From Prevotella sp. (lineage in GTDB: Bacteria; Bacteroidota; Bacteroidia; Bacteroidales; Bacteroidaceae), in NCBI GenBank assembly GCA_017557185.1, contig JAFZAP010000072.1, positions 1 to 33,536 of the forward strand: a stretch of 33,536 bases of DNA, given 5' to 3'. Below are positions 1 through 33,536 of the stretch, piece by piece. The notes beneath the pieces are model-generated. The model was not told where the DNA came from. It did no database searches and saw only the letters and a program-made list of their open reading frames with translations. Numbering within the stretch: position 1 is the stretch's first letter; each line of letters begins with the position of its first letter. Position numbers and translations under genes: made by a program.

Positions 1-372
1 AAATTGATGGGCGGATACGTCCGTGTCATCTCATAGAAGTTTGTCTGGTAGGTCTGTTGTCGGTAGTCATTCTGTACCCAGCGTGAGACGTTGGGCTGAC
101 AGCCACATCTTCTTCAAAAGTCTTCGTACTAACGGACTTTTCATTAAGTGATTGATAATAAACAGTTAATAAACAATAAATATTTTCCAATTATTTGGAA
201 AGCAACATAGAAGAATAATTAGAATAATTTATCCATTAATTCTTTCTTTGCGAATGATACGGAAGAAATTTGATGATGGAGGGCGATTCCGCGCGCGGAG
301 AGCCTCCCCCCTGCCCCTCCAAGTAGAGGGGTGCCTTTACTTCCAGCATAATCCATTCCTTTGAAAGAGTGA
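1..372. other. Intergenic region left of folK
   Basis: No gene could be supported here. Positions 1-113 contain an open minus-strand frame running off the left edge, with no ATG near its beginning. Positions about 140-250 are strongly AT-rich. A GC-rich palindromic repeat copy lies at 302-334. The region follows the 3' end of the folK operon, so a terminator is expected, but I see no convincing hairpin with a T-tract apart from the repeat itself. Confidence 0.5.
302..334 (+). repeat. Palindromic repeat copy G (forward)
   Basis: Forward copy of the dispersed GC-rich palindrome. It has a left flank GCCTCCCCC and a short stem CCCCTC (314-319) / GAGGGG (326-331). It faces copy H (395-429), forming an inverted pair with about 60 bp between them. 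It is more diverged than copies B-E. Confidence 0.6.
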
Positions 373-852
373 CTAGAGGAGGGGACAACAGGCAGTCTCT
401 CTCCCCCTTTGGGGAGAGTCGGAGTGGGGCTCCATGATCTCCCGCAAGGGAATCATTACGAAGTCGCGCTCGGACATGCGGGGATGCGGTATCTGGAGGT
501 CAGGTTCGTCGATGGTGAGGTCGTCGTAGAGGAGGATGTCGATGTCGATGGGGCGGTCGTGATATTCGAATGTGCCGTCGGCCTTGTTGTGAGTGGTCTT
601 GCGGCGACGGCCGAGCTCACGTTCAATCTGCTGCGTGAGCTGAAGCACCTCGCGCGGCGAATGCTCCGTGAGCACCCGCACACAGGCATTCAGGTATTTA
701 TGCCGCGACTCGTAGCCCCAAGGCTCCGTCACGAGAAAAGCCGACTGGCGCTCCACAGTGCCAATCAGCTCTCCTATTTTTGCGATGGCCCGCAGCATGT
801 TTCGGCGGCGGTTGCCCAGGTTGCTTCCCAGACTCAGATAGACGGTATGCAA
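373..852 (-). CDS. folK: 2-amino-4-hydroxy-6-hydroxymethyldihydropteridine pyrophosphokinase
   Basis: FolK transfers pyrophosphate from ATP to 6-hydroxymethyl-7,8-dihydropterin in cytoplasmic folate synthesis. The 159-residue product starts with the family's N-terminal motif (LSLGSNLGN, residues 6-14) and has the metal-binding RPIDIDILLY (100-109, Asp103 and Asp105) and IPHPR (121-125). No in-frame ATG or GTG lies between the start and the upstream stop at 877-879. The likely start is TTG at 850-852, directly before the family N-terminus. It is the last gene of the minus-strand operon, 16 bp after queA. The last ~18 residues come from palindromic repeat H and its flank and do not look like family sequence. 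Recognition of FolK is firm; only the TTG start and the natural C-terminus are uncertain. Confidence 0.93.
   Translation of the reverse strand: MHTVYLSLGSNLGNRRRNMLRAIAKIGELIGTVERQSAFLVTEPWGYESRHKYLNACVRVLTEHSPREVLQLTQQIERELGRRRKTTHNKADGTFEYHDRPIDIDILLYDDLTIDEPDLQIPHPRMSERDFVMIPLREIMEPHSDSPQRGRETACCPLL
395..429 (-). repeat. Palindromic repeat copy H (reverse), inside the folK 3' end
   Basis: Reverse-oriented, diverged copy with stem CTCTCCCC (399-406) / GGGGAGAG (411-418), then the asymmetric flank GGAGTGGGG. It lies inside the folK reading frame and encodes roughly residues 142-155, including the segment PHSDSPQRGRET. The enzyme's conserved part ends just before it, so the repeat appears to have supplied a new C-terminal tail. 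Confidence 0.65.
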
Positions 853-868
853 GGCGGTGAGAAGTTGA

Positions 869-2035
869 CTAATCGTTCACTATCAACAGCGCATCGCCAA
901 AGCAGCCGAAGCGGAAGCCGTGCTTCACGGCGAGGTCGTAGGCTTCCATCACCAGTTCGTAACCGCCAAAGGCGGCTGTCTCCATGAGCAGCGGCGACAG
1001 GGGGTGATAGAAGTTGGCAATCATCGTGTCGGCAAGCCCGAACTCATAGGGCGGGAAGATGAACTTGTTGGTCCAGCCGTCGAACGCCTTCAGCAGGCCG
1101 TCGGTGCCCACAGCGGTCTCGGTAGCCTTCACCACACTTGTGCCTACGGCACAGACATGATGTCCGGCGAGCTTTGCTTCGTTGACGATGTCGCAAGCCT
1201 CCTTCTCGACGAACATCTGCTCGGAGTCCATCTTATGCTTCGTCAGGTCTTCCACCTCGATGTTGTGGAAGGTGCCCAGACCACAGTGCAGGGTGATATA
1301 GGCGAAGTGAATTCCCTTGATCTCCATGCGCTTCATCATCTCGCGACTGAAGTGCAGACCTGAGGCAGGCGCCGTCACTGCTCCCTCGTTCTTGGCGAAG
1401 ATGCACTGGAAGTCTTCCATATCTTCGGCAGTTGCGGTGTGGTTGTCGCGGGTGTCGATGACATAATGAGGCAGGGGAGCCTCGCCAAGGGCAAACAGCT
1501 CGCGCTTGAACTCGTCGTGCGGACAGTCGTAGAGGAAGCGCAGCGTGCGGCCTCGGCTGGTGGTGTTGTCGATGACCTCGGCCACCATCGTTCCGCTGTC
1601 GTCGAAGAACAGCTTATTGCCGATGCGAATCTTACGGGCAGGCTCGACGAGCACGTCCCACAGGCGCATCTCCTCGTTCAGCTCGCGCAGCAGGAACACC
1701 TCGATCTTGGCATCGGTCTTCTCCTTCGTTCCATAGAGACGGGCGGGGAATACCTTCGTGTCGTTGAAGATGAATGTGTCGCCCTCGTCGAAATAGTCGA
1801 GTACATTACGGAAATCGAGGTAATCGCCCTCGATGGGGTTTCCCTCGTCGTCGCGCTTGTAGAGGTCGATGGTCTGCGACTTGCGGTGCAGCACCATGAG
1901 CTTGCACTCGTCGCGACGGGTGATGCGCACGGTTTCCTTCGTGCCGTCCTCGTTCTCAAACTCGCGATAGATACTATGCGGGTAAAGCGCAATCTGCTCC
2001 TCAGGGAGCCTAAACTTGAATTGTGATAACTTCAT
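869..2035 (-). CDS. queA: S-adenosylmethionine:tRNA ribosyltransferase-isomerase
   Basis: QueA transfers and isomerises the ribosyl moiety of SAM onto 7-deazaguanine in tRNA, giving epoxyqueuosine (queuosine pathway, cytoplasm). The sequence carries family stretches such as KLSQFKFRLPEEQIA at the N-terminus, FIFNDTKVFPARL near residue 92, GAVTAPASGLHFS near 220 and FIFPPYEFG in the C-terminal third. At 388 residues it is about 30 longer than the E. coli enzyme (356). The extra length appears to lie in a charged stretch at residues 25-75. It sits between truB (48-bp gap) and folK (16-bp gap) on the same strand, so it is probably co-transcribed. The ATG at 2033-2035 fits the family start. Confidence 0.96.
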   Translation of the reverse strand: MKLSQFKFRLPEEQIALYPHSIYREFENEDGTKETVRITRRDECKLMVLHRKSQTIDLYKRDDEGNPIEGDYLDFRNVLDYFDEGDTFIFNDTKVFPARLYGTKEKTDAKIEVFLLRELNEEMRLWDVLVEPARKIRIGNKLFFDDSGTMVAEVIDNTTSRGRTLRFLYDCPHDEFKRELFALGEAPLPHYVIDTRDNHTATAEDMEDFQCIFAKNEGAVTAPASGLHFSREMMKRMEIKGIHFAYITLHCGLGTFHNIEVEDLTKHKMDSEQMFVEKEACDIVNEAKLAGHHVCAVGTSVVKATETAVGTDGLLKAFDGWTNKFIFPPYEFGLADTMIANFYHPLSPLLMETAAFGGYELVMEAYDLAVKHGFRFGCFGDALLIVND

Positions 2036-2083
2036 CTATCTATTTTCTTTTTACGTTTTATCTTCAACAACGCGAAGCGCATC

Positions 2084-2779
2084 TCAGCTTCTCTCCACCC
2101 ATTCCTTGATATGGTCGAAGTCGATGCAGTCCTCGACACGGATGTCGCCCACTCGGGTGCGACGCAGGGCGGTGAGGAAGGCTCCGCTGCCAAGGGCGCG
2201 CCCGATGTCGCGGGCCAGCGAGCGGATGTAGGTTCCCTTTCCGCAAACCACACGCAGCGACAGCTGCATCGTTTTCGCATCGAAGCTGAGCACCTCTATC
2301 TCGTCGATGCGGACGGGCTTGGCCTGCATCTGCTGTTCCACCTCGTGGCTCTTGCGGCGCAACTTGTAGGCCCGTTCCCCGTCGACATGTACGGCGCTAT
2401 AGGCTGGCGGCACCTGCATCACATCGCCCACAAACTGCGGCAACGCCCGGTCGATGAGCTCGCGGGTGACATGCCGCGTGGGATAGGTCATATTCACGGT
2501 GTGCTCGCGGTCGTAGCTCGCGGTCGTAGCACCCAGCTGCAGCGTAGCGGTATATTCCTTCGTCTCGTACTGCAGGCGCTCGATCTGCTTCGTCATCTTT
2601 CCCGTACAGAGGATGAGCACGCCCGTCGCCAAGGGGTCGAGGGTGCCGGCATGACCGGTCTTCACCCGCTTCACTCCCACATGTCGCGAGATGACGTAGC
2701 GAACGTGGGCCAGCGCCCCGAAGCTCGACATACCATACGGCTTGTCGATGGCGATGATTGCTCCTTCAATGAAATCCAT
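2084..2779 (-). CDS. truB: tRNA pseudouridine(55) synthase
   Basis: TruB makes pseudouridine 55 in the T-loop of tRNAs. The 231-residue product starts MDFIEGAIIAIDKPYG and has the catalytic motif HAGTLDPLATGVL with Asp48, and later KGTYIRSLARDIG. The frame is open further upstream, but that sequence is an out-of-frame reading of uppP. The ATG at 2777-2779 is the right start because it overlaps the uppP stop by one base (TGATG), a layout that suggests translational coupling. It belongs to the ftsX-DUF3098-uppP-truB-queA-folK operon, an order common in Bacteroidota. Length is slightly shorter than E. coli TruB because there is no C-terminal PUA extension. Confidence 0.96.
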   Translation of the reverse strand: MDFIEGAIIAIDKPYGMSSFGALAHVRYVISRHVGVKRVKTGHAGTLDPLATGVLILCTGKMTKQIERLQYETKEYTATLQLGATTASYDREHTVNMTYPTRHVTRELIDRALPQFVGDVMQVPPAYSAVHVDGERAYKLRRKSHEVEQQMQAKPVRIDEIEVLSFDAKTMQLSLRVVCGKGTYIRSLARDIGRALGSGAFLTALRRTRVGDIRVEDCIDFDHIKEWVERS

Positions 2780-3636
2780 CAGTCGACCATTGCCAATGAG
2801 TGTCCCGTCAGCAGCAGCACGATGATGATCGTACCCACCACGATGCGATAGTAGCCAAAGGCCTTGAAACCGTACTTCGTCAGGAAGCCCACGAACCATT
2901 TCATCGCCAGCAGTGCTACCACGAAGGCCACCACGCATCCCAGAATGAGCATCGTGATGTTGTGGCTGGTAGCCCAGACGGCATCTTCCTTCAGCAGGTC
3001 GAGCAAGTCGAGGAGCGTAGCTCCGGCCATCGTGGGCACAGCCAGGAAGAACGAGAACTCGGCAGCACGCTTGCGCGTGAGGCCTTGCGTCATACCGCCG
3101 ACGATGGTTGCCATCGACCGCGACACGCCCGGAATGACCGAGATGCACTGATAGAGACCGATGTTCAGCGCGCGCTTCTCCGTCACCTCGTTCTTCTCGG
3201 AGCCCTTGTTGAACAGCCTGTCGCAGAACAGCATGAACACACCGCCCACGACGAGCATCACGGCTACCACCTCGACGCTGTCGAGGAGCCAGTCGAGCAG
3301 TCCCGACTTCTTGGCCAGCAGACCGATGACAACAGCAGGCAGCACGCCCACGAACAGCAGCCAGTAGAACCAGTATTTATGCTTCAGCCGTCCGAACCAG
3401 CTGCTGCCCTCAGGGGCCGGCGTATGGTCGAGCTGGAAGAAGCGTTTCCAATAGAGGCACACCACCGAGAGGATGGCACCAAACTGGATGATGAACGTGA
3501 AGGCATGCACAAACGGGTCGCCCTGCTCGATGCCGAGCAGGTTCTGCGTGATGATCATGTGGCCCGTCGACGACACAGGTAGAAACTCCGTCAGTCCCTC
3601 GACGATGGCAATGATTACTGTTTCGATCCAATCCAT
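2779..3636 (-). CDS. uppP: Undecaprenyl-diphosphatase
   Basis: UppP (BacA) dephosphorylates undecaprenyl pyrophosphate, recycling the lipid carrier for peptidoglycan and O-antigen synthesis at the inner membrane. The 285-residue protein has the two family motifs, EGLTEFLPVSSTGH near residue 14 and PGVSRS near 169, and several hydrophobic helices. Length is typical. It lies 3 bp after the DUF3098 gene and shares one base with the truB start, so the three are surely one transcript. High levels are known to give bacitracin tolerance in other species. Nothing here suggests unusual regulation. Confidence 0.97.
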   Translation of the reverse strand: MDWIETVIIAIVEGLTEFLPVSSTGHMIITQNLLGIEQGDPFVHAFTFIIQFGAILSVVCLYWKRFFQLDHTPAPEGSSWFGRLKHKYWFYWLLFVGVLPAVVIGLLAKKSGLLDWLLDSVEVVAVMLVVGGVFMLFCDRLFNKGSEKNEVTEKRALNIGLYQCISVIPGVSRSMATIVGGMTQGLTRKRAAEFSFFLAVPTMAGATLLDLLDLLKEDAVWATSHNITMLILGCVVAFVVALLAMKWFVGFLTKYGFKAFGYYRIVVGTIIIVLLLTGHSLAMVD

Positions 3637-3639
3637 CGC

Positions 3640-3867
3640 CTATTCGTCTTTCGGTTTACGAATGATAGCATAGATCATCGACACGAAGCCCAGCAGGCAC
3701 ACCACCGGGGCCACCTTGATGCGCATCGGGCTGAAGATGCCGGGATCGTAGGCTTCCTCTGTGGAGCCGCCGCCACTCATCAGCACGAAGCCAATGATTA
3801 CTACTATCATACCGATGGCCAACAGGATGAAGTTGACCTTGTCGAATGCGAAATTTCTCTTGTCCAT
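3640..3867 (-). CDS. DUF3098 small membrane protein
   Basis: This 75-residue protein matches the DUF3098 family of small Bacteroidota membrane proteins, whose function is not known. It starts MDKRNFAFDKVNFILL, has two hydrophobic helices (about residues 11-30 and 51-68) joined by a Gly/Ser loop and PGIFSPMRIKVAP, and ends in a charged tail. It is placed between ftsX and uppP in a conserved gene order, only 3 bp before uppP. A role linked to FtsX or the envelope is possible from context but is not shown by the sequence. Confidence 0.9.
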   Translation of the reverse strand: MDKRNFAFDKVNFILLAIGMIVVIIGFVLMSGGGSTEEAYDPGIFSPMRIKVAPVVCLLGFVSMIYAIIRKPKDE

Positions 3868-3920
3868 TTGCTATATTTGTTTTTATTCTTGTTCAAGTAT
3901 TTCTAAAGCATCTAGTTCTC

Positions 3921-4808
3921 CTAGATCTTATAAAGCACTCCAGCCTTCATACGCAGGAACTTGTTGACCGAGATGCCGGCACAGATAGAGGTGATGAGCA
4001 GGCCGAACAGCAACACGGCAACACCCGTGATAGCCATCTCGCGCCACGTGAGAACCGTGAGTATCTCGGGTTCGTAGCGGTAGAGCGCATACACGAAGCC
4101 TGCCAGCACCGCACAGGCAATGATGGCGGCAAGCACACCCAGCCCCATCGCCTTGCGCACGAACGGCCCGCGGATGAAGCCCCACGACGCACCGACGAGT
4201 TTCATCGTGTGAATCGAGAAGCGTCGGGCATAAATGCCCAACCGGATGGTGTTGTTGATGAGCGAGAACGACACGATGGTGAGCAGCACCGCCAGCACCA
4301 GCAGCACCAGCGAGATCTTCGCGAGATTCTTGTTCACCGCCTCAACGAGATCCTTCTGGTAGGCAATCTCGCTCACCTTCGGCAACGCCTTCAGTTCGTT
4401 CGAGATCCAAGCCAGCGAGTCGTTGTTGGCGTAGTCGGCCTGCAACGTCAGCTCCAGCGACGACAGGAACGGGTTGTCGCCCACGAACTCCGTGGGGTCG
4501 CTGCCCAGCTCTTTCATGCCCTCCTTCAGGGCCTGCTCCTTGCTGACATACTGCATGTGGTTCACATAAGGCCGTCCACGCAGCTTCTTCTGAATCTGCT
4601 GCGCCTCGGTGTCGGTCATATCCTGATCGAGCATCATCGTCACCACGAGGTTCTCCTTCACACGCGATGTCAAATTACGTCCCACCAGGCCGGTGAGCAC
4701 CACCAGTCCCAGCAGGATCAATACCATCGCGGTCGATATACACAATGTCACCGCCTGCAGTCCATGACGGCTGCGGGCTTTATTTTGTCTCTTCTTTTTC
4801 TTTCCCAT
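3921..4808 (-). CDS. ftsX: Cell division protein FtsX (permease-like)
   Basis: FtsX is the membrane subunit of the FtsEX complex, which activates peptidoglycan hydrolases at the septum. From ATG 4806-4808 the product is 295 residues: a Lys/Arg-rich start (MGKKKKRQNK), a first membrane helix, an extracytoplasmic domain (about residues 45-150) and three further helices in the C-terminal half (FtsX/MacB-like permease fold). The frame could start 31 codons earlier at 4901, but those residues do not resemble the family. ftsE is not in the window. This is the first gene of the minus-strand operon, with a Bacteroidota promoter at 4915-4946 and a leader of about 100 nt. Confidence 0.93.
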   Translation of the reverse strand: MGKKKKRQNKARSRHGLQAVTLCISTAMVLILLGLVVLTGLVGRNLTSRVKENLVVTMMLDQDMTDTEAQQIQKKLRGRPYVNHMQYVSKEQALKEGMKELGSDPTEFVGDNPFLSSLELTLQADYANNDSLAWISNELKALPKVSEIAYQKDLVEAVNKNLAKISLVLLVLAVLLTIVSFSLINNTIRLGIYARRFSIHTMKLVGASWGFIRGPFVRKAMGLGVLAAIIACAVLAGFVYALYRYEPEILTVLTWREMAITGVAVLLFGLLITSICAGISVNKFLRMKAGVLYKI

Positions 4809-4914
4809 TCCGAATGTTCTATTACAGCGCACAAAAAGCCCCAAAGCTTCTTGACTCATCGTAACGACACAGCAATAACTGCCCCGAAAAGGGCATATCA
4901 TGCCAAATTTCCTG

Positions 4915-4946
4915 CAAAATTACAACTTAATCAAGCGAAATCCAAA
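4915..4946 (-). promoter_or_regulatory. Promoter for the ftsX operon
   Basis: Read on the minus strand, TTTG (4943-4946), a 20-bp spacer and TAATTTTG (4915-4922) match the Bacteroidota promoter TTTG-N19-21-TAnnTTTG. It is divergent from, and only 43 bp from, the -7 box of the radical SAM gene. Confidence 0.7.
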
Positions 4947-4965
4947 TAAATTAAGAAATATTTTA

Positions 4966-4973
4966 TAATTTTG
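4966..4973 (+). promoter_or_regulatory. -7 promoter box of the radical SAM gene
   Basis: TAATTTTG fits TAnnTTTG. The ATG begins at 4983, only 9 bases after the box, so the transcript would have almost no leader. No clear -33 TTTG is seen at the expected distance. Confidence 0.6.
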
Positions 4974-4982
4974 CACGCAAAT

Positions 4983-5774
4983 ATGAGTACGATCATTTAT
5001 CCAAGCCCGATTTTCGGGCCAGTCCATAGCCGTCGTCTCGGCATTTCGCTGGGCATCAACCTCATGCCTGCCGACGGAAAGGTGTGCACCTTCGACTGCA
5101 TCTACTGCGAGTGCGGACTCAACAATGAGCGCCGCCCCACTCTGCCCCGCCCCACACGCAAAATGGTGGCTGCGGCTCTCGAGGCAAAGCTGCGAGAGAT
5201 GGCTGCTGAGGGTCTACGTCCCGATGTGCTGACGTTTGCCGGCAACGGCGAACCCACAGCGCATCCGCATTTTGCAGAAATCATCGACGACACCATTCGG
5301 CTGCGCGACGAACTCTGTCCGGCTGCAAAGGTCTCGGTGCTGAGCAATGCTACACAACTGCACCGAAAGGACGTCTTCGAAGCCCTGCTGCGCGTCGATA
5401 ACAACATTCAGAAACTCGACACCATCGACATTGACTTCATCCGACTTGTCGACCGTCCCGTCAGTCCTCATTACAACGTTCAGACCATCGTCAGCCAACT
5501 ACAGGCTTTCTACGGACACGTCATCATTCAAACCATGTTTCTGAAGGGAACTCCAACCCCCGATTCTCCACTCTCCTTGATTGACAACACCACCGACGAA
5601 TATGTTCTTCCTTGGCTCGAAGCCTTGAAGGTGATTGCACCGGAACAGGTGATGATATACACCATCGACCGCGAGACACCCGTCGGCGGACTCCAGAAGG
5701 CCACTCACGAGGAACTCGACCGCATCCGCGATCTCGTCATCGCCGCAGGAATCTCCTGTACCGCATCATATTAG
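4983..5774 (+). CDS. Radical SAM protein
   Basis: The 263-residue product is a radical SAM enzyme. The cluster-binding motif is C35-x3-C39-x2-C42 (CTFDCIYC), followed by another Cys at 44, and a glycine-rich SAM motif (FAGNGEPT) lies near residue 85. It resembles the COG0731-type Fe-S oxidoreductases related to TYW1-like proteins; the reaction is not known. A frame open from TTG 4971 adds four residues, but that TTG is part of the promoter box, so ATG 4983 is preferred. The stop overlaps the 3' end of the convergent vsr gene by 9 bp. No operon partner is visible, so substrate and pathway cannot be inferred. Confidence 0.85.
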   Translation: MSTIIYPSPIFGPVHSRRLGISLGINLMPADGKVCTFDCIYCECGLNNERRPTLPRPTRKMVAAALEAKLREMAAEGLRPDVLTFAGNGEPTAHPHFAEIIDDTIRLRDELCPAAKVSVLSNATQLHRKDVFEALLRVDNNIQKLDTIDIDFIRLVDRPVSPHYNVQTIVSQLQAFYGHVIIQTMFLKGTPTPDSPLSLIDNTTDEYVLPWLEALKVIAPEQVMIYTIDRETPVGGLQKATHEELDRIRDLVIAAGISCTASY

Positions 5775-6332
5775 GGGGCCTCCCCCTCTATCTTCTGCCG
5801 CCATTCCCAGCCGACTGTCTTCTTCCTCGAGCTGTGCATAGCGGGTAGGTTGCGTGTGGTCTTGCAGGAAGATGCTGTTTAGCGTGTAGGCCAACGACTC
5901 CAGCGTTTCCTCGCGACGTTTCGGCGTGAGCTCGCACTCCCAAACCGTGATGCAATGCCACCCCATCGCAGCTAAACGACGCTGCTGCTCACGGTCGCGG
6001 AGCTGGTTGCGCCTGATCTTCTCCACCCAGAACGTCTGGTTTGTCTTCGGAATCTTACAGCACTTGGAGTTTTCAACAATCCATTCGCCACTCTCAGCAG
6101 GTGCCAAAGGCAGCTGTACCTCGTGTCCATGCCAGAAGCATCCGTTCACGAAGATACACGTCCTGTATTTCCGCAACACCAGATCCGGGTGTCCCGGCAG
6201 CCGTCTGTGGTTCAGGCGGTAACGGAATCCTTTCTTCCACAGCCCACGGCGCACCACCATCTCCGGGTTCGTATTCTTCGAGTGGATCGCCGCCATATTC
6301 ATGTGTCGCTGTTCTGCTGAGAGCTTATCCAT
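5766..6332 (-). CDS. vsr: Very short patch repair (Vsr) mismatch endonuclease
   Basis: Vsr nicks DNA beside T:G mismatches created by deamination of 5-methylcytosine. The 188-residue product begins MDKLSAEQRHMNMAAIHSKN and has RLPGHPDLVLRKYRTCIFVNGCFWHGHE, containing the PD-(D/E)XK-like catalytic Asp and the His-rich motif, then KIPKTNQTFW and ITVWECEL. Between HGH and the downstream CC-KIP lies an extra stretch of about 18 residues, so the first zinc-ligand region differs from E. coli Vsr. No cytosine methyltransferase lies beside it, although one is the usual partner. The start is ATG 6330-6332, 22 nt from a TATCTTTG promoter box. The 3' end overlaps the radical SAM gene. Confidence 0.92.
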   Translation of the reverse strand: MDKLSAEQRHMNMAAIHSKNTNPEMVVRRGLWKKGFRYRLNHRRLPGHPDLVLRKYRTCIFVNGCFWHGHEVQLPLAPAESGEWIVENSKCCKIPKTNQTFWVEKIRRNQLRDREQQRRLAAMGWHCITVWECELTPKRREETLESLAYTLNSIFLQDHTQPTRYAQLEEEDSRLGMAAEDRGGGPLI

Positions 6333-6353
6333 ATTCCTTTTTGTTCTCACCTG

Positions 6354-6383
6354 CAAAGATAAGCAAATAAAAGGAAAAACAAA
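6354..6383 (-). promoter_or_regulatory. Promoter for vsr
   Basis: On the minus strand, TTTG (6380-6383), an 18-bp spacer and TATCTTTG (6354-6361) fit the Bacteroidota promoter pattern. The vsr ATG lies 22 nt downstream. Confidence 0.7.
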
Positions 6384-6402
6384 GAAAAAATTGTTTTTTT
6401 CC

Positions 6403-6433
6403 TTTGCTTTTCGCTCACTTATTCGTACCTTTG
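6403..6433 (+). promoter_or_regulatory. Promoter for the oadA-like gene
   Basis: TTTG (6403-6406), exactly 19 bp, then TACCTTTG (6426-6433) is a full match to the Bacteroidota promoter. It is back to back with the vsr promoter. The ATG follows 35 nt later. Confidence 0.75.
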
Positions 6434-6468
6434 CAGGCTAAAAGAAGAAATAAGGTATAAAAACATAT

Positions 6469-8241
6469 ATGAAAAAGAAGATTCAATTCAGTCTGGTCTA
6501 TCGCGACATGTGGCAGAGCTCGGGTAAGTTCCAGCCACGCAAGGACCAGTTGGAGCGTATCGCTCCCGTGATTATCGAGATGGGCTGTTTTGCCCGTGTG
6601 GAGACAAATGGCGGTGCCTTCGAGCAGGTGAACCTGCTGGCCGGCGAGAACCCGAACGATGCCGTGAGGGCATTCTGTAAGCCGTTCAACGAGGTGGGCA
6701 TCAAAACCCATATGCTCGACCGCGGCTTGAATGCCTTGCGCATGTACCCTGTTCCCGACGACGTGCGAGCCCTGATGTACAAGGTGAAACACGCACAGGG
6801 CGTCGACATCCCCCGCATCTTCGATGGTCTGAACGACACTCGCAACATCATTCCCTCCATTCGCTGGGCGAAGGAGGCCGGAATGACGCCTCAGGCCACG
6901 CTCTGCATCACGACGAGTCCTGTTCACACCCTAGAGTATTACATGGGCATTGCCGACGAGGTAATTGCCGCCGGAGCAGAGGAAATCTGCCTGAAGGATA
7001 TGGCTGGCATCGGACAGCCCGCCTTCCTGGGTAAGCTGACGAAGATGATCAAGACGAAGTATCCCGAGGTGATCATTCAGTATCACGGTCATTCCGGTCC
7101 TGGTCTGTCGATGGCTTCTATCCTGGAGGTATGCGAAAACGGTGCCGACATCATCGATACCGCCATCGAGCCGCTGAGCTGGGGTAAGGTGCATCCCGAC
7201 GTGATCTCTGTGCAGTCGATGCTTCGCAACGAAGGCTTCGATGTGCCCGATATCAACATGAAAGCCTATATGAAGGCCCGTTCGCTGACACAGGAGTTCA
7301 TCGACGACTGGCTGGGCTATTTCATCAATCCGGGCAACAAGCAGATGTCGAGTCTGCTGCTCGGTTGCGGTCTGCCTGGCGGTATGATGGGAAGCATGAT
7401 GGCCGACCTCGGAGGTATTCAGGGCGTCATCAACAACTTGCGCAAGAAGAAGGGCGAGCCCGAGCTGACGACCGACGATATGCTCGTTGCCTTGTTCAAC
7501 GAGGTGGAGTATGTCTGGCCGCGCGTGGGCTATCCCCCACTGGTGACACCGTTCTCGCAGTATGTGAAGAACATCGCGCTCTTCAATCTCCTCACGATGG
7601 AGCAGGGTAAGGGCCGCTATATGATGATGGACGACTCCGTATGGGGCATGATTCTCGGTAAGAGTGGAAAGGTGCCCGGACCTTTGGCACCCGAGATCGT
7701 GGAACTCGCGAAGGCACAAGGCCGCGAATTCGTTTCCGACGATCCGCGTTCGTTCTATCCCAATGCCCTCGACGACTTCCGCAAGGAGATGGACGAGAAC
7801 GGCTGGGAGTATGGACCCGACGACGAAGAACTCTGGGAACTGGCTATGCACCCCGAGCAGTATCGCAACTACAAGAGCGGTCAGGCAAAGAAGAACCTGC
7901 TCGCCGATATCCAGAAGGCAAAGGACGCTGCTCTGGGCTCACAGATGAGTCCCGAGGAGATTGCAGCCTTCAAGCATGCGAAGGCCGACGCACTGGTGGC
8001 TCCCGTGAAGGGTCAACTGTTCTGGGAGTTCGGTGGCGACGGCGAGGCTGCTCCCACCGTGGAGCCGTTCATCGGCAAGGAATACCAGGAGGGCGAACCC
8101 TTCTGCTACATCGTTGCCACATGGGGCGAATTTGTCACCGTGCCTGCAGCTCTTGGCGGTAAGCTCGTGGAGATCAATGCCAAACAGGGTGCAAAGGTTC
8201 AGAAGGGCGACGTCATCGCCTATATTGAACGGGCAGAATAA
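6469..8241 (+). CDS. Oxaloacetate decarboxylase alpha / pyruvate carboxylase B-like carboxyltransferase
   Basis: The 590-residue protein has a pyruvate-carboxyltransferase TIM barrel (about residues 5-300), a conserved PYC/OADA domain (about 310-470) and a C-terminal biotinyl-like domain (about 520-590). Barrel features include YRDMWQS near the N-terminus, the active-site Lys176 in ICLKDMAG and the metal-binding HGH in YHGHSGPG. The family moves carboxyl groups between oxaloacetate or pyruvate and biotin. In the biotinyl-like domain the usual AMKM is replaced by A550-T-W552-G, so the acceptor lysine is absent and the domain cannot carry biotin. It may rely on a separate carrier protein or have another role. 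It is first in a plus-strand run with the HD protein (30-bp gap) and LptD, and has its own promoter. Confidence 0.85.
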   Translation: MKKKIQFSLVYRDMWQSSGKFQPRKDQLERIAPVIIEMGCFARVETNGGAFEQVNLLAGENPNDAVRAFCKPFNEVGIKTHMLDRGLNALRMYPVPDDVRALMYKVKHAQGVDIPRIFDGLNDTRNIIPSIRWAKEAGMTPQATLCITTSPVHTLEYYMGIADEVIAAGAEEICLKDMAGIGQPAFLGKLTKMIKTKYPEVIIQYHGHSGPGLSMASILEVCENGADIIDTAIEPLSWGKVHPDVISVQSMLRNEGFDVPDINMKAYMKARSLTQEFIDDWLGYFINPGNKQMSSLLLGCGLPGGMMGSMMADLGGIQGVINNLRKKKGEPELTTDDMLVALFNEVEYVWPRVGYPPLVTPFSQYVKNIALFNLLTMEQGKGRYMMMDDSVWGMILGKSGKVPGPLAPEIVELAKAQGREFVSDDPRSFYPNALDDFRKEMDENGWEYGPDDEELWELAMHPEQYRNYKSGQAKKNLLADIQKAKDAALGSQMSPEEIAAFKHAKADALVAPVKGQLFWEFGGDGEAAPTVEPFIGKEYQEGEPFCYIVATWGEFVTVPAALGGKLVEINAKQGAKVQKGDVIAYIERAE

Positions 8242-8271
8242 AACCTCGGGTGAATTACCCGGATAAATGAT

Positions 8272-8838
8272 ATGGATTACTCGAAGATCATCGATCACTT
8301 CTATCCTGAGGACAACGAGCTGCGACGCCTGTTGCTCATGCATAGCAGGGCTGTGGCCGACAAGGCTCTGCGCATCTGCGACCGACATCCCGAGCTGAAT
8401 CTCGACCGCGATTTCGTAGAGGCCGCTGCCATGTTGCACGACATCGGAATCATGAAGTGCGATGCTCCGAGTATCTTCTGTCAAGGCACAGAGCCATATA
8501 TCAGACACGGCATCATGGGAGCCGAAATGCTCAGGTTGCTGGAGCCTTCAGGGGCTCTTGAGCCCTTTGCCCGCGTCTGCCAGCGACACACAGGAGCAGG
8601 CATCACGCGCCAAGAGGTTCTCGACCAACGACTTCCCATGCCGCTGCCCGACGACGAGAGTGAGCCCTATATGCCCGAGACCGTCGAAGAACAAGTCGTT
8701 TGCTACGCCGACAAGTTCTTTTCGAAGACGAAACTCAACCGAGAGAAGACGGTAGAGGAGGTGGCGCGGTCGCTGAAGAAGTTTGGCGAAGGCGGCGTCG
8801 GCCGATTCCTGCAATGGGCTCAGACATTTGAAGAATAG
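8272..8838 (+). CDS. HD-domain phosphohydrolase-like protein
   Basis: The 188-residue product carries an HD domain: His24, then His56-Asp57 in AAMLHDIGIMKC, and further His residues in RHGIMGAEM and QRHTGAG. HD proteins are metal-dependent phosphohydrolases acting on nucleotides or related substrates; this one's substrate is unknown. It is a single-domain cytoplasmic protein without a signal peptide. It lies 30 bp after the carboxyltransferase and 21 bp before lptD on the same strand, so co-transcription is likely, though no functional link is evident. Confidence 0.85.
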   Translation: MDYSKIIDHFYPEDNELRRLLLMHSRAVADKALRICDRHPELNLDRDFVEAAAMLHDIGIMKCDAPSIFCQGTEPYIRHGIMGAEMLRLLEPSGALEPFARVCQRHTGAGITRQEVLDQRLPMPLPDDESEPYMPETVEEQVVCYADKFFSKTKLNREKTVEEVARSLKKFGEGGVGRFLQWAQTFEE

Positions 8839-8859
8839 ACTTGCGTTTCGTAGGTAAGA

Positions 8860-11800
8860 ATGAGAAGAAAGACCATAATCGTCCTGATGTTGACAGCCCT
8901 GGTGGTGACACTGGGCAGCTGTCGGCACGGGTTGCAACAGACGCTCACCGATATGGCTTCCGAACTGGGGAACATCGTGCAGAGCGACGAAACTGAGGCT
9001 GCAAAGCCTTCAGTCGAAGATGTTGTGCCCGCTAAGGAGGAATCGCAAGAGCAGAATGCCGAAGGTCTTTCGAACGATGAAAAACAACCTGCCGACACTA
9101 CGCAACAACAGAAGACTAGGCAAGAAACTCCTACCCCTTCGTCAAAGGATCTACCCAAGCAGCCGAAAGATTCGGTTGATGATAAGAAGCTGGCTGCGAA
9201 GGCGCTCGAAGTGGACACCACCAAGATGGACTCGCTGGAGCTGGCTGTCTACCGTCACAATCGAGCCATCGACGACAGTATCAGCTTGGACTCGATGAAC
9301 CGCCAGCGCAAGAACGGCATCGACTCGCCTGTGGAATACACGGCTGAGGACTCTATCGTCTACATGGCCGGCACGAATATGGCGTACCTCTACGGCTCGT
9401 CGAACGTGAAATATCAGAACATGGACCTGAAGAGCGAGAAGATCTACATGGGTCTCGACTCGAGCAAGGTGCATGCGACGGGTGCTTTGGCGCTGAAGAA
9501 GGAGGCCGAGGAAAAGGCACCTGAGCAAATCACCGACAACGACTACGAGCTGGTGGGAACACCGGTGTTCCAGATGGGGCAGGACACATACGAGAACGAT
9601 ACCATCTCCTTCAACTTCAAGACGAAGAAGGGACTGATCCGCAACGTCTACACCGAACAGGAGGACGGCTTCCTGAACGGTGAGTTGGCTAAGCGAACGG
9701 CGACGGGAGAAATCTATCTGCAGCATGGAACCTACACCACCTGTAATGCCGACCATCCAGACTTCTACATCGCTTTGTCGCGTGCAAAGGTGCGACCAGG
9801 CAAGGATGTGGTGTTCGGACCTGCCTATCTGGTAGTATGCGATGTGCCGTTGCCGCTGGCCATCCCCTATGGTTTCTTCCCGTTCACGAAGAGCTATTCC
9901 AGCGGATTCATCATGCCGACCTACGGCGACGAGAGCGCTCGCGGCTTCTACCTGCGCGACGGTGGCTACTACTTCGCCATCAGCGACAAGTTCGACCTGA
10001 AGCTGCTTGGCGAAATCTACACCAAGGGCTCATGGGGACTGAGTGCCGCCAGCAACTACCGCAAGCGCTATAAGTACAGCGGTTCTTTCTATTTCAGCTA
10101 TCAGGACACACGAAACGGTGACAAGGGCATGCCCGACTTCACTCGCCAGGAGAGTTTCAAGGTGCAGTGGAGCCACCGCCAGGATCCGAAGTCGAATCCC
10201 TACAGCTCGCTGTCGGCCAATGTGAACTTCGCCACCAGCAGCTATGAGCGCAACAACCTCACGTCGATGTATAACCCACAGGCTATGACACAGTCGACGC
10301 GCACATCGTCAGTGAGCTGGAGTACGACGTTCTCGAGCATCGGCATGTCATTGTCGTCGACGTTCAACCTCGCTCAGAATATGCGCGACACAACCGTTTC
10401 GCTCACCATGCCCGACCAGAACATTTCCATCTCGCGCTTCTATCCGTTCAAGCGCAAACACATGGCAGGCAAGGAACGCTGGTATGAGAAGATTGCGATG
10501 AGCTACACGGGACATCTCTCCAATTCAATCACGACCAAGGAGAACCAACTGATGCACTCCAATCTCGTGAAGGACTGGAAGAACGGCATGCAGCACCAGA
10601 TTCCCATCAGCGGTTCGTTCACGCTCTTCGACTATCTGAACATCAATCCCTCGTTCAACTTCACCGACCGTATGTATACTAATAAGGTGATGCGATCGTG
10701 GGATGGTGTCAACCAATGCGAGGTGGCCGACACCGTATATGGTCTGCACAACGTCTATAATTGGAGTCTGTCGCTGTCAGCATCGACGAAAATCTATGGT
10801 ATGTGGACTCCTTGGCGCAAGTTGTTCGGTGACAAGATCGACCGCATCCGCCACGTATTGACACCACAGGTGAGCTTCAGCTATGCACCCGATTTCGGTG
10901 CAAGCCGCTACGGATTCTATGATACTTATCAAAGGACCGATGCCAACGGCAACGTTTCGCTTGTGCAGTACTCGCCCTACCAAAGCGGTATGTACGGCAT
11001 TCCAGGCAAAGGACGCACAGGAAGCATCTCGCTTGATTTGGGGAACAATCTGGAGATGAAGATAAAGGGCGGCGACAACGATACGGTGGACTTCAAGAAG
11101 ATTAGCCTCATCGACGAACTGGGATTGGGCATGTCGTACAATATGGCGGCAAAGGTGAGGCCGCTCAGCGACCTGAACACGCGCATCCGACTGAAGCTTT
11201 CGAAGAACTACACCTTCAACCTGAATGCTGTCTTTGCCACTTATGCCTATGAACTCGACGAGAACGGGCGCCCCTATCTGGGCACACATACCGAATATAG
11301 CTTTGGACGCTTCGGCCGTTTCCAGGGTATGTCGCAGAACATTTCCTACACTTTGACCCCCGAGAAGCTGAAGAAACTCTTTGGCGGTGACCGCGAGAAG
11401 GACGAGAAGGATGTTGATGATGACGATGAAGGCATCGACACCGACCGCGAGTCGAATATCGACGACACGATGGTGAAAGGTCAGCAGGGTGCCAAGCGCA
11501 AAAAGGAATCCAGCAAGGCTGCCACCGACTCCGATGGCTATATGACGTTCTCAATGCCTTGGTCGATTACGATTGGCTATGGTATCACCATGCGCGAGAA
11601 CCAGGATCCTGAGAAATTCAACAAGAAACGCATGCGCTATCCGTACAAGTTCAATCAAAACCTGAACATGAGTGGCAACATCCGACTGAGTGAAGGATGG
11701 AACATCTCGTTCTCGAGCGGCTACGACTTCGACAATAAGAAGATCTCGATGACAACCGCATCGCTGCAGCGCGACCTGCATTGCTTCAACATGTCGTGCT

Positions 11801-11922
11801 CGGTTGTTCTGGCTCCCTACACAAGCTATAACTTCACCTTCCGTTGTAATGCCGCCACGCTTACCGATGCGCTGAAGTATGACAAGCGTTCTGGATACTC
11901 CAACGCCGTAAGGTGGTATTAA
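8860..11922 (+). CDS. lptD: LPS-assembly outer membrane protein, LptD-like
   Basis: Bacteroidota-type LptD is the outer membrane beta-barrel that inserts lipopolysaccharide into the outer leaflet. The 1020-residue protein has a hydrophobic N-terminal signal ending in a lipobox-like LGSC (Cys21) and a low-complexity Glu/Gln/Lys/Pro linker (about 35-110). An OstA-like periplasmic part (about 150-320) follows, containing TAEDSIVYMAG and YGSSNVKYQN. The long barrel region begins around PLAIPYGFFPFTKSYSSGF (about 330) and runs to the C-terminus. A very acidic loop with EKDEKDVDDDDEG starts near 846. The lipobox is unusual for a barrel protein. It lies 21 bp after the HD gene and 26 bp before the GH53 gene. 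Confidence 0.85.
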   Translation: MRRKTIIVLMLTALVVTLGSCRHGLQQTLTDMASELGNIVQSDETEAAKPSVEDVVPAKEESQEQNAEGLSNDEKQPADTTQQQKTRQETPTPSSKDLPKQPKDSVDDKKLAAKALEVDTTKMDSLELAVYRHNRAIDDSISLDSMNRQRKNGIDSPVEYTAEDSIVYMAGTNMAYLYGSSNVKYQNMDLKSEKIYMGLDSSKVHATGALALKKEAEEKAPEQITDNDYELVGTPVFQMGQDTYENDTISFNFKTKKGLIRNVYTEQEDGFLNGELAKRTATGEIYLQHGTYTTCNADHPDFYIALSRAKVRPGKDVVFGPAYLVVCDVPLPLAIPYGFFPFTKSYSSGFIMPTYGDESARGFYLRDGGYYFAISDKFDLKLLGEIYTKGSWGLSAASNYRKRYKYSGSFYFSYQDTRNGDKGMPDFTRQESFKVQWSHRQDPKSNPYSSLSANVNFATSSYERNNLTSMYNPQAMTQSTRTSSVSWSTTFSSIGMSLSSTFNLAQNMRDTTVSLTMPDQNISISRFYPFKRKHMAGKERWYEKIAMSYTGHLSNSITTKENQLMHSNLVKDWKNGMQHQIPISGSFTLFDYLNINPSFNFTDRMYTNKVMRSWDGVNQCEVADTVYGLHNVYNWSLSLSASTKIYGMWTPWRKLFGDKIDRIRHVLTPQVSFSYAPDFGASRYGFYDTYQRTDANGNVSLVQYSPYQSGMYGIPGKGRTGSISLDLGNNLEMKIKGGDNDTVDFKKISLIDELGLGMSYNMAAKVRPLSDLNTRIRLKLSKNYTFNLNAVFATYAYELDENGRPYLGTHTEYSFGRFGRFQGMSQNISYTLTPEKLKKLFGGDREKDEKDVDDDDEGIDTDRESNIDDTMVKGQQGAKRKKESSKAATDSDGYMTFSMPWSITIGYGITMRENQDPEKFNKKRMRYPYKFNQNLNMSGNIRLSEGWNISFSSGYDFDNKKISMTTASLQRDLHCFNMSCSVVLAPYTSYNFTFRCNAATLTDALKYDKRSGYSNAVRWY

Positions 11923-11948
11923 GAAAGTTGATAGTTGATAGTTGAAAG

Positions 11949-13127
11949 ATGAAAATATTATTCTCATTCGTAGCAGCATTCTTTGCGCTGGCAGTTCAGG
12001 CACAATCGGCAACTTCTTTTGCACGTGGTGCCGATGTCAGCTGGTGTACGGAGATGGAAGCCGACGGCAAGAAATTCTATGATGCAAACGGCGAAGAAAC
12101 AGAGCTGATGACGCTGATGAAGCAAATCGGAATGAATGCCATCCGACTGCGTGTGTGGGTGAATCCAGAAAAGGCTTATGGCCCGTGGTGCGACAAAGCC
12201 GATGTGCTGGTAAAGACACGACGAGCCCACGAACAGGGATTGTCGCTGATGATCGACTTCCACTATAGCGACTTCTTCGCTGACCCTGGCCGTCAGGACA
12301 AGCCATCGGCATGGGCCAGTTATTCGATGGACGAAGTGAAACAGGCTGTTGCCGACCACACTCGCGACATCCTGCAGGCACTGAAGGACGAGGGCATTGA
12401 ACCCGAGTGGGTGCAGGTGGGCAACGAGACGCGGTCGGGCATGATCTGGGAGAGTGGACGTATCGATTGGAACAAGTCGGGCTCAGCACGCTATACCAAC
12501 TACGTGGCATTGAGCAACGCCGGATATGATGCCGTTCACGAAGTGCTTCCAGAAGCAAAAGTCATCGTTCACATCGACAAAGGCTCCGACGACAACACTT
12601 GGTTCTATCGTGAATTCAAGGGTGCCGGCGGCAAGTTCGACATGATTGGATTGTCACATTATCCTGAAAGCGATTGGAAGAACGAGAATACAAAGATTGC
12701 CAACAACGTGAAGAGTCTCGGACAGACCTTCAACGTGCCGGTGATGATTGTTGAGACAGGCTATTCGGCCAGCAACGAAACGTTGGCAGAGCAGGTGATG
12801 ACCGACCTCTTCAACAAGACAAAGGAACTTACACAGTGCGCCGGTATCTTCTATTGGGAACCAGAACTATACGACTGGTGGAAGCCTTCCTACTATACGA
12901 AACTCGGCTGGAACGCCTATAGCAAGGGTGCCTTCACTTCACAGGGCAGGCCCGGTAAAGCACTGAATGCTTTTCAGGGTGACCCTTCGGGCATCACTCT
13001 GACCAATAGCGAAAACGAAGAACGAATGGGGAATGCAACTGTCTATGATGTGCTGGGGCGCATTCACAACGGAATGATGAAAAACAACACCATTTATATT
13101 TTTGATGGGCGCAAGGTCCTGAAATAA
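11949..13127 (+). CDS. Arabinogalactan endo-beta-1,4-galactanase, GH53 family
   Basis: GH53 enzymes cut beta-1,4-galactan side chains of pectin. The 392-residue protein has a signal peptide (first ~19 residues, ending AVQAQ) and the family start FARGADVSWCTEMEADGKKF. The catalytic pair fits the family: the acid/base in VQVGNETRSG (Glu160) and the nucleophile in VETGYS (Glu269). The last ~35 residues have the pattern VYDVLGRIHNG...IYIFDGRKVLK, which resembles a short type IX secretion C-terminal tail, so export to the cell surface is likely. The gap to lptD holds only a short AGTTGAT tandem repeat. The gene ends 6 bp from the convergent antiporter gene. No other galactan genes are nearby. Confidence 0.93.
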   Translation: MKILFSFVAAFFALAVQAQSATSFARGADVSWCTEMEADGKKFYDANGEETELMTLMKQIGMNAIRLRVWVNPEKAYGPWCDKADVLVKTRRAHEQGLSLMIDFHYSDFFADPGRQDKPSAWASYSMDEVKQAVADHTRDILQALKDEGIEPEWVQVGNETRSGMIWESGRIDWNKSGSARYTNYVALSNAGYDAVHEVLPEAKVIVHIDKGSDDNTWFYREFKGAGGKFDMIGLSHYPESDWKNENTKIANNVKSLGQTFNVPVMIVETGYSASNETLAEQVMTDLFNKTKELTQCAGIFYWEPELYDWWKPSYYTKLGWNAYSKGAFTSQGRPGKALNAFQGDPSGITLTNSENEERMGNATVYDVLGRIHNGMMKNNTIYIFDGRKVLK

Positions 13128-13133
13128 TCACCA

Positions 13134-15386
13134 TCACACTTTGAGCAGTCGCTTCAGGTCGGATTCCTCACCAACCACCCACACAATATCACCATGTTCA
13201 AACACTCGGTCAGGATCAACGATCGTCAGCTGCTCCTGTCCTTCTTCCACGCCGACCACCATGCAACCGTAGTCCTCGCGGAAACCGCTTTCCTTCAATT
13301 TCCTGCCAATAAAAGGACTGCTGGCCGAAAGGACGATTTTCTGTAAGTGCATCTCCCGCTTTTCTATCTCCGTATCCTCAGGCACAAGTTCATCGCGCAA
13401 AGATGCTGCGAAGAGACTAAGCTGGTCGTCGTTGCCGATGGCCTGGATGCGGTCACCCGGGAAGAGCACGGTGTCACCCGTCGGGATGTTGAGACGCTGT
13501 AAGCCTCGCAACACACTGCTCACATGGATGCCGAAACGATGACCGATGTTCAGTTGTGCGAGCGACTTTCCTGCCCAAAGCGAATCCTCGGGTACAACGA
13601 ACTCACCAATATGGATGTCGCGGTCGAGCAGATGTCCCTCGAAGAGTGGTTTCTTCCGCCCATGCACCTGAGCCTCGATATCCCTTGACCGGAGATTCTG
13701 CACAAACAGTCGCTCCAATCGGATGCTGCGACGTTTCAATGAGCGCGACATAATCATTAGCACCACCGCTACGAGAGCTATAGCCACCATCAGCGCATGA
13801 CGGAAATGCAACAGGTGGCTGACGACATAGAAGACGAATGAAGCCGCAATGATAACGCGTACGATCACTGTGAAGATTAGCGGCAGGCGGTTCAACCGAC
13901 TCTCCGTCCACAGCGCACGGAATTCATTAGAATGATTCTTCTTCATCACCATAGCACGCAAGAAGGGTGCTATGAACAGAATGGTCAGCAGAGCTGTTAC
14001 GGCATTGGCCCACCACAGACCTGCATGGGCAGGCAGCAAGTGCTGTATGAAGGGGAGCACGATGGTGAACATCAGGGCGATGGTGGCTGACGACAAGATG
14101 CTATAGACCACAATGTTCAAACCCAGCTGACCGAGCAGTCGGTGCCAATTGCTGCGCTCAGCCTGCGTAGAGTGATGCATCTCGCCCAAGTGGTTCAGAC
14201 GACGTAGCCACCGTTTCGGCAGACGTATCGAAAGGCGGTTGTAGCAGGGCTCGGCAGCACGGATCATGTAAGGTGTGAGGAATGTGGTGACTACCGACAC
14301 CGCTACTACAACCGGATAGAGGAAGTCGCTGATGACGCCGAGCGTCAGTCCCAGCGAAGCAATGATGAAGGCAAACTCGCCAATCTGTGCCATCGAGAAA
14401 CCGCAGCGCATTGCTGTCTTCAGGGGCTGGCCGCTGAGCATATAGCTCGTTGAGCCGAACACTGCCTGGCCCAGCAAGATGGTCAACGTGAGCACAACGA
14501 TGGGCAACCACTGCGATAGCAAAATATGCGGATCGACAAGCATACCCACCGACACGAAGAACACAGCACCGAAAAGATTCTTCACCGGTTCCACCAGACG
14601 AATAATCTTGTCGGCCTCAATAGTCTCGGCAAGTATGCTACCCATGACAAAAGCACCGAAAGCCGAGCTGAACCCTGCCCGTGTGGCAATGATAGCCATC
14701 AGAAAGCACAGCCCCAACGAAACGATGACGAGTGTCTCGTCGGTCATCAGCTTGCGCGTTTTCCTGAGAAATAGCGGAATCAAGAAGATGCCAACGACAA
14801 ACCAGAGAATGAGGATGAAGCCTAGTCGCAGGATGCTCATAAGCATCTCGCCGCCTCCCAACGATTTACCTCCGGCAATAGTCGACAGCATCACCATCAT
14901 CACAATGGCCAGCACGTCCTCCAGAATAAGCACGCTCATCACCAGCGATGCAAAGTGCTGCTGTCGTAGTCCCATATCGTCGAAGGCCTTGTAGATGATG
15001 GTGGTCGATGACATCGCAAGCATACCGCCCAGGAATACGCAGTTCATATGCGACCAGCCGAATGCCTTGCCCACGAGTATGCCCAGAGTCATCATCGAGA
15101 ATACTGTGGAAACGGCAGCAATAACAGGGGCCATGCCCATCTTCAGGATCTTCTTGAACGAGAAGTCAAGACCCAGCGCAAAAAGTAGGAAGAGCACACC
15201 GATATCGGCCCACGTCTGAATATTCTCCTTGTCAACTACCGAGGCGATATAGGGCATGTGCGGTGACACGAGGAATCCGGCCACGATGTAGCCCAACACA
15301 AGCGGTTGCTTGAGTTTCTTGAACACCAGTGTCACCACTCCGGCAACGACAAGTATCAGCGTCAGGTCGATAATCAGATGCTCCAT
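13134..15386 (-). CDS. Cation:proton antiporter, CPA2 (KefB-type) family
   Basis: A membrane antiporter exchanging K+ or Na+ for protons. From ATG 15384-15386 it is 750 residues. The first ~385 residues form a Na+/H+ exchanger domain with many helices; GVLFLLFALGLDFSFKK and SSAFGAFVMGSILAET are typical CPA2 stretches. Further helices occupy about 415-560. Two consecutive TrkA-C-like domains lie at the C-terminus (about 590-670 and 675-748; the second contains FIGRKLKESGFREDYGC). There is no nucleotide-binding TrkA-N domain. The frame could start 14 codons earlier at 15428, but MEHLIIDLTLILVVAGV is the usual beginning. It lies 112 bp after the GxxExxY gene on the same strand. Confidence 0.92.
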   Translation of the reverse strand: MEHLIIDLTLILVVAGVVTLVFKKLKQPLVLGYIVAGFLVSPHMPYIASVVDKENIQTWADIGVLFLLFALGLDFSFKKILKMGMAPVIAAVSTVFSMMTLGILVGKAFGWSHMNCVFLGGMLAMSSTTIIYKAFDDMGLRQQHFASLVMSVLILEDVLAIVMMVMLSTIAGGKSLGGGEMLMSILRLGFILILWFVVGIFLIPLFLRKTRKLMTDETLVIVSLGLCFLMAIIATRAGFSSAFGAFVMGSILAETIEADKIIRLVEPVKNLFGAVFFVSVGMLVDPHILLSQWLPIVVLTLTILLGQAVFGSTSYMLSGQPLKTAMRCGFSMAQIGEFAFIIASLGLTLGVISDFLYPVVVAVSVVTTFLTPYMIRAAEPCYNRLSIRLPKRWLRRLNHLGEMHHSTQAERSNWHRLLGQLGLNIVVYSILSSATIALMFTIVLPFIQHLLPAHAGLWWANAVTALLTILFIAPFLRAMVMKKNHSNEFRALWTESRLNRLPLIFTVIVRVIIAASFVFYVVSHLLHFRHALMVAIALVAVVLMIMSRSLKRRSIRLERLFVQNLRSRDIEAQVHGRKKPLFEGHLLDRDIHIGEFVVPEDSLWAGKSLAQLNIGHRFGIHVSSVLRGLQRLNIPTGDTVLFPGDRIQAIGNDDQLSLFAASLRDELVPEDTEIEKREMHLQKIVLSASSPFIGRKLKESGFREDYGCMVVGVEEGQEQLTIVDPDRVFEHGDIVWVVGEESDLKRLLKV

Positions 15387-15498
15387 TGTTTTGACATTAA
15401 GATATTTGGACAGAGAGTTATTTGACAAAGAGACAAAGAGGCTTTTTTACAAAGAAACAAGAGGGGTTAAGCTCTCGTCTCTCTAACCATATTCACTA

Positions 15499-15936
15499 TC
15501 AATGGTTCCGCCAATATACTCGGAACTTCCGTCTAATTTCGATGACTTCGCCACCGAAGTTAATAAGCAAACCATTGTCGATGCCAGTGGCATTCAGATA
15601 ATTAACCAATTGAACCTCATTGATGGGCACGATAGCGTTTACAGCCTTTAGCTCTATGATAACTTTCCCTTCGGCTATCATATCTGCGCGATACTCACCT
15701 ATCACATGTCCGCGATACTCCACTTTCAAAGGCACCTCAGTGAAGACATGAATGCCACGCTCTTTCATTTCAATGAACATCGCGTTTTTATATATCTTCT
15801 CTTCGAATCCTGGTGTGAGATACTTTCTTACGGTTTTCGCGCAATCGCAAATCTCAGAAATAAGTTCTTCTGTATCCCAAGGACTTTGATAGCCTTCTAT
15901 CAGGGTTTGTTTCAACGTATCACCCATCGTATTCAT
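15499..15936 (-). CDS. GxxExxY family protein
   Basis: The 145-residue product belongs to the GxxExxY family (TIGR04256-like), small PD-(D/E)XK-fold proteins of unknown function. The naming motif is visible as GFEEKIY near residue 43. The nuclease-like core follows: EYRADMIAEGKVIIELKAV (Asp, then Glu-x-Lys), QLVNYLNATG and GLLINFGG. An ATG at 15934-15936 is preferred over the adjoining TTG. The frame stays open upstream into the end of pepT but offers no other ATG. The gene is more AT-rich than its neighbours, suggesting transfer. It lies about 40 bp after pepT and before the antiporter, so it may be read from the pepT promoter. Confidence 0.85.
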   Translation of the reverse strand: MNTMGDTLKQTLIEGYQSPWDTEELISEICDCAKTVRKYLTPGFEEKIYKNAMFIEMKERGIHVFTEVPLKVEYRGHVIGEYRADMIAEGKVIIELKAVNAIVPINEVQLVNYLNATGIDNGLLINFGGEVIEIRRKFRVYWRNH

Positions 15937-15977
15937 CAATTCGTAAATACTCTCTATGTCAGAATTCTCTTTGTCAA

Positions 15978-17201
15978 TTATTCGTTGTAGCTAGCAGTCA
16001 GTTCGCAGATGCGGACGATGACATCCACGACTTTCTGCATAACCTGAATCGAGACGAACTCGTAGGGACCGTGGAAGTTGACACCGCCAGCGAAGATATT
16101 CGGGCAAGGCAGTCCGCGGAAGGAGAGCTGTGCACCGTCAGTACCACCACGGATGGGTTTTACACGCGGGGGCACACCGCTATCCTGCATGGCACGCAGC
16201 ACGATATCGATGACGTGCATGTTGGGATCGATTTTCTCCTTCATGTTATAATACTGGTCCTTCACCTCAGCCACAACGGCATCTTCGCCATACTTCTCCT
16301 GCATCTGAGCCACACATTTCTTAATAAACGCCTTGCGGTCTTCGAAGCGGTCGCGGTCGTGGTCGCGGATGATATAGCTGAGCGTGGCCTGTTCAATACC
16401 GCTCTGGATGCCCAACAAGTGATAGAAGCCTTCATAGCCATCGGTCGTTTCGGGTGTCTCGTCGGCGGGCAGCATCTGTGCGAACTCTACTGCCAGACGA
16501 TTGGCATTCACCATTTTTCCTTTGGCATAGCCTGGGTGCACGCTGATTCCCTTGCAGTGAATCTTCGCTGAAGCAGCGTTGAAGTTCTCGAATTCCAACT
16601 CACCGAGGTCGCCACCATCGATGGTGTAGCCCCACTCACAGCCGAACTTCTCTACGTCGAAGTGATGAGCGCCCATGCCAATCTCCTCATCGGGATTGAA
16701 GGCCACACGGATCTTTCCGTGCTCTATCTCCTTATGGTCGCGCAGGAAGCACATAGCTTGCACGATTTCGGCTATGCCAGCCTTGTCGTCTGCACCAAGC
16801 AGGGTGTGTCCGTCAGTGACGATAAGGTCTTCACCGATGTGTTCCAACAACTCTGGGAACTTCTTTGGTGATGAGACGATGCCCTCTGAGAGCTGGATAT
16901 CACCGCCGTCGTATTTTTCAACGATGCGTGCCTTGATGTCGGCTCCCGAGCAATCGGGACTGGTGTCGTAGTGAGAGATGAAGCCGATGACGGGTGCCTT
17001 TTTCTTCGTGTTGGCGGGCAGGGTTGCATAGATATATCCCTGGCTGTCCATCTCCACATCGTCAAAGCCCTCGGCCTCAAGTTCTTTCTTCAGATACTCA
17101 GCAAAGACAAGCTGCTTCGATGTGCTGGGCACAGTTTCGCTTTCCTCGCTCGATTGTGTGTCGAACTTTGTGTAGTTCAGAAATCTTTCAGTTAGTGTCA
17201 T
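15978..17201 (-). CDS. pepT: Peptidase T (tripeptide aminopeptidase)
   Basis: PepT removes the N-terminal residue from tripeptides in the cytoplasm, using two zinc ions (M20 family). The 407-residue protein is the same size as E. coli PepT. Metal-ligand motifs are visible: [10 protein letters not shown] near residue 75, [13 protein letters not shown] near 135 and [14 protein letters not shown] near 172. [19 protein letters not shown] is also characteristic. A TATCTTTG promoter box lies 37 nt upstream. It is divergent from pruA; together with the Xaa-Pro aminopeptidase downstream, it would feed peptide-derived amino acids into catabolism. Confidence 0.96.
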
Positions 17202-17208
17202 GGGGATT

Positions 17209-17352
17209 TACGATTTATGATTTACTATTTACGATTGCAAAGATACGAATAATTTGGGAAGTTAGGAAAGATAAAGAAGTTAAAGAAGTTAAAGGACGCA
17301 TGCTTTTTGAAAAAAAACTCATCTTTCATCCTTCATCTTTCATCTTTTTTTG
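17209..17352. repeat. Short simple repeats in the pepT/pruA divergent region
   Basis: This intergenic stretch holds three low-complexity runs: TTTACGA-like heptamers at 17209-17235, GAAGTTAAA repeats at about 17276-17294, and CATCTTTCATC-type repeats at 17321-17347. They look like the slippage-prone AT-rich runs common between genes in this group. The divergent promoter boxes flank them. Confidence 0.6.
17238..17245 (-). promoter_or_regulatory. -7 promoter box of pepT
   Basis: On the minus strand this reads TATCTTTG, a match to TAnnTTTG, 37 nt before the pepT ATG. No convincing -33 TTTG was found. Confidence 0.6.
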
Positions 17353-17360
17353 TATCTTTG
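17353..17360 (+). promoter_or_regulatory. -7 promoter box of pruA
   Basis: TATCTTTG matches TAnnTTTG and lies 42 nt before the pruA ATG. The expected -33 TTTG is not visible because the upstream sequence is a CATCTTTCATC repeat. Confidence 0.6.
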
Positions 17361-17402
17361 CAAATCATTATGTCTTTATAACCTTTTAAACCATAAATAG
17401 TC

Positions 17403-19028
17403 ATGAATAATTCCATTATCACATTCCCCGTACCGGCCAACGAGCCGGTGAAAGCTTATCTGGCAGGCTCGCCAGAACGTGTCGCACTTGAAAAGGAACT
17501 CGAACGCCAGTCGAAGCTGGTGGTTGACATTCCCATTATCATAGGCGGAAAGGAAATCCGCACGGGCGACATCGGACAGGTGACATGCCCACACGACCAC
17601 AAGCATGTGCTCGCCACCTATCATAAAGTAAGCAAGAAAGAGGTGGAAATGGCCGTCGAGGCTGCTATGGAAGCATGGAAAGAATGGAGCCGCACACCAT
17701 GGACGACACGCGCTGCCATCGTGATGAAGATGGCCGAGCTGCTTGCCACGAAGTATCGCCCCATCATGAATGCTGCCTGCATGCTCGGACAGAGCAAGAA
17801 CATCTTCCAGGCTGAAATCGACTCTGCCTGCGAAACCATCGACTTCTTCCGCTATAACGTCCACTATGCATCGAAGATCTACCAGATGCAGCCGAAGGAC
17901 GGCTCGATGCAACTCAACCACACGGAGTACCGCCCGCTGGAAGGCTTCGTGCTCGCCGTGACACCGTTCAACTTCACATCCATTGCCTCCAACCTCTGCA
18001 TGACACCCGTGCTCATGGGCAACGTAGCTTTGTGGAAGCCTTCCACGACGGCCCTACTCTCCAACTACTACCTGATGCAGCTCTACAAGGAAGCTGGATT
18101 GCCCGATGGCGTGGTGAACTTCCTGCCGGGCAGCGGCGCGCTCATCGGCGAGGTGGCAACACAGTCGAAGTATTTCGCCGGCATTCACTTCACAGGAAGT
18201 ACTGCAACCTTCAAGAGCCTTTGGCAGCAGGCCTGCAGGAACCTCGACCGCTACATCAGCTACCCGCGTCTCGTCGGCGAGACCGGTGGCAAGGACTTCA
18301 TCTTCGTGCATCCTTCCGCCGACAAGAAGGCTGTGGCCACGGCTGCCTTCTGCGGAGCCTTCGAGTTCCAAGGACAGAAGTGTTCGGCAGCATCACGTAT
18401 GTACATCCCGAAGAGCCTCTGGCCCGACGTACTCGAGGACGTGAAGAAGATGTGTGCCGAAGTGAAGATGGGCGATGTCTGCGACCCGTCGAACTTCATC
18501 AACGCCGTCATCGACGAGGCTTCGTTCGACAAGTGCAAGTCGTACATCGACTACGCCAAGAAGGCAGACGATGCGAAGATTGTCGTTGGTGGCACATGCG
18601 ACAAGTCGAAAGGCTGGTTCGTGGAGCCTACGGTCATCGAGACATCGAACCCACGCTTCAAGTCGATGGAAGAAGAGATCTTCGGTCCGATCATCACCGT
18701 TTATCCTTACGATGACGACAAGGTGGAAGAAACCGTGAAGCTGTGCGACGAGACATCGCCTTACGGACTCACTGGTGCTGTGTTCGGTCGCGACCGCCTG
18801 GCTGTGGAGAAAATCACCAATGGCCTCTGCTATGCTGCCGGCAACTTCTCCATCAACGACAAACCGACAGGTGCCGTCGTGGGCATGCAGCCGTTCGGCG
18901 GAGCCCGTGCCAGCGGTACGAACGACAAGGCTGGTGGCGAGTTCAACCTCATTCGCTGGATCATCCCGCGTGTCATCAAGGAAACGCTGGTAAGTCCGAC
19001 CGACTATCGTTACACATATCTTAAATAA
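17403..19028 (+). CDS. pruA: L-glutamate gamma-semialdehyde (P5C) dehydrogenase
   Basis: This enzyme oxidises pyrroline-5-carboxylate, through glutamate semialdehyde, to glutamate with NAD+. The 541-residue length fits single-function bacterial P5C dehydrogenases. Aldehyde dehydrogenase motifs are visible: VTPFNFTSIA (about 182), HFTGSTATF (about 263), ETGGKDF (about 294, catalytic Glu region) and the nucleophile in GQKCSAASRMY (about 326). There is no proline dehydrogenase domain. Its substrate P5C is the product of the hydroxyproline dehydratase encoded 2.8 kb downstream on the same strand, so the two may act in one pathway. Repeat copy A follows its stop codon. Confidence 0.95.
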   Translation: MNNSIITFPVPANEPVKAYLAGSPERVALEKELERQSKLVVDIPIIIGGKEIRTGDIGQVTCPHDHKHVLATYHKVSKKEVEMAVEAAMEAWKEWSRTPWTTRAAIVMKMAELLATKYRPIMNAACMLGQSKNIFQAEIDSACETIDFFRYNVHYASKIYQMQPKDGSMQLNHTEYRPLEGFVLAVTPFNFTSIASNLCMTPVLMGNVALWKPSTTALLSNYYLMQLYKEAGLPDGVVNFLPGSGALIGEVATQSKYFAGIHFTGSTATFKSLWQQACRNLDRYISYPRLVGETGGKDFIFVHPSADKKAVATAAFCGAFEFQGQKCSAASRMYIPKSLWPDVLEDVKKMCAEVKMGDVCDPSNFINAVIDEASFDKCKSYIDYAKKADDAKIVVGGTCDKSKGWFVEPTVIETSNPRFKSMEEEIFGPIITVYPYDDDKVEETVKLCDETSPYGLTGAVFGRDRLAVEKITNGLCYAAGNFSINDKPTGAVVGMQPFGGARASGTNDKAGGEFNLIRWIIPRVIKETLVSPTDYRYTYLK

Positions 19029-19035
19029 TAAGGAG

Positions 19036-19071
19036 ACCCTCTCCCCTGCCCCTACCTAGGGAGGGGAGTGG
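19036..19071 (+). repeat. Palindromic repeat copy A (forward, single)
   Basis: Forward copy between pruA and the lipoprotein gene, with CCCCTACC / GGGAGGGG arms (one mismatch) and the GGAGGGGAGTGG right flank. No reverse partner is found nearby. It could act as a transcription terminator or attenuator between the two genes. Confidence 0.7.
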
Positions 19072-19099
19072 CTTCAAATAGAAAACTATCTCGACAAGG

Positions 19100-19954
19100 A
19101 TGAACAAACAATTTATTTACGTACCGTTATCCCTCGCTCTTCTGCTCACAGCAGTCGTGGGTTGCCACACAACAAAATCAGAGCCTGAGACAGAAGTATT
19201 GGAAGTCCCCGAATGTGTCGTTTCTGCCGTACCTGACTCGTTAGGCTACGACAAGTTCTACACGAAGTACGTCGATGTGAACGGCCTGCCGCTCGTCTCA
19301 TCTTGGCGCGTGCCCGACTCCGCCTTTGTGGCTGCCCATCGCACACTCTATGCGATGACCTCGATGTTGCGTCCGGAGATTCTTCAGTCAATGAAGAAGG
19401 CGAATGCCCGCGTTGCCATTATGGCACGCTATGAAGGTACTACCGACCTGCCTGAGCATCACTATCTCGTCAACGATACTGCTCTGAACTGGGACTTACG
19501 GGCCCGTGGCTTGGGTGGAACAATCGATGAGCCGCTCACGTCGTGTGCTGAGGAGAACGTGCTGGCCTACCAGATTGACAAGTACCACGCTGAGGACATC
19601 CTCATTCATGAGTTTGCTCACGCCATCCATTGCATCGGCATCATCCAAGTCGACACCGCTTTCAACACCCGTCTGCAGGCGCTTTATGAGAAGGCAAAGG
19701 CAAGTGGAATCCTCGACAACACCTATCGCATCACCGATAAGGAAGAATACTTCGCTGAGGGTGTGCAGGACTGGTTCAACGTGAATGCCGAGATGCCGCA
19801 TACTGACGGCAAGCACAACTGGTGCAACACCCGCGAGGAACTGCAGGAGTTCGACCCCGACCTCTACCAGTTGCTCTCGGAGTACTTCCCCAAGACAAAC
19901 CTGCAAATCAGTAAGCATAAGAAAGTAAACAACTGCAAGCGACCCACCCCCTAA
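19100..19954 (+). CDS. Putative zinc-metallopeptidase lipoprotein
   Basis: The 284-residue protein begins with a lipoprotein signal (TAVVGC, Cys22). It has a gluzincin-type motif H170-E171-F-A-H174, followed 46 residues later by EEYFAEG, where Glu220 is a likely third zinc ligand. This layout (HEFAH, then E-YFAE) recalls the lethal-factor-like metallopeptidase fold, but I do not recognise a specific family. It is probably anchored in the envelope, with peptide or protein as substrate. The last codons, RPTP and the TAA stop, come from repeat copy B, so the natural C-terminus was probably altered by the insertion. It lies in the pruA-pepP-hypD strand run and may share its transcript. Confidence 0.7.
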   Translation: MNKQFIYVPLSLALLLTAVVGCHTTKSEPETEVLEVPECVVSAVPDSLGYDKFYTKYVDVNGLPLVSSWRVPDSAFVAAHRTLYAMTSMLRPEILQSMKKANARVAIMARYEGTTDLPEHHYLVNDTALNWDLRARGLGGTIDEPLTSCAEENVLAYQIDKYHAEDILIHEFAHAIHCIGIIQVDTAFNTRLQALYEKAKASGILDNTYRITDKEEYFAEGVQDWFNVNAEMPHTDGKHNWCNTREELQEFDPDLYQLLSEYFPKTNLQISKHKKVNNCKRPTP

Positions 19955-19978
19955 CCCCTCCCTGAATGGAGGGGAGTG
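19942..19978 (+). repeat. Palindromic repeat copy B (forward)
   Basis: Forward copy with left flank ACCCACCCCCTAA and stem CCCCTCC (19955-19961) / GGAGGGG (19968-19974), then AGTG. The TAA in the flank is the stop codon of the lipoprotein gene. It pairs with copy C in opposite orientation across the DUF559 gene. Confidence 0.85.
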
Positions 19979-19992
19979 ATTACCCCATTCTG

Positions 19993-20361
19993 ATGAGTTA
20001 TAAAGCTGCGTCTCCTGATAGATATGGTCTGTTAAAGGCTTTTGCACGAGAAAACAGGAATCATGCAACTCTTGCAGAAAAAGTTCTTTGGGAATATCTA
20101 AGGTACAATCAGTTAGGAATAAAATTCCTTCGTCAACATATTATAGGAGATTATATCGTTGATTTTGCCTCTCGCGAATGTGGACTTATCATAGAAGTGG
20201 ATGGTGGGTATCACTCGGAACCACGTCAACAAGAAGACGATACCATACGTGAACAAATACTTGAACAGATGGGTTATCACATCATGCGGTTTTCGAATGA
20301 AGAAGTACTTTACGATATAGACAATGTAACGAATCAAATACTCAACTATTTCAATGAATAA
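19993..20361 (+). CDS. DUF559 (Vsr-like) endonuclease domain protein
   Basis: The 122-residue product from ATG 19993 is a DUF559 protein, a small PD-(D/E)XK/Vsr-like nuclease domain of uncertain role. Visible features are ATLAEKVLWEYLR (conserved Glu), QHIIGDYIVDFAS (Asp), GLIIEVDGGYHSE (Glu-x-Asp) and a C-terminal IMRFSNEEV strand. An in-frame ATG at 19966 lies inside repeat copy B and is less likely. The gene is clearly more AT-rich than its neighbours. Its stop overlaps the start of the aminopeptidase gene by 8 bp. Because it is the only gene between two inverted repeat copies, it is a candidate for moving those repeats. Confidence 0.85.
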   Translation: MSYKAASPDRYGLLKAFARENRNHATLAEKVLWEYLRYNQLGIKFLRQHIIGDYIVDFASRECGLIIEVDGGYHSEPRQQEDDTIREQILEQMGYHIMRFSNEEVLYDIDNVTNQILNYFNE

Positions 20362-21793
20362 TACTCAGCAAACAAGTCTATCTACTCCCCTCCCTCACAG
20401 GGAGGGGCTGGGGAGTGGGTCTTATCTCCGCCGCCGTGCCCAGTTGAAGAAGGACGTGGGAGGCGGACTGCTGCTATTCCTCGGCAACCACGAAGTGGGC
20501 ATGAACTATGCCGATAACACCTATCGGTTCCGTCAAGACTCGTCGTTCCTCTACTTCTTCGGTCTCGACTACGCTGCTTTGGCCGCTATCATCGATATTG
20601 ATGAGGATCGCGAAATCGTCTTCGGCGATGAACTCACCATCGATGATATCGTTTGGACGGGCACTGTGCCTACTCTCCACGAGCGTGCCGCCAAAGGCGG
20701 AATCAGCGACACTCGGCCGATGAGTGAGCTAAAGGTGTATCTCGACCAGGCCCGCCGCCGTGGCCAGCACATCCACTTCCTGCCGCCCTATCGCGGTGAT
20801 CACCAGATTTGGCTGTGGGAACTGCTCGGACTGAACCCGAAGGAGCAGGCTGTGCAGGTATCACAGAAGATGGTGAAAGCCATCGTTCGTCAGCGTATCT
20901 ACAAGGATGAAGAGGAAATCGCCATCATCGACGAGGCTGTTGACATGTCAACACGCATGCACCTCGCTGCCTATCGCATGGTGCGTCCAGGTCTCCACGA
21001 GGCAGAAGTGGCTGCTGTAGTCGAGCAGACCTGCTGTCGCGAGGGCTTCACGCTCTCCTTCCCCACCATCGCCACTGTGCAAGGACAGGTGCTTCACAAT
21101 CACGGCTTCATCCATACGCTGAAGGAAGGCGACATCTTCCTGCTCGATGCCGGTGCTGAAGGTCCGATGCACTATGCTGGCGACCTCTCGTCGTCGATGC
21201 CTGTTGGTGATCGGTTCACCGAGCAACAGGAGACGATCTACAACATTCATCTCGCTTCGTTCCAAGCAGCTGTCGACATGCTGAAGCCCGGCGTGCCGTT
21301 CCGCGAAGCGCATATCGCCGCCGCTACAAAGATTTGTGAGGGAATGAAGAGTCTCGGACTGATGAAGGGAGACCCTGAAGAGGCTGCCCGCATTGGAGCC
21401 TACGCCCTGTTCTTCCCCTGCGGGCTTGGTCACATGATGGGTCTCGATGTTCACAACATGGAGAACCTCGGCGAAGAGTACGTTGGCTACAACGAGGGCG
21501 AAGCGAAGTCCACACAGTTCGGTTTCAAGTCGCTGCGCCTGGCGCGTCCGCTGGAGCCCGGCTTTGTGTTCACTGTTGAGCCCGGTATCTACTTCATTCC
21601 CGAACTCATCGACAAGTGGCAAGCAGAACACCAGTTCACCGACTTCATCTGCTACGACCGACTCGGTCCGTGGCGCAACTTCACTGGCTTGCGCAACGAA
21701 CTCGACTACGTCATCACAGCCGACGGCTTCCGCCAGCTCGGCACCATTCCCAAACCGATGACGCTCGAAGAGGTCTATGCTGCCAAAGGGTGA
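20354..21793 (+). CDS. Xaa-Pro aminopeptidase, M24 family
   Basis: The enzyme removes the N-terminal residue from peptides with proline in second position. The 479-residue protein has an N-terminal domain (about 25-190, with RFRQDSSFLYFFG) and a pita-bread catalytic domain with the five metal ligands: LLDAGAE, AGDLSSS, GLGHMMGLDVHNM, TVEPGIYF and GLRNELDYV. The first ~20 residues are abnormal: STPLPHREGLGSGS is encoded by repeat copy C, and MNNTQQT by the 3' end of the DUF559 gene. Relatives start with only a few residues before YxxRRxxLKK. The start ATG 20354 overlaps the DUF559 stop, suggesting translational coupling. hypD follows after 47 bp. Confidence 0.92.
   Translation: MNNTQQTSLSTPLPHREGLGSGSYLRRRAQLKKDVGGGLLLFLGNHEVGMNYADNTYRFRQDSSFLYFFGLDYAALAAIIDIDEDREIVFGDELTIDDIVWTGTVPTLHERAAKGGISDTRPMSELKVYLDQARRRGQHIHFLPPYRGDHQIWLWELLGLNPKEQAVQVSQKMVKAIVRQRIYKDEEEIAIIDEAVDMSTRMHLAAYRMVRPGLHEAEVAAVVEQTCCREGFTLSFPTIATVQGQVLHNHGFIHTLKEGDIFLLDAGAEGPMHYAGDLSSSMPVGDRFTEQQETIYNIHLASFQAAVDMLKPGVPFREAHIAAATKICEGMKSLGLMKGDPEEAARIGAYALFFPCGLGHMMGLDVHNMENLGEEYVGYNEGEAKSTQFGFKSLRLARPLEPGFVFTVEPGIYFIPELIDKWQAEHQFTDFICYDRLGPWRNFTGLRNELDYVITADGFRQLGTIPKPMTLEEVYAAKG
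20384..20420 (-). repeat. Palindromic repeat copy C (reverse), inside the aminopeptidase 5' end
   Basis: Reverse copy with a perfect stem CCCCTCCC (20387-20394) / GGGAGGGG (20400-20407) and flank CTGGGGAGTGGGT. It is translated as part of the aminopeptidase N-terminus. It closes the DUF559 module opposite copy B. Confidence 0.85.
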
Positions 21794-21840
21794 TCCCTTC
21801 CTCTTTTCAACCCTTCAACATTACAAGCTTTCAACTCTAT

Positions 21841-24351
21841 ATGAACTTCCAGATCAAACACCCAGAGAACCTCGGCGGCATGAACGACCGCATCCGTCGC
21901 TTGCGCCAGCAGAATTTCGACACACCCACGACGCTTAGCATAGAGCGCGCACTCATCGAGACCGCCTTCTACAAGGAGAACTATGGCACGATGCCCATCG
22001 CCGTGCTGCGTGCCCGCAACTTCTACGAGATATGCAAGAAGAAGACTATTTATATCGGTGATGACGAGCTCATCGTGGGTGAGCGCGGACCTGTGCCCAA
22101 GGCCGTGCCGACATTCCCGGAACTAACGTGCCACTCGGTAGAGGATCTGCATACGCTCGACACGCGTGAGTTGCAGTCGTACCACATCTCGCAGGCTGAC
22201 ATCGACACCTACGAGCGCGAGGTGATTCCTTACTGGCAAGGCAAAACGCAGCGCGAGCGCATCTTCAACCATGTGTCGAAGGAATGGGAGGAGGCCTATC
22301 ACGCCGGTGTGTTCACCGAGTTCATGGAACAGCGCGCCGCCGGACATACCGCTATGGACGGCAAGATGTATCACGAGGGATTGCTCGACGTGAAGAAGCG
22401 CATCGAAGACCGCATCGCCCGCCTCGACTACATCTACGACCCCGAGGCTACCGACAAGCAGCAAGAGTTGGAGGCAATGGCCATCTCGTGCGATGCCGCC
22501 ATCCTCTTTGCCGAAAGGCATGCGGAGTTGGCGGAACAAATGGCTGCAAAAGAAACCAACCCGCAACGCAAGAAGGAGTTGGAGAAGATTGCCGATGTTT
22601 GTCATCATGTGCCTGCCCATGCACCACGCGACCTCTGGGAAGCCATTCAGATGTACTGGTTCGTACATCTGGGCACCGTTACTGAGCTCAACGGCTGGGA
22701 TTCCATGAACCCCGGTCACATCGACCAGCACCTCTATCCCTTCTACCAGAAAGGCGTGGAGGATGGTACGCTCACCCGCGATGATGCCAAGGAGCTGCTG
22801 TCGTGCCTGTGGATCAAGTTCAACAACCAGCCCGCACCGCCGAAGGTGGGTGTGACGGCATTGGAGAGCGGCACCTACAACGACTTCACAAATATAAATA
22901 TAGGTGGTGTCGACCGCGAAGGACGTAGTGCCACGAATGAGTTGTCGTTCATGATACTGGAGATTCAGGAAGAGCTGCACGAGTTGCAGCCGGGTCTCTC
23001 CATTCATATTGCAGAGAACACGCCCGACGACTTCCTCATCGAAGGCATCAAGGTCATCCGCCAAGGTCACGGCTACCCAAGCATCTTCAATCCTGATACA
23101 TATATAAAGGAACTCGTGCGCGACGGCAAGTCGCTCGAGGATGCCCGCGAGGGCGGCTGTTCGGGCTGCATCGAGGTGGGCGCCTTCGGCAAGGAAGCCT
23201 ATCTGCTCACGGGCTATCTGAACACGCCGAAGATTCTGGAGATTACGCTGAACAACGGCATAGACCCCGAAACAGGCAAGAAACTCGGCCTTGAGACTGG
23301 CGACCCGCGCACGTTCGAGACCTTCGAACAGCTCTACGACGCCTGGCATAAGCAGATGGTGTACTTCGTGAACCTGAAACTCTCGGTGAACAACTACATC
23401 GAGCGCATGTTCTCGCTCTATGCTCCCGCTACGTTCCTCTCGCTCTACATCGACGACTGCATCGAAAAGGGCCGCGACTACTACAGCGGTGGCGCGCGCT
23501 ATAACACCACCTACATACAATGCACCGGCCTTGGAACCATCACCGACTGCTTCACTACGCTGAAGAAGCACGTTTTTGAAGACAAACGCTATACAATGGA
23601 CGAGATACTGGAAGCGTGTGCTACCAACTGGGGGGAACCCACCCCCACCCCCTCCCGAGGGGAGGGGAGTTTGGCTACTCTCGCTCTTGATAACGCAAAA
23701 ACAGAAACAAATCAGACTCCCCTCCCCTTGGGAGGGGCTGGGGGTGGGTTTCAGGTCATGCGCACCTATATACGCAACCACACGCCGTTCTTCGGCAACG
23801 ACGACGAATATGCCGACGCGATTGCGGTTCGCGTGTATGAAGATCTGGTGAAAGCCATCGACAACCGCCCGAACACCCGCGGAGGTCGCACACGTCTGAA
23901 CATGCTCTCCACCACCTGCCACAACTACTTCGGCAGCGTCTGCGGAGCAACACCCAACGGACGACTGGCCCACTTCGCCATCAGCGACGGCACCTCGCCA
24001 GCTCACGGCAGCGACTCCCACGGCCCGACGGCAGTCATCAAATCACTCGGTAAGCTCGACCAGACAAAGTCGGGTGGCACCCTGCTCAACGTGCGCTTCG
24101 TGCCGAACCTGCTACGTCGCGACAAGGATCTCGAGAAGATGGCTTCGCTCATCCGCACCTACTTCAAGTTCGGCGGACACCACATCCAGTTCAACATCGT
24201 TGACACCGCTACCCTCCTCGATGCCCAGAAGCATCCCGACCAATATCGCGATCTGCTCGTTCGCGTGGCTGGCTATAGCGACTATTTCAACGATATGACC
24301 GAACAGCTGCAGAACGAGATCATCGCCCGCACCGAGAACGACGAGATGTAG
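21841..24351 (+). CDS. hypD: Trans-4-hydroxy-L-proline dehydratase (glycyl radical enzyme)
   Basis: HypD dehydrates trans-4-hydroxy-L-proline to pyrroline-5-carboxylate in anaerobes, using a glycyl radical. From ATG 21841 the protein has 836 residues. It shows the active-site GCIE (Cys443, Glu445), Tyr459 sixteen residues after the Cys, GHT near residue 165, NGWD, SGTYNDF, and the radical site RVAGYSDYF (Gly811). These match residues I recall for Clostridioides difficile HypD, so the call is specific within glycyl radical enzymes. Residues about 600-636 are a foreign insert encoded by a repeat pair. The frame opens upstream at 21616, but that part overlaps the aminopeptidase. The required activating enzyme is not beside it. 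P5C made here could go to PruA. Confidence 0.9.
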   Translation: MNFQIKHPENLGGMNDRIRRLRQQNFDTPTTLSIERALIETAFYKENYGTMPIAVLRARNFYEICKKKTIYIGDDELIVGERGPVPKAVPTFPELTCHSVEDLHTLDTRELQSYHISQADIDTYEREVIPYWQGKTQRERIFNHVSKEWEEAYHAGVFTEFMEQRAAGHTAMDGKMYHEGLLDVKKRIEDRIARLDYIYDPEATDKQQELEAMAISCDAAILFAERHAELAEQMAAKETNPQRKKELEKIADVCHHVPAHAPRDLWEAIQMYWFVHLGTVTELNGWDSMNPGHIDQHLYPFYQKGVEDGTLTRDDAKELLSCLWIKFNNQPAPPKVGVTALESGTYNDFTNINIGGVDREGRSATNELSFMILEIQEELHELQPGLSIHIAENTPDDFLIEGIKVIRQGHGYPSIFNPDTYIKELVRDGKSLEDAREGGCSGCIEVGAFGKEAYLLTGYLNTPKILEITLNNGIDPETGKKLGLETGDPRTFETFEQLYDAWHKQMVYFVNLKLSVNNYIERMFSLYAPATFLSLYIDDCIEKGRDYYSGGARYNTTYIQCTGLGTITDCFTTLKKHVFEDKRYTMDEILEACATNWGEPTPTPSRGEGSLATLALDNAKTETNQTPLPLGGAGGGFQVMRTYIRNHTPFFGNDDEYADAIAVRVYEDLVKAIDNRPNTRGGRTRLNMLSTTCHNYFGSVCGATPNGRLAHFAISDGTSPAHGSDSHGPTAVIKSLGKLDQTKSGGTLLNVRFVPNLLRRDKDLEKMASLIRTYFKFGGHHIQFNIVDTATLLDAQKHPDQYRDLLVRVAGYSDYFNDMTEQLQNEIIARTENDEM
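23637..23750. repeat. Paired palindromic repeats D/E inserted in frame in hypD
   Basis: Forward copy D (23637-23670, stem CCCCTCCC at 23649-23656 / GGGAGGGG at 23660-23667) and reverse copy E (23716-23750, stem 23719-23726 / 23730-23737) are near-perfect reverse complements over about 35 bp. They are separated by a 45-bp spacer. The block is 114 bp, or 38 codons, keeps the hypD frame and has no stop. It encodes PTPTPSRGEGS, a spacer peptide, then TPLPLGGAGGG. The sequence on both sides is normal HypD. Confidence 0.85.
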
Positions 24352-24389
24352 TCCTACGGCACACCCCATCGCTACACCATTCAGCATAT

Positions 24390-24416
24390 CCCCGAAGCAC
24401 CCAGCGTGTTTCGGGG
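24390..24416 (+). terminator. Terminator after hypD
   Basis: Hairpin CCCCGAAGCAC / GTGTTTCGGGG with one G-T pair and a 5-nt loop, followed by ATTGTTCGTTTT. It lies 38 bp past the hypD stop and probably ends the pruA-hypD transcript. Confidence 0.7.
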
Positions 24417-24511
24417 ATTGTTCGTTTTGCCTGCTCTCATGTCATCAAAAGATGCCTTTCTTGCCTCTATCTCAATGCTCTAAATCATCAAAAGAAATGA
24501 GGTGATTTTGC

Positions 24512-24643
24512 AAATTAAGTTGTTTTGTTCAGTAAATTAAGTTAATTTAATCAGTAAATTAAGTTATTTTACTCGGTAAATTAAGTTATTTTACTTAGCA
24601 AATTAAGTTAATTTACCGCACAAATTAAGTTAATTTACTGAAC
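24512..24643. repeat. Six tandem 22-bp dyad repeats
   Basis: Six consecutive units of exactly 22 bp, each beginning AAATTAAGTT. Units 2, 5 and 6 contain the perfect dyad AAATTAA-G-TTAATTT; units 1, 3 and 4 vary in the right half. The last ~6 bp of each unit is variable. A 22-bp period is about two helix turns, so all units would face the same side of the DNA. The array lies between the hypD terminator and the promoter of the DUF697 gene and could be an operator array. Confidence 0.85.
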
Positions 24644-24802
24644 TACCTCATTGCTCTAGCATCACTATGTCATTGCTCCACACACATCGGAGCATGCATT
24701 CACGCACTCTAAAGCATGCGTTTGCCTATCCAATCGCATGTTTTTACGCCCCGGTTTCGACGCTGGTCAGCAGGGCGTTAGGCAAAAAAGGCGGCGAAAA
24801 GT

Positions 24803-24833
24803 TTTGCACCTTCCGAGAATTTCTGTATATTTG
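24803..24833 (+). promoter_or_regulatory. Promoter for the DUF697 gene
   Basis: TTTG (24803-24806), exactly 19 bp, TATATTTG (24826-24833): a full Bacteroidota promoter match. The ATG at 24855 follows 21 nt later. The 22-bp array ends 159 bp upstream. Confidence 0.75.
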
Positions 24834-24854
24834 CGGGCAAAACAACCAATGCCT

Positions 24855-26060
24855 ATGAAGAAAACCCTCATCGCCGTAGCGACCTTGTTTCTGGTCATCA
24901 CCGCAATAGTCATCCTCGGCAACGTCATCACCATTGGCGAGAAGATGACCAAGGTGTTCGGCACACCTTATCTGGAGTATGCCTTCTATCTGTTCCTCTT
25001 CGTGGTGCTGATGTGGCTGGTTGCCTACCCCATGTATCGCATCCACACCGCACCCGAGTTCCCAATCCTCGATGTTGACGCAAATGAAACGGAAGACGAA
25101 GACCCGGAGGTTTTCCCCAAACAGTTATATCGGTTCGCCCGCCGCATCAGCAGCAACTGTTACTACCTGCCCGAGCACTACCGGCCCAAACATGAGGAAG
25201 AGTTGCAGCAACAACTGGCCGAGATTCACAAACAACGTGATGTCGTTGCGCTGAAGGACTTTGTGCAGAAGGAAGTCGACGTGCGCATCAAGTGCATCGA
25301 CCGGCGTATCATGAACTACGGTTCGAAGGTGTTCATCGTCACCGCCATCTCACAAAGCGACCGCTTCGATGCACTCACCACACTCGTGCTGAACTACCGG
25401 ATGATTGACGACATCATTCGAGCATCGGGCTTCCGTCCAACGCGCGCGCAGCTTATCAAGCAGTATGGGCGCATCCTCGCTGCCGCTTTCCTTAGCTACT
25501 TCGTCAGCAGTACACTCGACTCCGACGGTGTCACCATTGCACTTGGCGACTCGGCTGCCGACAGCCTCGACGGAGCAGCAACCGACGGACTCGCCGACAG
25601 CCTCGACAACATCGACTTCGACATTGCCGATGTGGACCTCGCAGCCTTCGACTTAGGCGACGTCGATCTCTCGAATGTGGATTATACGAAACTGTTCAAA
25701 AGTATCAAGATACCGGGCATCGCCATCAACTCCATCCTCGACGGCATCGCCAATACGATCATGACGCTGCGCATCGGTTACGTCACCAAGTCCTACCTCA
25801 CCAAAGGTCCGAAAGCCCTGAAGGGAAAGCGCGGTGCCCAGGTGCGCAAGGAAGCCATGAAGAGCGCCTTGCTCAACTTCCCCAAGCTCCTTCGCGATGC
25901 TCCCGAACGTCTCGGCAAGGGTGCCTGGTCAAAGATCCTCGTCCTCCTGCAGAAAGTCTACAAGACGAAAGAGGAGGAAGTCCAGCATGATTGCGAAGAA
26001 AACGTAGAGCAAGACAACACCTCCCGCCACCACTCCTTCTTCCGCTTCTTCCACTGGTAA
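24855..26060 (+). CDS. DUF697-like membrane protein
   Basis: This 401-residue protein has two N-terminal membrane helices (about 4-24 and 36-56), a cytoplasmic region with charged helices (about 65-175), and a C-terminal part (about 175-350) that resembles DUF697/YcjF-type domains. Between the two halves of that part lies an unusual acidic run (231-281) whose centre has a five-residue period: ADVDL, AAFDL, GDVDL, SNVDY. Function is unknown; DUF697 proteins often occur with GTPases, but none is nearby. ATG 24855 is chosen because the hydrophobic helix follows at once; ATG 24849 is also possible. It appears to be transcribed alone, from the promoter just upstream to the terminator at 26121. Confidence 0.7.
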   Translation: MKKTLIAVATLFLVITAIVILGNVITIGEKMTKVFGTPYLEYAFYLFLFVVLMWLVAYPMYRIHTAPEFPILDVDANETEDEDPEVFPKQLYRFARRISSNCYYLPEHYRPKHEEELQQQLAEIHKQRDVVALKDFVQKEVDVRIKCIDRRIMNYGSKVFIVTAISQSDRFDALTTLVLNYRMIDDIIRASGFRPTRAQLIKQYGRILAAAFLSYFVSSTLDSDGVTIALGDSAADSLDGAATDGLADSLDNIDFDIADVDLAAFDLGDVDLSNVDYTKLFKSIKIPGIAINSILDGIANTIMTLRIGYVTKSYLTKGPKALKGKRGAQVRKEAMKSALLNFPKLLRDAPERLGKGAWSKILVLLQKVYKTKEEEVQHDCEENVEQDNTSRHHSFFRFFHW

Positions 26061-26120
26061 CTGTCCTGTATTTTACTGTGTTGCAGCAAATGTTTATGTT
26101 AAAAAACGCCAAAGGCAAGC

Positions 26121-26150
26121 GGGAAGGGTTAAACAATCTTAACCCTTCCC
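26121..26150 (+). terminator. Terminator after the DUF697 gene
   Basis: Perfect 12-bp stem GGGAAGGGTTAA / TTAACCCTTCCC with loop ACAATC, located 60 bp past the stop codon. No strong T-tract follows. Confidence 0.7.
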
Positions 26151-26192
26151 ACTTCATACACCTATTTAATAAATAAAGTAACCAGAAATGAG

Positions 26193-26200
26193 TATCTTTG
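26193..26200 (+). promoter_or_regulatory. -7 promoter box of the large surface protein gene
   Basis: TATCTTTG matches TAnnTTTG and lies 82 nt before the ATG. The A-rich leader just before the start codon is typical of this group. No -33 TTTG at the right distance. Confidence 0.6.
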
Positions 26201-26282
26201 CAAGGATTATGCAATAAGGAAGAGCCAACGAGGCTGTAACCTAAATCGATAATAATTAACAAAAACAAAAAATAAAATCATT

Positions 26283-29200
26283 ATGACAAAACAATTACGT
26301 TATTTATGCACGCTATTGCTATGCATGATAGCAAGCGTGGGATGGGCAGAGAAATATCAACACGTTTTCACTACAAAGCCTTCCACTGGTAATTCCATTA
26401 ATCTTTCAGGAGTGACTTGGAATATTCAAGCTACTAATTTAGGTAGCTATAACAGTGCAAACTATGCAGGTGTGCAAATTGGCACTAAAAGTGCTGATGG
26501 TTCAATTACTTTGACTTCGTCGGGTGCATGGAATTACAATAATAAAACTAAGATCACCGAGGTCCGTTTATGGCTCAATTTGGGTGGTACTTCCGTAACA
26601 CCTACAGTAACCATTGGCGGTAAGTCTGCGACGTCAGACGGAACGACTGTCGTTAAGAATAGTTCAGCTGGTTCCGATTGGACAAAAGCAACAAAGGTAA
26701 CCTTCACACCTGCCACAGATGGTACCGGTGTTGTTGTCATCAATGTCGCTACAGTGAAAGCTGGCTATATTTGTGCCATGGAGATTGATTGTGAAGAGGC
26801 AGGTGGCTCCTCTCTTCCAATTCCTGTACTCTCATTTAGTAAAACCGCAGACGAAGCAACTCTTGGAGAAAGCTACGCAGTTCTTACTCTAACAAATGAG
26901 AATAGCGTTCCAGTTACTTATTCTTCAAGCAAAGAGGATGTAGCAACAGTTGATGCATCAACGGGTGCAGTGACTCTAGTTGGTGCAGGCACGACCACCA
27001 TTACCGCAACATTTGCAGGTAATGATAGTTTTGCTGCAAATTCTGCCAGCTACACCCTGACAGTTGTAGACCCCAATGCTCCTGGCACTCAAAACAATCC
27101 CTACACCGTAGCTCAAGCTATAAATAACACACCAACAACAGGAACTTCGGATAATGTTTATATTAAAGGAATTGTGTCTCAATTTTATGGAAACAACATA
27201 ATGTCTGATGGCGCAAACTATCGCTATTACATCTCTGATGATGGAACTACTAACAATCAGCTACTTGTATATAAGGGAAATGGATTGAACAATGACGCTT
27301 TCAGCGATGCTGATGATTTACAAATTGGTGACAACGTTGTTATCTATGGAAAACTGAAAAAATATTCTAGTATCTTCGAAATCGAAGCAGGTAACTATAT
27401 TGTTTCTTTAACACGCAAAAAGGTTCCTACCCTTACATTCAGTGAGGATCAATATAGTGTTGTGAAGAATGGCAACTTGACTATCACAGCTACTTCATCA
27501 AATTCTTCTGGGACTATTACTTATGCTTCATCAAATACTGATGTGGCTGAAATTGATGCCACCACTGGAGCTATAACAGCGAAAACTGCTGGAACGACCA
27601 CCATTACAGCAACTATTGCTGCAACAGATGATTACAAGAGTGCGACTGCTACTGTTGAGCTTACAGTTACTGCCCCCAAGCATACAATTACGTTCTATCA
27701 GAATGGCACAAAACTTTCTGAAGAAGAAGTTGCTGAGGATGCAGCCATCACCTTCCCAGAGGCAACTGCTAAAATTCTTGGCAAGAGTTTCATTGGCTGG
27801 GCAACTGCAGAAATTGAAGGTGAAACCAATGACAAACCTTCTCTCGTTTCCTCTGCTACAATGGGAGAGAACGACTTGACATATTATGCAGTTTATGCAA
27901 ATGTGGAGGGAGAAGAGTTTACTGCAACACTAACAGAAGCTGAGATAAAGGCAAACTTCTCAAATATTATTCGAAGATATGCAGACGCTACTAAACCTTC
28001 GTATGAAGAAGATAGAATAGTATGGTCAGCATCGTGTAATGTAGATGCAGCTGGTCGTCCCTGGTTTCAAATCAAGAAGGAAGATGACGCATATTTTAAG
28101 ATTGCATCAGACCTTAACATTAGTGTGATTAAGTTGACCATTACAAGCGCAACCAACTCAAGTGGTGGTGTAACGGATATTACAAAGCATACAGCATTTA
28201 GTGGAACTGTTTATCTGGAATCAGAAGCTTCTGGTAGCCCCGAGGGAACTTTGGGTTCATCAAATGAGATTTCAAATAATAGCGTAACGCTAGTTCCTAA
28301 TTCTTCTGTAAACGATATTTATATCCAAACCTCTGCCGCAGCACGTATTTGGGGGGCTGAAGTTACTTGTGGTAATGCCACCTACTCAGACTACTGCACA
28401 ACCATAAAGTTAGATGTCCCGATCTTCTCGCCTGCAGCTGGCACCGTTAATGCTGGTACGAAGGTGACAATTACTGCAGAGGAAGGTGCGACAATCTATT
28501 ACACCACCGATGAAACGACTCCAACCGCAGAAAGTACTCAGTATACGGAGGAAATCACCATCAATGAGACCACAACCCTTAAGGCCATTGCCGTAAAGGA
28601 TGGCCTGGAAAGCGAGGTCAATACTGTAACCTACACTGTGCTACAAGAGGCAACGATTATCATTCATAGATATGATGGAACAGTGATAGAGCCTACAAAG
28701 TCTATTTCCTGTGGTAGTAATATGACATTCTTTATTTCGACAAACAGCTCGGGCGAAATTTCGCTTGAAGATGTTCCAGCTGGAGTAACGGTTAGTCTAA
28801 GTGAAATACAGGGTGCCAACTCGACTATCTATAATAAGCAGTTGGTAGTGAATGCCATGTATGGAAATAATTATTCTACTCCAGGAGAGTATCCTTTCAA
28901 GGTGGTTGTCGCTGAGACGGAAACCCACACCTCTACATCTGTGGAATTTAAACTAACGATTAATAAGTTCCAAACATCGTTTACCTCTATTACAGGTTTC
29001 GAGGCTACAAAGGACATGGTAAATGGTACTGACGGTGGAACCTTGTCTTACGTATTGAATCACAATACTAACTATTGGGGTGATGAAAGCTATGTGACAT
29101 GGAGCAGCAGCAATGAGGATATCGCCACCATCGACAACAATGGAAAGATAACCCTCGTGGGCGTTGGCGAAGTGACCTTCACAGTGTCTTATGCTGGCAA

Positions 29201-31226
29201 TGATTATCATACTGCTTGCAGCGAGACCACTGAAACCATGACGGTAGTTGATACGACACCTGTTCCAGTTGTGTCGTTCTCTGTTCCTGAAGGAACCTAT
29301 GCAGAAGCACAAACCGTGACGCTGACTACGGATGTTGAGGGTGCTAAGATTTATTACACCATTGACGGTTCTAATCCAACGGCTGAGAGCACCGAATACA
29401 AAGGTGCTATCACTATCAGCGAAACCACAACCCTTAAAGCTATCGCAATAAACGGAACAAAGACAAGTGCTCTCGCAGCTGCAACCTACACGATAGAGAT
29501 TCCTGTGGTTGTGCCTTCTGTTCCCGCTCCGATTACTGAGGGATTCTACACGATTAAGAATAATGGTAATGGGCAGTATGTGAACGTGGCTGGCCGCAGA
29601 ACGGTGACCTTCGTTGACGAAACTGCAACGGCAACTGCTCCTGGTACCGTGATTAAGGTGAAGGCTGACGAGAATGGCCAGGTGCAAATTCTCCGCTCGC
29701 AGGGCGTTGACATCCCTGGCTATGCCCAGAAGGCTATGAACTACGTGCCAGAAATTGTTCAGCTGGTTGTTGAGAAACTGAACAACCTCGATGAGGATAA
29801 TAATATAATGGGTGAGAATGGCATGCAGGCTCTCCAAGATGCCTTCAACGCAGGCTTCGACTACCATCTCTACACCGAGCAGGCCGAGGGTGGCATCCGC
29901 ATCTATGGCAAGACCCCGAGTATGCAGCCGGTGGTTGACTTCTATGCAAATCCTGCTAATACGGAGAATGTGGACGCTAAGCTCCCGTTGCTGGAAAGTT
30001 TCATCAACAAGGCCATCGACAAGATATTGGAGAAGACTGGCGGCCGTGGCGCTGGCATCTTGAAACCTAATCCCGACCAGCCTGCCTTCAGCCTTATGAT
30101 GGTATGGGAGAAGATGGTAGTTAAGACTCCTGGCCTAACGGAGCCCAACTCAGACGAGAATGTCATGAAGTTCTATAAGGAGGTACTTGCCAATGAGGAT
30201 CTTGTTTGGGACTTCGCTTATCAGATGGCAATGATCTACTGGAGCAGGATAAAGGAAAGTGATACGTACAAAAACAATAAGGACAAGCTGGGCGAATATG
30301 CCAACTACATCGAGAAGGTGGAGAACATACAGCCTAACAGCAAGTACTACCTCGTGCAGAATGAGGGCAGACTAGATGTTTTCAATGTGTCAAACATTAT
30401 GATAACAGAAAATGATGCCCGCACGATGTGGACGCTGACAGAACGCGATGACTTCAAGGTGACTATTCCCGAGGATAACGAGCTGAATGGGAAGTTCTAC
30501 ACTACATTCTATGCTGACTTTGCTTATACAGTGCCAGAAGATGGAAGCGTGAAGGCATATATCGTGGAGGAAATCAATGAGGCTGGCGTAGCTGTGAAGA
30601 AGGAGATTGAAGGAACGATTCCTGCTCAGACTCCTGTGCTGCTTGTTTCTTCTTCAACGGAAGCTGTTCTTGACCTAGTTGTTAATGACGGAACTGCTAT
30701 CGAAAACGAGCTGAAGGGTCCTGACTTCTTGATTAACGAGTGTGGTATCAAGACTGCTCAGGTGGAAATGTTGTTCGACTTCGCAAAGGAAGTGCTAGGC
30801 GAGATTGGCTACGAGAACTACGTGAAGAAGTACGAGCACCTGATGGCAAGGAATGCTGGAACGGTGAACAACAAATATTTCTTCGGGCTGGATCAGACGG
30901 ATATGAAGAATGCAACGAATGTTCGCATGCTTAACCTGAACGATGCCGGCGAGAATCTCGGTTTCTATAGCAACTGGACTATTTTGGAAGCCAACAGGGC
31001 ATTCATCGTAGATGTTAATAATCCCGTGAAGCTGTTCTTAAAGGGTGACGTTGACCGCGATGGTGACGTAGATAATGATGATGTTACGGCATTGATAAGT
31101 ATCATCCTAGGCACCGACAAGGAGGAAGACAACTTTGACTACGATGCTGCCAATGTGAACGAGGATGTTAACGGTGACATCAACATCGCTGACGTAACGG
31201 CACTGGTGAACATCCTTTTACCCTAA
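26283..31226 (+). CDS. Large secreted multidomain protein with Ig-like, chitobiase-C-like and dockerin-like modules
   Basis: The 1647-residue protein has a signal peptide (ending near GWA, residue 22) and an N-terminal beta-rich module (about 24-172). Big2-like Ig modules lie at about 180-262, 385-465 and 900-985. An OB-fold-like module with NNPYTVAQAI is at about 265-380, and two chitobiase C-terminal-like modules with IYYT(T/I)D are at about 710-785 and 1002-1070. A C-terminal region (about 1085-1580) is shared in part with the next gene. The last 60 residues (from Lys1587) hold two dockerin-type calcium repeats, GDVDRDGDVDNDD and DVNGDINIADV. No catalytic domain is recognised; binding or adhesion at the surface is likely. 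The first two thirds look more AT-rich than the C-terminal part. Confidence 0.85.
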   Translation: MTKQLRYLCTLLLCMIASVGWAEKYQHVFTTKPSTGNSINLSGVTWNIQATNLGSYNSANYAGVQIGTKSADGSITLTSSGAWNYNNKTKITEVRLWLNLGGTSVTPTVTIGGKSATSDGTTVVKNSSAGSDWTKATKVTFTPATDGTGVVVINVATVKAGYICAMEIDCEEAGGSSLPIPVLSFSKTADEATLGESYAVLTLTNENSVPVTYSSSKEDVATVDASTGAVTLVGAGTTTITATFAGNDSFAANSASYTLTVVDPNAPGTQNNPYTVAQAINNTPTTGTSDNVYIKGIVSQFYGNNIMSDGANYRYYISDDGTTNNQLLVYKGNGLNNDAFSDADDLQIGDNVVIYGKLKKYSSIFEIEAGNYIVSLTRKKVPTLTFSEDQYSVVKNGNLTITATSSNSSGTITYASSNTDVAEIDATTGAITAKTAGTTTITATIAATDDYKSATATVELTVTAPKHTITFYQNGTKLSEEEVAEDAAITFPEATAKILGKSFIGWATAEIEGETNDKPSLVSSATMGENDLTYYAVYANVEGEEFTATLTEAEIKANFSNIIRRYADATKPSYEEDRIVWSASCNVDAAGRPWFQIKKEDDAYFKIASDLNISVIKLTITSATNSSGGVTDITKHTAFSGTVYLESEASGSPEGTLGSSNEISNNSVTLVPNSSVNDIYIQTSAAARIWGAEVTCGNATYSDYCTTIKLDVPIFSPAAGTVNAGTKVTITAEEGATIYYTTDETTPTAESTQYTEEITINETTTLKAIAVKDGLESEVNTVTYTVLQEATIIIHRYDGTVIEPTKSISCGSNMTFFISTNSSGEISLEDVPAGVTVSLSEIQGANSTIYNKQLVVNAMYGNNYSTPGEYPFKVVVAETETHTSTSVEFKLTINKFQTSFTSITGFEATKDMVNGTDGGTLSYVLNHNTNYWGDESYVTWSSSNEDIATIDNNGKITLVGVGEVTFTVSYAGNDYHTACSETTETMTVVDTTPVPVVSFSVPEGTYAEAQTVTLTTDVEGAKIYYTIDGSNPTAESTEYKGAITISETTTLKAIAINGTKTSALAAATYTIEIPVVVPSVPAPITEGFYTIKNNGNGQYVNVAGRRTVTFVDETATATAPGTVIKVKADENGQVQILRSQGVDIPGYAQKAMNYVPEIVQLVVEKLNNLDEDNNIMGENGMQALQDAFNAGFDYHLYTEQAEGGIRIYGKTPSMQPVVDFYANPANTENVDAKLPLLESFINKAIDKILEKTGGRGAGILKPNPDQPAFSLMMVWEKMVVKTPGLTEPNSDENVMKFYKEVLANEDLVWDFAYQMAMIYWSRIKESDTYKNNKDKLGEYANYIEKVENIQPNSKYYLVQNEGRLDVFNVSNIMITENDARTMWTLTERDDFKVTIPEDNELNGKFYTTFYADFAYTVPEDGSVKAYIVEEINEAGVAVKKEIEGTIPAQTPVLLVSSSTEAVLDLVVNDGTAIENELKGPDFLINECGIKTAQVEMLFDFAKEVLGEIGYENYVKKYEHLMARNAGTVNNKYFFGLDQTDMKNATNVRMLNLNDAGENLGFYSNWTILEANRAFIVDVNNPVKLFLKGDVDRDGDVDNDDVTALISIILGTDKEEDNFDYDAANVNEDVNGDINIADVTALVNILLP

Positions 31227-31318
31227 AAGTGAAGTTGTATAATTAATTATTGATGATGACGGAGCAGCGGGTGAGGATAAAGCTCGTTGCTCCGTTGTTA
31301 AGAAGAAGGAGAGATACA

Positions 31319-32791
31319 ATGAAAAGACACCTTAGAATCATTCAAACTATAGTGTTCCTGATGCTGTGCTGCCTGCCTATGGCAGCACAGCTGAACGGAA
31401 CGGGCTACTACCGCTTCCGCAATGCTCAGAATACGAGCAACTATATTAGTCTGGCAAATGACAAGTTCAGTTATCAATTCCTGTTTGGAAGCTCCCCAGA
31501 TAGCAATTTTGGCTCTGCACAGCAAATCGGTGGTGGTTTGTCAAACCTGAGCAATAACACAACTACGGTGAAGGATCTGATATTCAAAGGGGCTGAAATC
31601 TTCATGAAAAATGCTATTCATTTGGAGGAAGATCCCGACTGTATTGACCCCTCAACAATTCTTTATCTGAAGAATAGTTCAGGTTCTTCCTATAACATCA
31701 TAGGTCAGGGTACAAGTTTACTTACACTGACAACGGGTAGCTATAAGGCCAGCGTAGAGTTGATTTTCAATGATATTTATGCTACAATAGCGAGAAGCAG
31801 CGGGAGCGGAGCAAATGCAATATATACGGCATCTGTGAATATTGCAGCTTCGGATGTGGAGAATATCAGTTATAATAGTTTCCTCTTTAATTTGGGCAAA
31901 AACACTTTCATGTCTCAGGCCAAATTGGGGGCTTATTATTTCTATGACAATAATGGGACTTTTGGCATCAGCAGTTCTAATTCTGCCCAAAATGCGAAAT
32001 GGTATATTGAACCTGTTACTCATTTCAATGTGAAGCCTGAGGTAGAATTCGCGGGGAAGTATTACACAACTTTGTGTGTGCCATTTGCCTATAAGCTAAG
32101 CGGACAGGTTAAGAAAGCGTATGCCATTAAAAGCATAGGGACTGATGGCAAGCTGGACGTAGAAGAAATCGCTGTTAGCGGAGGTACAGTGGCTGCAGGA
32201 ACATCTGTATTGCTGGAATGTGGAAGCGATGTTGCTTCGGAATGTAAGTTGGAGTTGGTTGTAACAGAGCCGACCTTTACTGCTGCAGTGGAGAAAGTGC
32301 AATATGCACCAGCAGCTACAAAGCCAACAGTTAGTCAGAACAACATCCTGAAGGGAACGTACTTCTGTAATGAAGATCCAACATTCTCCTATCAATACAA
32401 CAGAGACGGAACATCAACATCATCAACGTTAACCCTGCAAAATTTCACTGCTCCGACCAATCCGCAGAAGTATGTTGTCGGCATAACAGCATCAGGGAAG
32501 TTGGGCTTTGTGACAGCAACAGGGACTGCAATGCCAGCCAACAAGGCGTGGCTGGAATACACGGGTTCGGCAGAATTAGTATTGCCATTCGAGAAAGTGT
32601 TGCTGGGCGATGTGAACAACGATGGCAATATCACGATTGCTGACGTAACTGCTCTGGTGAATATACTGGCCTCCCCCGACCCCTCCCAAGGAGGGGAGTA
32701 TAACCTCCAGGCTGCGGATGTGGACGGCAACGGCAGGGTGACGAGTGACGACATCGAAGCATTGGTGAACATGATATTAAACCCAAATTGA
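31319..32791 (+). CDS. Secreted protein with dockerin-like C-terminus, related to the preceding gene
   Basis: From ATG 31319 the product is 490 residues with a signal peptide (ending PMAAQ). The N-terminal region (GYYRFRNAQ...) and a central region (GKYYTT...FAY...VKKAYAI...AGTSVLLECGS) parallel segments of the preceding protein (GFYTIKNN; GKFYTT...FAY...VKAYIVEE...AQTPVLLVSS), so the two are partial paralogues. The C-terminus has two dockerin-like repeats, GDVNNDGNITIADV and DVDGNGRVTSDDI, separated by SPDPSQGGE, which is encoded by repeat copy F. The frame could start at 31250, but the signal peptide follows ATG 31319. It lies 92 bp after the large protein and likely shares its transcript, ending at the 32843 terminator. 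Confidence 0.8.
   Translation: MKRHLRIIQTIVFLMLCCLPMAAQLNGTGYYRFRNAQNTSNYISLANDKFSYQFLFGSSPDSNFGSAQQIGGGLSNLSNNTTTVKDLIFKGAEIFMKNAIHLEEDPDCIDPSTILYLKNSSGSSYNIIGQGTSLLTLTTGSYKASVELIFNDIYATIARSSGSGANAIYTASVNIAASDVENISYNSFLFNLGKNTFMSQAKLGAYYFYDNNGTFGISSSNSAQNAKWYIEPVTHFNVKPEVEFAGKYYTTLCVPFAYKLSGQVKKAYAIKSIGTDGKLDVEEIAVSGGTVAAGTSVLLECGSDVASECKLELVVTEPTFTAAVEKVQYAPAATKPTVSQNNILKGTYFCNEDPTFSYQYNRDGTSTSSTLTLQNFTAPTNPQKYVVGITASGKLGFVTATGTAMPANKAWLEYTGSAELVLPFEKVLLGDVNNDGNITIADVTALVNILASPDPSQGGEYNLQAADVDGNGRVTSDDIEALVNMILNPN
32671..32699 (+). repeat. Palindromic repeat copy F (forward, single), inside a dockerin
   Basis: Forward copy with left flank CTCCCCCGA, stem CCCCTCC (32680-32686) / GGAGGGG (32690-32696) and loop CAA, then AGT. 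It is in frame and encodes SPDPSQGGE in the linker between the two dockerin repeats. No reverse partner is found. Confidence 0.8.
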
Positions 32792-32842
32792 AGGAAGGAA
32801 AATTCTCTCTCCCCTATCTTTAACCAACATTAACTCTCTGAA

Positions 32843-32879
32843 AATGGGCAATTCTGAACAAAAACCAGAATTGCCCATT
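32843..32879 (+). terminator. Terminator after the dockerin protein gene
   Basis: Perfect 14-bp stem AATGGGCAATTCTG / CAGAATTGCCCATT with a 9-nt A-rich loop, 51 bp past the stop codon. Confidence 0.8.
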
Positions 32880-32909
32880 ATATTTGAACACTGTTGAAAC
32901 CAGAAGACT

Positions 32910-32936
32910 TGCACCCGCTGCACCCACTGCACCCCT
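32910..32936. repeat. Three 9-bp tandem repeats (TGCACCCNN)
   Basis: TGCACCCGC, TGCACCCAC and TGCACCCCT in direct succession. A short slippage-type repeat of unknown role. Confidence 0.7.
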
Positions 32937-32987
32937 GTCTAATGGATAATTGAAAATGAATAATTATTGAATGTACCTTTTAAACCG

Positions 32988-33103
32988 CCCGAAGGGCATT
33001 GAACACCGAAGGGCATTGAACCTTTTTAACGTGACGAAGTCACTATTGAATCTCTTGAACATGACGAAGTCACAATTGAACCTTTTGAACTTTTAAACTC
33101 GAC
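32988..33103 (+). repeat. Left arm of hairpin array (GAA loops with ATTGAAC spacers)
   Basis: Small perfect stems with GAA loops (GCCC-GAA-GGGC and GTGAC-GAA-GTCAC) alternate with ATTGAAC or TTGAAC. Two 30-bp direct units lie at 33031-33060 and 33061-33090. The arm ends in AACTCGACCG, which also ends the inverted arm at 33466-33530. Confidence 0.75.
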
Positions 33104-33134
33104 CGTAGTGAGAAAAGGTTGACCTTGTTTTTGG

Positions 33135-33200
33135 TCAAAACTCAATGCTTTTCGCCTCAAAACTCTATGCTTTCTTCCTCAAAACTCAATGCTTTTCGGG
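33135..33200 (+). repeat. Three tandem 22-bp repeats
   Basis: Units at 33135-33156, 33157-33178 and 33179-33200 start TCAAAACTC(A/T)ATGCTTT and differ mostly at their ends. Related units occur inverted at 33351-33394. Confidence 0.85.
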
Positions 33201-33266
33201 GTTCATCGACATGCGGTAGGGGTTGGGGTGAGTCTGAGAGTCCGTAGGCGGACATGTTCCAATTTC

Positions 33267-33332
33267 ATTACCACGCCCTGGTAGAGGCATTACCGCATAG
33301 CGGTATCGGCATTACCAGATAGTGGTGGCGAT
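33267..33332. repeat. 22-bp-spaced dyads starting ATTACC
   Basis: ATTACC occurs at 33267, 33289 and 33311, each the start of a small dyad (TACCA-CGCCC-TGGTA, TACCGC-ATA-GCGGTA, ACCA-GATAG-TGGT). A diverged unit follows from 33331. The spacing is 22 bp. Confidence 0.7.
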
Positions 33333-33350
33333 TCTGGTATATCGGTGACC

Positions 33351-33394
33351 GCCGTAAAGCTATGGGTTTTCACTCGTAAAGCATAGAGTTTTGA
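33351..33394 (-). repeat. Two inverted 22-bp units
   Basis: Read on the minus strand, 33373-33394 and 33351-33372 give units similar to those at 33135-33200, with TCAAAACTCTATGCTTT in the better copy. Confidence 0.75.
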
Positions 33395-33465
33395 GCAAAA
33401 ACAAGAGCTACTGTCTCCCTTCTTTCTCCGCTATGCTGCGAAAACGTCTCCTTACGTCGCCGAGC

Positions 33466-33530
33466 GCGGTCGAGTTCAAGAAGTTCAATTGTGACTTTGT
33501 CACGTTCAATGCCTTCGGCGTTCAAATTGT
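33466..33530 (-). repeat. Right (inverted) arm of hairpin array
   Basis: Inverted relative to 32988-33103: on the minus strand it reads GAACGCCGAAGGCATTGAAC, then the 30-bp unit (33474-33503) with GTGAC-AAA-GTCAC, then AACTCGACCG. Confidence 0.75.
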
Positions 33531-33536
33531 TCTACC

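What the first reader, a model, noticed from the sequence alone, without database searches (positions are those of the whole stretch)
19942..20420. DUF559 nuclease gene enclosed by an inverted pair of palindromic repeats: a possible REPIN/RAYT-like system with a different enzyme
Seen: forward copy B and reverse copy C of the same GC-rich palindrome bracket one small, AT-rich DUF559 gene and nothing else, and other inverted pairs without the gene occur elsewhere in the window. Known: RAYT transposases (Y1 HUH) are flanked by inverted REPs and mobilise non-autonomous REP pairs. Inference: DUF559, a PD-(D/E)XK/Vsr-like nuclease, may play the matching role for this repeat family, perhaps by nicking at the hairpin. 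The gene could equally be a passenger between recombining repeats.
Basis: partly seen in the sequence, partly recalled or inferred. Interest (0 to 1): 0.85.

Follow-up and report, generated by a model that had tools for sequence, protein, structure and literature searches.

The report
Nuclease gene inside mobile palindrome ends
A tiny DNA-cutting enzyme gene sits between two mirror-image hairpin repeats, and the whole unit looks like a new kind of jumping DNA seen in several bacterial groups and sometimes in frame inside working genes, although nobody has yet shown the enzyme doing the moving.

Summary
Observation confirmed: a 131-aa DUF559 gene (19966-20361) lies between two head-out GC-rich hairpin repeats (19941-19978, 20383-20421). 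It is no local accident. Of 90 DUF559 domains from the same bacterial family, 69 have inverted-repeat flanks (score 30 or more), against 5 of 1316 control places and 10 of 349 other ORFs. Six or more repeat copies occur in 19 of 40 DUF559 genomes and 6 of 111 others. The two ends match each other, and repeat type tracks nuclease clade across genera. Of 34 gene-sized head-out pairs 33 hold DUF559; short pairs hold no gene. Relatives lack the unit at this site and in priA. Two near-complete repeat-rich genomes have no Y1/RAYT match, and Y1 genes carry other repeats. Similar flanks occur in other Bacteroidota, Deinococcus, cyanobacteria and alphaproteobacteria. Some units lie in frame inside host enzymes. 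Best reading: a one-gene mobile element whose Vsr/EDxHD-type nuclease serves hairpin ends, working like REPIN/RAYT but not a member. Cleavage and transposition are inferred. Against it: six repeat-rich genomes lack DUF559.

The parts
19941..19978 (+). left terminal repeat: C-rich head (outward) plus hairpin 19955-19974 plus AGTG
19966..20361 (+). DUF559 PD-(D/E)XK (Vsr/EDxHD-type) nuclease gene, 131 aa; alternative in-frame start 19993
   Evidence: PF04480 E 9.6e-34; active-site residues; fold
20383..20421 (-). right terminal repeat, inverted; hairpin 20387-20407; also encodes part of the new N-terminus of the downstream gene
23636..23750 (.). gene-less pair: same repeat in inverted orientation, 39 nt between arms, in frame inside the pyruvate-formate-lyase-like ORF 21616-24351 (name recalled from sequence, no family search run)
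   Evidence: (I4); not present in this form in 16 relatives' junctions
314..331 (+). palindrome of the same type, in a weak head-out pair about 314-418
19032..19068 (+). single copy of the repeat, at the 3' end of ORF 17403-19028
32670..32700 (.). single palindrome of the same type inside ORF 31250-32791
20354..21793 (+). host gene (aminopeptidase P-like, PF05195/PF00557) whose N-terminal codons now come from the element

Best explanation
A minimal mobile element. Its one gene is a DUF559 nuclease of the Vsr/EDxHD PD-(D/E)XK type and its ends are inverted, head-out, C-rich hairpin repeats. The nuclease recognises the hairpin with its head, probably as single-stranded DNA or an extruded cruciform during replication, and nicks there. 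Break repair or strand exchange then carries the whole 0.45-0.6 kb unit, or in trans any gene-less pair of the same repeats, to new sites. Ends that stay open in one reading frame let units land inside genes without killing them. Shown here: anatomy, association, matched ends, clade coupling, empty sites, homologous units at other sites, intact active site, independence from Y1/RAYT enzymes in two genomes. Inferred: hairpin recognition, nicking, transposition in trans, the DNA intermediate.
For: Flank inverted-repeat test: 69 of 90 DUF559 at score 30 or more against 5 of 1316 places and 10 of 349 other ORFs. Independent hairpin finder: both flanks 60 of 91, one 20, none 11; control both 0, one 25, of 358. 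Consecutive repeats at most 300 bp apart: head-out inverted 23, direct 10, head-in 1, orientation unclear 7; gene-sized head-out pairs hold DUF559 in 33 of 34 (most of this DNA was chosen for its DUF559). Ends match within an element more than between elements of one genome (0.407 against 0.679, MWU 3e-15), and the nearest DUF559 of another genus has more similar repeats (0.594 against 0.714, Wilcoxon 1.8e-7). Six or more copies: 19 of 40 genomes with strong DUF559, 6 of 111 others, Fisher 1.3e-8. Empty sites: priA in 19 of 19 junctions read, the window site in the 5 relatives that aligned; the window's unit matches as a unit or nearly so elsewhere in six genomes. G056 and G092 (99% complete, 65 and 71 copies) have DUF559 but no Y1_Tnp match; of five Y1_Tnp loci read, four have other repeats and none this one. 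D, E, D, H, D invariant in 91 of 91 domains. Fold matches 3hrl and homing endonuclease I-Bth0305I. Other phyla: 14 of 25 at score 40 or more, control 3 of 124; other Bacteroidota families 20 of 29 at 30 or more (best-scoring loci of the sample, no control in that call).
Against: No nicking or movement was observed. No clean excision or target duplication was found; at the window site about 27 bp of target seem lost (by eye) and the intergenic sites compared are hypervariable. Six of 25 repeat-rich genomes have no DUF559 match; G017 (90% complete, 240 contigs) has 139 copies, many in direct tandem. G137 has 23 copies but its one DUF559 has no matching flanks (score 15). 21 of 90 domains score under 30 and 11 of 91 have no detected hairpin on either side. 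Fifteen of 17 non-Prevotella-type Bacteroidota loci score under 30. Eleven of 25 loci of other phyla score under 40. Ends in several alphaproteobacteria are head-in, not head-out (by eye). Some element counts share vertical descent. The all-pairs clade correlation is weak (rho 0.18) and not significant within single genomes in the first script (44 of 500 permutations). DUF559 in leucyl-tRNA synthetase has no recognisable ends. A Caulobacter DUF559 protein is reported as a Vsr-like enzyme (PMC12907096, passages).
Confidence: 0.6

Rival explanations
1. Homing into the repeats. The palindrome pairs are spread by something else. DUF559 is a selfish homing endonuclease that cuts existing palindrome pairs, and repair from another copy, using the repeats as homology arms, swaps its gene in as the spacer.
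For: Closest solved relative besides 3hrl is a homing endonuclease, I-Bth0305I. Pairs come with short or DUF559 spacers and little else. At one site two species carry different repeat types (L257 and L293). Repeats outnumber DUF559 genes (76 copies for six strong genes in the window's own genome). One of 19 relatives (L104) has a short imperfect palindrome at the priA site and one (L116) a gene-less pair some 50 bp away.
Against: No pair was seen at the priA site itself in the 19 relatives read or at the window site in 5. Repeat load is 0-1 in the four genomes of the window's genus without any DUF559 match, which homing alone would not predict. No other candidate mobiliser was found, but only Y1_Tnp was searched for.
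Confidence: 0.2
2. RAYT-driven repeats. A Y1/HUH transposase moves the palindromes and DUF559 is cargo.
For: Anatomy is that of REPIN/RAYT (PMC2817692, passages). 55 of 151 family genomes have a Y1_Tnp match, the window's own and G017 among them.
Against: G056 and G092 have 65 and 71 copies and no Y1_Tnp match at E 1e-3. The five Y1_Tnp loci read hold none of these palindromes; four have their own repeats, GCCCTGAAAGGGC or GCCCCAAAGGGGC type.
Confidence: 0.05
3. Host repair gene with bracketing regulatory hairpins. DUF559 is a Vsr-like repair nuclease and the palindromes are terminators or mRNA stabilisers.
For: Caulobacter VsrA carries DUF559 and is proposed to act as Vsr (PMC12907096, passages). 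GC-rich hairpins can act as terminators (general knowledge).
Against: Patchy presence (49 of 151), several diverse copies per genome, in-frame insertion inside other enzymes, many copies away from DUF559, no Rfam match in 18900-24000.
Confidence: 0.08

Closest known systems
REPIN/RAYT (REP-associated tyrosine transposases)
   Same: one small nuclease gene between two inverted hairpin repeats, gene-less pairs and single repeats elsewhere, repeat type co-varying with the enzyme
   Different: enzyme is DUF559 PD-(D/E)XK, not HUH/Y1; C-rich head instead of a GTAG/CGTC tag; Y1_Tnp genes of the same family carry different repeats
EDxHD/Vsr-type homing endonucleases (I-Bth0305I, 3r3p; its EDxHD label is recalled)
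   Same: same fold and aligned core; selfish single nuclease gene
   Different: no intron or intein recognised at the locus, dispersed sites, own hairpin ends, gene-less derivatives
Rickettsia palindromic elements
   Same: palindromic units inserted in frame in unrelated protein genes (PMC10969869, passages)
   Different: no nuclease gene is tied to them in the passages read; here the unit can carry DUF559
IS200/IS605 elements
   Same: hairpins near the ends, small unit, no large target duplication (PMC2817692 and PMC6006769 as seen in passages and listing)
   Different: enzyme class; inverted ends
Vsr very-short-patch repair endonuclease
   Same: related fold (1vsr, Foldseek prob 0.91 but E 0.19)
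   Different: a repair enzyme, not known to me as mobile

Membership tests
REPIN/RAYT | Y1/HUH transposase (PF01797) | tested here: not met
   gene is PF04480, no PF01797 match; G056 and G092 are repeat-rich without any PF01797 match
REPIN/RAYT | gene flanked by two repeats in inverted orientation | tested here: met
REPIN/RAYT | GTAG- or CGTC-type tag beside the hairpin | tested here: not met
   read by eye: heads are GACCCACCCCC, GCCTCACCCCC, AGCCCCCTCC and the like
REPIN/RAYT | repeat and enzyme co-evolve | tested here: met
   (nearest other-genus neighbour, Wilcoxon 1.8e-7; all pairs between genera rho 0.18, 2 of 1000 permutations as high)
REPIN/RAYT | enzyme cleaves its repeat as single strand | not testable with these tools
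   needs purified protein
EDxHD/Vsr homing endonuclease | PD-(D/E)XK fold with this catalytic set | tested here: met
   D, E, D, H, D invariant in 91 of 91; 3r3p E 1.1e-6 by profile, Foldseek E 2.4e-5; which of these residues are catalytic is recalled
EDxHD/Vsr homing endonuclease | lies in an intron or intein and homes to the allelic empty site | tested here: inconclusive
   no Rfam family matched at the locus and no intein domain in the Pfam hits; units at dispersed sites with own ends; homing into repeats is not excluded
Rickettsia palindromic elements | palindromic units in frame inside protein genes | tested here: met
Vsr repair enzyme | nicks T:G mismatches, often beside a cytosine methylase | not tested
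   no assay; methylase neighbourhood not examined

The most novel reading that the evidence does not exclude
DUF559 nucleases are the mobilisers of a pan-bacterial class of hairpin-ended elements, in effect a PD-(D/E)XK-driven counterpart of REPIN/RAYT. The widespread C-rich palindromes of the CCCCTCTCCC..GGGAGAGGGG kind (abundance outside Bacteroidota recalled, not measured here) are their gene-less offspring. The units are adapted to land in frame inside important enzymes, PriA and methionine synthase among them, much as inteins do; whether any splicing follows is unknown.
Probability: 0.45. Interest if true: 0.95.

Novelty: categorically new. Interest (0 to 1): 0.86.

Why it matters
No mobile element known to me has a PD-(D/E)XK nuclease as its only gene together with inverted hairpin ends. 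If right, it gives a function to a common domain of unknown function, a source for abundant GC-rich palindromes, and a second, unrelated solution to the REPIN/RAYT way of life. It also gives natural examples of a whole nuclease domain carried in frame inside other enzymes. It makes the question of what spreads these palindromes directly testable with one small protein and a 40-nt oligonucleotide.

Tried and rejected
Chance pairing of GC-rich motifs: rejected. RAYT as mover: rejected for G056 and G092. Random passenger: weakened, because 33 of 34 gene-sized head-out pairs hold DUF559. Two of the ten other ORFs with flank score 30 or more (L076 3266-5143, L055 7751-8398) do have C-rich palindromes on both sides; one (L084) lies at a Y1_Tnp match. 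Known RNA element: no Rfam hit in 18900-24000. Known defence gene: only weak PADLOC hits, best a homing endonuclease model at 5.6e-7; PHROGs best 1.6e-6. Target-site duplication by comparing G056 with G092: 20 stretches of G056 fetched, 16 with a counterpart in the G092 stretches held, two of these partial; three aligned through without gaps of note (L264, L268, L272), the eight junctions printed differ by long variable stretches, no clean duplication. The first clade-coupling script defined the repeats from the left-right alignment and had a self-match error in the nearest-neighbour test; one search replaces it. E. coli DUF559 (L302) has a palindrome of this kind on one side only. One search printed all results and then stopped on a file-writing error.

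Rows dropped before counts: L066 (contig end); L178 (short flank); duplicates by sequence, 100 to 91. Of 38 plasmid records with a match, 25 were fetched and tested, 13 not. The 29 loci are the best-scoring matches outside the family that one search returned, not a random draw. Loci partly repeat elements (for example L147 and L044), so the two counts must not be added. Strong DUF559 means best E below 1e-20; nine further genomes have only weaker matches.
Full report
WHAT IS THERE. The window (contig C62 of a 3.35-Mb draft) carries a 131-aa DUF559 gene at 19966-20361 (PF04480, E 9.6e-34). It lies between a forward copy (19941-19978) and a reverse copy (20383-20421) of one repeat: a C-rich head pointing outward, then a hairpin, then AGT. 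The gene is AT-rich, G+C 0.38 against 0.51. The same repeat occurs as a gene-less inverted pair at 23636-23750 and as further single or weakly paired copies. The draft holds five more strong DUF559 genes and one weak match. Read by eye, all six strong ones are bracketed by inverted palindromes; the automatic test passes five of the six at score 30, the sixth (L094) scores 21. The repeat differs between loci but agrees within a locus. In one, the DUF559 domain and both repeats form a single open frame inside priA.

IS IT MORE THAN CHANCE. I aligned 350 bp left of each DUF559 domain with the reverse complement of 350 bp to the right, with no repeat sequence assumed. Of 90 domains from the same family 69 score 30 or more and 39 score 50 or more; of 1316 control places in the same stretches 5 and 0 do. 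Around 349 other ORFs more than 400 bp from a DUF559, 10 score 30 or more; two of these have C-rich palindromes and one lies at the place of a Y1_Tnp match, in effect a positive control. A separate hairpin finder gives both flanks in 60 of 91, one in 20, none in 11; random places 0, 25 and 333 of 358. Some of the 91 share descent at the same site (for example L021/L029 and L067/L072), so the number of independent insertions is smaller.

THE GENE BELONGS TO THE UNIT. In 1.14 Mb of held DNA the head-out pairs fall in two classes: short gene-less ones, 15-168 nt between hairpins (23), and gene-sized ones, 406-689 nt (34). Of the 34, 33 hold DUF559 (one is a second copy of a stretch already counted) and one holds other sequence. 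Most of that DNA was chosen because it holds DUF559, so the telling number is the single gene-sized pair without it. Among consecutive repeats at most 300 bp apart, 23 are head-out inverted, 10 direct, 1 head-in and 7 of unclear orientation. Some gene-less pairs and DUF559 units share inner sequence next to the hairpin, such as AGTRRWTAC and AGTAGAATG (by eye), as MITEs share ends with their parent.

LOCK AND KEY. The two ends of one unit are closer to each other than to ends of other units in the same genome (0.407 against 0.679, n 60 and 130, p 3e-15). For each DUF559 the nearest protein in another genus has more similar repeats than other-genus proteins in general (0.594 against 0.714, p 1.8e-7). 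The all-pairs correlation between genera is weak, rho 0.18, reached by 2 of 1000 permutations.

ABUNDANCE. In 151 genomes of the family, 40 have a strong DUF559 (E below 1e-20) and 9 only weaker matches. Six or more copies of CCCCTCCN{1,10}GGAGGGGAG occur in 19 of the 40 and in 6 of the other 111; the reversed pattern gives 0-1 per strand. The test is not corrected for relatedness. Within the window's genus, four genomes with 47-76 copies all carry DUF559; the other six have 0-1 copies and one of them has a strong DUF559. The pattern sees only one of several repeat types, so carriers with other types count as repeat-poor. Against this, G017 has 139 copies and no DUF559 match, many of them in direct tandem, and G137 has 23 copies while its one DUF559 has no matching flanks.

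MOBILITY. The priA site lacks the unit in all 19 relatives whose junctions I read; one has a short imperfect palindrome there and one a gene-less pair some 50 bp away. The window site is empty in the five relatives that aligned: by eye, the insertion replaced about 27 bp of an overlapping gene junction while supplying a new end to one gene and a new start to the next. The unit itself matches at 69-73%, end to end or nearly so, in other genomic places in six genomes, two of which (G259, G199) share one site. The gene-less pair at 23636 is not found in relatives, while the same linker holds other palindrome pairs in two species and single palindromes in two more, of 16 read. In three Deinococcus species DUF559 sits at three different junctions of one hpa operon. 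No target duplication or clean excision was seen.

IN-FRAME LANDING. Seven of 91 family domains lie deep inside long open frames, with 180 or more residues on either side; four of these seven pass the flank test at 30. Hosts by Pfam: PriA, a MiaB-like protein (within Radical_SAM), a SpoIID-like protein twice, a RecD-like helicase, a DegT aminotransferase, and a frame with epimerase and polysaccharide-synthesis domains (protein names beyond the Pfam labels are mine). Elsewhere in Bacteroidota DUF559 lies in frame in leucyl-tRNA synthetase (two loci, flank scores 15 and 18, no recognisable ends), methionine synthase MetH (two loci, 37 and 30), type I R proteins (two loci) and, as a C-terminal fusion, after a PurL-type GATase domain. 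Peptide scars such as PSPLPLGEDLGEGK beside the domain are translated repeats.

THE ENZYME. Residues D55, E66, D68, H72 and D81 (numbered from the domain start) are invariant in 91 domains, T24, E27 and W31 nearly so. The AlphaFold model (pLDDT 83.6) matches 3hrl, a putative endonuclease, at E 5.8e-7, the homing endonuclease I-Bth0305I at 2.4e-5, and Vsr more weakly (E 0.19); profile search agrees on the first two. A DUF559 protein of Caulobacter is reported as Vsr-like (PMC12907096, passages seen).

NOT RAYT. Genomes G056 and G092 (99% complete, two contigs each, 65 and 71 copies) have DUF559 but no Y1_Tnp match. Five Y1_Tnp loci of the family, of 55 genomes with a match, were read: none holds these palindromes, and four are flanked by repeats of another kind. 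So two systems seem to live side by side.

HOW WIDE. Named Bacteroidota loci: 54 of 62 Prevotella-type at 30 or more against 4 of 763 control places, but only 2 of 17 others against 0 of 224; by eye about ten of the 17 show short C-headed hairpins on both sides. Phylum sample: 109 of 198 genomes have a match, and 20 of the 29 best-scoring loci outside the family score 30 or more (no control in that call). Other phyla, from plasmid records: 14 of 25 at 40 or more, 3 of 124 control places. Strong cases are Pseudanabaena, Deinococcus, Sphingomonas (one between sufB and sufC), Sphingobium, Qipengyuania, Novosphingobium and S. meliloti (an IS lies beside the last). No sign in Photobacterium, Shinella, Methylobacterium, two of three Azospirillum and Sinorhizobium K101. 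Several alphaproteobacterial ends point inward.

MECHANISM. Most likely (0.6) the nuclease nicks at its hairpin ends and the unit moves by single-strand or break-repair steps, also serving gene-less pairs in trans. The next reading (0.2) is homing into pre-existing palindrome pairs. Both need the nuclease to act on the repeats; only bench work or very close strain pairs can part them.

LITERATURE. Open-access papers only. The two searches that required DUF559 together with repeat or Bacteroid gave 9 and 2 papers, none on this association by title and abstract start. Wider searches showed no report of it among the papers listed, but searches list only the top 8-15 of longer lists. Passages only were read of PMC3733652, PMC2817692, PMC10969869, PMC12907096 and PMC12350094. 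Absence in print is therefore not proven.

Noticed in passing
window 5769-6356 (-): A Vsr-family gene (PF03852, E 3.1e-30), a separate nuclease in the same window; no repeat bracket was looked for in particular.
   Followed up: no
window 15502-15939 (-): AT-rich PDDEXK_3 gene (PF13366); the weak DUF559 hit L007 of the same genome looks similar to it by eye.
   Followed up: no
window 24483-24636: Tandem array of a 22-nt unit (AAATTAAGTTATTTT core) between genes.
   Followed up: no
window 33015-33509: Direct and inverted repeats of 22-57 nt (TCAAAACTCAATGCTTTTCG and TTGAACATGACGAAGTCACA types), not related to the palindrome.
   Followed up: no
L322, L327, L328, L329: Y1_Tnp (RAYT-like) genes with their own GCCCTGAAAGGGC or GCCCCAAAGGGGC repeats on both sides.
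   Followed up: partly
L227-L256 (G017): 139 copies of the same palindrome type in the genome, many in direct tandem about 57-70 bp apart, in a draft with no DUF559 match.
   Followed up: partly
L332, L335: DUF559 in frame inside leucyl-tRNA synthetase of two genomes, without recognisable repeat ends: perhaps an old, fixed insertion.
   Followed up: partly
L076 3266-5143: A 626-aa ORF near a broken DUF559 gene has C-rich palindromes on both sides: a rare non-DUF559 gene that is bracketed.
   Followed up: no
L055 4697-4800, 7656-7759, 8415-8538: Three gene-less pairs with nearly the same inner end sequence within 4 kb, looking like recent copies.
   Followed up: no
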